Source: Rhodococcus triatomae BKS 15-14
Lineage (GTDB): Bacteria; Actinomycetota; Actinomycetes; Mycobacteriales; Mycobacteriaceae
Reading direction: 5' to 3'
Assembly (NCBI GenBank): GCA_000341795.1
Contig: AODO01000021.1
Location: 1 to 64,000, forward strand
Length of the DNA stretch: 64,000 nucleotides
The translations under genes and the position numbers were made by a program. Under the pieces are notes generated by a model that saw nothing but the letters and a program-made list of their open reading frames with translations, had not been told where the DNA came from and ran no database searches. Shown piece by piece: positions 1-64,000 of the stretch; the stretch's first letter is position 1, and each line of letters opens with the position of its first letter.

Positions 1-23
1 CCCCGCCCCCCCCCCCCCCCGCC
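1..23. other. C15 homopolymer tract at window edge
   Basis: Positions 6-20 are fifteen consecutive C residues, flanked by shorter C runs. On the minus strand this is a G-run just downstream of the stop codon of the mycolyltransferase gene. It may be a true low-complexity tract or an artefact near a contig end; the sequence alone cannot decide. Confidence 0.6.
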
Positions 24-34
24 ACGTCGTACTA

Positions 35-2173
35 CTAGGCGACCTGGATGTTTCCACCCTTCACGGTGATGGTTCCGAACTGGAAGTTCTGCCGGACACC
101 GCCCTCGAAGGCGTACTCGTCACTGATCGGGTAGCCCAGGCGGCCGCCCTCGTAACCCTGACGACCCCACTCCTCGAAGATCGCGCCGTGCTTGATCGAC
201 CACGCTCCGCTGGCGGGGCTCCAGTAGATGTTGCCGCCCTCGAACTCGTTGAAGCGACCGTTGTCACGGATCGGCCCACGCTCGCTGGACCTCGGGAAGC
301 CGAGCCAGCTGTTCTCGTAGCCCATCTCGCCGTACTTGCCCATGATCAGGCCCTGCACGCCGTTGGCGCCCGTGGTGGGACTCCAGTAGATGGCTCCGAT
401 CTCGAAGCCCTGCACTGCCCCGTCCTTGGACGGGGTGTTGATCTCGTCTCCGACCGGGTACCCGAGCGGACCGGTCTCCCAGCCCTGCGACGACCACAGG
501 TCCCGGATCGCGCCACGCACCGAGTGCGCGCCGGTCTGCGGGGTCCAGTAGATCGACCCGGACTGGAAGTGGTTGCCGCGACCGCGGCCGTCGGGGGTGC
601 CGAACTCACTGGTGGTCGGCAGGCCCAGCGGACCGGACGGACCGCCCATCGCCTGGTACTCGCCGCCGATCATGCCGGTCACGACCTGGGCACCGGTACC
701 GCCGGACCAGAAGATCCGGCCGTTGCGGAAGTCCTGGGCCAGACCGCCCGCGACGGAGTACTCGCCGGTGACACAGCCGCCGAGCCACGGGTTCGCGTTC
801 GCCATCGCACCGATGTCACCGCCGAGCCCGCACGCGGGGGCCGACACCGCGACACCGAGTGCGTTCGCGACCTGCGGCCACGCCTGGTGCATCTCGAACT
901 GCCAGTACGGCCACGAGTGCGTGCCGGAGGGCCGGTAGTTGACCTGCGCCGGGATGCCGAGCTTGTTCAGCTTGGTCGCGAACGACTGCGAGGTCAGACG
1001 GGAGAGGATCTCCAGACCCATGCCCGCGTAGTTGGTGGAGACGCCGGGGATGCCGGACGGCTGGTCGTACGGGCCGGTCATGCCGCTGCCGCTGGAGATG
1101 TAGAGGCTGGTGCCCTTGAGGTTCTCCGCCTGGATGTACGGGTCGTGCGCCGCCCACAGCGCATTGCTCGGCTGGCCCCACATCTTGGTGACGTTGTAAC
1201 CGCCCGCGTCCTGCATCGCGTACTGCAGTGCCTGCGGCATACCGAGGGACGTGGTGCTCAGGTAGCCGGAGAACGAACCGGCGAACTGGAAGAAGCCGGG
1301 GTTGCGGGCCGCGAGGAACATCGCGGAGGTGCCGCCCATCGACAGGCCGATCACGCCACGGCTGCTGGTGGTGCGCATGCTGTTCTCGAGCACCGGCGGC
1401 AGTTCCTTCGTGAGGAACGTCTCCAGTTGGTAGAACTTGCCGTTGTCCGGCTCCAGCCAGTCGGAGTAGAAGCTGGACTGGCCGCCGACCGGGAGGATCA
1501 CGTTGACGTTCTTGTCGGCGTAGAAGCTCGCCGCGTCCGTCTCGATGGTCCAGCCGCTCTCGTCGTCGCGCGCACGCAGGCCGTCGAGCATGTAGAGGGC
1601 GGGGAAGGTGGCGCCGGGGTTCGAGTTCCAGTCCCGCGCGAGCAGGATCTGCACCTGGAACGGCGCACCCATCGCGGCGGAGTCGACCCACAGCGCGACG
1701 CGCCGGTCGCTGATCCACTGCACCTTCGAGACGCCCGGGATCGACCGGCTCGGTGCCGCCGCCGATCGTGCCGAGATGACGGGTGCGGCCGCCGGGGCAG
1801 GCGCGACCGTGGTCGTGGTGGTGGTGGTGGTGGGCGCCGCGGTCGTCGTGGTCGCCGGCGGGGTGGTGGCCGTCGCAGCCGGTGTCGTCCCGGCCACCGT
1901 CGTGGTGGCCTTCGGCGCGACCGTCTCCTGGATGTTCCCGGGAGTCTGCCGCGCGGCGGACGAGGTCGGAGTCGGTGTCGCGGAGATCGACGTGCTCGTC
2001 GGCGGCTGGGCTGCGGCGACGCCCGCGGCGCTCAGCCCCGCGGCGGTCGGCAACACCAGCGCGGCGGCCAGCAGCGCAATTGCACGACCCTTGCGGTCGT
2101 GCACGCGGGCACTGCCCTGGAACCGGCTGCGGCCGGTTCGCCGCACATCCGATCTTCTCGATGCTGGTCGCAT
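35..2173 (-). CDS. Mycolyltransferase (antigen 85 type) with C-terminal LGFP repeats
   Basis: Secreted alpha/beta-hydrolase that should transfer mycolic acids to trehalose or arabinogalactan outside the membrane. With the start at 2173 (AGGAG ribosome-binding site) the protein has 712 residues: a signal peptide within residues 28-55, a Thr/Ala/Pro-rich linker to about 145 with a run of eight Thr, and an esterase domain at about 150-440. Ser278 in GLSMG, Glu388 and His419 in GTHSW match the Ag85 triad. Four LGFP-type repeats follow (near 514, 568, 622 and 677), the layout of corynebacterial PS1-type mycolyltransferases; LGFP repeats are thought to anchor proteins to the cell wall. Its place corresponds to M. 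tuberculosis fbpD (Rv3803c). An upstream in-frame start at 2263 has no comparable ribosome-binding site. Confidence 0.93.
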   Translation of the reverse strand: MRPASRRSDVRRTGRSRFQGSARVHDRKGRAIALLAAALVLPTAAGLSAAGVAAAQPPTSTSISATPTPTSSAARQTPGNIQETVAPKATTTVAGTTPAATATTPPATTTTAAPTTTTTTTTVAPAPAAAPVISARSAAAPSRSIPGVSKVQWISDRRVALWVDSAAMGAPFQVQILLARDWNSNPGATFPALYMLDGLRARDDESGWTIETDAASFYADKNVNVILPVGGQSSFYSDWLEPDNGKFYQLETFLTKELPPVLENSMRTTSSRGVIGLSMGGTSAMFLAARNPGFFQFAGSFSGYLSTTSLGMPQALQYAMQDAGGYNVTKMWGQPSNALWAAHDPYIQAENLKGTSLYISSGSGMTGPYDQPSGIPGVSTNYAGMGLEILSRLTSQSFATKLNKLGIPAQVNYRPSGTHSWPYWQFEMHQAWPQVANALGVAVSAPACGLGGDIGAMANANPWLGGCVTGEYSVAGGLAQDFRNGRIFWSGGTGAQVVTGMIGGEYQAMGGPSGPLGLPTTSEFGTPDGRGRGNHFQSGSIYWTPQTGAHSVRGAIRDLWSSQGWETGPLGYPVGDEINTPSKDGAVQGFEIGAIYWSPTTGANGVQGLIMGKYGEMGYENSWLGFPRSSERGPIRDNGRFNEFEGGNIYWSPASGAWSIKHGAIFEEWGRQGYEGGRLGYPISDEYAFEGGVRQNFQFGTITVKGGNIQVA

Positions 2174-2268
2174 GTGAGGTGACTCCTGTTTCTTTCTGTC
2201 GGCCGGTCTGCCACCCGGCACCCGTCGGCTGACCCGACCCGCGCGCCCCGGTACTGCCTGCAACGGAC

Positions 2269-2338
2269 CGCTGTCACCAACTGATCGCTGCTACAACTGC
2301 CTGCTGTTACGCCTGATGCTGTAACGCATCGCTGTTAC
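2269..2338 (-). promoter_or_regulatory. Cluster of MtrA-like GTnACAGCG boxes upstream of the LGFP mycolyltransferase
   Basis: Read on the minus strand, four 9-mers occur: GTAACAGCG (2330-2338), GTTACAGCA (2317-2325), GTAACAGCA (2302-2310) and GTGACAGCG (2269-2277). They resemble the GTCACAGCG repeats reported for MtrA in mycobacteria, where the Ag85B gene is a known target. MtrA control here is inferred. Confidence 0.5.
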
Positions 2339-2440
2339 GCCTGGACACTCGCGTGTCCCTTTGTACACGGCGGAAAGGAGTGACGCCTGTGACGCACGGA
2401 ACCTTCAAGGTTTTGTTATGAGATGTGCTCGAAAACGGCA

Positions 2441-2484
2441 GATGCCGCCCGGCACTCCCCCGAAGGGAAACGCAGGGCGGCATC
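2441..2484 (-). terminator. Hairpin terminator after the second mycolyltransferase gene
   Basis: A perfect 10-bp inverted repeat, GATGCCGCCC (2441-2450) with GGGCGGCATC (2475-2484), lies 24 bases past the stop of the gene at 2509-3504. The loop holds a nested TCCC-TTCG-GGGG hairpin, and TGCCGTTTTC follows on the minus strand. The rest of the 2174-2508 gap holds the GTnAC boxes and no gene. Confidence 0.65.
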
Positions 2485-2508
2485 GTGACGGTCATGGACG
2501 GTCGCCTG

Positions 2509-3504
2509 TCACCAGGCGTTCAGGGCGTCCAGCACCTGGGTGCGGGCCTTGAACAGCTCGCCCGACCAGTACGGCCACGAATGGGTGCCGTTGGAGGGGA
2601 AGCTGTAGGTCGCGTCGATGCCGAGGGTCTTCATCCGGACCTGGAAGGCGCGGGTGTTGACCAGCGACAGCGCCTCGAGTGCCATCGCATTGCTGGTGTT
2701 GTAGTAGTCGATGAACTTGCTCGGGTTGTCGAACTGACCCGGCAGGCCGCTGGCGGCCGAGATGTACAGCGACAGGCCCTCGAGCTTCGGCGCGAAGACG
2801 AACGGGTCGTTGCGCAGCCAGGCCTTGCTCCACGGCGGGCCCCACATCGCGTCGACGTTGAAGCGGCCGGCGTCGAGCATCGCGACGCGGATCGCCTCAC
2901 GCATGCCGGGCGCGGAGATGTTCAGGTAGCCCGACAGCGAGCCGGCGAACTTGAACTGGTCCCGGTGGTACGCCGCGAGGGTCAGCGCGGCCGACCCGCC
3001 CATCGACAGGCCGATGATGCCGTTGTTGGTGCGCGAGACACCGCGGGTCGCCAGGTAGTCGGGGAGTTCCTGGGTCAGGAAGGTCTCCCACTTGTACTGG
3101 ATCTTCTGGCCGTTGAAGTTCGACGACGCGATCCAGTCGCTGTAGAAGGACGACTGGCCGCCGACCGGCATGACGAGGGTGACGTTGTCGTTCGCGTACT
3201 GCTCGAGCGCGTTGGTCTCGAACGACCAGGCGTTCTTGTCGTCGCGGGCGCGAAGTCCGTCGAGCAGGTAGAGCGCAGCTCCACCGCCACGCTTCGCCCA
3301 CTGGATCTGAACCTTGATCGGGCCCATGGAGGACGGCACCGTGACCTCTTCGTAACCACCCGCGGGCGCACGATGAACGACAGGTGCGGCACCGGCGACA
3401 GCAGTCCCTGCGATACCGGCAGTGACGGGCAGCACGAGCGCTGCGGCCGAGAGGCCGAGGAGGCGTCGCTTGAGGTTCTGGAACCTCGGTCTGCCAATAC
3501 GCAT
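2509..3504 (-). CDS. Mycolyltransferase (antigen 85 type), single-domain
   Basis: Second Ag85-like enzyme, 331 residues, close to the usual Ag85 length. The start at 3504 puts a KRRLLGLSAAALVLP-type export signal at the N-terminus with predicted cleavage near residue 39. Ser167 in GLSMG, Glu277 and His308 in GTHSWPYW form the expected triad, with the same spacings (110 and 31 residues) as in the downstream paralogue. It has no LGFP repeats. It lies directly downstream of aftB, the place of fbpA (Rv3804c) in M. tuberculosis. A longer in-frame extension to 3591 is Arg-rich and does not look like coding sequence. Substrate preference cannot be read from sequence. Confidence 0.93.
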   Translation of the reverse strand: MRIGRPRFQNLKRRLLGLSAAALVLPVTAGIAGTAVAGAAPVVHRAPAGGYEEVTVPSSMGPIKVQIQWAKRGGGAALYLLDGLRARDDKNAWSFETNALEQYANDNVTLVMPVGGQSSFYSDWIASSNFNGQKIQYKWETFLTQELPDYLATRGVSRTNNGIIGLSMGGSAALTLAAYHRDQFKFAGSLSGYLNISAPGMREAIRVAMLDAGRFNVDAMWGPPWSKAWLRNDPFVFAPKLEGLSLYISAASGLPGQFDNPSKFIDYYNTSNAMALEALSLVNTRAFQVRMKTLGIDATYSFPSNGTHSWPYWSGELFKARTQVLDALNAW

Positions 3505-3653
3505 GAATACTGCTCTCTTTCTCTCCTGCGGGTTTCCGTCGAAACGGACCCGAAAGTCTGGCACACGGCCACGGCTCTGCCGGGCGCGCACATGCGCGTC
3601 CGACAGTGGAACGGATCAAGGTCACACTGCGCTCGCAGGAGCGTATGCGAACC

Positions 3654-3760
3654 CGTAACGCGTTACAACCGCTGTCTTTCACCCCGAGATCCGCCCGAGT
3701 CGCGCGAATTCCAGGAACTTCATGTATCTCTGTACATCGCATTCCGGTCACGAGCGTTAC
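3654..3760 (-). promoter_or_regulatory. GTAAC motifs and palindrome in the mycolyltransferase promoter region
   Basis: The 290-bp gap 3505-3794 holds no gene. It contains a 12-bp palindrome GTAACGCGTTAC (3654-3665) and, on the minus strand, adjacent 9-mers GTAACGCTC (3752-3760) and GTGACCGGA (3743-3751). These resemble, less closely, the MtrA-like boxes of the downstream paralogue. Confidence 0.35.
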
Positions 3761-3794
3761 GGAAACGTGACCTTCATGACAGTTTCGTGATCTG

Positions 3795-5741
3795 TTACTT
3801 CGGCCGCTCCGGCGGCATCTCCAGCCCGCAACGCTCGATCTCGTACGCGGGCACCCGGTCGATCCGATACCCCGCGTAGTCGAAGGCACGCTTGAGGTTG
3901 CGGATGAACAGCGGCCGGGTCAGCTCGCCCCGCGACGAGGCCAGCAACTCCTGAGTGTCCGGACAGGTCAGCGCGACCTGCGCCTGCGCCACCCAGTCCT
4001 CGTCGAGGTACCAGGGCAACCACGGATGCACCGCGACCATGCCCGTGTCCGCGACCACCCAGTCGGGATACAGGTTCTTGTCGTGGCCGATCCGTCCGTC
4101 GCCGAGCCGCTCGGTGTGCGCCGCCAGCGGGTACGCGAGCCCCATCTGGTCGATCACCTTCACGTCCAGGCCGACGTTCATGCTCGTCATGCCCAGATTG
4201 AGGAAGAACACCGTGTGACCTGCACCGCCCTCCGGAATCGGCAGCGGTGGTGGCACCACGTCCCAGTAGGTGAAGTACGCGGCGGGCAGCAGCAGGCCGC
4301 CGTCGGGAGTGTTGTTGATCGTCTCGACCATCGCCCGCATGCGCGGGTAGTCGAGGTAGTCCTCGGCGCGGATCGGGTGCTGGTGACCGGTTCCGAGCGC
4401 GTAGAAGTTCCGCTCGTCGACGATGCCCGACCTGCCGACCACCGTGCCGTTCGGCATCCCCTGCGCGGTCGAGGCGACGATCGCCCACGTCACCGTCACC
4501 AGCCAGGCCAGCGATCCCGCCGCGAACAGTGCGGTGGCCCCGGTCGCGCCCCACTGGTCCCGGCGCGGAACCCGCACCGGCAGCACGGCGATCGGGAGGA
4601 TCAGGCAGAACAGCACCGGCAGCAACACCCGGCCGTGCATGAAGTCGCCGCCCACCCGAACCGAGTAGACGCAGAGGAGGACGCCGGTCGCGACGAACAG
4701 CGACACCACGGCGGCGGGTGTGTGCAGCCTCGCCCATCCGGTCACACCGGCCCGGTCACCGGGCCTGCCGAGTCCGAACCGCCGATACGCCACCCATCCG
4801 AGGTAGCCGGCCAGGACCGCGAGCGGCAGCCACAACCAGTACGGACCGACGAGATTCCACAGGTAGGTCAGGCCCTGCGACCACTTGGCGCCGCCTGCGT
4901 CCTTGGACACCGCGGTGTTCGGATAGGGCAGTCCGTAGTAGCCCATCCGCCAGATCTGGTACCCGACGGGAACCGCACCCGCGACCACGACCATCGCCGC
5001 GCGGCGGCCCCACGACCCGGGTGTGAGAAAGATCATGGCCAGCACGAGGGCCGCGAGCATCGCCATCTCGGGCCGCACCAGCGGGCCGAGCCCCGCGATG
5101 AACGCCAGGATCAGCACGCGTGCGGTGGACGGCTGCTCCCGCTGCGCCCACTGCACCATCAGCAGCCACAGAAGCGCGATCCAGAAGATGACGAGGCAGC
5201 TCTCCAGCCCGGACGTCGCGAAGTCGCGGGCCGGGGGAACTGCGATGTAGACGAGGGCGCCGGCCGGGAGCAGCAGAAGTCCCGCACCACGGCCGTGAGC
5301 GGCACCGCCGCCGCTGCGATGAGCGGCACCGCCGCCGCGCCACAGGGTGCCGGTGCCGATCATCGCCAGCACGATGGCGGCGACGGACAGGACGAGCGCG
5401 AGCGTCAGGACGACGTACTCGAGGCGGACCTGGGTGATCCAGCCGAAGGCGTACACGAGATAGGTCCACAGGGTGCTGGTGTTCGCCTCCACCCGCTCCC
5501 CCGCGTTGAACACGGGGCCGTTGCCCGCCAGCAGGTTGCGGACCGTCCGCAGCACGATCAGGCCGTCGTCGGCGATCCAGCGGCGCTGCCAGGCGCCCCA
5601 CAGGAACAGGGCGCCGGTGACCACGATCCCCGCGACGTACACGAGCCGCGTGACCGGCGCCGACACGGACTCCGACGCGCCGCGACCCGGGGCCGCGGCG
5701 TCGTCCGTGCGGGTCGCGTCAGGCGATGTAGACAGCGACAC
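3795..5741 (-). CDS. aftB: Terminal beta-(1->2)-arabinofuranosyltransferase AftB
   Basis: GT-C membrane glycosyltransferase that adds terminal arabinofuranose to arabinan from decaprenyl-phospho-arabinose. The protein is about 648 residues from a GTG at 5741, preceded by GGAG and overlapping the end of ubiA by 23 bp; M. tuberculosis AftB is of similar length. The first periplasmic loop has the GT-C signature WIADDGLIVLRTVRNL, followed by many hydrophobic segments and a soluble C-terminal part. It sits immediately downstream of ubiA as in Rv3805c-Rv3806c. An in-frame extension to 5912 lies inside ubiA and is not expected to be translated. Confidence 0.92.
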   Translation of the reverse strand: MSLSTSPDATRTDDAAAPGRGASESVSAPVTRLVYVAGIVVTGALFLWGAWQRRWIADDGLIVLRTVRNLLAGNGPVFNAGERVEANTSTLWTYLVYAFGWITQVRLEYVVLTLALVLSVAAIVLAMIGTGTLWRGGGAAHRSGGGAAHGRGAGLLLLPAGALVYIAVPPARDFATSGLESCLVIFWIALLWLLMVQWAQREQPSTARVLILAFIAGLGPLVRPEMAMLAALVLAMIFLTPGSWGRRAAMVVVAGAVPVGYQIWRMGYYGLPYPNTAVSKDAGGAKWSQGLTYLWNLVGPYWLWLPLAVLAGYLGWVAYRRFGLGRPGDRAGVTGWARLHTPAAVVSLFVATGVLLCVYSVRVGGDFMHGRVLLPVLFCLILPIAVLPVRVPRRDQWGATGATALFAAGSLAWLVTVTWAIVASTAQGMPNGTVVGRSGIVDERNFYALGTGHQHPIRAEDYLDYPRMRAMVETINNTPDGGLLLPAAYFTYWDVVPPPLPIPEGGAGHTVFFLNLGMTSMNVGLDVKVIDQMGLAYPLAAHTERLGDGRIGHDKNLYPDWVVADTGMVAVHPWLPWYLDEDWVAQAQVALTCPDTQELLASSRGELTRPLFIRNLKRAFDYAGYRIDRVPAYEIERCGLEMPPERPK

Positions 5742-6624
5742 CGACCACTCCGATCCACGCGACCGCGAGGACCTGGAGCACGCGGTCCCGGAACGCGATC
5801 TCTTCGGGCTCCCCCGCCTCGCCTCCGTCGACGTCGACCGCGTAGCGCAGGATGGCGATGGTGAACGGCACCATCGAGATGGCGTACCAGGTGGAGTTCT
5901 CCGCCTGGTCACGCTCGAAGGCCCACAGCCCGTAGCAGATCACCACCGCCGTCGCGGACAGCGTCCACACGAACCGCAGGTAGGTGGCGGTGTAGTACTC
6001 GAGCGACTTGCGGATCTTGGCGCCGGTCGCCTCCGCCAGCTGCAGCTCCGCGTACCTCTTGCCCGCGGCCATGAACAGCGAGCCGAACGCCATGATCAGC
6101 AGGAACCACTGGGACAGCGGGATGTCGGCGGCGACGCCACCGGCGATGGCGCGGATGAGGAACCCGGACGAGACGATGCAGATGTCGATGACGGCCTGGT
6201 GTTTGAGGCCGAAGCAGTACGCGAGCTGGATCACGATGTAGATCGCCATGACGACCGCGAGCTGCCAGTTCGCGATGAACGACAGCCCGATCGATCCGCC
6301 GAGCAGCACGACGGCCATCGCGTAGGCGAGGTTGACGGGCAGCACGCCCGCGGCGATCGGCCGGAACCGTTTCGTCGGATGCTGACGGTCCGCCTCGACG
6401 TCCATCGCGTCGTTGACGAGATAGATGCCCGACGCCGCCATGCAGAACACGACGAAGGCCAGCGCGACCGGGAGCAGGACGTCGAGCTCGTCGACGGTCC
6501 CTGCTGCGAGCGGCGCGGCGAGGACGAGGACGTTCTTCACCCACTGCCGCGGGCGCATCGCCTTGACCGCGCCGCCCAGCAGGGTCTTGGGCGGGCCGGC
6601 GACCTCGGTCGGCTCCTCGCTCAT
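5719..6624 (-). CDS. ubiA: Decaprenyl-phosphate phosphoribosyltransferase (UbiA family)
   Basis: Integral membrane UbiA-fold enzyme that makes 5-phosphoribosyl-decaprenyl-phosphate, the first committed step to the arabinose donor DPA. It has 301 residues, matching Rv3806c. The first Asp-rich site is NDAMDVEAD, and the second region includes DICIVSSGFLIRAIAGG. The ATG at 6624 overlaps the PAP2 stop codon by four bases (ATGA), which implies translational coupling. Earlier in-frame starts up to 6966 lie within the PAP2 gene and were rejected. Confidence 0.94.
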   Translation of the reverse strand: MSEEPTEVAGPPKTLLGGAVKAMRPRQWVKNVLVLAAPLAAGTVDELDVLLPVALAFVVFCMAASGIYLVNDAMDVEADRQHPTKRFRPIAAGVLPVNLAYAMAVVLLGGSIGLSFIANWQLAVVMAIYIVIQLAYCFGLKHQAVIDICIVSSGFLIRAIAGGVAADIPLSQWFLLIMAFGSLFMAAGKRYAELQLAEATGAKIRKSLEYYTATYLRFVWTLSATAVVICYGLWAFERDQAENSTWYAISMVPFTIAILRYAVDVDGGEAGEPEEIAFRDRVLQVLAVAWIGVVGVAVYIA

Positions 6625-7119
6625 TTCTCTCCAAACTTCTGTTCGGCGCGCAGCAGGACTGCGGCCGAGGCCGCGCCCAGGGCGGAGCCGGCGAGCACAT
6701 CGGTCGGGTAGTGGACGCCCAGCACCAGCCGCGAGAGCAGCATCGGGGGCACCAGTACCGCGGGCAAGGGTAGCCCGGTGAGCCGGCCGAGCAGCACCGC
6801 GGCGGCGGTGGTGGACGTCGCATGCGACGACGGGAAGCTGAGCTTGCTCGGCGTCGACACGTTGACCTGCACCGACGGATCGTTCGGTCGGGGACGGCGG
6901 ACGACCCGCTTGATGACGATGGACGCGGCGTGCGCACCGACGGCGCCCACGGCGACGCCCGCCCACTGGCGGCGGCGAGGCTTGTCGAGAGCGGCACCGA
7001 GTCCGGCGACGGCGACCCAGCCGAGCGCGTGCTCACCGAAGTGGGACAGCCCGCGGGCGGCACCGACAACCTCGGGCCGGGCTCCGATCGTCGACTGCAC
7101 CCGGTTCAGGATCCTGACC

Positions 7120-7136
<17 letters not shown>
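6621..7136 (-). CDS. PAP2-family membrane phosphatase, candidate decaprenylphosphoryl-5-phosphoribose phosphatase
   Basis: A 171-residue membrane protein with all three PAP2 motifs: KRVVRRPRP, PSSHA and SRLVLGVHYPTD. Its place between glfT2 and ubiA matches Rv3807c, which has been proposed to remove the 5-phosphate from the UbiA product; that activity is inferred from context. The GTG start at 7136 lies inside the end of glfT2 (17-bp overlap), and the end overlaps ubiA by 4 bp. Confidence 0.88.
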
Positions 7137-10396
<3,260 letters not shown>

Positions 10397-10398
10397 GA

Positions 10399-11163
10399 CT
10401 ACCGCAGGTATGCGTGCAGGGCGTCGCGGACGAACTCGGCACCGGCTCGTCCGCCGTAGTTCGCGGCGAACCGCTCGTCCTCGACGTACATGTCGGCCAG
10501 CCCCGTGACGTACTGCCGAACCGCTTCGGTGACGTCGGCTCCACCCGCCGACGCGGGCGTACCCGGCACCGACGACAGCCACGCGACGTGCCGGCGGGCC
10601 AGTTCCTGCGCCTGCGGACCGTCGGGCGCGACGCCGGACTCGGCGGCTGCCGTCCAGTCCTGCGACAGCCGCGCCACGTCGGCCTTCCAGTCGCGGCGCT
10701 CGGTCTCCGTCAGCGACGTCCACCAGCGGTCGCCGTCGGCGTAGGCCTCCGCACCCCAGCGCTGCTCGACCTCCTCCTTGTACCGGGTGTGGTCGAAGCC
10801 GTCGAACATCTCCTCCGCCATGAGCGGTTCTCCTCTCGTCGTCCGGTGCAGGGTGGCTCGGACGGCAGCGATCTGCCGCCCGAGTCGCTCGCGTTCGCGC
10901 TCGAGCAGGTCCAGGTGGGTTTCGAGGGCAGCGGTTGCGTCCCGCGGGCCGCCGAGGGCGTCGGCGATCGCGGTCAACCCGAGCCCGAGTTCGCGCAGCA
11001 GCAGGATCCGTTGCAACCGCAGCAGCGCGTCCTCGTCGTAGTAGCGGTATCCGTTGGATCCGATCCGGCTCGGTGCGAGCAGTCCCCGATCCCCGTAGTG
11101 CCGCAGCGTGCGGCTGGTGACCCCGGCCGCCTTGGCCAGGTCCTGTATCGACCATTCCTGCAT
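10399..11163 (-). CDS. MerR-family regulator with TipAS-like ligand domain
   Basis: A 254-residue regulator. An N-terminal MerR winged helix (WSIQDLAKAAGVTSRTLRHYGDRGL) is followed by a long coiled-coil dimerisation helix (about 75-115). The C-terminal domain is of the TipAS type, known to bind thiopeptides and other hydrophobic ligands, with DRWWTSL and YVEDERFAANYGG motifs. It is divergent from the arylamine acetyltransferase gene and probably represses or activates it or itself. The start at 11163 is at the MerR domain; a 100-residue extension is not family-like. Confidence 0.85.
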   Translation of the reverse strand: MQEWSIQDLAKAAGVTSRTLRHYGDRGLLAPSRIGSNGYRYYDEDALLRLQRILLLRELGLGLTAIADALGGPRDATAALETHLDLLERERERLGRQIAAVRATLHRTTRGEPLMAEEMFDGFDHTRYKEEVEQRWGAEAYADGDRWWTSLTETERRDWKADVARLSQDWTAAAESGVAPDGPQAQELARRHVAWLSSVPGTPASAGGADVTEAVRQYVTGLADMYVEDERFAANYGGRAGAEFVRDALHAYLR

Positions 11164-11180
11164 GACAACCAGCGTGCATC

Positions 11181-11195
11181 TTGACGCAGCGTCAA
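11181..11195. promoter_or_regulatory. Putative MerR operator
   Basis: A perfect inverted repeat, TTGACGC-A-GCGTCAA, lies 18 bp upstream of the MerR start and about 53 bp upstream of nat. It overlaps a TTGAC-type -35 element on the minus strand, the usual arrangement for MerR-family self-regulation. Confidence 0.6.
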
Positions 11196-11247
11196 TGTCA
11201 AGGCCGTCGGGACCCCCCACGGGTGCGGAGCGCCTACCGTTGCGGGG

Positions 11248-12057
11248 GTGAGCTTCGACCTCGACGCGTACCTGGCCCGGATCGGTTTCGACGGCGAGCG
11301 GGCGCCGACCCGCGCCACGCTGGACGCCCTCGCCGCCCATCACACCGCCGCCATTCCCTTCGAGAACCTCGACCCGTTCCGCGGGGTGGTCAACCGGCTC
11401 GACCCGGAGTCGCTCCAGGCGAAGCTGGTCCACGGCGGTCGTGGCGGCTACTGCTTCGAGCACGGACTTCTCCTGCAGGCGGCGTTGCGGGCACTCGGGT
11501 TCACCGCCACCGGCCTCGCGGCGCGGGTGCTGTGGGGCTCACCGGACCAGGGCGCGATCCCCGCCCGTACCCACATGCTGCTGCTCGTCGACCTGGACGG
11601 CGAGCAGCGTGTGATCGACACCGGGTTCGGCGGGATGACGCTGACCGGCACGCTGCGCCTCGAACGCGACACCGCGCAGGACACCCCGCTGGAGCCGTTC
11701 CGGTTGGTGGATCTGCACGGTGACTGGGCGATGCAGGCGCGGGTCGGCGACGAGTGGAAGACCACCTACCGATTCGACCTGCACCCGCAGCACCCGATCG
11801 ACTACGAGCCCACGAACTGGTACCTGTGCACCTGGCCGGAGTCGAGGTTCGTCTCGACGCTGATGGCGGCGCGCGCGACCGACGACCGACGGTTCGCGCT
11901 GGCAGGCAGGCGACTGAGCGTCCATCACCTCGACGGCACGACCGAGAAGAACACGATCGCCGACGTCGACGAGTTCCGCTCCGTGCTGACGCGGGACTTC
12001 CTGATCGACGCGGCTCGGATCGACGGCCTGGACGAGGTGTTCGCCCGGCTGCCCTGA
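11248..12057 (+). CDS. nat: Arylamine N-acetyltransferase
   Basis: Cytosolic enzyme that transfers acetyl groups from acetyl-CoA to arylamines and hydrazines. It has 269 residues, normal for the family. The catalytic triad is Cys69 (RGGYCFEH), His109 (ARTHMLL) and Asp124 (DTGFGG). FENLDPF near residue 38 is a standard NAT motif. The GTG start follows a GGGGG stretch. It is divergent from the TipAS-type MerR gene; in mycobacteria nat lies with cholesterol genes, which is not the case here. Confidence 0.95.
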   Translation: MSFDLDAYLARIGFDGERAPTRATLDALAAHHTAAIPFENLDPFRGVVNRLDPESLQAKLVHGGRGGYCFEHGLLLQAALRALGFTATGLAARVLWGSPDQGAIPARTHMLLLVDLDGEQRVIDTGFGGMTLTGTLRLERDTAQDTPLEPFRLVDLHGDWAMQARVGDEWKTTYRFDLHPQHPIDYEPTNWYLCTWPESRFVSTLMAARATDDRRFALAGRRLSVHHLDGTTEKNTIADVDEFRSVLTRDFLIDAARIDGLDEVFARLP

Positions 12058-12086
12058 ACCGGCCACGCCGAGCCCGACCACGCTGG

Positions 12087-12104
12087 GCCCGAACAGGTTC
12101 GGGC
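12087..12104 (+). terminator. Possible small hairpin after nat
   Basis: Inverted repeat GCCCGAAC-AG-GTTCGGGC, 30 bp beyond the nat stop. There is no T-tract, so this is a weak terminator call and could instead be an operator for the next gene. Confidence 0.3.
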
Positions 12105-12152
12105 AGCCTTGCTTTGCTGGAACCGGTCCGGCGACGACGCTACCGTCGGCCC

Positions 12153-12887
12153 ATGGAATCGGTTGAGCGCCAACGAGGAGACGATGCGCCGCGCGACCGC
12201 CGGCAGCAGGGCCCCGGTCTGAACGCGAAACTGAACTGGCTGCGCGCCGGCGTGCTGGGCGCGAACGACGGCATCGTCTCGACGGCCGGGCTCGTCGTCG
12301 GCGTCGCGGCCGCGACGACGGATCGCGGGCCGATCCTCACGGCCGGGCTGGCCGGTCTCGCGGCGGGTGCGGTGTCGATGGCGTTGGGCGAGTACGTGTC
12401 CGTCAGTACCCAGCGCGACACCGAGCGGGCTCTGCTCGCACAGGAGCGGCGGGAGCTGCGGGAGCTCCCCGAGGAGGAACTGGACGAGCTCACCGACCTG
12501 TACGAGGACAAGGGCCTGTCCCCCGCGACCGCCCGCACGGTCGCCGAGGAACTCACGGAACACGACGCGTTCGCCGCCCACGCGGACGCGGAACTCGGCA
12601 TCGACCCCGACGACCTCACCAACCCGTGGCAGGCCGCGGGTTCGTCGGCGGTCTCGTTCACCGTCGGGGCACTGCTGCCGTTGATCGCGATCCTGACGAC
12701 GCCGCCGCACCTCCGCATCCCGGTCACGTTCGTGGCGGTGCTGGCCGCGCTCGCACTGACCGGCAGCATCAGCGCACGGCTCGGCGGCGCGAAGCCCGTC
12801 CGCGCCGTGAAACGAGTGGTACTGGGCGGCGCGCTGGCGATGACGGTGACCTATGCGATCGGTCAGGCGTTCGGCACGGTCGTGTGA
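12153..12887 (+). CDS. VIT1/CCC1-family membrane protein (putative iron/manganese transporter)
   Basis: A 244-residue membrane protein of the vacuolar iron transporter family. The first helix carries LRAGVLGANDGIVSTAGLVVG, followed by GLAAGAVSMALGEYVSVS, both diagnostic. A charged, Glu-rich cytosolic segment (about 90-145), the likely metal-binding domain, separates the two N-terminal helices from the three C-terminal ones. The family exports Fe(II) or Mn(II) from the cytosol; the ion is not predictable. Its 3' end overlaps the convergent TetR gene by 25 bp. The start at 12153 was chosen over an upstream frame overlapping nat. Confidence 0.88.
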   Translation: MESVERQRGDDAPRDRRQQGPGLNAKLNWLRAGVLGANDGIVSTAGLVVGVAAATTDRGPILTAGLAGLAAGAVSMALGEYVSVSTQRDTERALLAQERRELRELPEEELDELTDLYEDKGLSPATARTVAEELTEHDAFAAHADAELGIDPDDLTNPWQAAGSSAVSFTVGALLPLIAILTTPPHLRIPVTFVAVLAALALTGSISARLGGAKPVRAVKRVVLGGALAMTVTYAIGQAFGTVV

Positions 12888-13459
12888 GGTGACCCCGCGT
12901 ACGGTCCGACGAGTGCAGGCACCACGAACTGCTCGACCATCGCTCGCTCGTCGGCGGCGTCCGCACCGGGAACGGTGAGCAGCGAGACGATCACTCGCAC
13001 CACCCAGCGCGCCTGCCGCGGCAGGCTGCTCGGATCGACGTCGGTGGACCCGGCGAGGAACGCGACACCGAGCACCTCGATCACCTCGGACGTGCTCGCC
13101 AGCTCCGACGCGATGCCGGCGTCGCCGACAGCGAACCACGCGGCGAGGGTGGGCGTTTCACGTACCCGGCGGACGGCGGTGAGGATCGCCTCGGTGATCC
13201 GCTCGGCGGGGTCGGCGATGCCGGCGACCTCGAGCGCCACCAGGTCGCCGACCTTCCGCGCCTCGCGGTGCACGAAGGCGCGGTGCAGCGCCTGACGACC
13301 GTCGAAGTAGCGGTACAGGGTGGCGCGGGAGCAGCCGGCAGCCTTCGCGATGTCGCTCATGCCGGTGGGCGCGACTCCCCGCGCGACGAAGAGTTCCGCG
13401 GCCGCGTCGAGGATCTTCTCGGCGGCGGCCTCGGATCGCTCGTCCCGCAACCAGTTCAC
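12863..13459 (-). CDS. TetR-family regulator coupled to the P450 gene
   Basis: A 198-residue TetR protein with an N-terminal helix-turn-helix (MSDIAKAAGCSRATLYRYFDGRQAL). The GTG start at 13459 overlaps the P450 stop by four bases (GTGA), so the two are one transcript and translation is coupled. It probably autoregulates the pair through the operator at 14692-14709. Its 3' end runs 25 bp into the convergent VIT gene. Confidence 0.87.
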   Translation of the reverse strand: MNWLRDERSEAAAEKILDAAAELFVARGVAPTGMSDIAKAAGCSRATLYRYFDGRQALHRAFVHREARKVGDLVALEVAGIADPAERITEAILTAVRRVRETPTLAAWFAVGDAGIASELASTSEVIEVLGVAFLAGSTDVDPSSLPRQARWVVRVIVSLLTVPGADAADERAMVEQFVVPALVGPYAGSPHTTVPNA

Positions 13460-14691
13460 GACCGCACCCGGAACGGGACGTGCAGCGGACGCCGGACGTA
13501 GTTTCCCGGCGCGTAGACGATTCCGTCGACGTCGACGTCGAAATCGGGGCACCGGGCGAGCAGTTCCTCCAGCGCGACGCGCGCCTGCATGCGTGCGGCG
13601 GCCGCACCGAGGCAGTGGTGGCTGCCGTGACTGAAGGTCATGATCTGCCGAGGTGCCCGCAGGACGTTCAGCTCGTCGGCGTCGTCGCCGTACATCCGCT
13701 GGTCCCGGTTCGCGGAACCGTAGACCAGCAACGCCTTCCGGCCCGCGGGGATGGTGACGTCGTGCAGTTCGACGTCCCGGGTGGTGGTGCGGGCCAGTCC
13801 CTGCACCGGCGAGGTGAGGCGGAGCAGTTCCTCGACCGCGTCGGGGATCCGCGCCGGGTCCTCGAGCAGCAGGGCGCGCTGGTCGCGACGGGCGGTGAGC
13901 AGCGCCGACGACCCACCGAGCATGCCCGTCGTGGTGTCGTTGCCGCCGGTGACCATCGTGAACGCGAAACCGAGGATCGACAGCAGCCCGGACATGTCGC
14001 CGTCGGCGCCCGTTCCCGCCGCCACCAGGTGCGAGATGGTGTCGTCGCCGAGGTCACCGGTGGCGGACTCGCGGTGCCGGCGAGCGATCAGCTCGCCGAA
14101 GTAGGCCATCAGTTCGCCGACCGCGTTCGCGGCCTCCAGCGGGTCGCCGGTCGCGTTCGCCGCGACGATCGCCTCGGTCCAGCCGTCGAACCGGCCGCGG
14201 TCCTCCTCCGGGACACCGAGATAGTGCGCGACGACCATGCTCGGCAGCGGCTTGAACAGCTCGACCGCGATGTCGCCCTCGCCCCTCGAACGCAACCCCT
14301 CGATGCGTTCGACGACGAAGGCGCGCACCGCCGGTTCGACGGCCTCGACCTGCCGCGGGGTGAAACCACGGGCGACGAGCTTGCGGAAGTCGGTGTGCTG
14401 CGGCGGGTCCTGCATGACGAGCGGCGGGTTGTCCCGCAGCCCGATCTTGTCGAGTTCGCCGTAGCTGGTGGTCAGTCCGTCGGCCGAGGAGAACGTTCCG
14501 TGGTCGCGGGCTGCGGCGTACACGTCGGCGTGGCGGGTGAGCACCCAGTAGTCGTCCGCCGGTGAGTTCTCCGGAACCACGTGGTGCACCGGGTCGTGAT
14601 CCCGCAGCGCCGCGTACATCCCCCACGGTTCCCGCCACGTCTCCCCGGACGGCGGCACGTAGGCGACATGCCCTGACATTGTCGTTGTCAT
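13456..14691 (-). CDS. Cytochrome P450
   Basis: A soluble bacterial class I P450 of 411 residues. The heme loop is FSHGSHHCLGAAAARMQ with the Cys thiolate ligand, the I-helix motif is TGGNDTTT (the usual acid-Thr region), and the K-helix ExxR lies in EELLRLTSP. No ferredoxin or reductase gene is adjacent, so electrons must come from elsewhere. Substrate is unknown; the QDPPQHTDFRKL region is common in CYPs acting on lipids or steroids. The start at 14691 sits about six bases after a good -10, suggesting a leaderless mRNA; an in-frame GTG at 14709 would lie inside the promoter. Confidence 0.92.
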   Translation of the reverse strand: MTTTMSGHVAYVPPSGETWREPWGMYAALRDHDPVHHVVPENSPADDYWVLTRHADVYAAARDHGTFSSADGLTTSYGELDKIGLRDNPPLVMQDPPQHTDFRKLVARGFTPRQVEAVEPAVRAFVVERIEGLRSRGEGDIAVELFKPLPSMVVAHYLGVPEEDRGRFDGWTEAIVAANATGDPLEAANAVGELMAYFGELIARRHRESATGDLGDDTISHLVAAGTGADGDMSGLLSILGFAFTMVTGGNDTTTGMLGGSSALLTARRDQRALLLEDPARIPDAVEELLRLTSPVQGLARTTTRDVELHDVTIPAGRKALLVYGSANRDQRMYGDDADELNVLRAPRQIMTFSHGSHHCLGAAAARMQARVALEELLARCPDFDVDVDGIVYAPGNYVRRPLHVPFRVRS

Positions 14692-14726
14692 GTGTCGAGA
14701 ATGAGACACTTCTGCAAATGTGTCAA
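14692..14726 (-). promoter_or_regulatory. P450-TetR promoter with overlapping operator
   Basis: On the minus strand a TTGACA -35 (14721-14726), a 17-bp spacer and a CATTCT -10 (14698-14703) end six bases before the P450 ATG. An inverted repeat GTGTC-N8-GACAC (14692-14709) covers the -10 and is a likely site for the co-transcribed TetR protein. Confidence 0.55.
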
Positions 14727-14774
14727 GGCCATTGTGCGACGTCGGTCACGTGGGTACAGTCCTCGAACGATCAT

Positions 14775-14794
14775 GTGAGACGGCACGGTCTCAC
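14775..14794. promoter_or_regulatory. Palindromic operator upstream of the lipase gene
   Basis: Perfect inverted repeat GTGAGAC-GGCACG-GTCTCAC, ending 19 bp before the lipase start. Likely bound by a TetR-type repressor, either the one at 12863-13459 or the one at 16241-16885. Confidence 0.5.
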
Positions 14795-14813
14795 TTTGGA
14801 CACGGGGGTGGAC

Positions 14814-16235
14814 GTGAACGGAACACGGTGGACGGGCCGCATCAGCGCAGCCGTCGCGACGACGGCCCTGGCCGCGCTGGCCGGCCTCGGCGGTGTTCCC
14901 GCCGCTGCCGAACCAGCCCTGCCGGCGCCGCTCGCCGGGCTGCCCCTGCCCCCCGAACTCGACCCGGCCTTCTACGCTCCACCCCTCGCCACCTACGAAC
15001 GTCTCGCGCCCGGTGACGCCATCGCGTCACGACCCGTCACGGTGGCCAACCTCGGACTGATTCCCGTCAACGTGGACGCCTGGCAGTTGTCGTACCGGTC
15101 GACCGACACCCGAGGGGAACCCGTCGCCGCAGTCACGACCGTGCTGAAACCGCGCGGACCCGGCAGCGACAAGATGGTCTCCTTCCAGATGGCGGAGGAC
15201 TCGACGGCCCGGTACTGCGCGCCGTCGTACGCCCTGCAACAGGGGTCGATCCCCGCACTCGCCACCGGCTCGGCGGGGATCCCCGCGGAGTTCCTCGCAG
15301 TCCAGGCCGCACTCGCGCAGGGCTGGACGGTCTCCGTCCCCGATCACCAGGGCCCGAACTCCGCATACGCGGCCGGACCACTCGGTGGCCGCCTGGCCCT
15401 CGACGGCGTTCGGGCGGCCGAGCGATTCGCTCCCCTCGATCTGCCCGGTGACCGGACCCGCGTCGGGCTGTGGGGATACTCCGGTGGCGCGATCGCCACC
15501 GGTCACGCCGCGGAGTTGCAGCCGTCGTACGCACCGGAACTCGACGTGGTCGGCGTCGTCGAAGGCGGTGTGCCCGCCGATCTCTCGGCACTGCTGAACA
15601 ACGCGAACAACGCGGCACCGGCGGGTCTGGTCCTGGGTGCCGTCCTCGGCCTGGGCCGCGAGTACCCCGACTTCCAGCAGTTCCTCGACGAACGCATGAA
15701 CCCACTCGGCCGAGCGTTGACGACGGTGAAGTCGCCGCTGTGCGTCGCCTACCATGCGGCGCTGATCCCGTTCGCGAACAACAAAGGGCTGCTGGATGTT
15801 CCAGGTGACCCCCTCGACGAACCCGTTGTGCGATCGGTGATCGACCGCACCAGGATGGGCAGCGCCCTTCCGGCCGCGCCGCTGTTCGTCTACCAGTCCA
15901 ACCCCGACTGGATCGTGCCCGTCGGGCAGGTGAACACGCTCGTCGACACCTACTGCCAGGATCCGGCGGCCCGCGTGCAGTACACCCGCGACCACTTCAG
16001 CGAGCACCTGACGTTGGAGGTGACGGCTGCACCGACGGCGCTGCTGTGGATGCGGGACCGTCTCGACGGCGTCCCGGCCGAATCAGGCTGCCGCACAACC
16101 GATGTCGGGTCGATGGCGTTGGACCGGTCCGCCTGGCCCGCCTTCACCGACACCGTCGGCGAGGTGGTCGCCGGACTGTTCGGTGCGCCCCTCGGCGTCG
16201 CGCCCGTCGGATCACCCGTCGGCACAGGGGGCTGA
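14814..16235 (+). CDS. Secreted triacylglycerol lipase (LIP family)
   Basis: An exported alpha/beta-hydrolase of 473 residues in the secretory lipase family. Signal peptide: RISAAVATTALAALAGLGGVPAAA at the N-terminus. The nucleophile is Ser223 in GYSGG; the acid is likely the Asp in YQSNPDWIVPVGQ and the His lies in DHFSEHLT. The expected activity is hydrolysis of esters or triacylglycerols outside the membrane. The GTG at 14814 follows a GGGGG ribosome-binding site; another GTG six bases upstream is possible. It ends six bases before the convergent TetR stop. Confidence 0.88.
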   Translation: MNGTRWTGRISAAVATTALAALAGLGGVPAAAEPALPAPLAGLPLPPELDPAFYAPPLATYERLAPGDAIASRPVTVANLGLIPVNVDAWQLSYRSTDTRGEPVAAVTTVLKPRGPGSDKMVSFQMAEDSTARYCAPSYALQQGSIPALATGSAGIPAEFLAVQAALAQGWTVSVPDHQGPNSAYAAGPLGGRLALDGVRAAERFAPLDLPGDRTRVGLWGYSGGAIATGHAAELQPSYAPELDVVGVVEGGVPADLSALLNNANNAAPAGLVLGAVLGLGREYPDFQQFLDERMNPLGRALTTVKSPLCVAYHAALIPFANNKGLLDVPGDPLDEPVVRSVIDRTRMGSALPAAPLFVYQSNPDWIVPVGQVNTLVDTYCQDPAARVQYTRDHFSEHLTLEVTAAPTALLWMRDRLDGVPAESGCRTTDVGSMALDRSAWPAFTDTVGEVVAGLFGAPLGVAPVGSPVGTGG

Positions 16236-16240
16236 CGGGA

Positions 16241-16885
16241 TCAGCCGTCCTGGTGGCGCGGCGTCACCAGCGCCACCAGGACGGTGCTGAGCACTTCCAC
16301 GAGATCCGTGACCGGAGTGCGGGGTTCGGTGATGCTCCATTGATGGACGAGGCCGTTGACGGCGCCGATGAACGCCGTCGCCGCCATCTCGTAGCCGCCT
16401 GCGGGGCGGGCGTCCGGTCCGATCAATCCGGCGATCAGCGTCTCGAACATCACCGCCCACGCCTGGCGCTGTGCGAGCCGGTGCCGCTCCACGGACTCAC
16501 TGACACCGACGATCTCCACGAAGGCGATCTTCGCGCGGCGGGTGTCGGTGCCGATCGCCGTCACGTACGCGGTCATCACCGTCGCGGCGGCGCGCCACAG
16601 GTCGGGTTCGTCCGCGTCGTACGCGGCGGCGATCGCCGCACCCGCCTCCTGCTGGATCTGGTCGTAGAGCGCGACCAGAACCTCCTCGCGCCCACCGAAT
16701 TCCTCGTAGAACTGGCGGCGCGACAGCCCCGCCTCCGCACAGATCGCGGTGATCGTGCTGGTCACGTACGACTGGTCCGCGAACACCGTCAGAGCCGCGT
16801 CGAGGAAGCGAGCGCGGCGCTCGGCCCGCCGGTCGGCGACCGACCGGCCGCCGTAGTTCCGATTCGACTCCGCGGCTGACACCAC
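16241..16885 (-). CDS. TetR-family regulator
   Basis: A 214-residue TetR protein. Helix-turn-helix: TSTITAICAEAGLSRRQFYEEFGGREEVL near residues 43-70. The C-terminal ligand domain is not recognisable. It is convergent with the lipase gene and downstream of a mycofactocin-type SDR on the same strand, but a hairpin element separates it from the SDR. Two consecutive GTG codons (16885 and 16882) are candidate starts. Confidence 0.85.
   Translation of the reverse strand: MVSAAESNRNYGGRSVADRRAERRARFLDAALTVFADQSYVTSTITAICAEAGLSRRQFYEEFGGREEVLVALYDQIQQEAGAAIAAAYDADEPDLWRAAATVMTAYVTAIGTDTRRAKIAFVEIVGVSESVERHRLAQRQAWAVMFETLIAGLIGPDARPAGGYEMAATAFIGAVNGLVHQWSITEPRTPVTDLVEVLSTVLVALVTPRHQDG
16245..16284. 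terminator. Terminator hairpin inside the 3' end of the TetR gene
   Basis: A perfect 14-bp stem, CCGTCCTGGTGGCG (16245-16258) with CGCCACCAGGACGG (16271-16284), lies within the last codons of TetR, just past the lipase stop. It could terminate lipase transcription while encoding the TetR tail. Confidence 0.5.
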
Positions 16886-16894
16886 GCGAGCCTA

Positions 16895-16947
16895 GGGCAT
16901 GTCTCCCGATCCCCGTTCCGGCGCGGGAGGGATCGGGAGACACGCCC
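16895..16947. mobile_element. Short MITE-like element (53 bp)
   Basis: Two 19-bp arms, 16895-16913 and 16929-16947, pair with one mismatch (GGGCATGTCTCCCGATCCC and its near-complement). The same terminal sequence bounds the 162-bp element at 22911-23072. It may also act as terminator for the SDR gene. It carries no coding capacity. Confidence 0.5.
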
Positions 16948-16991
16948 TGGATCCCGGCGGGCCGCCGGCGCACACGCCGTGCCGTCGGCGG

Positions 16992-17804
16992 TCAGAAGTA
17001 CTGGGCTCCGCCGTCGACCGAGAGGTGTTCGGCGGTGATGAAGCTCGCCTCGTCCGAGACGAGGAAGGCGACGGCGTCGGCGATCTTGTCGACCGAGGCG
17101 GCGTACTCGTTGAGGAACGGCGTGCCCATCGCGGCGAGTCGAGGGTTCGACTCCGCGGTCTGCGCGATGCGCGCCTGCATGTCACCCGAGCCCATGGGGC
17201 TGTCGACGGCGCCCGGATGCACGCTGTTGACGCGGATGTCGTGTGCGCCGAGTTCGGCGGCGAACGCCCGGGTCATGCCGGTGACCGCGTGCTTGCTGGT
17301 GGTGTAGTGCACCATGAACGGCTGCATCTTCTTGCCTGCATACGAGCTGATGAGCACGATCGAGCCGCCGCCACGGGTGACGAGATGCGGCGCGGACGCC
17401 ATGACCGTGTTCCACACGCCGGTGACGTTGATGTCCATGTGGTCTCGGAAGATCTCGGGCGTCGACTCCTCCCAGGTCGCCGGGACGCAGATGCCCGCGT
17501 TGGCCACGACGACGTCGAGTCCTCCGAGTTCGGAGACGGCGGCGGCCAGTATCGCCTTCATGCCGTCGAGGTCGCGGACATCCCCCTTGTGGAGCAGCGC
17601 CCGCCTGCCCTCCGCTTCCACGAGGGCAGCGGTCTCGTCGAGGTCGGCGGGCGTCGGCGAGTCGTAGGGCACGCCCGGCAGCGGTCCCGCGAGGTCGATG
17701 CCGACGATGTCGGCGCCCTCTCGCGCCAGTCGCACCGCGTGGGCCCGCCCCTGACCTCGGGCAACCCCGGTGATGAATGCGACCTTGCCGTTCAACCGTG
17801 CCAT
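16992..17804 (-). CDS. Mycofactocin-coupled SDR-family oxidoreductase
   Basis: A 270-residue Rossmann dehydrogenase. The nucleotide site TGVARGQGRAHAVRLAREGADIVG, with the extra Arg-Gly-Gln-Gly-Arg-Ala-His block and an insertion near residue 40-55, is the signature of SDRs that keep NAD(H) bound and pass electrons to mycofactocin. Catalytic residues: Ser in LISSYAG, Tyr and Lys in YTTSK. It oxidises an unknown alcohol. No mycofactocin biosynthesis genes are in the window. It is probably monocistronic. A paralogue lies at 57585-58409. Confidence 0.9.
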   Translation of the reverse strand: MARLNGKVAFITGVARGQGRAHAVRLAREGADIVGIDLAGPLPGVPYDSPTPADLDETAALVEAEGRRALLHKGDVRDLDGMKAILAAAVSELGGLDVVVANAGICVPATWEESTPEIFRDHMDINVTGVWNTVMASAPHLVTRGGGSIVLISSYAGKKMQPFMVHYTTSKHAVTGMTRAFAAELGAHDIRVNSVHPGAVDSPMGSGDMQARIAQTAESNPRLAAMGTPFLNEYAASVDKIADAVAFLVSDEASFITAEHLSVDGGAQYF

Positions 17805-17921
17805 GTCCTCTTGTCCTTCCGCCGGGTGACGCGGCCGTCCGACAACCGCGTTTCCCTCAGAAGATAATCCGATTTCCTTCCCGAACGAAAGGGTGTGGAT
17901 CGACGTCCACCGCGAGGCGTC

Positions 17922-19460
17922 TCAGCCTGCGCTGCCCGTCGGCAGTTCGGAGATCACGACACTCGCGTCGACGACCTGCACACCGAGCGTCTCGGTCCAG
18001 ACGATGGCGCCGCCCTCGAACATCCGGAATCGGCCTGCCTCGTCCGGCATCGACATCTCGGGGCCGAGCGGTGCGCCGAGCGGACCGTCGGGGCCGCCGA
18101 TCTCGGCGTACTTCTTCTCGATCTCGGTCGGCTCGACCACCGGATCGGGAGCGCCGGCGGCGAGCCGCTCGAGACCCGGCGCGGGAACGGCATCGGGGGC
18201 CGGGGCGGCCGGGACCAGACCCTCGGTGACGGTGAACCAGTCGGACTTGAGTCCGAGCGCGGCGCGGGCCTCCTTGCCGGTCACCCGGGCGGTGCCGTCG
18301 GACCCGACCACCTCGAGGGCGGTGACACGCCCACCGTCGGTTCCGAGATTGTTGCGTTCGACGACGGACACACTGTGCAGTTCACCGACCCCGAAGGCCT
18401 TTCCGATCTCCCCCGCGGTGAGCGTCTGCGTCCAGTTGTGATTGGGCGAGAGCGCATCGCCGAGGTCCTCGACGGCGCCGAAGTCGCCTCCGGCGGTGTA
18501 CCCGCCGGTCGACGAGGAGAACTCGGCCGAGACGGGCTGCCCGTCCCGGGTGATCACCTTGCCCGCCGTGCTCCGGACCGCCTCGGTCGTCCGGGGATCC
18601 TCCTTCTCGGATCCGCCGTACACCTGGCAGTCCTGGGTGTCGCAGGTCTCGGCGTAGGGATAGCGGTGTTCGGCGGCGGCATAGGAGCGCGCAGCGATCG
18701 CCTGGGCGCGCAGGGCCTCCGCGCCGCCGGTGTCGGCCCAGTCGGCGCGGGCCTCGACCGGCACGACGCCGAGAAGATAGTCCTCGATGTCGAGATTGTT
18801 GAGGACGCGCGTCTCCGCACCGTCGAGCGCGACGCCGAGCGATCCCCGGTACGCGGGTCCGCCGCAGAGGGTCAGGTGCTCGTTCGCCGCACGGTCGGAT
18901 CCGAGGTCGACCGGGTCGATCCACGGGTGATCGGTGGCGTCCTGCCACAGCACTTCGCCGTCGCAGCCACGGGTGACGACCACTCCGGCACCACCGCCGG
19001 GGGCCGGGGTCAGGTGTATGCCGTCACCGGGTGCGACGTCGCGGCCCGCGACCCGGGCGCCGGCGTCCGAGTACGCGTTGAGAGTGCCGCCGTCGAGGCC
19101 GACGAGACGGACGCCGATCCGCCGTTCGGCGAGCTGACCGAGTTCGGTGCCGCCGTAGTAGTGACCGACGATCCGCTCGGCCGACCAGCCGTCGTTCCTG
19201 GCGTATCCGTATGCGCCCCACTGCCCCATGCCGCGACCGTGCCCGTTGCCGCGGCCGGAGACGGTGAACGGGGTGTCCGCCGCGACGGCGGCCGCCACGT
19301 CGGGGTCGGCGCCGCGGGCGTCGGTGACGACGACCCCGACGGCTCCCGCTGCGAGGAGCGCCGGAACCGTGCCGAGCGCGAGGGCCCACCGGATCGGCGA
19401 GGTGCGTCCTCCGCGGTCGATGCGCCCACGCGTGGTTGTCGTGCGACGGACTTTCGCCAT
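17922..19460 (-). CDS. SpoIID/LytB-domain cell-wall protein with a C-terminal LGFP segment
   Basis: A 512-residue exported protein with an N-terminal signal anchor (WALALGTVPALLAAGAVGVVV, about 25-45). The SpoIID-type segment includes GNGHGRGMGQWGAYGYA (about 71-87), NNLDIEDYLLGVVPVE and EALRAQAIAARSYA. In sporulating bacteria SpoIID is a lytic transglycosylase; in actinobacteria the role is probably peptidoglycan remodelling. The C-terminus ends with an LGFP-like segment (GPDGPLGAPLGPEMS). It is divergent from the amidase gene and shares its GTnAC-box promoter region. The start at 19460 has an AGGAGG site. Confidence 0.88.
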   Translation of the reverse strand: MAKVRRTTTTRGRIDRGGRTSPIRWALALGTVPALLAAGAVGVVVTDARGADPDVAAAVAADTPFTVSGRGNGHGRGMGQWGAYGYARNDGWSAERIVGHYYGGTELGQLAERRIGVRLVGLDGGTLNAYSDAGARVAGRDVAPGDGIHLTPAPGGGAGVVVTRGCDGEVLWQDATDHPWIDPVDLGSDRAANEHLTLCGGPAYRGSLGVALDGAETRVLNNLDIEDYLLGVVPVEARADWADTGGAEALRAQAIAARSYAAAEHRYPYAETCDTQDCQVYGGSEKEDPRTTEAVRSTAGKVITRDGQPVSAEFSSSTGGYTAGGDFGAVEDLGDALSPNHNWTQTLTAGEIGKAFGVGELHSVSVVERNNLGTDGGRVTALEVVGSDGTARVTGKEARAALGLKSDWFTVTEGLVPAAPAPDAVPAPGLERLAAGAPDPVVEPTEIEKKYAEIGGPDGPLGAPLGPEMSMPDEAGRFRMFEGGAIVWTETLGVQVVDASVVISELPTGSAG

Positions 19461-19591
19461 GTCCGGCCTCCTCGTGGGCTGCGGCGTCGCCGGGTCGGGT
19501 CGACCCAGGTCTCGATAAAGTCTCAATCTAAGGTTGAGGCTTAGGCATTGTGTGGCTAGTGTTGCAAGAGTGTTTGGCGTTGGCAACATCT

Positions 19592-19627
19592 GTCACGCCA
19601 GTAACACGAGTAACAGCAGTAACGACC
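19592..19627. promoter_or_regulatory. Four tandem 9-bp MtrA-like boxes
   Basis: Head-to-tail 9-mers: GTCACGCCA, GTAACACGA, GTAACAGCA and GTAACGACC, ending 26 bp before the amidase start. The exact 9-bp period and GTnAC core match the type of site bound by the response regulator MtrA, known to control cell-wall hydrolases. It may serve both divergent genes. Confidence 0.6.
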
Positions 19628-19653
19628 TACGTCCCACCAACTAGGGAGCCGAC

Positions 19654-21780
19654 TTGCCGCACCGTCGACCGAAGTCGTCGATCGTCCTGGGGACGGTCGC
19701 TGCCGTTGCCATCGCAACCCCCTTCGCGGTCTGGGGCGTCACCAGTACGTCAGGCGTCCGCTCGACCGCGGACTCCACACCAGCCGCCATTCCCACCCAG
19801 ATCGACGAGATCGCGCTCACACAGGTACCCGACATCGCCATCCCCCTCGGCGACCTGATCGGAATGGGCCTGCCCAACTTCCGGCTGTCGGACCTGAAGA
19901 AGCTGCCGATTCCGTCGGAAATCCTGGTCCCGCAAGGACTTCCACTCCCCGAGGGCGTGACCCTGCCGGAGACGATCAAGATCCCGACCGAGCTGATCCC
20001 CTCGCCTCCGGGCGAGACCACCACACCCGCCCCGGCTCCGCCTGCGGCCACCGCACCGGCCGACGTCGCGTCGCCCGTCACGCCCGGCGCCCCCGCGCCC
20101 ACCGAGGAGCTCGGTGCCGCGGTGAAGGAGATCACCCGCGACACCCCGTTCAGCATGGTCGCCCTGACCTCCGAGCTCGGCGCCACCGCGGCCCAGATCC
20201 GCGCCCGGCTCGCCGACGGCTCGTGGGGTCCCTGGTACTCGACGGAACAACTCGAGACGAACCGGTCCGACCTGACCGCGCCGTCCGGCAAGACGGGCAC
20301 CGAGCCGATCTTCGTCGGCGCCACCACCGCGGTGCAGGTGCTGGTCACCAAGGCCGCCGAAGCGGTCGGCATTCCGTCGACGGGGTCCGCGGACCAGGCG
20401 CCTGCGCTCCCCGACGAGCTCACCCCGACCGAGCCGGGTGCCGCGCCGATCCCGTTCGCACCCGCCGCGGTGAGCACGCCGCTGCGTGGCCAGGACCAGC
20501 AGCGCGAACTCGCCGACGCGGTCACCGCCGTGCTGATCCAGCCGGGCTCCGGCAACACCGACAACTCGCTCGCCGACATCGCCACCTCCGTCGGCGGTAG
20601 CGGACCGAAGGTCATCACCCGCGCCCAGTGGGGTGCCGACGAGTCGCAGCGCTGCCAGGACCCGACGTACGACGACATGCTCGGCGGCGCGACGGTGCAC
20701 CACACCGCGGGCAGCAACGACTACTCCCGCGCCGAGTCCGCGGAGATCGTCCGATCCATCTACGCGTACCACGCGCAAACCCTCGGCTGGTGCGACATCG
20801 GGTACAACGCCCTGGTCGACCGCTACGGGCAGATCTTCGAAGGCCGCGCAGGCGGACTCGATCGCAACGTGCAGGGCGCCCACGCGGGCGGATTCAACGA
20901 GAACACCTTCGGTATCGCGATGATGGGCGACTTCTCCACCGTCGCACCGCCGCAGGCGGCGATCGACTCGGTCGGCCGCTTCCTCGGCTGGCGCCTCGCC
21001 AAGGCGGGTCTCGATCCCACGGGACGCACCACGATGTGGTCGGAGGGAACGGATTTCACGCCGTACGCCCAGGGTCAGGCCGTCGACCTGCCGATCATCT
21101 TCGCGCACCGCGACGTCGGACTGACCAGCTGCCCCGGTGACGCCGCCTACGCGCTGATGGACCAGATCCGCGGGATCGCGAAGGCGAACCCGGGTGGCGG
21201 ATCGGCGGGCTCCGGCGTGCTCGCCGCGGCCCCGGCGAATCCCGTCGCGGACGGCGTGCCGGCGCCCGGCGGCACCGACACCGGCTCGTCCGCGGATTCC
21301 GTCTCCGCACTCGTCACCGAGGTCCTGCGCCTGACCGACCAGTCCCCCATCGCGCAGAAGTGGCTCGCGGAGGGCGGCGACACCGGCCGTCTCGGTGCCG
21401 CGCTGACCGGTGAACTGCCCGCCAAGGCCGGGAACCTGCTGGTCCAGTTCATGAACGGCGCCATCTCCACTTCACCGAACGGCGGCGTGTGGACGGTACT
21501 CGGCAAGATCTACGACACGTGGCGGGCCAGCGGTCTCGACGCCGGCGCGCTGGGTCTCCCGATCAGCGACGAGTACGCGGTGCCGGACGGCATGCGCACC
21601 GACTTCGAGCAGGGATCGCTGATCTTCAACGAGGTCACGGGGATCGTCACCACCGTCCTCAAGACGTACAGCGACACCTACGAGCAGGCGCTCACGGCGC
21701 CCGCCGACGCCGCCGCACCGGTGGCACCGGCACCGGCACCCGAACCCCTTCCGGCTCCGGCACCGGCTCCCGCCGGCTGA
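19654..21780 (+). CDS. Secreted N-acetylmuramoyl-L-alanine amidase with LGFP repeat
   Basis: Zinc amidase that cleaves the peptide from muramic acid in peptidoglycan; 708 residues, homologous in place and layout to Rv3811. A signal peptide (about 8-30) is followed by a Pro-rich region, a beta-rich domain at about 155-235, and the PGRP/amidase_2 domain at about 320-510. Zinc ligands are in VHHTAG (349-350), His485 (AHRDVG) and Cys493 (SCPGD); Tyr384 of DIGYN is catalytic. C-terminal LGFP motif: GALGLPISDE. The protein ends in a Pro/Ala-rich tail. TTG start at 19654 with AGGGAG just upstream. Confidence 0.92.
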   Translation: MPHRRPKSSIVLGTVAAVAIATPFAVWGVTSTSGVRSTADSTPAAIPTQIDEIALTQVPDIAIPLGDLIGMGLPNFRLSDLKKLPIPSEILVPQGLPLPEGVTLPETIKIPTELIPSPPGETTTPAPAPPAATAPADVASPVTPGAPAPTEELGAAVKEITRDTPFSMVALTSELGATAAQIRARLADGSWGPWYSTEQLETNRSDLTAPSGKTGTEPIFVGATTAVQVLVTKAAEAVGIPSTGSADQAPALPDELTPTEPGAAPIPFAPAAVSTPLRGQDQQRELADAVTAVLIQPGSGNTDNSLADIATSVGGSGPKVITRAQWGADESQRCQDPTYDDMLGGATVHHTAGSNDYSRAESAEIVRSIYAYHAQTLGWCDIGYNALVDRYGQIFEGRAGGLDRNVQGAHAGGFNENTFGIAMMGDFSTVAPPQAAIDSVGRFLGWRLAKAGLDPTGRTTMWSEGTDFTPYAQGQAVDLPIIFAHRDVGLTSCPGDAAYALMDQIRGIAKANPGGGSAGSGVLAAAPANPVADGVPAPGGTDTGSSADSVSALVTEVLRLTDQSPIAQKWLAEGGDTGRLGAALTGELPAKAGNLLVQFMNGAISTSPNGGVWTVLGKIYDTWRASGLDAGALGLPISDEYAVPDGMRTDFEQGSLIFNEVTGIVTTVLKTYSDTYEQALTAPADAAAPVAPAPAPEPLPAPAPAPAG

Positions 21781-21791
21781 CGGAACAACCA

Positions 21792-21831
21792 ACGACGGCA
21801 GGGCCCTCCACCCGGAGGGCCCTGCCGTCGT
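21792..21831. terminator. Strong bidirectional terminator hairpin
   Basis: A perfect 18-bp stem (21792-21809 with 21814-21831) and ACCC loop lie between the amidase stop and the convergent HAD-phosphatase stop. Confidence 0.85.
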
Positions 21832-21838
21832 CTTCGGG

Positions 21839-22678
21839 TCAGTTCCACCACCGTTCGAGCACCCGCGCCACACCGTGATTGGAGTTCGACGCCGTCACCT
21901 CGTCGGCCGCGGCGATCGCGTCGTCGTGGGCGTTGGCGACCGCGACGCCGTGCCGCGCCATCGTGAGCATCGGGACGTCGTTCGGCATGTCCCCGAACGC
22001 GAGGATCGCCGAGTCGTCGATGCCGAGGTGCTCGGCGAGCGCGGCAAGCCCGGATGCCTTCGTCACACCCGGCGCGGACACCTCGATCAAACCGTTGTTC
22101 GTCGAGTACGTCAGATCCACGCTGTCCCCGACCAGCGGCGCGAGCCGTTCGATCATGTGCGAGCTCGCGATACCGGGCATCCGGACGAGGAGCTTGACCG
22201 CGGGATGTGCCAGCACCTCCTCCGTCGACACCTCGGTGTTGTCCGGGTTCAGCCAGGCGTGCTGGTAGTCGGGCGAGCTGACGAACTGCGGAGTCGCGGC
22301 GTCGTGAGCGCTCGCCCCGACCCGCTCGGCGGCGAGCCCACACCCCGGCAGTGCGGCCACCGCCAGCTGTGCCACCCAGGTCAGCGTGTCGGCGTCGAGG
22401 GTGCGGGCGCTGATCACGCGGTCGGCGTCGCTGTCGTAGAGGACGGCACCGTTCGCACAGACCGCCAGGGGTGCGTAGCCGAGGCCGTCGACGACCGGTC
22501 CGATCCAGCGCGGCGGACGGCCCGTGGCCAGTACGAACCGGCTTCCGTCGGCGACCGCGGCCTGAACCGCGGCGCGCGTGCGGTCACTGATCCGCTCGTC
22601 GTCGTCGATCAGGGTTCCGTCGACGTCGCTGGCGATCAGTTCGGGTTTCGTGTGGCTGTTGTCCTGCACTGCATCCAT
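21839..22678 (-). CDS. HAD-superfamily phosphatase, Cof type
   Basis: A cytosolic 279-residue hydrolase of the Cof/YidA type, corresponding to Rv3813c. Motif I is ASDVDGTLIDDD with nucleophile and acid Asp, motif II is LATGRP, and motif IV is FGDMPNDVPML. A C2-type cap lies between. The physiological phosphate ester is unknown. It is convergent with the amidase gene. The start at 22678 gives the usual family N-terminus; the ORF is open further upstream but runs Arg-rich. Confidence 0.9.
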   Translation of the reverse strand: MDAVQDNSHTKPELIASDVDGTLIDDDERISDRTRAAVQAAVADGSRFVLATGRPPRWIGPVVDGLGYAPLAVCANGAVLYDSDADRVISARTLDADTLTWVAQLAVAALPGCGLAAERVGASAHDAATPQFVSSPDYQHAWLNPDNTEVSTEEVLAHPAVKLLVRMPGIASSHMIERLAPLVGDSVDLTYSTNNGLIEVSAPGVTKASGLAALAEHLGIDDSAILAFGDMPNDVPMLTMARHGVAVANAHDDAIAAADEVTASNSNHGVARVLERWWN

Positions 22679-22761
22679 CTTGCCGCACCGGTCTCGGCGA
22701 CGCCGACCCGTCCGTCGCGGCGCCGGTAGCGTGGACGGCACGGCGACGGAAGGAGCTCGAC

Positions 22762-22911
22762 ATGAGCAGCACGCCACGCACCGGCGACGACGAGCGCGAA
22801 CAGGACGACAACGACGAGGTCCGTCGCGCCGGACCCGAGGATCACGGCAACGACGGCGGCATGGCGACGCGGGAGAACGCGCCGGAGATCGCGAAAAACG
22901 CGGACGACTAG
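22762..22911 (+). CDS. Small acidic protein of unknown function
   Basis: A 49-residue ORF preceded by GGAG at the right distance. The protein is very acidic and hydrophilic (many Asp, Glu and Asn; no Cys, no hydrophobic segment), probably disordered. It lies divergent from the HAD gene. The last base of its TAG stop is the first base of the MITE-like element, so the present C-terminus may have been created by insertion. No family recognised. Confidence 0.5.
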   Translation: MSSTPRTGDDEREQDDNDEVRRAGPEDHGNDGGMATRENAPEIAKNADD

Positions 22912-23072
22912 GGCGTGTCTCCCAATCCCTCTCGGATGCACCTGGCGAGATGATCGTCGTCCGGCAAGGCGGAGGAGAAGCCGATACCGCTGTTGTATCG
23001 GTGCCGACGACAACGCAGCAGGGCGGCGATCAGACGCCGGGTACGCCGAAACGGGGATTGGGAGGCATGCCC
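22911..23072. mobile_element. MITE-like element (162 bp)
   Basis: Terminal inverted repeats 22911-22929 (GGGCGTGTCTCCCAATCCC) and 23054-23072 agree at 17 of 19 positions when reverse-complemented, and match the arms of the 53-bp element at 16895. The interior has a small hairpin CCGATAC-N7-GTATCGG and no gene. Both copies follow CTA and precede TGG, so no clear target duplication is visible. Confidence 0.5.
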
Positions 23073-23081
23073 TGGCCCGTC

Positions 23082-23750
23082 TCAGTCGGCGGCCAGCACC
23101 CGGTCCAGAGCGTCGGTGGGAGCCGTCTCCACCTTCGGCGGACGGTTCGAGAGCATGTCGAGCACCGCCTTCGGACGCGCCAGCCATTCACGAGCGGTGT
23201 TGCGCGCCACCGTGATCGAACGACAGTCGTGGCAGTAGCCGCGGACTCCGTGGGCGTCGATGCCGGCGTGCTCGCACAGCGCGACCGCCCGCGACACGTG
23301 CGGTTCCTGGCTGACGATCAGCGCCCGCGTCACCCCGAACGTCTGCGCGGCGCGCACGCAGGTGTCGTAGGTGTCGAGCCCGAATCCGTCGCCGACGATC
23401 AGGTCGCGGTCCACGCCCTGCTCGACGAGATAGTCCGTCATCGCCGCGATCTCGTCGCCGGAGGTGCCGTTCGCGTCCCCGGACACCAGCACGGCCCTGG
23501 CCTTGCCGCTCCGGACGAGTTCCGCGCCGACATCGAGACGTCCGGCGAGGATGGACATCGGGGCGCCGTCCCGGACCTTGGCGCCGAGCACGATGACCAC
23601 CGGGGCCTCCGGTGCGTCCTCGACCTCGTGCACCCGGCCGGACGCCGCGCCCGCGACGACGGCCATCGATCCGACCGCGGCGACCGCGCCCGCCGCGACG
23701 ACGGTGCCCCCGGTGATCAGCAGCAGGCGGGCCGTCCGCCGAACGGGCAC
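23082..23750 (-). CDS. DUF218/YdcF-SanA family membrane-anchored protein
   Basis: A 222-residue protein with one N-terminal transmembrane helix (about 8-36) and an extracytoplasmic DUF218 domain. Family motifs: VIVLGAKVRDGAPM, LVSGDANG, TYDTCVRAAQTFGVTRALIVSQEPHVSRAV. SanA in enterobacteria affects envelope barrier function, so a role in cell-envelope metabolism is plausible. The GTG start lies one base after the stop of the acyltransferase gene; they form an operon. Confidence 0.85.
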   Translation of the reverse strand: MPVRRTARLLLITGGTVVAAGAVAAVGSMAVVAGAASGRVHEVEDAPEAPVVIVLGAKVRDGAPMSILAGRLDVGAELVRSGKARAVLVSGDANGTSGDEIAAMTDYLVEQGVDRDLIVGDGFGLDTYDTCVRAAQTFGVTRALIVSQEPHVSRAVALCEHAGIDAHGVRGYCHDCRSITVARNTAREWLARPKAVLDMLSNRPPKVETAPTDALDRVLAAD

Positions 23751-23751
23751 G

Positions 23752-24501
23752 TCAGGCGCCGCCCGCTGCCCGGCGTGCGGCCTTCGCCTGCGCCTCCTCG
23801 GCGTCCATCCGGTTGGCGTCCTCGAGCGTCGGCGCGCCGCCGCCGAGCCGGGCGGGCACCCAGTACTCCCCGGCCGGGTGGTCGTAGCTCTCCTGCAGCG
23901 CGTGCAGCATCGACTCCATGGTGGAGTGCAGCGTCGCCGACAAGGCCTCGGCCGGCTCGACCGGTGCGATCGGCTCGCCGACGGCCATCGATATCGGAGT
24001 GTTGGTGCGGCCCAAGCGCTTCGGATACCCCTTCGTCCACACCCGCTGCGACCCCCAGATCACCAGCGGGATGATCGGGACCCCGGCCTCGATCGCCATC
24101 CGGGCCGCTCCCGACTTGAACTCCTTGATCTCGAAACTGCGGCTGATCGTCGCTTCCGGGAACACCCCGATCAGCTCGCCGGAACGCAGCGCCTCGACGG
24201 CAGCGTGGTACGAGTCCGCGCCCGCCGCCCTATCGACCGGGATGTGCTTCATCGTCCGCATCATCGGCCCGGAGATCTTGTTGTCGAAGACCTCCTTCTT
24301 CGCCATGAACCGGACGTACCGCTTCACGTCGCGCGCGGGGATGCCCGCGTAGGTGAAGTCCATGTAGCCGGTGTGGTTGATCGCGATCACCGCGCCACCC
24401 CGGGCGGGGACGTGTTCGGATCCCGAGATGGTGAACTTCAGGCCCTGCGCGAAGAACAGCGTGCGGGCGACACCGATGATCGAGCGATAGAAGGGTTCCA
24501 C
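23752..24501 (-). CDS. 1-acyl-sn-glycerol-3-phosphate acyltransferase (PlsC family)
   Basis: A 249-residue membrane-associated acyltransferase that should make phosphatidic acid or a related acylated lipid. Motif I NHTGYMD has the catalytic His and Asp, and motif III is FPEATISRS. M. tuberculosis has three such genes (Rv3814c-Rv3816c) at this place; only one is present here. GTG start at 24501. It is the first gene of a two-gene operon with the DUF218 gene. Confidence 0.9.
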   Translation of the reverse strand: MEPFYRSIIGVARTLFFAQGLKFTISGSEHVPARGGAVIAINHTGYMDFTYAGIPARDVKRYVRFMAKKEVFDNKISGPMMRTMKHIPVDRAAGADSYHAAVEALRSGELIGVFPEATISRSFEIKEFKSGAARMAIEAGVPIIPLVIWGSQRVWTKGYPKRLGRTNTPISMAVGEPIAPVEPAEALSATLHSTMESMLHALQESYDHPAGEYWVPARLGGGAPTLEDANRMDAEEAQAKAARRAAGGA

Positions 24502-24645
24502 GCGGCCAGCCTAGTGTGCGCCCGCCCACAGCGCCCCTCCCCGGGACCTTCGTCCCGATCCGGGCGCCGGGCACGCGCCGCCCGGGGACGGTTTGCCCGA
24601 CCGCCTACCCTGGTAGTCGTCGCACATCCGTAGGAGGCAGTTGCA

Positions 24646-26226
24646 GTGCAGGTCACGAGCGTCGGACACGCCGGATTCCACATCCAGACCGAGGCGGGGT
24701 CGATCCTCTGCGACCCGTGGGTCAACCCGGCCTACTTCGCGTCGTGGTTCCCCTTCCCGGACAACACGGGCCTGGACTGGGACGCGCTCGGCGACGTCGA
24801 CTACCTGTACGTCTCGCACCTGCACAAGGACCACTTCGACCCGAAGACCCTGGTCGACCACGTCAACAAGGACGCGACGGTCCTGCTGCCCGACTACCCG
24901 GTGCCGGACCTGCGCCGCGAGCTGGAGAAGCTCGGGTTCACGAAGTTCTTCGAGACACAGGACTCGGTCAAGCACCGCATCGGACCCGGCGGCATTCGGG
25001 TCGCTCCGCAGGCTCCGCTCCAGGCGGGCGACCTGGACGTGATGATCATCGCGCTGCGCGCCCCCGCGGACGGGCCGATCGGGGACTCCGGCATCGTCGT
25101 CTCGGACGGCGAGACCACGTGCTTCAACATGAACGACGCCCGTCCCGTCGACATGGACGTGCTGCACGACGCGTTCGGCACGGTCGACATCCACCTGCTG
25201 CAGTACTCGGGCGCGATCTGGTACCCGATGGTCTACGACATCCCGGCCGGGACGAAGCGGAACTTCGGCAAGCAGAAGCGTCAGCGCGGCATGGACCGCT
25301 GCCGTAGCTACATCGAGCAGGTCGGCGCGACCTGGGTGGTCCCGTCCGCGGGACCGCCGGTGTTCCTCGACGACGCGCTGCGCGACCTCAACGACGACCA
25401 CGACGATCCGGGCAACATCTTCCCCGACCAGATCGTGTTCCTGGAGCAGATGCGCATCCACGGCAACGACGGCGGCCTGCTGATGATCCCCGGTTCGGTC
25501 GTCGACATCCACGGCTCCGAGCAGACGCTGACCCATCCGATCCCGGATGCCGAGGTCGACGCGATCTTCACCGACAAGGCCGCCTACATCGAGGCGATGG
25601 CCCAGCGGATGGCGCCGGTCATCGCCGCGGAGAAGGCGTCGTGGGCGCCCGCGGAGGGGGAACCGCTGCTCGGACCGCTGAAGGCGAAGTTCGAGCCGAT
25701 CATGGCGCAGTCCGACCTGATCTGCGACGGCATCGGCTACCCCATCGGTCTCGTGATGGGCGACGAGACCGTCGTCCTCGACTTCCCGAAGCGCGTCGTC
25801 CGCGAGCCCATCGACGGAGAAGGCAAGTACCGCTACGGTTTCCGCATCGCACCCGAGCTGGTCCGCACGGTGCTGCGGGACGACGAGCCCGACTGGGTGA
25901 ACACCATCTTCCTGTCCACCCGCTTCGAGGCGTGGCGGGTCGGCGGTTACAACGAGTTCCTCTACACCTTCTTCAAGTGCCTCACCGACGAACGCATCGC
26001 GTACGCGGACGGCTGGTTCGCGGAGGCGCACGACGACACGGCGTCGATCGAGTTGGGCGGCTACGAGGTTCAGCGCCGCTGCCCGCACCTGAAGGCGGAC
26101 CTGTCGAAGTTCGGCGTCGTCGACGGCACCACCCTCACCTGCAATCTGCACGGCTGGCAGTGGGACCTCGAGTCCGGCCGCTGCAAGACGTCGAAGGGTC
26201 ACGAGCTCCGCACCGCCAAGCTCTGA
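24646..26226 (+). CDS. MBL-fold hydrolase with C-terminal Rieske [2Fe-2S] domain
   Basis: A 526-residue two-domain protein matching Rv3818 in place and length. The N-terminal metallo-beta-lactamase domain has VSHLHKDHFD, with His58, His60, Asp62 and His63. The C-terminal Rieske domain has Cys479-x-His481 and Cys499-x2-His502. Similar MBL-Rieske proteins include CMP-Neu5Ac hydroxylase-like oxygenases, but the substrate here is unknown. The GTG start is preceded by GTAGGAGGCAG. A long terminator hairpin follows, so it is probably a single-gene transcript. Confidence 0.9.
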   Translation: MQVTSVGHAGFHIQTEAGSILCDPWVNPAYFASWFPFPDNTGLDWDALGDVDYLYVSHLHKDHFDPKTLVDHVNKDATVLLPDYPVPDLRRELEKLGFTKFFETQDSVKHRIGPGGIRVAPQAPLQAGDLDVMIIALRAPADGPIGDSGIVVSDGETTCFNMNDARPVDMDVLHDAFGTVDIHLLQYSGAIWYPMVYDIPAGTKRNFGKQKRQRGMDRCRSYIEQVGATWVVPSAGPPVFLDDALRDLNDDHDDPGNIFPDQIVFLEQMRIHGNDGGLLMIPGSVVDIHGSEQTLTHPIPDAEVDAIFTDKAAYIEAMAQRMAPVIAAEKASWAPAEGEPLLGPLKAKFEPIMAQSDLICDGIGYPIGLVMGDETVVLDFPKRVVREPIDGEGKYRYGFRIAPELVRTVLRDDEPDWVNTIFLSTRFEAWRVGGYNEFLYTFFKCLTDERIAYADGWFAEAHDDTASIELGGYEVQRRCPHLKADLSKFGVVDGTTLTCNLHGWQWDLESGRCKTSKGHELRTAKL

Positions 26227-26245
26227 CCGGCCCCCGGCACTCCTC

Positions 26246-26294
26246 CCCGAATGGCCCATGCGGTCGGCCTGTCCGACCGCATGGGCCATTCGGG
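26246..26294 (+). terminator. Terminator hairpin with 22-bp perfect stem
   Basis: Arms 26246-26267 and 26273-26294 pair perfectly around a CCTGT loop, 20 bp after the MBL-Rieske stop. The arm begins CCCGAATGGCCCAT, a sequence found again in the hairpin at 55514. Confidence 0.85.
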
Positions 26295-26342
26295 ACGGTA
26301 CGAGGTCGACCAACACCCACCTGAGGTGGCTACTGTCGGGTC

Positions 26343-26783
26343 ATGGGACCGACACGCGAAGCCGTCGACGACTTCCTGACCGCCTACGGCGACACGCTCG
26401 TCGCGTTCGACGCGAACGCGACGGCGAGGATGTGGGGAATGCCGGGGACGATGGTCACCGACGCGTTCACGGGGTCGATCTCGAGCCGTGACGACATGGC
26501 GGCCGGGTTGTCACAGGGTCATCCGTTGTATCGACGGCTCGGGCTCGGCGGCATCTCGCACACCCTGCTCGAGTTCGTACCTCTCACCGAGGTGGTGGTG
26601 CGCGTGCGCGTGCGCTGGCACTTCACCGACGACGCAGGCGCCCTCCTCACCGACAGCGACTACGAGTACGTGCTCCGGGAGGACCCGGACGGACTGCACG
26701 TGTACGTCGCCGTGGACATCGACGCCGACGCGAAGCTGCGCGAACTCGCCGCCCGTCGGGGTGTCGAACTCCCCGAACGCTGA
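26343..26783 (+). CDS. NTF2-like/SnoaL-type protein
   Basis: A 146-residue cytosolic protein with the cone-shaped NTF2-like layout: an N-terminal helix (REAVDDFLTAYGDTLVAFDA), a short region naming a hydrophobic pocket (MWGMPGTMV), and strands such as VVVRVRVRWHFTD and DYEYVLRED. Such proteins are isomerases, cyclases or ligand binders; the activity here is unknown. It is convergent with the acyl-CoA synthetase gene, ten bases apart. Confidence 0.7.
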   Translation: MGPTREAVDDFLTAYGDTLVAFDANATARMWGMPGTMVTDAFTGSISSRDDMAAGLSQGHPLYRRLGLGGISHTLLEFVPLTEVVVRVRVRWHFTDDAGALLTDSDYEYVLREDPDGLHVYVAVDIDADAKLRELAARRGVELPER

Positions 26784-26793
26784 GAACGGACGT

Positions 26794-28599
26794 TCACGGC
26801 TCGGCCCGTTCGACCTCGTACAGTGCGTCGATGTCCGCGGCGTGCCGCTCCAGCACCACCGCACGCTTCAGCGACATCTTCGGAGTGAGTTCGCCCGTCT
26901 CCTGCGTCCAGTCGACGTCCAGGATGCGGACCTTCTTGATCTGCTCGGCCCCCGACACGGCGGTGTTGGTCTCGGCGATCGCGGCGTCGATCTCCGCGAC
27001 CAGCGCCGGATGCCGGGCCAGTTCGGTGAGCGTCACGTCCACCGCCACCCCGTTGCGTTCGCGCCACCCGGGAAGGGCGTCCGGGTCGAGGGTGACCAGG
27101 GCGCCGACGAACGGACGGGCATCGCCGACGACCATGCACTGCCCGATCAGCGGGTGCGCGCGCAGCGCGTCCTCCGGCCCGGCGGGCGAGACGTTCTTCC
27201 CGGCCGCGGTCACGATGATCTCCTTCTTGCGGCCGGTGATGGTGACGTAGCCGTCGTCGTCGATGGCACCGAGGTCGCCGGTGCGGAACCAGCCGCCGTC
27301 GAAGGCGTCCGCGGTCGCCGCGTCGTTGTGCCAGTAACCGCCGAACACGACCGGACCCCTGACCAGCAGTTCGCCGTCGTCGGCGACCCGTGCGGCGTGC
27401 CCGTCGAGGGGCCTGCCGACGCTGCCGACCCGCTGGTGGGCGGTGGTGTTCACGGTGATCGCGGCGGTCGTCTCGGTGAGGCCGTAGCCCTCGTATATCG
27501 GCACGCCGACACCGCGGAAGAAATGACCGAGCCGGGCGCCGAGCGGCCCGCCGCCGGAAACGGCCCGCTCGCACCGACCGCCGAGCGCGGCACGCAACTT
27601 GGAGTACACGAGCCGATCGAACACGGCGTGCTTGACGCGGAGCACGATCCCGGGACCACCGGTGTCCTGGGCGCGACTCCACTCGATCGCGGTGTCCGCG
27701 GCACGATCGAAGACGGCACCCCTGCCCCCTTCGATGGCCTTCTGCCGGGCACCGTTGTAGACCTTCTCGAACACCCGGGGCACCGACAGAACGAAATCCG
27801 GTCGGTACGAGGCGAACTGGTCGGCGAGGGTCGTCCAGTCGGAGGTGTGCGCGACGGTGACCTTCGCGTCGAACGCGCCGACGGAGATGGCGCGGGCGAA
27901 CACGTGCGCGAGCGGCAGGAACATCAGGGTCCGTCTGCCCTCGGTCAGCGCATCGCCGAGTGCGGCGCGGGCCCCGGCCGACTCCGCGTAGAGGTTGCCG
28001 TGCGTCAACGCAACACCTTTCGGGCGCCCGGTGGTCCCCGAGGTGTAGATCAGGGTGGCGGCCGTGTCCGCACGGACCGTGCGACGGCGTTCGGTCAGCA
28101 CCTCGTCCGCGACGGTCTCGCCGCGGTGGGCGAGCTCGTCGAGCGCTCCGGCGTCGATCTGCAGCGTCTCGCGCAGCTCCGCCGCCGCGGCAGCGACGTC
28201 GTGTACCCGGTCCGCGTGCGCCGCCGTCTCCACCACCAACAGAACGGACCCGGAGTCCTCGAGAATCCACTTCGCCTGCGCCGCAGCGGAACTCTCGTAG
28301 ATCGCGACGGTGCAGGCACCGGCGGTCCAGATCGCGTAGTCGAGGACCACCCACTCGTAACGGGTCGCGGCCATCAGGGCCACCCGGTCACCCGGCTGCA
28401 CACCCGAGGCGACGAGACCCTTCGCCACCGCGGCGACCCGCCCGGCGAACTCGGCCGCGGTGACGTCCCGCCAGCCGTCGGCGACGGGCACCTGGAACGG
28501 AACGAACGTCGCGGCCTGCGCCGCGTGCCGTGCGACCGTGTCCGCCATGGACACGTCGGCGGGCACGTCGACATTCGTCGGAATCTCGATCTCACGCAT
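26794..28599 (-). CDS. Long-chain fatty acid-CoA ligase (FadD15-like)
   Basis: A 601-residue AMP-forming acyl-CoA synthetase. The phosphate-binding motif is LIYTSGTTGRPKG (about 183-195), followed by a GYGLTETTA motif, WFRTGDLG and GRKKEIIVTAAGKNVSP. The last segment ends with PKMSLKR, placing the usual A10 Lys region. The length and motif spellings are of the FACL/FadD15 group that activates long-chain fatty acids. It is divergent from a TetR gene with a palindrome between, so it is likely repressed by it. The start at 28599 gives MREIEIP. Confidence 0.9.
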   Translation of the reverse strand: MREIEIPTNVDVPADVSMADTVARHAAQAATFVPFQVPVADGWRDVTAAEFAGRVAAVAKGLVASGVQPGDRVALMAATRYEWVVLDYAIWTAGACTVAIYESSAAAQAKWILEDSGSVLLVVETAAHADRVHDVAAAAAELRETLQIDAGALDELAHRGETVADEVLTERRRTVRADTAATLIYTSGTTGRPKGVALTHGNLYAESAGARAALGDALTEGRRTLMFLPLAHVFARAISVGAFDAKVTVAHTSDWTTLADQFASYRPDFVLSVPRVFEKVYNGARQKAIEGGRGAVFDRAADTAIEWSRAQDTGGPGIVLRVKHAVFDRLVYSKLRAALGGRCERAVSGGGPLGARLGHFFRGVGVPIYEGYGLTETTAAITVNTTAHQRVGSVGRPLDGHAARVADDGELLVRGPVVFGGYWHNDAATADAFDGGWFRTGDLGAIDDDGYVTITGRKKEIIVTAAGKNVSPAGPEDALRAHPLIGQCMVVGDARPFVGALVTLDPDALPGWRERNGVAVDVTLTELARHPALVAEIDAAIAETNTAVSGAEQIKKVRILDVDWTQETGELTPKMSLKRAVVLERHAADIDALYEVERAEP

Positions 28600-28638
28600 G
28601 TCCGGGTCCCTTCCCTGGCGCCGCATACGGACGAGAAA

Positions 28639-28655
28639 CTAGAGGAACTCTCTAG
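28639..28655. promoter_or_regulatory. TetR operator in the fadD/tetR divergent promoter
   Basis: Inverted repeat CTAGAG-GAACT-CTCTAG, 40 bp upstream of fadD and 24 bp upstream of the divergent tetR. Placement suggests control of both genes. Confidence 0.55.
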
Positions 28656-28679
28656 AAAGTCTCTGGCCGACGAGGCACG

Positions 28680-29300
28680 ATGTCAACCACGACCACCGAG
28701 AGGAGCGATGTGACCCAGCCCCGCGGACGGGTGACCGTGCAGCGACTCCTCGACGGCGCGCTCGAGGTGTACGAGCGCAGCGGACCGGTCGGATTCACCA
28801 TGACCGCGGTCACCGAGGTCAGCGGCGTCAGCGTCGGCAGCCTCTACCACCACTTCGGTAGCTTCGACGGTCTCGCCGCTGTCCTCTACGAACGGTGCAT
28901 GGACGACCTGCTGGTCACGTTGATCGCCGCGCTGCACCGCTCCCGCACCGCTCGCACCGGAACCCGGGCCATGGCCGTCGCCTACCTGGACTGGGTGGCC
29001 GCGCACCGCACGGAGGCGCACTTCGTCCACGCCTCCGCATACGCGACGTTCGTCCCCGACCACGCGGAGCGGCTCGCCGCCGCGAAACTGCCGCGAATGC
29101 TGGAGATCGCCGCCTGGCTGCAACCGCACATCACCGAGAGAAGGGTCGTCGACCTGCCGCTGCCGCTGATCGAGATGCTCGTCATCGGGCCGGTCGCCGA
29201 GACGAGCAGGCGCTGGCTGGCGGGAGCGCCCGGCATCGACCTCGAGGAGGCCGCCCGCGTTCTCCCCGACCGGATCTGGGCGTCGGTGCGCGCCACCTGA
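28680..29300 (+). CDS. TetR-family regulator, likely controlling the divergent fadD
   Basis: A 206-residue TetR protein. Helix-turn-helix: TMTAVTEVSGVSVGSLYHHFGSFDGL (about 40-65). The C-terminal part is helical with no recognised ligand. An alternative GTG start at 28710, preceded by AGGAG, would remove ten N-terminal residues. It probably senses a fatty acyl-CoA, given its neighbour; this is inference. Confidence 0.85.
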   Translation: MSTTTTERSDVTQPRGRVTVQRLLDGALEVYERSGPVGFTMTAVTEVSGVSVGSLYHHFGSFDGLAAVLYERCMDDLLVTLIAALHRSRTARTGTRAMAVAYLDWVAAHRTEAHFVHASAYATFVPDHAERLAAAKLPRMLEIAAWLQPHITERRVVDLPLPLIEMLVIGPVAETSRRWLAGAPGIDLEEAARVLPDRIWASVRAT

Positions 29301-29305
29301 AACCG

Positions 29306-29363
29306 CGAACGGGGCGGTCACCGCTCCATCGACCCGTGCGATGTTCGGCGACCGCCCCGTTCG
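29306..29363. terminator. Terminator hairpin between convergent tetR and serS
   Basis: A 14-bp perfect stem, CGAACGGGGCGGTC (29306-29319) with GACCGCCCCGTTCG (29350-29363), separated by a 30-nt loop. Confidence 0.65.
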
Positions 29364-29375
29364 GGGTTGCTCGGC

Positions 29376-30635
29376 TCAGGGTGCGCGCAGCACGTCCGTC
29401 CCGACGAACGGCTGCAGCGCGGCGGGAACCGTCACGGAGCCGTCGGCCTGCTGGTGGTTCTCGAGGATCGCGACGATCCACCGCGTGGTGGCGAGAGTGC
29501 CGTTGAGGGTCGCGGCGATCTGCGGCTTGCCGTTCTCGTCGCGGTACCGGACGCCGAGACGACGGGCCTGGAAGGTGGTGCAGTTCGACGTCGACGACAG
29601 CTCGCGGTAACGCTGCTGCGTCGGCACCCACGCCTCGCAGTCGTACTTACGGGCCGCCGACGACCCGAGGTCACCGCCGGCGACGTCGATGACCCGGTAC
29701 GGGACGTCGATCGCGGCGAGCATCTCCCGCTCCCAGCCGAGCAGCCGCTCGTGCTCGGCGTCCGCGTCCTCGGGCTTGCAGTAGGTGAACATCTCGACCT
29801 TGTCGAACTGGTGGACGCGGATGATGCCGCGGGTGTCCTTGCCGTAGCTGCCGGCCTCGCGGCGGAAGCACGACGACCATCCCGCGTACCGCTTCGGGCC
29901 CGTGGACAGGTCCAGGATCTCGCCCGAGTGGTAGCCGGCGAGCGGGACCTCGGAGGTACCGACGAGGTACAGATCGTCCTGCTCCAGGTGGTAGACCTCC
30001 TCGGAGTGCTGGCCGAGGAAGCCGGTTCCCTGCATGATCTCGGGACGCACGAGCACGGGCGGGATCATCATCGTGAACCCGTTCGCGGTGGCCTTCTGCG
30101 CGGCGAGCTGGAGGAGACCCAGCTGCAGCAGGGCGCCGTGGCCGGTGAGGAAGTAGAACCGGGCGCCGGACACCTTCGCTCCGCGCTCCATGTCGAGCAG
30201 ACCCAGCGACTCGCCGAGCTCGAGGTGGTCCTTCGCCTCGAAGTCGAACGTCGGCGGCTCACCGACCGTCTCGAGGGTGATGAAGTCGTCCTCGCCTCCG
30301 GCCGGAGCTCCGTCCTGGACGATGTTCGAGATCGCCCGCTGCGCGGACTCGAGTACGGCGTCGGCCTCGTGCTGCGCCGCCTCCGCATCCTTGACCTGCT
30401 GCGCGAGCTCCTTCGCGCCGGCGAGCAGCGCGGGCCGCTCCTCGGGGGAGGCCTGCCCGACCTTCTTGCCGAGCGCCTTCTGCTCCGCGCGCAGGTTGTC
30501 GCCCGCGAGGACTGCCGCGCGGCGGGACTCGTCGGCCGCCAGGAGCGCGTCGACCAGCGCGGGATCCTCCCCCCGCATGCGCTGCGACTGGCGAACGACA
30601 TCCGGGTTCTCCCGCAGGAACTTCAGGTCAATCAC
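29376..30635 (-). CDS. serS: Seryl-tRNA synthetase
   Basis: Class II aminoacyl-tRNA synthetase, 419 residues, identical in length to M. tuberculosis SerS (Rv3834c). The N-terminal coiled-coil tRNA-binding arm covers about 28-100. Motif 2 is [19 protein letters not shown] and motif 3 is [20 protein letters not shown], with the serine site in [12 protein letters not shown]. The GTG at 30635 starts [12 protein letters not shown], the family N-terminus. No T-box leader is seen. Confidence 0.97.
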
Positions 30636-30745
30636 GCCTGGAACCCTACTTGGTCCGTCTTCGTGGCGATGCCTGCGGAGTGGTCGGCCGCGCGGACCGC
30701 CCGTCCGGTTTCGGTGTGTCGGCGGTCCTGGCGCGCCCGCCAGGC

Positions 30746-31900
30746 ATGATGGAGGCGATGTCCGACGAACGCAACGCCCCTGGCGACCACCCGACACCCG
30801 ACGGCGGTGACACTCCGACGGCCGGCGGCTCCGGCGCTCCCCGTGGGGACGCCTGGTCCGGGCTCTCGCGCTGGACGGGCGGCACCCAGATGTCCGCGAA
30901 GACCACCCGGCGGGCCCTGATCGCCGTCGCACTCGGTGCCGTCCTCGCGGCACTCGCGACGATCGTCGTCTCCGGCGGGTTCAAGGGCGGCGACGAGCTG
31001 ACCACGCACGCGGGCAGCGTCGGCCCCAACCCGACCGGCGCCGTCGCCGGCGAGGCGTTCGCGACCGCAACCACGGGCGACTGCCTGACCTGGTCCGAGA
31101 CGGATGCCAGCGACCTGGAACAGGTCGAATGCTCGGACGAGCACCTCTTCGAGGTGGCGGCGGACATCGATCTGGCCGTGTTCCCCGGCGCCGAGTTCGG
31201 TCCCGGCTCGCGGTTCCCCAGCGTGCTGCGGTTCTCCCAGCTGCGCGACGAGCACTGCACTCCCGCCGTCACCGAGTACCTGGGCGCGCACTTCGACCCG
31301 CACGGCAAGTTCAGTGTCGGCCTGATCAATCCCGGCGAGGCGGGATGGGCGGCCGGCGAACGGACCATCCGCTGCGGGCTGCAACGGTCGAGCACGACGG
31401 GCACGATCCTGCCGGTGACGAACTCCGTCGCCGGGCAGGACCAGTCGAAGGTGTGGGACGCGGGCACCTGCATCGGCATCAACCAGAACGTGCCGAGCGA
31501 TCCGATGGACTGCACACAGGCGCACGCCTTCGAGGTGATCTCGGTGGTGGACCTGGCCGCGAAGTTCCCCGGCGGGTACCCCGCGGTCGGGGACCAGGAC
31601 TCCTATCTCGAGGAGACGTGTACCCAGGCCGCGGCCGAGTACCTCGGTTCCCCCGACGCCCTGAGAAACAAGACACTGACCCTGTTCTGGGACAACCTGG
31701 AGCTGAGCAGTTGGCTGGCCGGCAGCCGCAAGGTCAACTGCTCCGTCGGCAAGGAGATCGACGGCGGGTTCTCGCCCATCGTCGGCAGCGCCAAGGGCGA
31801 GATCCTGATCAACGGTGCGCCGCCGGTCGCACCGCCGCCACTGCCCGAGGGCCGATCCGTTCCGACGCCGTTGCCCGGCGCCGCTCCGCTGGAGAACTGA
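30746..31900 (+). CDS. Membrane protein with septum-formation domain (Rv3835-like)
   Basis: A 384-residue protein: a hydrophilic, Pro/Gly-rich cytosolic part (1-about 52), one transmembrane helix ([19 protein letters not shown]) and a long extracytoplasmic part with two related Cys-containing repeats (GDCLTWSET...[11 protein letters not shown] and GTCIGINQN...[11 protein letters not shown]). This is the Septum_form domain arrangement of Rv3835. The exact role in division is not established. The start at 30746 is one of three close ATG codons. It is translationally coupled to the metallopeptidase gene. Confidence 0.85.
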
Positions 31901-32250
31901 TGCCGGTCACCATGTCCGAGGCCCGGTTCGACGACCTGGTCTCCGAAGCCCTCGACCTGATCCCGCCCCGGCTGGCGGCCGCGATCGACAACGTCGTCGT
32001 GCTCGTCGACGCCCGCGACGAGGAGGATCCCGGTCTGCTCGGGCTGTACCAGGGCATCGCGCTCACCGAGCGGGACAGCCACTACGGCGGCTCGCTGCCC
32101 GACACCATCACCGTCTACCGCGAGGCCATCCTCGAGATGTGCGACTCGGAGGAGCAGGTGGTCGAGGAGGTCGCGATCACGGTGATCCACGAGATCGCGC
32201 ACTACTTCGGCATCGAAGAGGACCGCCTGCACGAGCTCGGCTGGGGCTGA
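31900..32250 (+). CDS. Minimal zinc metallopeptidase (Rv3836-like)
   Basis: A 116-residue cytosolic protein of the small zincin family. The HExxH motif is in VIHEIAHYFGIEEDRLHELG, giving two His ligands, the catalytic Glu and a further His. The ATG shares one base with the stop of the upstream septum-domain gene (TGATG), so the pair is co-translated, as in M. tuberculosis Rv3835-Rv3836. Substrate unknown. Confidence 0.9.
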   Translation: MPVTMSEARFDDLVSEALDLIPPRLAAAIDNVVVLVDARDEEDPGLLGLYQGIALTERDSHYGGSLPDTITVYREAILEMCDSEEQVVEEVAITVIHEIAHYFGIEEDRLHELGWG

Positions 32251-32261
32251 CCACCCTCGCC

Positions 32262-32285
32262 CACGCCCCGACACTTCGGGGCGTG
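32262..32285 (+). terminator. Terminator hairpin after the metallopeptidase gene
   Basis: A perfect 10-bp stem, CACGCCCCGA-CACT-TCGGGGCGTG, twelve bases past the stop. It separates the Rv3835/Rv3836 pair from the PE-PPE genes. Confidence 0.7.
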
Positions 32286-32366
32286 CGGACATCGTGGAAC
32301 CGTTCCGGCACGGGGTGCGTCCAACCTCCTGACGGATCAGTTCGATCAAGCCAGGAGGGCCGCACG

Positions 32367-32675
32367 TTGTCCGGACACGTCTTCGTCTCACCCGAGGCAC
32401 TGCTCGCCGCGGCCGCCCAGCTCGAGGCGCTGGCGGAACGGCTGCAGGCGACTGTGAACTCCTCCGCGCCCGCCCTCCACATGCCCCCCGCAGGCACGGA
32501 GGAGGTGTCGATCCTGACCGCATCGCACTTCAACTCGATCGCCGACAGCTTCCTGCCGGCAGCGGCGGCAGGCATCGCGGAACTGTGGGCCGCCGCGGCC
32601 ACGCTGCGCAAGCAGGCCGCCGAGTACGAGGGCCTCGACGCCTCCTTCGGCACCGTGCTCGCCTCCGGCATGTGA
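32367..32675 (+). CDS. PE-family protein (type VII secretion substrate)
   Basis: A 102-residue helical-hairpin protein. Pro9-Glu10 sits at the canonical PE place. The middle has PPAGTEEVSILTASHFNS, closely like the EVSxLTAxxF block of mycobacterial PE domains, and the C-terminal helix ends in YEGLD (87-91), a YxxxD/E type VII secretion signal. It should pair with the PPE protein encoded 30 bp downstream and be exported by an ESX system encoded elsewhere. A TTG start at 32367 follows AGGAGG at 8-bp spacing. Confidence 0.8.
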   Translation: MSGHVFVSPEALLAAAAQLEALAERLQATVNSSAPALHMPPAGTEEVSILTASHFNSIADSFLPAAAAGIAELWAAAATLRKQAAEYEGLDASFGTVLASGM

Positions 32676-32705
32676 CCGCCCACCTTCGACAGTAGGAGCT
32701 TCGCC

Positions 32706-33872
32706 ATGACCCTGGGATTCACCGGTGTCGTCTGGTACCCGCGCGGTGCGACGCTGAACTCGACCGCCCTCAACAGCGGAATCGGCCCGGCGCCCCTGAC
32801 CGCGGCCGGCAGCGCGTGGGCAGCGGTGTCCACGAGCTTCGCCGACGCCACCGTCACCGTCGCGAAGGTGATGGCCGACCTCGCGGCCGGCTGGGAGGGC
32901 GTCGCCGCGACCGCGGCGCTGAGCAGGCTGGCCCCGTTCCAGGTGTGGACGGAGCAGGCGTCGACGCAGGCCGCCACCGCGTCGGGCAAGGCGGCAGCGC
33001 TCGCGACCGCGCACACGGTGGCACGTGTGACGATGCCGAGCCTCGCGGAGATCGCCGCGGTTCAGGCCGCGAAGGTCGCCGCATACGCGGCGAGCGGTGC
33101 CCTGGTCGGTGCGGGTGCCGCGGCCGAAGCGGCGGATCGGGCGATGGACCTGAGGGCATCCCTGGTGATGGAGGCGTACGAGTCGGCCTCCACGATCGTC
33201 GCGTCACCGCAGAGCTTCACCTCCCCTCCGCCGCTGTCGAACGTCACCGCGGCCGCACCCGCGGCGGCGGGGCAGGAACCGGTGCCGACGGGCAACCCGG
33301 TCACCGACTTCCTCGTGAACCCGGCCCAGGCGGTGCAGAACGCGGTCGGCGCCGCCCTCGCGCAGCCGGCGAATCCCGCGGTCGTCGCTGCGGCGTCCCA
33401 GGCAGGCAGCATCGTCGGTACGGGCCTGAGCACGGTCGCCCAGGCGTCCGCGTCGTTCGCGCCCGCCGCGGCGGCCGCCATCGGTGGCGCGGGCGTCACG
33501 CAGACGGATCCGGCTGCGGTGCGCTCGGCGACGGGCGCGGAGACCCGCGCCGCACGGGCCGGCTCCCCGGGCATCTCGGGCCTGTCCGGCGCGACCGGAT
33601 CGTCCAGGGTGACACTCCCCGAGGGCTGGGGTGGCGGGGCGACGAACACCGGTCGCGCAGCATCCACCGGTGTTGCCACGCCGATCGCAGAGCCGGTCCG
33701 CGTCGACTCCGCGGCAGCGAACCGGTCGTCGCACGTCGGCGCGCCTCTCGGCTCCGGCGGCGCGCACGCCGCCGAGGACGAGGAGCGTCGCACCCCGGGC
33801 TACCTCAAGAGCTTCGAGCACTTCGAGGACGGTCGCGTCGTCATTCCGTCGGTCATCGGCGGCGACAGGTGA
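32706..33872 (+). CDS. PPE-family protein (type VII secretion substrate)
   Basis: A 388-residue Ala-rich protein. The N-terminal about 170 residues match the PPE helical domain, including the GPAPLTAAGSAWAAVSTSF block and WEG at 63-65 (the WxG turn). The Pro-Pro-Glu motif itself is replaced by WYPRG near residue 10. The remaining half is Ala/Gly/Ser-rich and low complexity, ending in a more polar segment (GYLKSFEHFEDGRVVIPSV). It probably forms a heterodimer with the PE protein, recognised by the EspG-like protein whose gene overlaps its stop. Confidence 0.78.
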   Translation: MTLGFTGVVWYPRGATLNSTALNSGIGPAPLTAAGSAWAAVSTSFADATVTVAKVMADLAAGWEGVAATAALSRLAPFQVWTEQASTQAATASGKAAALATAHTVARVTMPSLAEIAAVQAAKVAAYAASGALVGAGAAAEAADRAMDLRASLVMEAYESASTIVASPQSFTSPPPLSNVTAAAPAAAGQEPVPTGNPVTDFLVNPAQAVQNAVGAALAQPANPAVVAAASQAGSIVGTGLSTVAQASASFAPAAAAAIGGAGVTQTDPAAVRSATGAETRAARAGSPGISGLSGATGSSRVTLPEGWGGGATNTGRAASTGVATPIAEPVRVDSAAANRSSHVGAPLGSGGAHAAEDEERRTPGYLKSFEHFEDGRVVIPSVIGGDR

Positions 33873-34663
33873 CGCCGTCCGGACTGCGGCTTCCTGCCGT
33901 CACGGTCGGCGTGGACGAGCTCGACCTGCTGACCCACCTCGCCGGTATCGACGAGCTGCCGGTGGTGCTCGATGCGAAGTCGCGATTCGACACCGTCGTG
34001 GCGCGCGACGCCGCGTTCGAGCGCTGCCGCGAGTCGCTCGCGGAACGCGGCCTGCTCCCGGGTGGCCACCCTCATCCCGACCTCGTCGATCGGCTCACGA
34101 TCCTCGCCCGCGCCGACGTCGAGCTGGCGGTGCGGTGGTACCGCGACGGCACGGTGTCGCGGATGTGCCTCGCTCAGGCCGGACCGATGACGGTACTGGC
34201 ACTGCGCGGCCCGGACTCCTACGTCCTGACGGAGGTCGCGGCGGCTGGCGCGGAGCTGGTGCTCGACGTCATCGGGCGCGGTGTCCCCCTCGACGTGGAC
34301 TCGATCAGCGCGCCCACGGACCGGTTGGTACTCGCGCTCGGCGACCTCACCCACCCGCAGTCAGTGGCCCACCGGCTGACCGAGCTGGGTGCGCGGGACA
34401 CCGAGACGCTGGCGTGGGCGCTGTCGACCTGCACCGCGCACGCCGAGATCGTCGCCCTCGCCCAGGGCGACGGGCGCCGGTGGACGAGCGCACCTGTGAC
34501 GGTGTTCGACACCGCCGGGGGCCGGATCGTGGGCACCTCCACCGTCGCGCCGGACGGTACGGCCTGGTCGACGCTCGGGCCCGGCGGGGACGTTCGGGTC
34601 CGTCAGGCGGTCGGTGAACTGCTGACGTGGGCGGCTCGTCCGCACGGAGCCGGATCGTCCTGA
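33869..34663 (+). CDS. EspG-family chaperone-like protein
   Basis: A 264-residue cytosolic protein of the ESX secretion-associated EspG type. Starts VTVGVDELDLLTHLAGIDELPVVL, the EspG-like first strand and helix; the middle has RADVELAVRWYRDG and DSYVLTEV, and the protein ends with VRVRQAVGELLTW. In mycobacteria EspG binds PPE proteins in the cytosol and delivers PE-PPE pairs to their ESX system. The GTG overlaps the PPE stop by four bases (GTGA), so the three genes are one unit. Confidence 0.72.
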   Translation: MTPSGLRLPAVTVGVDELDLLTHLAGIDELPVVLDAKSRFDTVVARDAAFERCRESLAERGLLPGGHPHPDLVDRLTILARADVELAVRWYRDGTVSRMCLAQAGPMTVLALRGPDSYVLTEVAAAGAELVLDVIGRGVPLDVDSISAPTDRLVLALGDLTHPQSVAHRLTELGARDTETLAWALSTCTAHAEIVALAQGDGRRWTSAPVTVFDTAGGRIVGTSTVAPDGTAWSTLGPGGDVRVRQAVGELLTWAARPHGAGSS

Positions 34664-34733
34664 CGGGAACCCGGATCGCCTGCCGGTACCCTTCCCAGTG
34701 ACATTCCGGCGATCGAGACGTGTGGGTAGGGCA

Positions 34734-35360
34734 ATGGGTGAACCGGTCGGACCGGCACAGGACGAGCCGCAGATCGACTGGCGGCGGCTCGAAGAGGTGC
34801 AGCTGACGCCGATCCTGTCGGCGTCCCTCGACGCGTTCTACGAGCTCGGCTACCACGGGACGACGGTCCGGGAGGTGGCTCGCCGGGTCGGGGTGACGGT
34901 ACCCGCCCTGTACTACCACCACGAGAACAAAGAGGGCCTGCTGATCGCCCTGCTGGAGCTGTCGACGGCCGACGTGCTGGCGCGGGCGCACGCCGCCGAC
35001 GCCGACGGCGGCGACGACCCGGTGCAGCGGCTCGCGAACGTCGTCGAGGCGATCGTGCTGCGGATGACGACGCGGCCGCGGCTGGCGTCCCTGGAGGGCG
35101 AGGTCCGCTACCTGAGCGCGGAGAACCGGCAGCGGTATCGCGCGGTCCGCAAGGGCATCGAAGAGGTGGTGTTGCAGATCGTCGAGGCGGGAGCCGAGAG
35201 CGGCGCGTTCGACGTCGACGATCCCGCCGAGATCACTCGCGCCATTCTCGGTATGTGCCAGTCGATTCCGCGCTGGTACCACGCCGAAGGCACCCTGTCG
35301 CCGCAGGAGGTCGCGCGAAAGTACGTCGCGATCGCGATGAAAATTGTTGGTGCGAAATAG
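34734..35360 (+). CDS. TetR-family regulator (paralogue 1)
   Basis: A 208-residue TetR protein with HTH block TTVREVARRVGVTVPALYYHHENK. Its N-terminal domain and the AILGMCQSIPRWYHAEG segment are very similar to the TetR at 40678-41295. Related proteins regulate acyl-CoA catabolism. Start at 34734 with GGGTAGGG upstream; an earlier in-frame start at 34698 is possible. Confidence 0.86.
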   Translation: MGEPVGPAQDEPQIDWRRLEEVQLTPILSASLDAFYELGYHGTTVREVARRVGVTVPALYYHHENKEGLLIALLELSTADVLARAHAADADGGDDPVQRLANVVEAIVLRMTTRPRLASLEGEVRYLSAENRQRYRAVRKGIEEVVLQIVEAGAESGAFDVDDPAEITRAILGMCQSIPRWYHAEGTLSPQEVARKYVAIAMKIVGAK

Positions 35361-35470
35361 GGTTCACCCCGCCTGTCCCCCGATCGGCGGACTGACATCC
35401 CATCCGTGACGCGGTTACTGTCGGCGCACCTGGCGGTGGGCGCCACGGGCGTCGACGGAAGTGGTGCACG

Positions 35471-35773
35471 ATGACCATTGCTCGAACCTTGACCCGGGCC
35501 GCCGGTGCCACCGGCCTCGCTCTCGCGTCGACCGTCCTGCTCTGCGGCGGCGCGACGGCCACCGCGGAGACGAGGTGCGCGTCCTACCCTCCTTTCGTGC
35601 CGCCTGCCGAAATCGTCGCGGACCCGCTGTGGTTTCTGAACCCGGGCTTCGAGGGCGGCCCGGTGTTGTGGAACGACTCGTCCAGCGAGATCGCGGCCGG
35701 TTCGTCCCTGATGTGCTCCTTCTACCCCGACCCGCCGAACATCTGGCTGAACGACCCGATCGCTCCCCGCTGA
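35471..35773 (+). CDS. Small secreted protein of unknown function
   Basis: A 100-residue exported protein. A signal peptide (LTRAAGATGLALASTVLLCGGATATA) is followed by a mature part of about 68 residues with two Cys (in TRCASYPPF and LMCSFYPDPP), probably forming one disulfide, and many aromatic and Pro residues. No family recognised. It is convergent with the enoyl-CoA hydratase gene, ten bases away, and follows GGAAG. Confidence 0.65.
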   Translation: MTIARTLTRAAGATGLALASTVLLCGGATATAETRCASYPPFVPPAEIVADPLWFLNPGFEGGPVLWNDSSSEIAAGSSLMCSFYPDPPNIWLNDPIAPR

Positions 35774-35782
35774 TCGCGTGCG

Positions 35783-36577
35783 TCAGCTACGACCGAAGAC
35801 CGCCGGACGCTTGGCGAGGAAGGCGTCGACACCCTCGGCGAAGTCCGGCGACACGAGCAGGTCGAGCTGGCCGGCACGCTCCCGCGCGAAGGCCGGGTCG
35901 AGCTGTTCGAGGGTCGCGTCGTTGATGGCGGCCTTGGTTGCCGCGAACGCCTCCGAGGGGCCCTGGACGAATCGCTGCAGCAGTGCCTCGACGTCCTCGG
36001 CGAAGGTGGCGTCCGGGTAGACGTCGGCGATCAGTCCGGCGGCGAGGGCGTCGGCCGCGGGAAGTCGCTCGGCGAGCAGCGCCATCTTCAGCGCGCGGGC
36101 CCGGCCGATCGACGCGGCGACCAGGGCGGTGGCGCCACCGTCGGGCATGAGGCCGATCCGGGTGAAGGCGAGCAGGAGGTAGCTCGACTCCGTCGCCACG
36201 GTGAGGTCCGCGGCCAGGGCGAGGGAGACACCGACACCGGCGACGGGTCCGTTGACGGCGGCGACGACGGGCCGCGGGAAGTCGCGGAGGGCTGCGGCGG
36301 CACGGTTGGCGGCGTCGATGGTGGAGGCGTCGGCCGGGCCGGGGCCGCCGATCTTGTCCTGGCTCGCGGAGAGGTCGGCGCCGGTGCAGAACGCGCGGCC
36401 GGTGCCGGTCAGGAGCACTGCCCGGACCGCTCGGTCGTCGGCGTGCTTGTCGAGTGCCTCGGCGACGGCGACGAGCGTGTCCGTGGTGACGGCGTTCATC
36501 GACTTCGGCCGGTTGAGGGTGATGCGGAGGATGCCGTCGGACAGGTCGACGATGACCTCGGAGGTGTCGGTGCTCAT
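35783..36577 (-). CDS. Enoyl-CoA hydratase/isomerase family protein
   Basis: A 264-residue crotonase. Oxyanion-hole segments: GRAFCTGADLSAS and NGPVAGVGVSLALAADL. The usual first catalytic Glu position in AGVGVS is not Glu, so it may be an isomerase or have altered chemistry. ESSYLLLAFTRIGLMPDGGAT matches the family region with the second acid. It lies 28 bp downstream of the quinone-oxidoreductase-like gene and is probably co-transcribed with it. Confidence 0.88.
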   Translation of the reverse strand: MSTDTSEVIVDLSDGILRITLNRPKSMNAVTTDTLVAVAEALDKHADDRAVRAVLLTGTGRAFCTGADLSASQDKIGGPGPADASTIDAANRAAAALRDFPRPVVAAVNGPVAGVGVSLALAADLTVATESSYLLLAFTRIGLMPDGGATALVAASIGRARALKMALLAERLPAADALAAGLIADVYPDATFAEDVEALLQRFVQGPSEAFAATKAAINDATLEQLDPAFARERAGQLDLLVSPDFAEGVDAFLAKRPAVFGRS

Positions 36578-36605
36578 TGCTGCCCTTCTTTCTGTTCGGT
36601 GTTCG

Positions 36606-37571
36606 CTACGCGAGCGACAGTGCGACCTTGCCTGTCGCGCTTCGCGATTCGAGGCTTCGGAGCGCTGCGGCGGCGGCGTCGAGCGGGAAGATCGTCGGTT
36701 CCGCGACCTGCAGCGCGCCGGACGCCAGCAGCGGTTCGAGTTCGGCCCACTGCCGGGCCGGGTACCCGAAGTCGGTGCGGACGTACTCACCCCATCCTGC
36801 GCCGACGACGGAGATGTTCTTCAGCAGCAGCCGGTTCACCTTGACCGTCGGGATCTCGCCGCCGGTGAAGCCGAGGACGACATGCCGTCCGTTCGGGGCG
36901 AGGGCGCGGAGGCTGTCGAGGAAGCGGTCGCCGCCGACGGGGTCGAGGACGATGTCGACGCCGCGGCCACCGGTGAGTTCGGCGACGGCGTCCTTGAAGC
37001 CGTCGGCGAGCACGGTGTGGGTGGCGCGGTTGGCCTTCGCGACGGCGGCCTTGTCCTCGGTGCTGACGACGGCGACGGTGTCGAGGCCGAGCGCGGCCGC
37101 GACCTGCAGGCACGCCGTGCCGAGGCCACCGGCTGCGCCGTGGACGAGGACCGTCTCGCCGGCGCGGCACCTGGCCCGTTCGGTGAGCGCGAAGTGGGCG
37201 GTGAGGTAGTTCATCAGGAACCCGGCGCCCGCGGTGAGGGTGACGGCGTCGGGCAGCGCGAAGACCGTGCTCGGGTGCACCGCGACGGTGCGCTGCCAGG
37301 CACCGCCGAGGGCGAGGACCACGACGCGGTCGCCGGCGCGGAATCCGCTGTCTCCGGGCGCTTCCCGGACGATTCCGGCGCCTTCGACGCCGGGCACGAA
37401 GGGCGTCGGGCGGACCACCTGGTAGCCGCCGGAGGTCTGCAGGAGATCGGGGAACGAGACACCCGCGGCGTCGAGGTCGACGACGACCTGTCCGGCGGCG
37501 TCGGGCTCGGGCAGGTCGACGGCGCGAACGCCGTCGGGTCCGATGGCCTCGATCACTTGCACAGCGCGCAT
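36606..37571 (-). CDS. NADPH:quinone oxidoreductase-like zinc-type dehydrogenase
   Basis: A 321-residue medium-chain dehydrogenase/reductase. GroES-like N-terminal domain with VSFPDLLQTSGGYQ, then a Rossmann domain with VLVHGAAGGLGTACLQVAAALG and DIVLDPVGGDRF. Zinc-binding Cys residues are lacking, so it belongs to the quinone oxidoreductase/enoyl reductase group and uses NADPH. It probably reduces an enoyl or quinone compound. It is divergent from the crotonase gene at 37743, with TTAGCKAKCG boxes between them. Confidence 0.88.
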   Translation of the reverse strand: MRAVQVIEAIGPDGVRAVDLPEPDAAGQVVVDLDAAGVSFPDLLQTSGGYQVVRPTPFVPGVEGAGIVREAPGDSGFRAGDRVVVLALGGAWQRTVAVHPSTVFALPDAVTLTAGAGFLMNYLTAHFALTERARCRAGETVLVHGAAGGLGTACLQVAAALGLDTVAVVSTEDKAAVAKANRATHTVLADGFKDAVAELTGGRGVDIVLDPVGGDRFLDSLRALAPNGRHVVLGFTGGEIPTVKVNRLLLKNISVVGAGWGEYVRTDFGYPARQWAELEPLLASGALQVAEPTIFPLDAAAAALRSLESRSATGKVALSLA

Positions 37572-37644
37572 GTCGACTCCCGCGTGGTTCGATTTCGGCC
37601 GCGTTCACGGCCGGTTTCATCAGTACCAGACCCAACTGAACGTG

Positions 37645-37704
37645 CGCTAGCTAAAGTTGCCCATTGACGTCGCCGCGGCCTCGTGGTAACCCTCTTAGCG
37701 AGCG
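37645..37704. promoter_or_regulatory. Paired TTAGCKAKCG boxes in divergent promoter
   Basis: A box on the minus strand (TTAGCTAGCG, 37645-37654) and one on the plus strand (TTAGCGAGCG, 37695-37704) face each other in the gap between the oxidoreductase and crotonase genes. A third copy lies at 45495. They are likely sites for a local TetR regulator. Confidence 0.45.
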
Positions 37705-37742
37705 TTCAGTAATCGAGTACCGAACGATACCGAGGAGAATCC

Positions 37743-38546
37743 ATGGCCGACGAGCCGACCACCGCACCCGAGCCCGCCGCCCTGTACGAGCGCCGCGGCA
37801 ACGTCGCACTCATCACCCTGAATCGCCCGAAGGCGATGAACGCGGTGAACGGGGCGCTGTCCACGGCCGTCGGCACCTTCCTCGAGCAGGCCGAGGCCGA
37901 CGACGAGGTGCGGGTCATCGTCATCACCGGCTCGGGTCGCGCGTTCTGCGCCGGCGCAGACCTCAAGGCGCTCGGATCGGGTCAGTCGCTCGAGGCCGAG
38001 GGCCACCCCGAGTGGGGATTCGCCGGCTTCGCGCAGCACTGGGTGAGCAAGCCGACGATCGCCGCGGTCAACGGATTCGCCCTCGGTGGCGGTACCGAAC
38101 TGGTTCTCGCCAGCGACCTCGCCGTCGTCGACGAGAACGCCCAGCTCGGCCTGCCCGAGGTCAAGCGCGGCCTGTTCGCCGCAGCGGGTGGCGTCATCCG
38201 CCTGCAGCAGCAGATCCCGAAGAAGGTCGCCCTCGAGATCGCGCTGACCGGTGAGCCGATCAGCGCGGCAGAGGGCAAGGAGCTGGGCCTGGTCAACCGG
38301 GTCGCACCCGCGGGAACCGCGCTCGACGTCGCGCTCGAACTGGCCGAGAAGATCGCCGTCAACGCGCCGCTGTCGGTGCGCGAGTCGAAGGCGATGATCC
38401 ACCGCACCGCGACCGGCGCCGACTGGGAGTCCGGCGTCTGGGACGCCAACCTCAAGGCCCTGCAGGTCGTCTTCAGCAGCGCCGACGCCATGGAAGGTCC
38501 CCGCGCATTCGCCGAGAAGCGCGCCCCCGTCTGGCAGGGCAAGTAG
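37743..38546 (+). CDS. Enoyl-CoA hydratase (crotonase)
   Basis: A 267-residue crotonase with both catalytic Glu positions likely present: GFALGGGTELVLASDLAV (first) and LGLPEVKRGLFAAAGG (second). GRAFCAGADLKAL forms the oxyanion hole. It hydrates 2-enoyl-CoA to 3-hydroxyacyl-CoA. It starts a plus-strand run with the thiolase, dehydrogenase, TetR and further genes. It is similar to the crotonase at 51150-51941. Confidence 0.93.
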   Translation: MADEPTTAPEPAALYERRGNVALITLNRPKAMNAVNGALSTAVGTFLEQAEADDEVRVIVITGSGRAFCAGADLKALGSGQSLEAEGHPEWGFAGFAQHWVSKPTIAAVNGFALGGGTELVLASDLAVVDENAQLGLPEVKRGLFAAAGGVIRLQQQIPKKVALEIALTGEPISAAEGKELGLVNRVAPAGTALDVALELAEKIAVNAPLSVRESKAMIHRTATGADWESGVWDANLKALQVVFSSADAMEGPRAFAEKRAPVWQGK

Positions 38547-38643
38547 CCGCAGCGCGGCACCCGATCTCGGTCCGGCGCTCTGTCGAACCCCCTCCGGGGC
38601 GCCGGACCGCCACAACCACCACCCCCACGAAAGGAACACCGTC

Positions 38644-39837
38644 ATGACGAACGCAGTCATCGTCGACGCCGTACGCCTCGCCTCCGGCAAGGGCAAGATG
38701 GGCGGCGCGCTGTCCGGGACGCACCCGGTCGAGCTCCTCGCCACCGTCCTGCGCTCCATCGTCTCGCGCAACAACCTCGACCCGGCACAGGTCGACGACG
38801 TGATCGGCGGCTGTGTCGCCCAGGTCGGCGAGCAGTCCCTGAACATCTCCCGCACCGCGCTGCTCTCCGCCGGCTTCCCGGACTCGGTGCCCGCCACCAC
38901 CATCGACCGTCAGTGCGGGTCCAGCCAGCAGGCCGCGCACTTCGCCGCGCAGGGCATCATCGCCGGCGCCTACGACATCGTCATCGCCTGCGGTGTCGAG
39001 TCGATGAGCCGCATCCCGATGGGCACCGCGACGCTCGGCAAGGACACCGGCGGACCGGGCATCGCCGCCCGCTACCCCGAGGGCCTGGTCAACCAGGGCA
39101 TCTCCGCCGAGCTCATCGCCGCGAAGTGGAAGCTCGACCGCGACACCCTCGACGCCTACTCGGCGCAGTCGCACCAGCGTGCCGCCGCCGCGATCGCCGC
39201 GGGCGCGTTCGACAACGAGATCGTCCCGATCGACGTCACGAACGCCGCGGGCGAGACGGTGCAGCACCTCACCGACGAGACGGTCCGCGCCGCGACCACC
39301 GCCGAGGGCCTCGCCGGCCTCAAGCCGTCCTTCTACACCGAGGGCTACGCGGCCCGCTTCCCCGAGGCCGGCTGGAACATCACCCCCGGCAACTCCTCGC
39401 CGCTGACCGACGGCGCGTCCGCGGTCCTGATCATGAGCGAGGAGGCCGCGAACAAGCTGGGCCTGACCCCGCGGGCGCGGTTCCACTCGTTCTCCGTCGC
39501 GGGCGACGATCCGGTCTTCATGCTGACCGCCCCGATCCCGGCCACCCACAAGGTTCTCGCCCGCGCGGGCCTGAGCATCGAGGACATCGACGCCTACGAA
39601 GTCAACGAGGCGTTCGCCCCCGTTCCGCTCGCCTGGGCGCACGAGTTCAACGCGGACCCCGCGAAGCTGAACCCGCGCGGCGGCGCGATCGCCCTCGGCC
39701 ACGCCCTGGGCTCGTCCGGCACCCGCCTGCTGACCACCCTGGTCAACCAGCTCGAGGCGACCGGCGGCCGCTACGGCCTGCAGACGATGTGCGAGGGCGC
39801 AGGCATGGCCAACGCCACCATCATCGAGCGCATCTGA
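38644..39837 (+). CDS. Acetyl-CoA C-acyltransferase (thiolase)
   Basis: A 397-residue degradative thiolase of the FadA type. Nucleophile Cys91 in DRQCGSSQQA, His in NEAFAPVPLAW... and GGAIALGHALGSSG, and the second active Cys in MCEGAGMANA. It cleaves 3-ketoacyl-CoA and is part of the beta-oxidation operon with the crotonase and dehydrogenase. Confidence 0.95.
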   Translation: MTNAVIVDAVRLASGKGKMGGALSGTHPVELLATVLRSIVSRNNLDPAQVDDVIGGCVAQVGEQSLNISRTALLSAGFPDSVPATTIDRQCGSSQQAAHFAAQGIIAGAYDIVIACGVESMSRIPMGTATLGKDTGGPGIAARYPEGLVNQGISAELIAAKWKLDRDTLDAYSAQSHQRAAAAIAAGAFDNEIVPIDVTNAAGETVQHLTDETVRAATTAEGLAGLKPSFYTEGYAARFPEAGWNITPGNSSPLTDGASAVLIMSEEAANKLGLTPRARFHSFSVAGDDPVFMLTAPIPATHKVLARAGLSIEDIDAYEVNEAFAPVPLAWAHEFNADPAKLNPRGGAIALGHALGSSGTRLLTTLVNQLEATGGRYGLQTMCEGAGMANATIIERI

Positions 39838-39889
39838 CCGCCCGATTCACGATCCTCTCTCCGTAACAACCTGATTCGAAAGGCACTCC

Positions 39890-40651
39890 ATGATCGTCAA
39901 CGACAGCGTCGCGGTCGTCACCGGCGGCGCGTCGGGGCTCGGCCTCGCCACCACCAAGGCTCTGCTCGCCGACGGCGCGCAGGTCGTCATCATCGACCTG
40001 CCGTCCTCCAACGGCGAGACCGTCGCCAAGGAGCTCGGTGACCGGGTCCGCTTCGTCGCCGCCGACGTCACCGACGAGGCCGCCGTCGCTGAGGCACTCG
40101 ACGTCGCCGAGTCCCTCGGGCCGCTGCGTGTCGCCGTCAACTGCGCCGGCATCGGCAACGCCATCAAGACCGTCAACAAGAACGGCGCGTTCCCCCTCGC
40201 CGATTTCTCGAAGATCATCAACGTCAACCTGATCGGCACCTTCAACGTGCTGCGTCTCGCGGCCGAGCGGATCTCGAAGACCGAGCCGATCGACGGCGAG
40301 CGCGGCGTCATCATCAACACCGCCTCCGTCGCCGCCTTCGACGGCCAGATCGGTCAGGCCGCCTACTCGGCGTCCAAGGGTGGTGTCGTCGGCATGACCC
40401 TGCCGATCGCCCGTGACCTCGCGTCGCTGCTGATCCGCGTCAACACCATCGCACCGGGCCTGTTCAAGACCCCGCTGCTGGGCTCGCTGCCCGAGGAGGC
40501 CCAGAAGTCCCTCGGCGCGCAGGTGCCGCACCCGTCCCGCCTCGGCGATCCCGCAGAGTACGGCGCACTGGCCGCTCACATCGTGGCCAACCCGATGCTC
40601 AACGGCGAGACCATCCGTCTCGACGGCGCCATCCGCATGGCACCCCGCTGA
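39890..40651 (+). CDS. SDR-family 3-hydroxyacyl-CoA dehydrogenase
   Basis: A 253-residue short-chain dehydrogenase most like the HSD17B10 group of 3-hydroxyacyl-CoA dehydrogenases. NAD site: [15 protein letters not shown]; catalytic Ser in INTASVAAF, Tyr and Lys in YSASK. The end ([15 protein letters not shown]) is typical. Together with the crotonase and thiolase it completes hydration, oxidation and thiolysis. Confidence 0.92.
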
Positions 40652-40677
40652 CGCACGCACGAACCGAGGAGGGGCCG

Positions 40678-42322
<1,645 letters not shown>

Positions 42323-42340
42323 TTCAACGAGGGGAAAATC

Positions 42341-43498
42341 ATGCAGCGCAGACACTTCGAATCCGACCACGAGGACTACCGCGGCACCGTCCGCGAGTTC
42401 CTCGCCCGCGAGGTCGAACCCCACTACCTGCAGTGGGAGGACGACCGCCTGATCGACCGCGCGTCGTACGTCGCCGCGGGCAAGTCCGGCATCCTCGGCC
42501 TCGGCGTCCCCGAGGAGTTCGGCGGCTCCGGCGTCACCGACTACCGCTTCCGCCAGGTGGTCGTCGAGGAGATCTGCCGCATCAACGCCACGTCGTTCGG
42601 CGGCAGCCTCGCGCTGCAGGACGACATCGCGATCCCCTACATCCTTCATCTCGGCACCCACGAGCAGAAGGAACGCTGGCTGCCGAAGATGGCGACCGGT
42701 GAGCACATCGGCGCCATCGCGATGACCGAGCCCGGCGCCGGGTCCGACCTGCAGGGCGTCAAGACCACCGCGGTGCGCGACGGCGACGAGTGGGTCATCA
42801 ACGGCCAGAAGACGTTCATCACCAACGGCATCCACTCGGACCTCGTCATCGTGGTGTGCCGCACCGATCCCAGCGCCGGCTCGAAGGGCTTCTCCCTCAT
42901 CGTCGTCGAGCGGGACACCCCCGGGTTCAGCCGCGGCCGCAAGCTGCACAAGGTCGGCCTGGCGTCACAGGACACCGCGGAGCTGGTGTTCGAGAACGTC
43001 CGCGTGCCCGCGAGCAACCTGCTCGGCGTCGAGGGCCGTGGCTTCATCCACCTGATGGAGAACCTGCCGCTCGAGCGCATCGGCATCGCCGTCGGCGCGA
43101 TCAGTGCCGCCCGCGCCGCGTACGAGTGGACCAAGCAGTACGCGTTCGAGCGCAAGGCGTTCGGCAAGCCGATCGGCGACCTGCAGAACACCCGGTTCGT
43201 GCTCGCCGAGATGCTCACCGAGATCGAGATCACCGAGTCGCACATCGACCGGTGCGTCATCGCCCTCAACGCCGGCGAGCTGACCGCGGTGGACGCGTCG
43301 AAGGCGAAGTGGTGGGCCACCGAGCTGCAGAAGCGCGTCGTCGACCGTGGCGTGCAGGTCCACGGCGGCTACGGCTTCATGATGGAGTACCCGATCGGCC
43401 GCGCATACGCCGACACCCGCATCCAGACGATCTACGGTGGCACCACCGAGGTCATGAAGGAGATCATCGGCCGCGACATCGCCGCCGAGTTCAAGTAG
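42341..43498 (+). CDS. Acyl-CoA dehydrogenase
   Basis: A 385-residue FAD enzyme for alpha,beta-dehydrogenation of acyl-CoA. FAD and substrate motifs: AIAMTEPGAGSDLQG and the region WVINGQKTFITNG. The catalytic base is Glu370 in YGGTTEVMKE. It follows the flavoprotein gene by 18 bp in the same operon, ending the unit that runs from the crotonase at 37743. A paralogue with the same layout lies at 60973. Confidence 0.95.
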   Translation: MQRRHFESDHEDYRGTVREFLAREVEPHYLQWEDDRLIDRASYVAAGKSGILGLGVPEEFGGSGVTDYRFRQVVVEEICRINATSFGGSLALQDDIAIPYILHLGTHEQKERWLPKMATGEHIGAIAMTEPGAGSDLQGVKTTAVRDGDEWVINGQKTFITNGIHSDLVIVVCRTDPSAGSKGFSLIVVERDTPGFSRGRKLHKVGLASQDTAELVFENVRVPASNLLGVEGRGFIHLMENLPLERIGIAVGAISAARAAYEWTKQYAFERKAFGKPIGDLQNTRFVLAEMLTEIEITESHIDRCVIALNAGELTAVDASKAKWWATELQKRVVDRGVQVHGGYGFMMEYPIGRAYADTRIQTIYGGTTEVMKEIIGRDIAAEFK

Positions 43499-43514
43499 TC
43501 GCATCCACTCTCGC

Positions 43515-43565
43515 GGGTGAGGGGAACCCTGGACCGGTTGGACCGGTCCGGGGTTCCCCTCACCC
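43515..43565 (+). terminator. Terminator hairpin after acyl-CoA dehydrogenase
   Basis: A perfect 15-bp stem, GGGTGAGGGGAACCC (43515-43529) with GGGTTCCCCTCACCC (43551-43565), with a nested ACCGG/CCGGT hairpin in the loop. It ends eight bases before the ribosome-binding site of the next gene. Confidence 0.75.
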
Positions 43566-43585
43566 GTTTACGAAGGAGGACATCG

Positions 43586-44347
43586 GTGTTCGATCTGACA
43601 GGTAAGCGCGCGCTCGTCACCGGCGGTTCCGCGGGCATCGGCCTGGGCATGGCACGGGGCCTGGCGAAGGCGGGCGCGGACGTCGTGCTGTGGGGCCGCG
43701 GGCAGGCCCGCCTGGACTCCGCCGCGGCGGACCTCGCACAGCACGGCACCGGCCGGGTGGGGACCCGGTCGGTGGACGTCTCCGACGAGGACGCCGTCCG
43801 CGACGGAGTGGCGTCGGTCGTCGCGGAGCTCGGCGGCCTCGACGTCGTCGTGGTGAACGCCGGAGTGGGTGCCGGTCTGGCGAAATTCGTCGAGTCGTCG
43901 ACGGAGGCGTACCGAAAGGTGTTGGCCACCAATCTCGACGGTGCCTACTTCACACTGCGGGAGGCGGCGGCGGAGCTGGTGCGACAGGGCACCGGCGGAT
44001 CGGTCATCGTCACGTCCAGCCTGGGCGCGCTGCAGGGCGCGGCCCGCAACCAGGCGTACGCGATGACGAAGGCGGGCGTGCTCGCACTGGCCAACGGCTG
44101 CGCGGTGGAGCTGGCGAGCGAGGGTGTCCGCGTCAACAGCGTGCTGCCCGGCTGGATCGCCACCGACATGACCGACGGACTGCAGCACTGGGAGGCGTTC
44201 ACGAAGAACGTGATCTCCCGGGTTCCCCTGGGTCGCTGGGGAACTCCCGAGGATTTCGAGGGCATCGCGGTCTATCTGGCCTCCGACGCGTCCCGTTTCC
44301 AGACCGGCACCTCGACCCTGATCGACGGCGGCTACTCCCTCTTCTGA
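43586..44347 (+). CDS. SDR-family oxidoreductase
   Basis: A 253-residue short-chain dehydrogenase. NAD(P) site TGGSAGIGLGMARGL, catalytic Ser in VTSSLGAL, Tyr and Lys in YAMTK, and the end DGGYSLF. Substrate unknown; its place next to acyl-CoA genes suggests a hydroxy- or ketoacyl compound. GTG start with AGGAGG. A strong hairpin just upstream means it may be transcribed only by read-through or from a short promoter. Confidence 0.88.
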   Translation: MFDLTGKRALVTGGSAGIGLGMARGLAKAGADVVLWGRGQARLDSAAADLAQHGTGRVGTRSVDVSDEDAVRDGVASVVAELGGLDVVVVNAGVGAGLAKFVESSTEAYRKVLATNLDGAYFTLREAAAELVRQGTGGSVIVTSSLGALQGAARNQAYAMTKAGVLALANGCAVELASEGVRVNSVLPGWIATDMTDGLQHWEAFTKNVISRVPLGRWGTPEDFEGIAVYLASDASRFQTGTSTLIDGGYSLF

Positions 44348-44379
44348 CGGCCCCTCCCCTCCCCTCCCGCCCCCGACAT

Positions 44380-44430
44380 GGCTGAAGGTGGCATTCATGC
44401 GGACTGACGGCATGAAGGCCACCTTCAGCC
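44380..44430. terminator. Terminator hairpin between convergent genes
   Basis: Arms 44380-44400 and 44410-44430 pair over 21 bases with one mismatch (GGCTGAAGGTGGC-N-TTCATGC). It lies between the SDR stop and the flavoprotein stop. Confidence 0.8.
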
Positions 44431-44461
44431 GAGCAACGTGGGGTGGGTGGCGTGGGTGGGG

Positions 44462-45445
44462 TCAGGGCCCGAGCAGGGCCTGCCTCGCGTCGGCGTACTC
44501 GCGCGAGAGACGGGCGATCAGCTCGGACGCGGGCAGCACGGCCTCGACGGACCCGACGCCGTGGCCGGCGCCCCAGATGTCGCGCCAGGCCTTCGCGTCG
44601 CGGCCCTTACCTGCCGTCTCCTCGTCGCCGGTGCCGAAGTCCATCGCGGTGGGGTCGGACTGCTCGAGGTTGTCCGGGTCGAGGCCGGCCGCTGTGATGC
44701 TGCCGCGCAGGTAGTTTCCGTGCACACCGGTGAACAGGTTGGAGTAGACGATGTCGCCGGCCTTCGAGTCGACGATCATCTGCTTGTAGCCGTCGACCGC
44801 GTTGGCCTCCTCGGTGGCGATGAACGCCGACCCGACGTAGGCGAGGTCGGCGCCGGCGGCCTGGGCCGCGAGGATCGAGCGTCCGTGTGCGATCGACCCC
44901 GACAGCAGCACCGGCCCGTCGAACCACTGCCGGATCTCCTGGATCAGCGCGAACGGCGACTGTGTGCCGGCGTGACCACCGGCGCCGGCGGACACCGCGA
45001 TGAGGCCGTCCGCGCCCTTGTCGACGGCCTTGCGGGCGAAGCGGTCGTTGATGATGTCGTGCAGGACGATGCCGCCGTACGAGTGGATCGCCGCGTTGAC
45101 GTCTTCGCGGGCGCCGAGGGAGGTGATGACGATCGGTACCTCGAACTCGACGACGGTGGCGAGGTCTTCTGCGAGCCGGTCGTTGGACTTGTGCACGATG
45201 AGGTTGACCGCGAACGGGGCGGACGGTGCCTCGGGGTTGTTGGCGTCGTGCTTGGCCAGTGCCTCGGTGATCTGGGTCAGCCATTCCCGCAGTTGCGACT
45301 GCGGTCGGGCGTTGAGGGTGGGGAAGGATCCGACGATGCCGGACGTGCACTGGGCGATGACCAGGTCGGGACCGGACACGATGAACATCGGGGACGCCAC
45401 GACGGGCAGGCGCAGCCGGTCCTTCAAGATCGAGGGCAGGGCCAT
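44462..45445 (-). CDS. Nitronate monooxygenase-like flavoprotein
   Basis: A 327-residue NMO-family TIM barrel, distantly related to the one at 41321. LPVVASPMFIVSGPDLV at the N-terminus, AVSAGAGGHAG with the active-site His, and DLAYVGSAFIATEEA. Role is unknown; such proteins often act in catabolic CoA pathways. It is last in the minus-strand run, 109 bp downstream of a TetR gene, with a palindromic box between. Confidence 0.87.
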   Translation of the reverse strand: MALPSILKDRLRLPVVASPMFIVSGPDLVIAQCTSGIVGSFPTLNARPQSQLREWLTQITEALAKHDANNPEAPSAPFAVNLIVHKSNDRLAEDLATVVEFEVPIVITSLGAREDVNAAIHSYGGIVLHDIINDRFARKAVDKGADGLIAVSAGAGGHAGTQSPFALIQEIRQWFDGPVLLSGSIAHGRSILAAQAAGADLAYVGSAFIATEEANAVDGYKQMIVDSKAGDIVYSNLFTGVHGNYLRGSITAAGLDPDNLEQSDPTAMDFGTGDEETAGKGRDAKAWRDIWGAGHGVGSVEAVLPASELIARLSREYADARQALLGP

Positions 45446-45494
45446 GTGAGTTTCTCCTTGTGCAATGTCGGTCGTTAGAGCATCTCACCTTTAC

Positions 45495-45507
45495 TTAGCG
45501 ATCGCTA
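45495..45507. promoter_or_regulatory. Palindromic box upstream of the flavoprotein gene
   Basis: TAGCGATCGCTA (45496-45507) is a perfect 12-bp palindrome with a preceding T that completes the TTAGCKAKCG motif also found at 37645 and 37695. It lies 50 bp upstream of the flavoprotein start. Confidence 0.5.
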
Positions 45508-45554
45508 GGGTACTCGTCACAGGGCCCGGCGACGGCGTCCGCCGCGGCGGCCCG

Positions 45555-46187
45555 TCAGGCTCCGTACGCGGCCGCCGCCTCCGGCGTGAGGATGCCCGGG
45601 ACCAGGAACTGCGTGAGCATCCTGCGGTGATCGGGATCGGAATCGGAACCGAAGTCCATCCGGCCGACGAGGATCAACTCCACGAGAGCGATCCACTGAC
45701 AGATTTCCGCGTTGGTGCGGTCCGCCCGGATCTCGCCGCGTTCACGTGCGGCGTCGATGACCGGACCCCACATCTCCTCGGTCAGGCGCGCAGCCAGACC
45801 GGAACTGCCGACGAGGGCCGTCGCCAGGTCCATGTGCTCGGGGCTGACGATCAGCCGGACCACCGGATCGGCCCGACCCCGATCGACCAGATAGATGAGC
45901 CCGTCGACGATCTGGTCGGCGAAGGTCTGCCGCCGACGCAGGTAGGCGCGCGCCTTGGTGAACATTCGCCGGGAGCGCACCTCGATCAGTGCGGTGATCA
46001 GGGTGTCGCGGTCCTTGAAGTAGCGATAGACGGTGGGCCGGGAGATGTCGGCTTCCTTGGCGATGTCGTCCATCGTCGTCTTCGCGACACCGAATCGTTC
46101 GAAGGTGCGTTCGGCCGCCTCGAGGATCTGTCCGCGCGCCTTCTCGGGATCCTCACTCAGCACACTGCCTGTTCGCCGCCGCGCCAT
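45555..46187 (-). CDS. TetR-family regulator
   Basis: A 210-residue TetR protein; HTH: TTMDDIAKEADISRPTVYRYFKDRDTL. Different in sequence from the two paralogous regulators at 34734 and 40678. It lies between an enoyl-CoA hydratase gene and the flavoprotein gene on the same strand and probably regulates this set through the palindrome at 45496. Confidence 0.88.
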   Translation of the reverse strand: MARRRTGSVLSEDPEKARGQILEAAERTFERFGVAKTTMDDIAKEADISRPTVYRYFKDRDTLITALIEVRSRRMFTKARAYLRRRQTFADQIVDGLIYLVDRGRADPVVRLIVSPEHMDLATALVGSSGLAARLTEEMWGPVIDAARERGEIRADRTNAEICQWIALVELILVGRMDFGSDSDPDHRRMLTQFLVPGILTPEAAAAYGA

Positions 46188-46261
46188 CGCACCCTTCTCC
46201 TGGTGTGGGCCGAGCGCCCTACCCCCGGCCTGGATGCTACCGCCTCACCTGCGACGGGCTG

Positions 46262-47143
46262 TCACACCGAATCGCCGAACAGATCGGGCAACCCGGCCGA
46301 GATCCGGTCCGGGAACTCGGGCGTGCGCTTCTCCAGGAACGACTCGACCCCTTCACGCGCATCGCCCGAGGTTCCCCGGAGATAGACCGCGAGCGAGTCG
46401 GCGCGGTGTGCCACCTCTGGGCTCTCCGCCCCGAGCATGCGCCACATCAGCTGACGGGTCAGCGCAACCGACACCGGCGCCGTTCCCGCGGTCATCTCCC
46501 GCGCCACCTCGATCGCCCGGGCGAGGACCCGGTCCGCGGGGACGATCTCGCTGACGAGACCTCCGGCCAGGGCCTCCTCCGCGGACACCATCTTGCCGCC
46601 GAGGGTCCAGCGCAGGGCGGTGGCGATGCCGACCACCCGCGGCAGGAACCACGACGAGCACGCCTCGGGGACGATGCCCCGGCGGACGAACACGAACCCG
46701 AAGCGGGCGGTGTCCGAGGCGATGCGGACATCGGCGGGAAGCGTCATCGTGACGCCGACACCCGCGGCGGGACCGTTGACCGCGGCGATCAGCGGCTTGG
46801 TCGAACGGTAGAACCGGAGCGCGACCCGACCGCCCTGATCCGCGGGCGCACCGCCGGTCTCGGGATCGTCGTCGAGAACGAAGGTGTCGCCCCCGCCGCC
46901 GAGATCCGCGCCGGCGCAGAACGCTCGGCCGGTGCCGGTGACGACGACCGCGCGAATCGTGTCGTCGGCGTCGCACTCGTCCATGAGTTCGATGACGCGA
47001 TCACACATCTCGTTGGTGAAGGCGTTCAACCGGTCCGGCCGATGCAGGCGGAGGACGGCGATGTCCCCCTCCCGCTCGAGAAGCACCGTGTCGCCCCGTG
47101 CGATCGTGTCGTCGCTCATGGAAACCCCTGTCATGTCCGTCAT
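46262..47143 (-). CDS. Enoyl-CoA hydratase/isomerase family protein
   Basis: A 293-residue crotonase. GRAFCAGADLGGGG and NGPAAGVGVTMTLPADV form the oxyanion hole; the first catalytic Glu is not at its usual place, while RRGIVPEACSSWFLPR matches subgroups with a Glu at the second site. It may be an isomerase or act on an unusual acyl-CoA. The start overlaps the ligase stop by four bases (ATGA). A later ATG giving MSDDTIARG is an alternative. Confidence 0.87.
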   Translation of the reverse strand: MTDMTGVSMSDDTIARGDTVLLEREGDIAVLRLHRPDRLNAFTNEMCDRVIELMDECDADDTIRAVVVTGTGRAFCAGADLGGGGDTFVLDDDPETGGAPADQGGRVALRFYRSTKPLIAAVNGPAAGVGVTMTLPADVRIASDTARFGFVFVRRGIVPEACSSWFLPRVVGIATALRWTLGGKMVSAEEALAGGLVSEIVPADRVLARAIEVAREMTAGTAPVSVALTRQLMWRMLGAESPEVAHRADSLAVYLRGTSGDAREGVESFLEKRTPEFPDRISAGLPDLFGDSV

Positions 47144-48657
47144 CGCACCTTTGCGAATCGTTCTGCCACGTCACGGTACTCGTCGCGGATGGCGGTCTTC
47201 GACAGTTTCCCGCTGGGCAGCCGGGGCAGCGGCTCGTCCCTGATCACCACGTACCGCGGGACCTTGTAGTCGGCGACGACCTTGTCGCAGTGTTCGACGA
47301 TCGCCGTGGCGTCGACGTCGCGGCGGACCGTGACGATCGCGGCCGGCGTCTCGCCGAACCGCGCGTCTGTCGCCGCGATCACCGCGACCTCCTCGACACC
47401 GTCGATTCCGGCGATCACGCGTTCGATCTCGACCGGGGAGATGTTGATGCCACCGGTGATGATCAGGTCCTTCATCCGGTCGACGAACTTGACACGGCCG
47501 CCGTCGTCGAGCGTGCCGAGGTCGCCGCTGTGCAGCCAGCCGTCGCGCAGCGCCTGCGCGGTGGACTCCTCGTCGTTCCAGTAGCCGGGGGTGACGCCCG
47601 GGCCGCGGAGGACGATCTCGCCCGCCTCACCCGGGTCGGCGTCGGTGCCGTCGGGGCGAACCACCTTGAGCTCGGTGAAGATCGACCCCGTCCCGCAGGT
47701 GTCGGGATGCGTGAACGCTTCCTCCCGGGTGGTGGCGGTCGCGACGCCACCGGCCTCGGTCATGCCGTAGATCTGGCGCAGTTGGACTCCCTTGTCCGCC
47801 CACGACTTCAGGAGCGCGGGTGCGACCGCGGCGCCGCCGACGATCGCGGTGCGCAGCGACGACACGTCGGCGGCGTCGAACTCCGGGGTACGCGAGATGG
47901 CCTCGAACACGAGGGGGACGCCGAACAGGGCGTTGACGCGATGCTCACCCAGCAGCTTCGCGGCACGTCCAGGGTTGAGTTCCTTCTCGATCACCAGGGT
48001 GTTTCCGAGCACCACCGACATCACCAGGCCCCACACGAGGCCGGGTGTGAACACGAGCGGAAGCAGCAGCAGCGACGTCCCGCCGGGACGGAATCCCTCT
48101 TCGGTGAGGGTGGCCTCGAAGACGATGTTGAGCAGCGTCTTGTTGGTGCAGACGACGCCCTTGGACAGCCCGGTCGAGCCGCTGGTGAAGAGGATGGCGA
48201 CCGGTTCGTCGTAGTCGCGGTCGATGCGGAAGTCGTCGCGGTCGCCGTCGCGCAGTCCGGTGAAGTCGCCGAACGACAGGGCCTGGAAGTCGGTACCGAG
48301 TTCCCGGGTCTGCTCGATCTGCTCGGTGAACTCGGTGGGGGCGATCGTCATCACGGCCCCGGCGTCGTCGAGAACCTTGCGCAGTTCCGCAGGCTTGAGA
48401 CGCGGGTTCAGCGGCACCAGGACGGCGCCGGCCTTGATCACTCCGAGGGCGAGCACGGGCCAGGTGATCGAGTTGGGGCCGAGGACGCCGACGCGGTCAC
48501 CGGGTGCGATCCCCGCGTCGGCGATCCGGCGTGCCACCCGGCTCGACCAGTCCTGCAGCTGCCGGTAGGTCAGCGTCTCGTCGTCGACGATCAGCGCCCG
48601 CTGATCTCCCTTGGTGTCGGCCCACCAGTGCAGTGCGGATCCGATCGTCGCAGCCAT
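47140..48657 (-). CDS. Acyl-CoA ligase (AMP-forming)
   Basis: A 505-residue adenylate-forming enzyme of the medium-length FadD/aryl-CoA ligase class. Phosphate loop: AILFTSGSTGLSKGVVCTN. Other motifs are YGMTEAGG, WLHSGDLG and MKDLIITGGINISPVEIE, and the C-terminal Lys is in PSGKLSKTAI. It activates the carboxylic acid that feeds this pathway; the acid is unknown. It is 34 bp after the SDR gene and overlaps the crotonase gene. Confidence 0.92.
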   Translation of the reverse strand: MAATIGSALHWWADTKGDQRALIVDDETLTYRQLQDWSSRVARRIADAGIAPGDRVGVLGPNSITWPVLALGVIKAGAVLVPLNPRLKPAELRKVLDDAGAVMTIAPTEFTEQIEQTRELGTDFQALSFGDFTGLRDGDRDDFRIDRDYDEPVAILFTSGSTGLSKGVVCTNKTLLNIVFEATLTEEGFRPGGTSLLLLPLVFTPGLVWGLVMSVVLGNTLVIEKELNPGRAAKLLGEHRVNALFGVPLVFEAISRTPEFDAADVSSLRTAIVGGAAVAPALLKSWADKGVQLRQIYGMTEAGGVATATTREEAFTHPDTCGTGSIFTELKVVRPDGTDADPGEAGEIVLRGPGVTPGYWNDEESTAQALRDGWLHSGDLGTLDDGGRVKFVDRMKDLIITGGINISPVEIERVIAGIDGVEEVAVIAATDARFGETPAAIVTVRRDVDATAIVEHCDKVVADYKVPRYVVIRDEPLPRLPSGKLSKTAIRDEYRDVAERFAKVR

Positions 48658-48691
48658 GTCGTCCTTCTTCGGTCGAGATTTCGTGGGGTGG

Positions 48692-49558
48692 TCAGGAAGC
48701 GGCGGTCGGGTTCAGGTCCTCTTCGAACCACATACCGACCCGCGCGAGGGTGCCGCCGTCGGTGGTCGGCATGGTGACACCCGACATGTAGGCGGAGTCG
48801 TCGGAGACGAGGAACAGCGCGGCCTTGGCGTTGTCCACCAGTGACGGCGGACGGTTCAGCTTGAGCGGGATCGGCGAGACGACCGGGTCCCACGGACCGG
48901 CGGTCTCCTCGTAGGACTGCCCGACGACCGGGGTGCCTGCCGGGGCGAGGAAGTTCGGGGACATTCCGTGAGTGGGTGCGATCGCGTTGACCCGGATGCC
49001 GAACTTGCCGAGGTCGAGGCTCAGGCCGCGGACCAGGCCGTTGATGCCCGCCTTCGTCGCCTGGTACAGCGCGATGCTGTGGTAGGACACGATCGAGGAT
49101 GCGGACGAGGTCGCGAGGATGACGCCACCACCGTTGGCCTTGAACGCGGGCACCGCGGCCTGGGCGGAGTAGATCACGCCGCTGAGATTGACGCCGCAGA
49201 CGTGCTGCCAGTCCTCTTCGGTGAGGTCCTCGAAGGCGACCTGCTCACCGCCGGCGACGGACGGCACGCCGCCGCGCGAGACCACGCCCGCGTTGGCGAA
49301 CATGATGTCGAGCTTGCCGAACTCGTCGACGGTGCGGGCGACGGCGTCGACCATCTGCGTCTTCTTGCTGACGTCCGCGACGATGTCGATGGCGGTGCCG
49401 CCCTGCTCCTGCACGAGCTTGACCGTGCCGGCCGCCCGCTCGGGGTCGATGTCGACGACGGCGACCTTCGCACCCTCGGCGGCGAACAGCTGGGCGGACT
49501 GACGTCCGAGTCCCGAGCCGCCGCCGGTGATGATCGCGACCTTGTCGTTCAGTTTCAT
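48692..49558 (-). CDS. SDR-family oxidoreductase
   Basis: A 288-residue short-chain dehydrogenase. NAD site TGGGSGLGRQSAQLF with Asp in VVDIDPERA (NAD preference), catalytic Ser in ATSSASSI, Tyr and Lys in YQATK. Longer C-terminal region than usual (about 205-288) that includes SPNFLAPAGTPVVGQ. It starts a unit with the ligase and crotonase genes. Start at 49558 with GAGGAG. The 173-bp gap upstream holds an AT-rich stretch around 49730 and no gene. Confidence 0.9.
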   Translation of the reverse strand: MKLNDKVAIITGGGSGLGRQSAQLFAAEGAKVAVVDIDPERAAGTVKLVQEQGGTAIDIVADVSKKTQMVDAVARTVDEFGKLDIMFANAGVVSRGGVPSVAGGEQVAFEDLTEEDWQHVCGVNLSGVIYSAQAAVPAFKANGGGVILATSSASSIVSYHSIALYQATKAGINGLVRGLSLDLGKFGIRVNAIAPTHGMSPNFLAPAGTPVVGQSYEETAGPWDPVVSPIPLKLNRPPSLVDNAKAALFLVSDDSAYMSGVTMPTTDGGTLARVGMWFEEDLNPTAAS

Positions 49559-49731
49559 GTGGGGCTCCTCGGTCCGACGAGTGACGACGCCTGTCCGGCA
49601 GGCGTCCGTGATCGTGAATTGAGCTGATGTGCACCGGATCTCGAACACGGCGCCTGGTGTCGCGCTCGGGGTGGTGGACCGACCTCCGACGCGATGTGAT
49701 CCAGGCTACGCGTCGAGCTGTGTTACGTCAA

Positions 49732-51153
49732 TCAAATTTTGTTCTTTGACAAGCTGCGATGAGCGGCGCCGACCAGCCCGGCGGCGGCAGCGGCGGCACC
49801 ACCGACACAGAAGGCGAGAGTGAACGCCGATTCGGACGGGAGGGCGGTCCCCGGCGCCGTCATCGAGGCGAGCATCATCGCGACCGCCGCACTGGCGAGC
49901 GAACTGCCGAAGATGCGCGCGATCGCGTTCACTCCGTTCACGACGCCGGTGTCGCTGGCCGGAACGGAATCGACGAGCAGCGAGGGCAGCGCCGCGTAGG
50001 CACCGCTGACGAACACGTTGACCACCACCGCGGCCACCACCATCTGCCACGGACGGTCGTGCGCGAAGACCAGCACGCCGAAACCCACCACTCCGACCGC
50101 ACACATCGCGACCAGGACCCGGTCGGCACGGAACCGGTGGATCAGGCGGCCGCTCACCGCGGCCGACAGCACACCCGCGACCGATCCCGGCAACAGGAAG
50201 AGCAGACTGGCCTTCAGCACGCTGACGCCGAATCCGTAGCCCGCGGCCGTCGAGTCGACCTGAACGAACTGCGCGATCCCGAGAAACTGGACGTACATCG
50301 CCGCACCCACGAGTACCGCCGCGACATGGGCGGGCGCAACGGCCCGTCCGATCAGCGTTCGCGGCGGGACCAGCGGGGCGACACAGCGCCTTTCGTACCG
50401 AAGCCAGTACAGCAGAACCGCGACACCCCCGAGCGCCAGCGCGAGTGCGGCACCGATCCCCCACCGCTTCCCCTCCGCGATGGCGAGCAGGAGCGCACAG
50501 AGCCCGATCGCGAGCAGCGCGGCGCCGACGACGTCGAACCGTTCCCCGCCCCGCTGCGCCACCGGCGTACGCGGGATCGCCGACCAGGTGACGACGAGGG
50601 AGATCACACTGAGCGCCAGCAACATCCAGAAGACGCGGCGGTAGCCACCGTCGCCGGACACCAGCACACCCGCCGCGACCATGCCGACGCCGCCGCCCGC
50701 CGCCATGATTCCCGACATCAGACCGATGGCATGGGTCAGTCTGCGCTCGTCGAGGAGCGCACGGAGCACCCCGACACCGACCGGGAACAACGCGAAGGCG
50801 GTCCCCTGCAGCACTCGCCCGACGAGCAGCAGTGGGAGGGACGGCGCCAGTACGCAGAGGATCGATCCGGCGACCACGACGACCAGCGTCCCGATCAGGA
50901 CCGGGCGTCCTCCGCGCTGATCGGCGAGCCGACCGAGGACCGGGGTCGACACGGCGGCCGCGAGCAGGTTCGCGGTGAGCACCCAGCCCACCGCGATGGG
51001 ACCCACTCCGAGTTGCCGGGCCATGGTCGGAATCACCGGCACCACGGCAGCCTGCAGGATGGACAGCGTCATCACCGAAAAGCACAGCGCGGCAACGACT
51101 CGCCCGCCGCGTATCGAGGTGGCCGGGGCGTCGACCCCGGCGACAGCCGTCAC
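49732..51153 (-). CDS. MFS transporter
   Basis: A 473-residue major facilitator with 14 predicted helices, in the drug:H+ antiporter-2 style. N-terminal helix VVAALCFSVMTLSILQAAVVPVIP, and motif A-like LGRLADQRGGRPVL. It might import the substrate of this pathway or export a by-product. The GTG overlaps the crotonase stop by four bases, so it belongs to the reductase-crotonase-MFS operon. Confidence 0.87.
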   Translation of the reverse strand: MTAVAGVDAPATSIRGGRVVAALCFSVMTLSILQAAVVPVIPTMARQLGVGPIAVGWVLTANLLAAAVSTPVLGRLADQRGGRPVLIGTLVVVVAGSILCVLAPSLPLLLVGRVLQGTAFALFPVGVGVLRALLDERRLTHAIGLMSGIMAAGGGVGMVAAGVLVSGDGGYRRVFWMLLALSVISLVVTWSAIPRTPVAQRGGERFDVVGAALLAIGLCALLLAIAEGKRWGIGAALALALGGVAVLLYWLRYERRCVAPLVPPRTLIGRAVAPAHVAAVLVGAAMYVQFLGIAQFVQVDSTAAGYGFGVSVLKASLLFLLPGSVAGVLSAAVSGRLIHRFRADRVLVAMCAVGVVGFGVLVFAHDRPWQMVVAAVVVNVFVSGAYAALPSLLVDSVPASDTGVVNGVNAIARIFGSSLASAAVAMMLASMTAPGTALPSESAFTLAFCVGGAAAAAAGLVGAAHRSLSKNKI

Positions 51154-51941
51154 CTGCCTGCCCACTGCGGCGTGCGTTTGGCGGCGAACGCCCGCGGCCC
51201 CTCCTTCGCGTCCTCGCTCGTCATGACGATCCGCGCGGCGTCGCGATTGAGTGTCCAGTCCTCCTGCGCCCAGCCGGTGGTCGCGGCCGCGCACTCGTGC
51301 ATCACACGCTTGCTCTGCTGCACGGCGACAGGCGCATTCGCCGCGATGGTTCCCGCCAGTTCGAGGGCGACCTCCAGCGCGGTGCCCGCGGGGGCGACTG
51401 CGTTGACCAACCCCAGCTCGTACGCGCGGGCCGCGGACACCGGGCGCCCGGTCAGCGCGATCTCCGCCGCGACCTTGGGCGGCACCTGCCGGTGGATGCG
51501 GAGGACACCGCCGGCGGCGGCGATGAGTCCGCGGGTGACCTCGGGCAGCCCGAGGGAGGCCCGCTCGTCGATGACGGCGAGGTCTGCCGAGAGCACGATC
51601 TCGGTGCCGCCCCCGAGCGCGAAACCGTTGACGGCCGCGATCACCGGCTTCGGGATCCAGTGCCGGACGATGCCCGCGAAGTCCCGGTCGCGGTGTTCGG
51701 GGTCGTAGACGCCCCGTCCCGCCGCGATCTCCTTCAGGTCCGCGCCTGCGCAGAAGGCCCGGCCGGCCCCGGTGATCACGACGACCCGGACCTGCGGGTC
51801 GGTGGCGGCGCGTTCCAGCGCGGCGCCCGCCGCCGCGGACAGCGTGGAGTTGACGGCGTTGAGCGCGTCGGGGCGGTTCAGCGTCACGATCGCGACGTGC
51901 TCGCGCACCTCGTACAGGGCGGCGGGCTCGGTTTCGGTCAC
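51150..51941 (-). CDS. Enoyl-CoA hydratase (crotonase)
   Basis: A 263-residue crotonase with GRAFCAGADLKEI, GFALGGGTEIVLSADLAV and LGLPEVTRGLIAAAGG; both catalytic Glu places are filled. Much like the crotonase at 37743-38546, so the two may be a duplicated gene or serve parallel branches. GTG start, 16 bp after the ferredoxin reductase gene. Confidence 0.93.
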   Translation of the reverse strand: MTETEPAALYEVREHVAIVTLNRPDALNAVNSTLSAAAGAALERAATDPQVRVVVITGAGRAFCAGADLKEIAAGRGVYDPEHRDRDFAGIVRHWIPKPVIAAVNGFALGGGTEIVLSADLAVIDERASLGLPEVTRGLIAAAGGVLRIHRQVPPKVAAEIALTGRPVSAARAYELGLVNAVAPAGTALEVALELAGTIAANAPVAVQQSKRVMHECAAATTGWAQEDWTLNRDAARIVMTSEDAKEGPRAFAAKRTPQWAGR

Positions 51942-51957
51942 GGTGTCTCCTGCACGG

Positions 51958-52908
51958 TCAGAGGTCGAGAACGAGTCGGGGGGTGCAGCTGCGGGAGACG
52001 CAGATCATCATCGCGTCGCCCGCCGCCTGCTCGTCCGCGGTGAGGACGGAGTCCCGGTGGTCGGGCGTGCCGCCGAGCACCGCGACCTCGCAGGTGCCGC
52101 AGGTGCCCTCGCGGCACGAGAAGTCGACCTCGACCCCGCGGCGCTGCAGCGCGTCGATGATCGACTCCGTTTCCGCGACCTCGACGACCTCGCCGGTGCG
52201 GCCCAACTCCACTTCGAACGAACCGTTCTCGGTGTCACCGACGTCCTTGGGCGCGAACCGCTCCACGTGGAGTGTGACGTGATCGCGCTCGCGGCACGCG
52301 GATTCGATCGCCTGCAGCAGCGGCTCGGGGCCGCAGCAGTACACCGCGGTACCGGGCGGGGCGGAGTCGAGGGCCGCGGCCAGATCGAGGATGCCGAACT
52401 CGTCCTGCGGACGGAGGAGGACCCGGTCGGGATGTGCGGCCGCCAGGTCGTCGGCGAAGGCCATGCTCGCGCGGGTGCGGCCGCCGTACAGCAACGTCCA
52501 CGGCGTCGCCTGCTCGTCCACTCTGCGAAGCATCGGGCGCAGCGGAGTGATGCCGATACCCCCGGCGACGAAGAGATACGAGGGTGCGTCGGCGAGGGCG
52601 AAGTGATTGCGTGGACCGCCCACTTCGACGAGGTCACCGACCGCGAGCTTGTCGTGGACGTAGGCCGACCCGCCGCGTCCGTTCGGTTCGCGCAGCACGC
52701 CGACGGTGAGCGACGAGGTGTCGCCGGGGTCTCCGCACAACGAGTACTGCCGGGTCACCTCGCCGAGGACGAGGTCGAGATGGGCGCCGGGTTCCCAGTG
52801 CGCCACGGGACCACCGTCCGGGTCCGTGAGGGTCACGAGCACGACGCCGTCCGCAGCGGGATCCTTGGCACTCACCTGCATCCACCGTGCGGTCCGGTTA
52901 TCACTCAT
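51958..52908 (-). CDS. VanB/PDR-type ferredoxin oxidoreductase
   Basis: A 316-residue reductase with three domains: a flavin domain with RQYSLCGDP (52-60), an NAD domain with VAGGIGITPLRPML and CCGPEPLL, and a C-terminal plant-type [2Fe-2S] domain with Cys265, Cys270, Cys273 and Cys303. Such proteins pass electrons from NAD(P)H to Rieske oxygenases. No oxygenase lies in its operon; the one at 59750 shares its operator sequence, so it is the best partner. An upstream GTG at 52920 is an alternative start. Confidence 0.92.
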   Translation of the reverse strand: MSDNRTARWMQVSAKDPAADGVVLVTLTDPDGGPVAHWEPGAHLDLVLGEVTRQYSLCGDPGDTSSLTVGVLREPNGRGGSAYVHDKLAVGDLVEVGGPRNHFALADAPSYLFVAGGIGITPLRPMLRRVDEQATPWTLLYGGRTRASMAFADDLAAAHPDRVLLRPQDEFGILDLAAALDSAPPGTAVYCCGPEPLLQAIESACRERDHVTLHVERFAPKDVGDTENGSFEVELGRTGEVVEVAETESIIDALQRRGVEVDFSCREGTCGTCEVAVLGGTPDHRDSVLTADEQAAGDAMMICVSRSCTPRLVLDL

Positions 52909-52940
52909 CGGCCTGTCCACTCCACTCGATCACAACTTGA

Positions 52941-53040
52941 CTAAATCTTATGCAATTAGATTAATGAGACGCAAGGCCGACGTAGACGGCACTTGCAGAC
53001 AGCAGCCTGTCGGGTCTAAATCTATAGTTGTTAGCCGTCG
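52941..53040. promoter_or_regulatory. Operators of CTAAATCT-N9-AGATTTAG type in the reductase/SDR divergent promoter
   Basis: Site 1 (52941-52965) is CTAAATCT, 9 bp, then AGATTAAT. Site 2 (53016-53040) has the full left arm CTAAATCT, but only AG of the right arm is kept. Both lie between the reductase start and the SDR start. The same 25-bp layout recurs at 59587 and 59648. Confidence 0.6.
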
Positions 53041-53078
53041 GGAAGTCCGGTCGGCCGAGAGCGACAGGAGCACACCCC

Positions 53079-53861
53079 ATGGACGCACCCTCCCCTCCCG
53101 GATCGGTGCTCGATCTGTTCCGCCTCACCGGATCGGTCGCCGTGGTGACCGGTGCGGGCAGCGGGCTCGGAGCGGGATTCGCACGGGCCCTCGCGGAGGC
53201 CGGAGCCGACGTCGTCGTCGCGGCGCGGCGCCGCGAACGGCTCGACGAGGTCGCGACCGACGTGACCGCCCTGGGTCGACGTTGCCTGGTGGTACCGACC
53301 GACGTGACCGACCCGGACCAGTGCGACGCCCTCGCCCGGGCCGCGATGGCCGAGTTCAGCCGCCTCGACATCCTGGTCAACAACGCCGGCGTCACGCACG
53401 CCGCACCGGCCACCCACGAGCGCCCCGAGGACTTCCGGAACGTGCTCGACGTCAACCTGTTCGGCGCGTACTGGACAGCCCGGGCGTGCGCCCGGGTGAT
53501 GCAACCGGGGTCGAGCATCGTCAACGTCGCCAGCATGCTCGGCCTGGTGAAGTCGGTCCTTCCCCAGGCCGCGTACGCGTCGAGCAAGGCCGGGCTCATC
53601 GGCCTGACCCGCGACCTGTCGAACCAGTGGTCCGGACGAAAAGGCATCCGGGTCAACGCGATCGCCCCCGGATTCGTGGACACCGACATGATCGGCGAGA
53701 TGTCGGCGGACACCCTGGCCCGCTTCGTCGGGCAGTCCTCGCTCGGCCGCACCGCCACGCAGCGCGAGATCGACGCCGCGGTGGTGTTCCTGGCAAGTCC
53801 CGCTTCCGGATACGTCACCGGATCGACCCTCGCGGTCGACGGCGGCACGTCCGGGCACTGA
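53079..53861 (+). CDS. SDR-family oxidoreductase
   Basis: A 260-residue short-chain dehydrogenase. NAD(P) site TGAGSGLGAGFARAL with Arg-rich AARRRERLDE after the second strand (NADP preference), catalytic Ser in VASMLGL, Tyr and Lys in YASSK. It starts a three-gene plus-strand unit with the hydrolase and TetR genes. AGGAG site before the ATG at 53079. Confidence 0.9.
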   Translation: MDAPSPPGSVLDLFRLTGSVAVVTGAGSGLGAGFARALAEAGADVVVAARRRERLDEVATDVTALGRRCLVVPTDVTDPDQCDALARAAMAEFSRLDILVNNAGVTHAAPATHERPEDFRNVLDVNLFGAYWTARACARVMQPGSSIVNVASMLGLVKSVLPQAAYASSKAGLIGLTRDLSNQWSGRKGIRVNAIAPGFVDTDMIGEMSADTLARFVGQSSLGRTATQREIDAAVVFLASPASGYVTGSTLAVDGGTSGH

Positions 53862-53882
53862 TCCACGCGAAAGGCCGACACC

Positions 53883-54755
53883 ATGACCGACACCTCCACC
53901 GTTCACCTCCCCGGCGACGGCGTCACCCTGACCGCGGACCGCTGGGACCCGGACGGCACCCGGCCCCACGGCACGGTGCTGCTGCTCCACGGCGGTGGCC
54001 AGACGCGGCACTCGTGGCAGCGCACCGGCGCTCGCCTCGCCGAGCACGGCTGGAGTGCGCTGGCCGTCGACGCCCGCGGCCACGGGGACAGCGACTGGGC
54101 CGAGGACGGCGACTACGCGGTCGCGGCGCACGCCCGCGACCTCACCTCCGTCGTGGCCACCCTCGACGCTCCCCCGGTGCTGGTCGGTGCGTCGATGGGC
54201 GGGATGGCCTCACTCGTCGCGCTCGGTTCGACCCCGGAGCTCGGCCGCGCGCTGGTCCTCGTCGACATCACGCCGCGGGCCGAACCGGAGGGCCTGGCGA
54301 AGATTTCCGCCTTCATGCGCGACGGGTTGGCCGGTTTCGCGACCCTCGACGACGCCGCCGCCGCGGTCGCGGCGTACAACCCGCATCGCAGGCGTCCCCC
54401 GCGAGCCGACGGTCTGCGCAAGAACCTGCGCCAGCGCGACGGTCGCTGGTACTGGCACTGGGATCCGCGGATGCTCAGTCACCGCGAGAACGCTCCCGAG
54501 CAGGCGGGGGTCCGGGAGGAACAGGCGCGGTCCGCCGCACGCGCGGTGACCGTCCCGACCCTGCTGATCCGTGGGGCGCAGTCGGACGTCGTAAGCGACG
54601 ACGGTGCCCGGGACCTGCTGGACCTGATCCCGGGGTCGCGACAGGTCGACGTCGGCGGGGCCGGCCACATGGTCAGCGGGGACGACAACGACGTCCTCAG
54701 CGAGGGACTGCTCGAGTTCCTCACCGAGGACGTACTCGCGTCCCGACCGCGGTGA
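53883..54755 (+). CDS. Alpha/beta-hydrolase
   Basis: A 290-residue cytosolic alpha/beta-hydrolase. Oxyanion segment LLLHGGGQTRHSW, nucleophile Ser in VGASMGGMAS, and the acid and base in the C-terminal part (QSDVVSD and GAGHMVSGD). It may hydrolyse an ester, lactone or ring-cleavage product. It lies 21 bp after the SDR gene. Confidence 0.9.
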   Translation: MTDTSTVHLPGDGVTLTADRWDPDGTRPHGTVLLLHGGGQTRHSWQRTGARLAEHGWSALAVDARGHGDSDWAEDGDYAVAAHARDLTSVVATLDAPPVLVGASMGGMASLVALGSTPELGRALVLVDITPRAEPEGLAKISAFMRDGLAGFATLDDAAAAVAAYNPHRRRPPRADGLRKNLRQRDGRWYWHWDPRMLSHRENAPEQAGVREEQARSAARAVTVPTLLIRGAQSDVVSDDGARDLLDLIPGSRQVDVGGAGHMVSGDDNDVLSEGLLEFLTEDVLASRPR

Positions 54756-54837
54756 CCGGGCACAGAACCGTCCACCCGTTACGATCGGTTCCACCAACCA
54801 GGCGCGCCGTCTGGTGCCGCCGAATGGAAAGCCCGAG

Positions 54838-55479
54838 ATGCCTCGCCCGTCGAAACCGCTGATCAGCCGCGCCTCCGCAGTGGCTGCCTCCATCGAGATC
54901 ATCGACAGCGAGGGGCTCGATGCGTTCAGCCTGCCGCGCCTGGCGCAGCATCTCGGTGTCCGTGCGCCGTCGCTGTACCACCACTTCTCCGACAAGTCGG
55001 CGATCCTCTCGGCGGTTGCCCGGCAGATCGCCGGCGCCGGGTCGATTCCCCGACGCAAGCCGGGACCGGACTGGCCCGAGTACTTCGTCTCGATCGCCCT
55101 GAACTTCCGGCAGTCGATCCTGCGCCACCGGAACGCGGCCCCGATCCTGCTGCAGTACCTGCCGCGTGACCTGCTGCTCGGCACCTACGAGGAGACCGCC
55201 CGGTTCCTGGAGGCCTCGGGCGTGCCGGCACGGCTGCACGTACAGATTCTCGACGGAATGGAACGACTGTCGCTCGGTGCCGCTCTCACCGAGGCGATGC
55301 GCGGGCCGAGCACCCGCAAGACGATCTTCCCGAACGTCGATGCGGAGTCGCAGCCCACGCTGGCCCGGGCGCTGGCCGAGAACGAGCTGACCTCCAAGAT
55401 GCTCTACGAGGAGATGGTCCGCAGCTTCCTCTACGGCGTCACCCGGAACGAGACAGGCGCGGACGTCAGGTCGGCCTGA
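54838..55479 (+). CDS. TetR-family regulator, candidate for the CTAAATCT operators
   Basis: A 213-residue TetR protein. HTH: FSLPRLAQHLGVRAPSLYHHFSDKSAIL, then a C-terminal ligand domain of the TetR_C type seen in tetracycline repressor-like proteins. It ends the SDR-hydrolase unit that is preceded by the CTAAATCT operators; it is therefore the best candidate for their binding protein. Start at 54838 with GGAAAG. Confidence 0.87.
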   Translation: MPRPSKPLISRASAVAASIEIIDSEGLDAFSLPRLAQHLGVRAPSLYHHFSDKSAILSAVARQIAGAGSIPRRKPGPDWPEYFVSIALNFRQSILRHRNAAPILLQYLPRDLLLGTYEETARFLEASGVPARLHVQILDGMERLSLGAALTEAMRGPSTRKTIFPNVDAESQPTLARALAENELTSKMLYEEMVRSFLYGVTRNETGADVRSA

Positions 55480-55513
55480 CCTTCCTCGCGCCTGACCGGG
55501 GTGCTCGCGGGTC

Positions 55514-55565
55514 CCTCCCGAATGGCCCATTCGGGAGGTCGGACCGACCGATGCGCCATTCGGGA
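55514..55565. terminator. Terminator with alternative hairpins
   Basis: An 11-bp perfect stem (55514-55524 with 55528-55538) follows the TetR gene. A second copy of CCATTCGGGA at about 55556 could pair with the same left arm instead. The sequence shares CCCGAATGGCCCAT with the terminator at 26246. Confidence 0.65.
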
Positions 55566-55581
55566 ACATCGCGGCGCGGCG

Positions 55582-55980
55582 TCAGGGTCGTTCGAAGAGG
55601 TTCACCGCGGTGGTGACGCGTTCCTCCGGCAGTTCCTCCGCGATGTTCGCGCCGGTGCGCAGCCAACCCCCGCGCAGCGCAGAGCGAAGCCAGTTGTCCA
55701 GGGCGGTCCGGGTTTCGAAGCGGAGCACGATGACGCAGACGTCGGAAGTGCTGCTCTCCTTGAGCCATCCGCCCCCGAGGAACCCCGGGAACATCCGGGC
55801 CAGCCCGAGGCCACTCTGAATCCAGTCGGCGAACTCGTCGTCACGGCCGGGGCGGATCCGGCGCACGATCGTGGTCGTCACGTTCTCGCCCACGCCGGAG
55901 TCAATGCCCTCCGACCCGACCCCGTCGGTGCTGTCCACTGTCCTCGCCTCGGTTCCCGCGCACATCTCCCGCACAGACAT
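55582..55980 (-). CDS. ABM-domain (antibiotic biosynthesis monooxygenase-like) protein
   Basis: A 132-residue protein: a polar N-terminal segment (1-33), then a ferredoxin-like ABM fold with VTTTIVRRIRPGRDDEFADWIQSG, a MFPGFLGGGWLKE loop, and VCVIVLRFETRTALDNWLRS. Fold members include monooxygenases without cofactors and heme-degrading enzymes; many are of unknown activity. It is separated from the ALDH gene by a strong terminator, so it has its own promoter. Confidence 0.75.
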   Translation of the reverse strand: MSVREMCAGTEARTVDSTDGVGSEGIDSGVGENVTTTIVRRIRPGRDDEFADWIQSGLGLARMFPGFLGGGWLKESSTSDVCVIVLRFETRTALDNWLRSALRGGWLRTGANIAEELPEERVTTAVNLFERP

Positions 55981-56014
55981 CTTCCTGTGCGACCAACACA
56001 AAATAGCAGCGCCA

Positions 56015-56068
56015 CGACGACAGGCGATGTCCCCGGAACCGAGATTCCGGGGACATCGCCTGTCGTCG
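56015..56068 (-). terminator. Strong terminator after the aldehyde dehydrogenase gene
   Basis: Perfect 24-bp arms (56015-56038 with 56045-56068) around a six-base loop, twelve bases past the ALDH stop. Confidence 0.85.
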
Positions 56069-56080
56069 GCTGCCGGTCGG

Positions 56081-57568
56081 CTACGGCGCCGGCATGTGCA
56101 CGGTCTTGGTCTCGAAGAACTCCTCGAGGCCCTCGACGCCACCCTCACGCCCGACACCGGACTGCTTGTATCCGCCGAACGGGATCGTGAAGTCGATGAC
56201 GGCGCCGTTGACGCTGATCGTTCCGGTCCGGATGCGCTGCGCCAGCGCGTAGCCGCGGTCCAGGTCCTCGGTGTACACCGCGCCGGAGAGCCCGTAGATC
56301 GAGTCGTTCGCGATCGCGACCGCCTCGTCCTCGTCCTCGTAGGTGATGAGGGAGATGACGGGGCCGAACACTTCTTCCTGGGCGATCCGCATGTCGTTGC
56401 GCACGCCGTCGATGAGAGTGGGGGCGACGAAGAATCCCTGGTCGACACCCTCCGGACGGCCGCCGCCGAGCACGACGGTCGCACCGTCCTCCACCGCCGA
56501 GGCGATGTAGCCCTCGACGCGGTCGCGATGCCGCTCGCCCGCGAGCGGTCCGAGGAAGTTGGTCGGCTCCCACGGGTTGCCCATCGGGAGCGCGCCGTAG
56601 GCCGCCTTGAGCACCTCGACGACCTCGTCGTGTCGTGCGCGGGAGACGAGCACCCGGGTGAGGGCGATACAGGCCTGGCCGGACTGCATGCAGCCGCCCA
56701 TCGGCAGCGACTGCACCACGTGGTTCAGGTCGGCGTCGTCGAGGATGATCGCGGCGGACTTGCCGCCCAGTTCCAGGGAGACCCGGGCGATACGCTCACT
56801 CGCCAGGGCCGCGATCCGACGTCCGGCGACGGTGGATCCGGTGAACGAGATGTGGTCGACGTCCGGGTTGGTGACGAGGGTCTCGGACACCTCCCGGTCG
56901 GCGATGAGGACGCTGACGACGCCCTCGGGGATGCGGCCCTCCGCGACGAGCTCGGCGATGACGTCGGCGAAGACGGCGGGCGAGAGCGGTGCGTCCGGGG
57001 CCCCCTTGAGGATCACGGAGCAGCCGGCGGCGAGTGCGGGGGCGACCTTGAACGCGATGGTGCCGATCGGCCCGTTCCACGGGATGATCGCGGCGACAAC
57101 GCCGGTCGGCTCCTTGAGGATCCGCGAGATGCCGCCGTCCGCGCGGGTGCGGTCCTCCCGCACCTCGAACGCGCGTGCCTCCTCGGCGACGGCGCGGAAC
57201 AGGCTCGCGGTCATCTGCTGGGTGCCCGCGCTGACGGCCACGGGGATACCCACTTCGAGAACGCCGATCGTCGTCAGTTCCTCGGTGCGCTGCTCGAGCC
57301 GGTTCGCGATCTCCTCGACCACGTCGGCGCGCTCGGCCATGGTCTTGCCCGACCACACGCCGTCGTCGAAGGCCTTGCGGGCCGCGGCAACGGCGCGCTC
57401 GACGTCTTCCGCTGTGGCAGTGCGGATCCGGGCGGCGGGCTGCTCACTCCAGGAGTCGACGAGGTCGACCCACTCGTCGCCGGTCGAGTCGACCCAGCGA
57501 CCTCCGATGAAGACCTGCTCGCGGTCGGCGACCTCGGGGGCCGACGCGGTGGTGTCGGTGATGGTCAT
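56081..57568 (-). CDS. Aldehyde dehydrogenase
   Basis: A 495-residue NAD(P)-dependent aldehyde dehydrogenase. FTGSTVAGRRI forms the nucleotide site, Glu in LELGGKSA is the general base, and Cys in MQSGQACIALTR is the nucleophile. The C-terminal PFGGYKQSGVGREGG is a family motif. It lies 16 bp after the mycofactocin-type SDR gene, so the pair should take an alcohol to an acid. Substrate unknown. Confidence 0.94.
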   Translation of the reverse strand: MTITDTTASAPEVADREQVFIGGRWVDSTGDEWVDLVDSWSEQPAARIRTATAEDVERAVAAARKAFDDGVWSGKTMAERADVVEEIANRLEQRTEELTTIGVLEVGIPVAVSAGTQQMTASLFRAVAEEARAFEVREDRTRADGGISRILKEPTGVVAAIIPWNGPIGTIAFKVAPALAAGCSVILKGAPDAPLSPAVFADVIAELVAEGRIPEGVVSVLIADREVSETLVTNPDVDHISFTGSTVAGRRIAALASERIARVSLELGGKSAAIILDDADLNHVVQSLPMGGCMQSGQACIALTRVLVSRARHDEVVEVLKAAYGALPMGNPWEPTNFLGPLAGERHRDRVEGYIASAVEDGATVVLGGGRPEGVDQGFFVAPTLIDGVRNDMRIAQEEVFGPVISLITYEDEDEAVAIANDSIYGLSGAVYTEDLDRGYALAQRIRTGTISVNGAVIDFTIPFGGYKQSGVGREGGVEGLEEFFETKTVHMPAP

Positions 57569-57584
57569 TGTGTGGCCTCTTATC

Positions 57585-58409
57585 TCAGCGGTTGTTGTAG
57601 CCGGCGTCGACCGGGAGGGTGACACCGGTGATGTAGCGCGCCTCGTCGGACGCGAGGAAGACGATCGCGTTGCTGATGTCGACGGCCTCGATCAGCTCGA
57701 CCGGCATCGGGTTCTTGTAGGACTCGTCGTTCGCGACCTCGGGGTGCGAGTTGACGAATGCGCCGTACTCGGCGTTCGCGACCATCGGGGTGTTGACACC
57801 CGTCGGGTGGATGGTGTTGACGCGAATGAAGTGCTTGGCCAACTGCTTCGAGTACAGCCGCATCAGGCCGACGACGCCGTGCTTGGCGGCCGAGTAACCG
57901 GCCTGGCCGGGGAACGTGTTGAGGCCGATGCTGGTGAGGCCGGCGGCCGAGCTGGTGATGGCGATGGATCCGCCCTCGCCGCGCTCGATCATGCCGGGCA
58001 CCGCGACCTCGAGGACGTGCCACACGCCGGTGAGCATGGTGTCGACGGCGTCGTGCCAGGCCTGCGGCTCGCTGCCCTGGTCGATCACGGGCATGATGCC
58101 CGCGTTCGGGACCAGGATGTCGACGTGTCCGAACTGCTCGATGCCGGCATCGTAGGCGCGCTGGACGTCCTCGCGGTTGCGCACGTCGCCGATGGTGGTG
58201 ACGATGCGGCCGCCGGCCGCCTTGACGAGGCGCTCGGTCTCGGCGAGGTCGTCCTCGGTCGCCATCGGGTAGAAGACGGTCGGGATCTGCGCGCAGATGT
58301 CCATGCCGATGATCGCGGCACCCTCTTCCGCCAGGCGGACCGCGTGGGCACGACCCTGACCCCGCGCGACGCCGGTGATGAATGCAACCTTGCCTTCGAG
58401 CCTGCTCAT
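57585..58409 (-). CDS. Mycofactocin-coupled SDR-family oxidoreductase
   Basis: A 274-residue SDR with the mycofactocin-type nucleotide motif TGVARGQGRAHAVRLAEEG and the insertion after the second strand (about 38-58). Catalytic Ser in ITSSAAGL, Tyr and Lys in YSAAK. It should oxidise an alcohol to an aldehyde or ketone with non-exchangeable NAD. It is paired with ALDH and is a paralogue of the SDR at 16992. The gap 58410-58544 upstream holds no gene and no clear operator. Confidence 0.92.
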   Translation of the reverse strand: MSRLEGKVAFITGVARGQGRAHAVRLAEEGAAIIGMDICAQIPTVFYPMATEDDLAETERLVKAAGGRIVTTIGDVRNREDVQRAYDAGIEQFGHVDILVPNAGIMPVIDQGSEPQAWHDAVDTMLTGVWHVLEVAVPGMIERGEGGSIAITSSAAGLTSIGLNTFPGQAGYSAAKHGVVGLMRLYSKQLAKHFIRVNTIHPTGVNTPMVANAEYGAFVNSHPEVANDESYKNPMPVELIEAVDISNAIVFLASDEARYITGVTLPVDAGYNNR

Positions 58410-58544
58410 GGGATTCCTTCTCTCGATGACTGTGTCAACCCGGACGCGGTCGCCGGCCGGCGACCGATCAGCTCGGGGAATCGACCACCCGGAATGCGGG
58501 GGATCTGGGCGCGGGCGGGTTTCCCGCAGCCGCTGTGAGTGCCG

Positions 58545-59558
58545 TCACAGGACGCTACCCGCGGCAGGAGAACCAGTCAACACCTGACATAGATCGTCAT
58601 TCGTCTCACGTCCAATGCTTCCCACCTGGTAGCAGGCGTGCGCCTCGTCCTGCTCGAACGAGAGCAGCCGGCACATCCGCACGGCCCGCTCGTCGTCCGG
58701 GTCGATGCGCATCAGCGCGATCTGGGCACCCGCGTCACGCAGCGCGACGAGCGCTCGGACCAGCAGCGCGGAACCGAGCCCCCGACCGGAGGCACGATCC
58801 GAGACGACGAGGGCCCCGAGCCGTGCCGCGCGAAGCTCCTCGTGCTCGTGCAGCGCCGGATCGAGGCGCACGTAGCCGGCCGGCACGCCACCCAGCGACG
58901 CGGTGATCGCGAGCCCGGAATCGTCGGCGCGAGAAAGGCTGTCGCGGTGGCGTGCCGGCATCGCGGTGGCCGCTGCCACCTCCGCCATGTCCGCGGCGAC
59001 GGCGGCCACCGGCACCGGTTCCGACAACGTCGCCTCGGTCGCCACGGGATCGAGGGGTTCCGCCCACGGCCCCGACAGGTGACGCAGCAACGTCCACTGC
59101 CGCCGAACGGCGGGCACCTGGAAACGCGTCGTCAGCCGACCCGCGGCGGGGTGCGATCCGTAGGACCACGCCCGCAGGGTCCGGGCGCCCGTCCCCGCCC
59201 ACCCGCCGTCACCGGTGGTGTCCAGCCCCAGCTCCTCGACCAGGAGCGTGGCGATCCCACGCGATCGATAGTCGGGGTCGACGACGAACTGCACCGCGCC
59301 GAGCCCGTCGACGTCGACGGCGAGACGCAGGTAGGCAACCACCACCCACGGGACGTCCGGCCGGACACTGAGGTCACGACGGGCCCGGATCGGCAGGTGC
59401 CACACCCGCTCCCCCTCGGACGGGCGGGCGTCCAGGTCACGCGGGTCGATGGCCGAGAAACCCGCCTCGGCGTCGTACTCCGCCGCTCGTCGTACCAGCG
59501 CGAGCACCTCGTCACGGTCGTCGACTGGCAGCTCGTCGCACCACCGGTAAGAGATCAT
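58545..59558 (-). CDS. Tandem GNAT-domain acetyltransferase, MshD-like
   Basis: A 337-residue protein with two GNAT domains, the layout of mycothiol synthase MshD. The N-terminal domain has VVDPDYRSRGIATLLVEEL, and the C-terminal domain has LVVSDRASGRGLGSALLVRAL (both pyrophosphate-binding segments), then IDPDDERAVRMCRLLSFE. MshD is usually about 315 residues. It is divergent from the Rieske oxygenase gene and next to its operators, so it may act on a pathway compound instead of mycothiol. GAGGAG site before the start at 59558. Confidence 0.78.
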   Translation of the reverse strand: MISYRWCDELPVDDRDEVLALVRRAAEYDAEAGFSAIDPRDLDARPSEGERVWHLPIRARRDLSVRPDVPWVVVAYLRLAVDVDGLGAVQFVVDPDYRSRGIATLLVEELGLDTTGDGGWAGTGARTLRAWSYGSHPAAGRLTTRFQVPAVRRQWTLLRHLSGPWAEPLDPVATEATLSEPVPVAAVAADMAEVAAATAMPARHRDSLSRADDSGLAITASLGGVPAGYVRLDPALHEHEELRAARLGALVVSDRASGRGLGSALLVRALVALRDAGAQIALMRIDPDDERAVRMCRLLSFEQDEAHACYQVGSIGRETNDDLCQVLTGSPAAGSVL

Positions 59559-59586
59559 TCCAACTCCTCGTCGAGCGAATGTGCAG

Positions 59587-59672
59587 GTAAATCTAACGGT
59601 CATCGGTTTAGGCCGCAAGGGTGCGGCAGCAGCCGAGGGTTTACAAGCTAAATCTAAATGATTTAGATTTAG
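59587..59672. promoter_or_regulatory. Two CTAAATCT-N9-AGATTTAG operators in the GNAT/oxygenase divergent promoter
   Basis: Site 3 (59587-59611) has arms GTAAATCT and CGGTTTAG with a 9-bp centre. Site 4 (59648-59672) is a perfect 25-bp palindrome with full arms. They match the layout at 52941 and 53016. Site 4 lies 78 bp upstream of the oxygenase start. Confidence 0.7.
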
Positions 59673-59749
59673 GGCATTGGATCGGCGGTCCGGGAGCGAG
59701 CTCGCCCCTGGATCCGGCCGACGACCCAGACGAGAATGGAGGTAACCCG

Positions 59750-60919
59750 ATGACCGAGGTCGGAGCACCCCGCGAAGAACGCATCCGGCGGGCACTGGAT
59801 CACCTGCGCAACGACACCACCGACGAGTTCGAGCACATCACCTGGTTCGAACCGGTCGAGTTCACCGACCCGGAGATCGCGAAGCGCGAGCGGGATCGCG
59901 TCTTCGGCCGGGTGCCGACCATCGTCGCCCACGGCTCGGAGATCCCGCGCGCCGGAGACTTCTTCACCCTCCAGATGCCGCGGAACAACGTCATCGTCGT
60001 TCGTCAGCGGGACGGGAGCGTCAAGACGCTGGTGAACCAGTGCCGCCACCGCGGCGCCATGGTGGAGAAGGAGGAGAAGGGCCGGTGCCGGCTGTTCTCC
60101 TGCCCGTACCACCGCTGGTCGTACGACACCGACGGAACGCTCCGCACGATCACCCGCGACAACACCTTCGGTGACGCCGACCGCGCGGAGCGCAACCTCG
60201 TCCAGCTGCCCACCGAGGAGCGGCACGGCTTCATCTGGGTCGTCGACGACGCGGACGCGACCATCGACGTCGCGGGCTGGCTCGGCCGCGACATGGACGA
60301 CATCCTCGCCTCGCAGGACCTCGGCACGAAGGTGACCACCCGGGTCCAGGTGTTCGAGGAGCCCGTCAACTGGAAACTGATGCAGGACGCGTTCCTCGAC
60401 GGCTACCACATCCAGTACGCGCACCCGAACACCGCGGCGAAGCACATCCACACCAACGTGATGGCCTTCGAGGACTTCGGTCACCACTGCCGGTTCATGA
60501 ATCTCCGCAAGACCATCGACCGGTGGATCGAGGAGGATCCCGGCGACCGCAGTCTCGCCGAGCACACGACCGAGACTTACTTCATAGGCCCGAACAGCAC
60601 CCTGCTGCGGCAGCCCGATCACTACCAGCTGCTCACCTTCCGGCCGCACCCGAGCGACCCGCAGCAGTGCCGCATGGAGATCCGCCTGGTCTGCCCGACC
60701 CTCGAGGACAGCGGATGGACCGAGGAACGCTGGAACCGCATCTGGGACAAGAACGTCGAGATCCTGGTCGCGGTCCTGCACAACGAGGACTTCCCGATCC
60801 TGCGCGACTCGCAGCGCGCGATGACCAGCGCCAACGCCGGCAACATGCTCCTGGGCCAGAACGAGGTCGCCAACCAGGTCTTCCGCCGCGAAATCCAGAA
60901 ACTCGTCAGCGAGAACTGA
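59750..60919 (+). CDS. Rieske [2Fe-2S] non-heme iron oxygenase, alpha subunit
   Basis: A 389-residue oxygenase subunit. The Rieske centre has Cys98-x-His100 and Cys118-x2-His121. The mononuclear iron site has Asp217-x2-His220-x4-His225 and probably Asp353. No beta subunit gene is adjacent, so it is probably an alpha-only enzyme of the KshA/VanA-like class. It hydroxylates or demethylates an aromatic or alicyclic compound. GGAGGT before the ATG at 59750. It is co-transcribed with the acyl-CoA dehydrogenase gene. Confidence 0.94.
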   Translation: MTEVGAPREERIRRALDHLRNDTTDEFEHITWFEPVEFTDPEIAKRERDRVFGRVPTIVAHGSEIPRAGDFFTLQMPRNNVIVVRQRDGSVKTLVNQCRHRGAMVEKEEKGRCRLFSCPYHRWSYDTDGTLRTITRDNTFGDADRAERNLVQLPTEERHGFIWVVDDADATIDVAGWLGRDMDDILASQDLGTKVTTRVQVFEEPVNWKLMQDAFLDGYHIQYAHPNTAAKHIHTNVMAFEDFGHHCRFMNLRKTIDRWIEEDPGDRSLAEHTTETYFIGPNSTLLRQPDHYQLLTFRPHPSDPQQCRMEIRLVCPTLEDSGWTEERWNRIWDKNVEILVAVLHNEDFPILRDSQRAMTSANAGNMLLGQNEVANQVFRREIQKLVSEN

Positions 60920-60972
60920 CACCGAACACCAGGACGGGACGCCGTGGAGCGTCCCGTCCGTAGGAGGCTCAC

Positions 60973-62124
60973 GTGGAGAGCGATCTCTTCGAGAAGGATC
61001 ACGAACTGTTCCGCGACTCGGTCCGGGGGTTCGTCGACAAGCAGGTCGTCCCGAACCTGGAGAAATGGGACGCCGACCGGCTGATCGACCGCGAGACCTG
61101 GCTCGCCGCGGGCCGTCAGGGCCTGCTCGGCCTCACCGTGCCCGAGGAGTTCGGTGGCCCCGGCGAATCCGATTACCGGTACCGGGTGGTGATCCAGGAG
61201 GAGATCGCCCGCGTCGGCGCGTCGGCGCTGCAGTCGGGCTTCTCCACCAACGACGACATCGTCCTGAACTACCTGTTGCGGCACGCCGACGACGAGCAGA
61301 AGCGCCGCTGGCTGCCGGGCTTCGTGACCGGCGAGACGATCGGCGCGATCGCGATGAGCGAACCGGCCGCGGGGAGCGATCTGCGCGCCGTCACCACCTC
61401 CGCCGTCCAGGACGGCGACGAGTGGGTGCTCAACGGTGCCAAGACGTTCATCACCAGCGGCATCCTCGCCGACCTGGTGATCGTCTTCGCCAAGACCGAC
61501 CAGGACGCCGGGTCGAAAGCGTTCAGCCTGTTCGTCGTCGAGGACGGGACACCCGGGTTCTCCCGCGGCCGCAAGCTGGACAAGGTGGGCCTGCACGCAC
61601 AGGACACCGCCGAACTCTTCTTCGACAACGTCCGTATCCCCCACGACAACCTCCTCGGCGACCGCGGAGCCGGGTTCGCCTACCTGATGCAGTCACTGCC
61701 GCTGGAACGCCTCGGCATCGGTATCGCCGCGCAGGTCTCGGCGGAGGCCGTGTTCTCCTGGACGATGGACTACGTCCGGGAGCGCACCGCGTTCGGCAAA
61801 CGGATCGGCGAATTCCAGGGCATGGGTTTCGATCTCGCGAAACTGCGTACCGCGATCGAGGTCTCCCGGAGCTACATCGATCGGTGCATCCGTGAGTACA
61901 ACCAGGGCACCCTGACGGCCGTCGACGCGTCGAAGGCGAAGCTCTGGGCCACCGAGTTGCAGGGACAGGTCGTCGACGCCGGCGTCCAGTACCACGGCGG
62001 CTACGGCTACATGATGGAATATCCCGTCGCCAAGGCCTACATCGACCACCGGATCCAGCGAATCTACGGCGGCACCAACGAGATCATGAAGGAAATCATC
62101 CACCGGGACCTGATGAAGGCCTGA
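60973..62124 (+). CDS. Acyl-CoA dehydrogenase
   Basis: A 383-residue FAD enzyme; IAMSEPAAGSDLRA and WVLNGAKTFITSG are the FAD and substrate segments, and Glu370 in YGGTNEIMKE is the catalytic base. It is a clear paralogue of the enzyme at 42341, with matching length and active-site place. The GTG start follows GTAGGAGG, 53 bp after the oxygenase stop. The pairing suggests that oxygenation and acyl-CoA oxidation are in one pathway. Confidence 0.95.
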   Translation: MESDLFEKDHELFRDSVRGFVDKQVVPNLEKWDADRLIDRETWLAAGRQGLLGLTVPEEFGGPGESDYRYRVVIQEEIARVGASALQSGFSTNDDIVLNYLLRHADDEQKRRWLPGFVTGETIGAIAMSEPAAGSDLRAVTTSAVQDGDEWVLNGAKTFITSGILADLVIVFAKTDQDAGSKAFSLFVVEDGTPGFSRGRKLDKVGLHAQDTAELFFDNVRIPHDNLLGDRGAGFAYLMQSLPLERLGIGIAAQVSAEAVFSWTMDYVRERTAFGKRIGEFQGMGFDLAKLRTAIEVSRSYIDRCIREYNQGTLTAVDASKAKLWATELQGQVVDAGVQYHGGYGYMMEYPVAKAYIDHRIQRIYGGTNEIMKEIIHRDLMKA

Positions 62125-62146
62125 CAGGCTCGGCACGACACACCCG

Positions 62147-62184
62147 GAACGCCGGGGACCCGATTGGGCGGGTCCCCGGCGTTC
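62147..62184 (+). terminator. Terminator after the oxygenase-dehydrogenase operon
   Basis: Perfect 16-bp stem (62147-62162 with 62169-62184) and ATTGGG loop. Confidence 0.8.
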
Positions 62185-62260
62185 GCGCGTCCCGGGTCAT
62201 GTCGTACCCAGGTGCCACAGTGTGCGTCGACCGGCCGACGTCAGCAGTGGAGGACCACCC

Positions 62261-63064
62261 TTGGAGCTTGCCGCAACCATCGCAGTGTTGTTGCTCGTGG
62301 CCGCCGGACTGGGCTTGACGGGCATTCGACTGACGCGAGACCCGGCACGCCGCGCCGAGTACGTCGCGACGATCTCCGCGATCCGCTGGTGGATGGTCCC
62401 GGCGGCGGTTCTCCACCTGACCGTCGTCGTCTGTACCTACGCCGCTTTGACTGCGCTCTTTCCGCTGCTCGGTTGGGGTTGGTGGAGACTCTTCGGCGGC
62501 GTGGGGAACGTCGCGCTGGGCCAAACCGGCGAACAGGGTCTCGGGTGGTCGATCGTCGGGTTCGCCATACCCGTGGTGGTCACAGCGCTCGTGCCCGTCC
62601 TCGCGTTCAACGAAGAGGTTGCCTTCCGCGACGGCAGCAATCTCGAATCCTGGCAGTCCGGCCTGCTTCGGCAGGCCAGATTCGGCCTCGCCCACAGCCT
62701 GTTCGCCGGTGTCCCCATCGCCGCCGGCCTGGCTCTGATTCTCAGCGGGCTCTACTACCGGCGCATCTATGTGGTCGCGGCTCGCCGCAGCCCCGGGTCG
62801 CAACCGAGCCCGACTCCCGCGCCGAGCGTGCCCGAGCTTCCAGCGCTGCCCGCATCGGGGAACTACGACCCGGAGGAATGGGATGCGGCGTTGGCCGCCC
62901 GCGCCGCGGTCCGCGCGCGGCGCCTGGCGCACTCGACAGGCGAGGTCGACACCGAAGTACCGCTGCGCGCGCCGCGAGCGGTGGCGACGGCGGCCGCCGC
63001 ACACACGGTGTCCAACTGGTTCGTGTGTCTGGCACTGCTCGGGTTCCTGATGGCGGGAGTGTAG
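62261..63064 (+). CDS. Putative CPBP-type (CAAX protease-like) membrane protein
   Basis: A 267-residue membrane protein with helices at about 3-22, 40-65, 95-120, 145-170 and 245-265. Candidate CPBP motifs are EEVAFR (the EExxxR motif), FGLAHSLFAG (FxxxH) and HTVSN near the C-terminus (HxxxN). The order is less compact than in typical CPBP proteases because a polar, Pro-rich loop of about 70 residues precedes the last helix, so the call is tentative. TTG start at 62261 after GGAGG; an upstream GTG at 62222 is possible. Confidence 0.5.
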   Translation: MELAATIAVLLLVAAGLGLTGIRLTRDPARRAEYVATISAIRWWMVPAAVLHLTVVVCTYAALTALFPLLGWGWWRLFGGVGNVALGQTGEQGLGWSIVGFAIPVVVTALVPVLAFNEEVAFRDGSNLESWQSGLLRQARFGLAHSLFAGVPIAAGLALILSGLYYRRIYVVAARRSPGSQPSPTPAPSVPELPALPASGNYDPEEWDAALAARAAVRARRLAHSTGEVDTEVPLRAPRAVATAAAAHTVSNWFVCLALLGFLMAGV

Positions 63065-63437
63065 GAAGGTTTCGCACCGTCGCGAGTCGATGGTCCTCGG
63101 GCACCACGACTTGGATGTGCTGGGTACCGATGCGGACGGGTCGGAGTCGTCGGGGTGCCGGGATGACCAGGCGCCACAACCCCGAAAAGGTGGTCCCTGA
63201 GACCAGCGCGGGCGGTGATCTGCAGGCCATGTCGAGCAGCGGCCCGGATTGCTCATACCGCCGACGAGAGATGATCGTCCTGGCCCTCGAAAGCAGGAGC
63301 ACACAACCTGTTTCGTCCACGGCTGGCAGATACTGGCGGGTTCGTGCATCAAGTGCACCTGGTTACGTCCGGTTCGGCGCGGAAGAGTTGTGCGGCTGAT
63401 GCTTGGGGATGTGTGGCTGCGTTGGTCGAGCTGTGGG
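63065..63437. other. Intergenic stretch without a recognisable gene
   Basis: 373 bp between the membrane protein and the AraC-type gene. Short ORFs on both strands lack ribosome-binding sites and family motifs. The composition is less GC-rich than most of the window. It may contain remnants of older genes; nothing specific could be named. Confidence 0.4.
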
Positions 63438-64000
63438 TCAGGTGGGCGTTCGCGCGGCGTCGGGTGTTGTTCCTGTCCAGGTGCGGAAGGCTCGGTAGAA
63501 CGAGTTGGTGTCGTCGTAGCCCAGGAGATAGGCGATGTCGGCGGTGCGTAGGTCGTCGCGGGTGAGGTAGCGGCGGGCGAGTTCCTCGCGGGTGGTGGCG
63601 AGGACTTGTTTGTAGGTGGTGCCTTCGTGGGTGAGTTGGCGTTGCAGGGTGCGTGCGCTGATGGCGAGCTTGGTGGTCACGGTGGCCATGGAGCTGTCGC
63701 CGGCGGGAAGCATCTCGATCAGTGCTGCGCGTACCTGGTCGGCGGTGGAGGCCCCGGCTTCGAGGTCGCTGAGGCGGCGGCGTAGTTCAGGAGCCATGAA
63801 TCGCCACATTGTGTCGTTCTCGGTGAGGAACGCGCGACGGGCGTCGGTGTGCGTGAACGCCACGCTGTGCACGGGACTGCGGGTGACGCGTCCGCCGAGA
63901 TACTTCTCGAGCTCGCCGTCAGTCTGGGGGTTGGATGGCGCGGTGAGACGCGAGGGACGGATTCGGTGGCGGGTGCCGATGCGTGCGAGGGCCACCCAGA
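63438..64000 (-). CDS. AraC-family transcriptional regulator (5' end outside window)
   Basis: The last about 187 residues of an AraC-type regulator. The two helix-turn-helix motifs lie near the C-terminus: ATVTTKLAISARTLQRQL and RTADIAYLLGYDDTNSFYRAFRTWTG. The frame stays open to the window edge, so the ligand-binding domain continues beyond 64000; relatives are about 330-350 residues. A GTG near 63995 is not the likely start. Target genes are not visible. Confidence 0.85.
   Translation of the reverse strand, partial: WVALARIGTRHRIRPSRLTAPSNPQTDGELEKYLGGRVTRSPVHSVAFTHTDARRAFLTENDTMWRFMAPELRRRLSDLEAGASTADQVRAALIEMLPAGDSSMATVTTKLAISARTLQRQLTHEGTTYKQVLATTREELARRYLTRDDLRTADIAYLLGYDDTNSFYRAFRTWTGTTPDAARTPT

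Follow-up and report, generated by a model that had tools for sequence, protein, structure and literature searches.

The genome of Rhodococcus triatomae BKS 15-14 carries a compact gene trio encoding a PE protein, a PPE-domain protein and a predicted EspG chaperone, whereas the only EccB and EccE matches of the genome lie together on another contig, in a locus that appears ESX-4-like. Taken together, the analysis suggests that the trio probably encodes a PE-PPE substrate together with a chaperone of its own, for export through this distant ESX-4 system. The window, meaning the whole stretch of DNA that was analysed, comprises 64,000 nucleotides of contig C21 in an assembly of 5.82 Mb and 73 contigs.

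The gene trio and its chromosomal site

The three genes exceed their curated Pfam cut-offs, the PE domain scoring 54 bits against 22 (PF00934), the PPE domain 80.9 bits against 26 (PF00823) and EspG 171 bits against 27 (PF14011), while no NCBIfam profile was over its cut-off for any of them. Pro-Glu stands at residues 9-10 of the PE protein, the PPE stop and the EspG start share four bases (33869-33872), and internal stops are absent. The PPE protein of the trio is a PPE-domain protein that lacks the Pro-Pro-Glu from which the family takes its name, its start reading TGVVWYPRG. The initial annotation had described three tightly spaced genes, a PE protein with this Pro-Glu and YEGLD, a PPE protein with a WEG turn and a replaced Pro-Pro-Glu motif, an EspG-like gene with the four-base overlap and a TetR gene in the flank; all of these were found as described (Table 1), and the profile search that it proposed recovered all three families. 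Values of dN/dS fell between 0.11 and 0.35 in ten of ten pairwise gene comparisons (three pairs of relatives, with one more pair for EspG). A chance match or false gene calls were ruled out by the profile scores, the folds, the retained overlap and dN/dS.

Table 1. Coordinates of the trio, its motifs and its immediate neighbours in the window
Feature	Position	Strand	Evidence
PE protein, 102 aa, TTG start	32367..32675	+	PF00934, E 2.2e-14, above cut-off
PPE protein, 388 aa	32706..33872	+	PF00823, E 1.4e-22; AF2 N-terminal domain like PPE4/15/41
EspG chaperone (predicted), 264 aa, GTG start	33869..34663	+	PF14011, E 4.1e-50; AF2 pLDDT 92
Shine-Dalgarno-like AGGAGG, 8 nt 5' of the PE TTG start	32353..32358	+	Sequence reading
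YEGLD at the PE C-terminus, residues 87-91, matching the general type VII export motif YxxxD/E	32625..32639	+	
TGVVWYPR, PPE N-terminal signature where Pro-Pro-Glu is expected	32721..32744	+	
WEG, the WxG turn in the helical hairpin of the PPE protein, W63-E64-G65	32892..32900	+	
Conserved C-terminal tail of the PPE protein, EDEERRTPGYLKSFEHFEDGRVVIPSVIGG, preceded by a low-complexity linker	33774..33863	+	
Zincin-like metallopeptidase, upstream neighbour, marker of the conserved insertion site	31900..32250	+	PF06262, 6.5e-31
TetR-family regulator, downstream neighbour	34698..35360	+	PF17932, 5e-30; PF00440, 1.5e-14

The structure check proposed at the outset was run on single chains, and the predicted folds of EspG and PPE match solved EspG3 and PPE4, PPE15 and PPE41, respectively. 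The AF2 model of EspG, built with 24 aligned relatives, is closest to EspG3 (4w4j; TM 0.85), and its 18 PDB matches at E <= 0.001 comprise EspG chains only. The AF2 model of the PPE protein (mean pLDDT 59.8, falling to 31-45 in the linker) is confident in the N-terminal domain only, and this domain aligns with PPE4, PPE15 and PPE41 at TM 0.82-0.87 by target length. The sole strands of the model, at residues 6-10 and 377-381, lie where confidence is low, and the model suggests that they may pair.

The trio is flanked by the zincin-like gene, a Septum_form gene (PF13845, 5.2e-83) and the seryl-tRNA synthetase gene serS, and a TetR gene also adjoins it at mapped loci L048 and L051. The initial annotation had called the flanking genes, apart from TetR, Rv3835/Rv3836-type. 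Among 57 mapped trio or PPE loci, which form the Pfam-found set, 29 from 12 genus groups occupy this serS/Septum_form/zincin site. A second, named set was drawn from 161 relatives found by a scan whose patterns included TGVxWxPR or the tail; 80 were kept, and 76 of these combine a complete trio with the same flank, in agreement with the conserved linkage across Rhodococcus and Nocardia that had been proposed for checking. The exceptions are two loci without EspG at a contig end, L216, which is cut upstream, and L164 of R. tukisamuensis, which lies elsewhere. The genera with the trio at this site are Rhodococcus, Prescottella, Rhodococcoides, Antrihabitans, Aldersonia and Nocardia; the window's nearest named relative is Rhodococcus sp. 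RD6.2 (PPE identity 69%, EspG identity 78%), and Prescottella (R.) equi is represented by L199 and L189. No ecc, mycP or wxg genes were found at any of the 80 named loci, in flanks of up to about 7 kb. Of 29 serS-site loci, 25 retain the four-base overlap between PPE and EspG, as do 75 of 78 named pairs. Across the family, 240 of 301 genomes contain an EspG match, and 55 of 62 chosen genomes have a PPE over the cut-off. Five-gene PE-PPE-EspG-WXG-WXG sets, with no ecc genes in the sequence retrieved around them, were also observed in other genera (L073, L082-L085, L097-L099), and the genomes carrying them have EccA.

Motif scores for the named set (80/80 and 77/78) are circular because the patterns served to find its members, and the Pfam-found set was used instead; the sole tail miss in the named set, L204, has the tail farther from its end. 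In the Pfam-found set TGVxWxPR is present in 29 of 57 loci, 23 of them at the serS site, and the tail pattern accompanies it in 28 of 29, the exception (L076) being cut by a contig end. Of the 28 loci without TGVxWxPR, 4 have the tail pattern, and two of these (L097, L105) look unlike the tail. Residues H372, F373, D375, G376, R377, V383 and G385 are invariant in 25 aligned PPEs. When 298 genomes of the order were searched, with 11 candidates scored per genome, the PPE protein gave matches of at least 166 bits in 11 genomes, all of this family, followed next by 106.6 bits; 35 genomes of other families gave PPE matches at E 4e-16 or weaker only. Among the genomes searched, the TGVxWxPR subfamily was found in the mycolic-acid family alone. 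A larger, conserved PPE/WXG-type protein was observed on contig C9 of the same genome (L013:6594-8405, minus strand) and at L127-L145. By eye its tail resembles that of the trio PPE (TPxYL ... PPV[IL]G) in 15 of the 20 loci inspected, four more loci having a looser ending and L135 none, and the likeness is a lead only, as a profile of the trio tail did not match it significantly (E 0.25-1.7).

The ESX-4-like locus and its probable link to the trio

The initial annotation had noted that EccB-E, MycP and EsxA/B are missing from the vicinity, and local models of EccB, EccC, EccD, EccE, MycP and two WXG100 proteins indeed gave no match in the window, where an ESX system hidden beside the trio was thereby ruled out. 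The search of the rest of the genome that it proposed yielded one EccB and one EccE match, both on contig C14, in the order rplQ-truA ... eccE(-) eccB(+) mycP(-) eccD(-) eccC(+) T7-associated(+) wxg(+) wxg(+). The mycobacterial locus L101 is taken to be ESX-4 from its gene order, and the T7-associated gene is taken to be Rv3446c-like. The two loci share the order and orientation wxg-wxg-Rv3446c-like-eccC-eccD-mycP-eccB, with eccD and mycP opposed; however, eccE is absent from L101. In a tree of EccB, EccC, EccD and MycP (34 rows, 2785 columns), C14 falls inside an ESX-4-like group of 27 of the 34 rows (SH-aLRT/UFBoot 97.9/78), apart from ESX-1/3-like rows, although the join with L101 itself is weak (90.5/60). 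The deep split of a tree of EccB alone is weak (71/96), and the assignment of C14 as ESX-4-like therefore relies on gene order and the four-protein tree. All 62 chosen genomes have EccB, 51 of them with exactly one match. One EccB match alone does not establish that a genome has only one ESX system, since genome G053 has one such match yet a second ecc gene set at L094, and EccE, present in 62 of 67 genomes, was therefore used as well. Where trio and EccB share a contig (G109, G083, G174, G152, G221), more than 1 Mb separates them.

The best evidence for ESX-4 as the probable partner of the trio comes from gene linkage at three loci of two genus groups, L059 (g25) and L071 and L072 (g14). There a trio whose PPE protein shares the start and tail seen in the window immediately adjoins eccE-eccB, and each of these genomes has a single EccB and a single EccE match. 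However, the EspGs of these loci fall outside the clade of 24 rows that holds the window's EspG (96/88), in the poorly resolved part of a group of 47 rows, which counts against ESX-4 export of the trio; the serS-site EspGs of g18, g21 and g24 also fall outside that clade. EspGs linked to ESX-1/3 form a separate group of seven rows (95/94). In the Nocardia-type genome G202, EccB loci were mapped at L088, L089 and L100 and trios at L088, L089 and L091; the serS-site trio would be the one left over for the ESX-4 locus L100.

The R. triatomae genome as a whole, the trio included, has a single PE match at a threshold of E 0.1, one PPE over the Pfam cut-off with two weak matches, and two EspG matches. 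The second EspG, on contig C17 (L012:1593-2369, minus strand; PF14011, 2.7e-26), has no PE/PPE mapped beside it; its neighbours are genes of the haemolysin-III family, of undecaprenyl diphosphate synthase type and of DUF255/thioredoxin type. Rv1085c is likewise a haemolysin-III homologue. Its secretion has been tied to ESX-4 in a study of M. tuberculosis (PMC10117145). The second EspG could pair with another ESX-4 substrate, a point against ESX-4 export of the trio. On contig C72 (L015 near 7905-8186, plus strand) a small protein encoded at a distance from the ESX locus matches the EspC family over its cut-off (PF10824, 31.4 bits).

A model of export and its alternatives

These data allow a model in which the operon would yield a PE-PPE heterodimer together with its own EspG chaperone, EspG capping the helical tip of the PPE protein in the cytoplasm. 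The dimer would carry a two-part export signal, WxG on the PPE protein and YxxxD on the PE protein, and would be delivered to the only ESX machine detected, the ESX-4-type system with EccE encoded elsewhere, for export to the cell surface or mycomembrane. As EccA gave no match in this genome, nor in 40 of 62 genomes searched, release from EspG would proceed without EccA; however, one of six genomes of the window's genus, that of the relative G021, has EccA, which speaks against EccA-free export. Complex formation, chaperoning, export and surface location are proposed from mycobacterial precedent, and a function at the mycomembrane from mycobacterial PE/PPE proteins and the family-limited distribution. 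The initial suggestion of a substrate-chaperone module, early or detached, that relies on a distant ESX system fits the single EccB and EccE on another contig, in the ESX-4-like locus.

The export motifs bear on this model in both directions. All 33 Rhodococcus-type named loci retain both WxG and YxxxD/E, as do 3 of 4 from Antrihabitans, but neither of the two from Aldersonia and none of 41 from Nocardia does so; in Nocardia WxG is absent throughout and the Tyr of YxxxD/E in 20 of 41. These counts come from related sequences and may reflect few events. Such a pattern agrees with export that continues in Rhodococcus and a role that has changed in Nocardia, a genus with additional ESX systems; the Nocardia losses count against ESX-4 export. 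At the place of WxG the Nocardia serS-site PPEs (L163-L225) have Gly-[Leu/Met]-x-[Gly/Ser], and about half of the PEs there have His for Tyr. Precedent also argues against ESX-4 export, as M. abscessus ESX-4 has EccE4, yet PE5/PPE4 and MAB_0046/0047 are reported to need ESX-3 rather than ESX-4 (PMC11791044), and a section heading in another study states that the localization of PPE36 and PPE62 in M. tuberculosis is unaffected by ESX-4 (PMC10117145).

An alternative scenario, which we regard as unlikely, would derive the trio from an ESX-4EVOL or ESX-3-like locus that has lost its machinery, with the cargo and chaperone left behind and now acting inside the cell or by some other route. Trios do lie within ESX-4EVOL-type loci of related genera (L081, L088, L103, L104, L086), and the motif losses in Nocardia would fit loss of export there. 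However, the purifying selection in all ten comparisons, the intact motifs of every Rhodococcus-type locus, the single site across at least six named genera and the separation of EspGs of the trio's type from those linked to ESX-1/3 all speak against decay. It is also quite improbable that the trio is a mobile substrate-chaperone cassette that came from a plasmid or another source of ESX genes, entered the serS site and serves as optional cargo, given a site that is fixed in the 12 genus groups and in nearly all named loci; the trios that g27 and R. tukisamuensis carry elsewhere (L076, L077, L050/L164), a g27 genome (G068) with EccB but no strong PPE, and the plasmid-mediated character of the published model (PMC4791881) would favour such mobility. 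Viral carriage was rejected, EspG having no relative in the viral collection, which likewise weighs against a mobile cassette. Very improbable, finally, is a trio that serves as the outer-membrane part of an ESX-4 exporter for the WXG100 pair rather than as cargo. An outer-membrane transport role of PPE has been proposed for ESX-5 (PMC10597459), and the confinement of the TGVxWxPR subfamily to the mycolic-acid family agrees with it, but ESX-4-type loci without the trio exist (G068, G003), and the trio is therefore not indispensable.

Export of a chaperoned PE-PPE substrate by the distant ESX-4 system thus remains our preferred reading. A more far-reaching version of it is tentative: PE-PPE-EspG may be an old ESX-4 cargo module that predates ESX-3 and works without EccA, with a lineage-specific PPE latch in which the TGVxW strand pairs with the C-terminal DGR-V-P-VIG strand, and with the like tail of the second PPE/WXG-type protein marking other ESX-4 substrates.

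Known systems and implications for the family

What was already known in 2010, from R. equi 103S, is a single PE/PPE pair at this site, in an operon (REQ01750-60), together with one ESX-4 locus, the position of the pair being common to other rhodococci and N. farcinica (PMC2947987). The pair and the window's trio are alike in their single PE and single PPE, the PE gene first, the chromosomal position and the single ESX-4 elsewhere. That paper states in general terms that the ESX apparatus also mediates PE/PPE export; its main text is without 'EspG', REQ01770 or 'chaperone', and no signature motifs or ESX-linked relatives were found in it (PMC2947987). In the open-access literature no prior report was found of the EspG partner, the TGVxWxPR start, the C-terminal tail or the ESX-4 linkage, although mention elsewhere is possible. 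PE5-PPE4-EspG3 of mycobacterial ESX-3 (6uuj, 6vhr) resembles the trio in gene content, folds and export motifs, 6uuj being the best structural match of the PPE protein and EspG reaching TM 0.80-0.85 to EspG3. However, sequence identity is low (24-30%), and PE5-PPE4-EspG3 lies inside the ESX-3 locus with EccA, its PPE4 having Pro-Pro-Glu, whereas the window's trio has TGVxWxPR and a conserved C-tail.

The ESX-4EVOL clusters offer another comparison, as they are ESX-4-related loci of mycolic-acid bacteria that include eccE, espG, pe and ppe (PMC4791881). They enclose the trio, eccA and espI within the machinery cluster, whereas here the trio is on C21, the machinery on C14 and EccA was not found. 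In that study R. equi, R. erythropolis and R. opacus are listed as ESX-4 only, and the gain of eccA, eccE, espG, pe and ppe is dated after the divergence of Rhodococcus (Newton-Foot 2016, PMC4791881). Rhodococcus has both an EccE encoded next to EccB and the serS-site trio, which conflicts with this dating unless they were acquired separately. A review places EspG in most T7SSa, bar some ESX-4 subtypes (PMC11217815).

In mycobacteria the many copies of PE and PPE proteins and the several ESX systems make these proteins difficult to study. Where a genome holds a single PE, a single PPE and an EspG linked to them, with only one ESX-4-like system detected, export of PE/PPE by ESX-4 becomes testable by single gene removals, and the Nocardia loci without WxG provide a natural contrast. 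If ESX-4 does export PE/PPE in these organisms, the published plasmid-borne gain of pe, ppe, espG and eccE after the divergence of Rhodococcus would need revision (PMC4791881).
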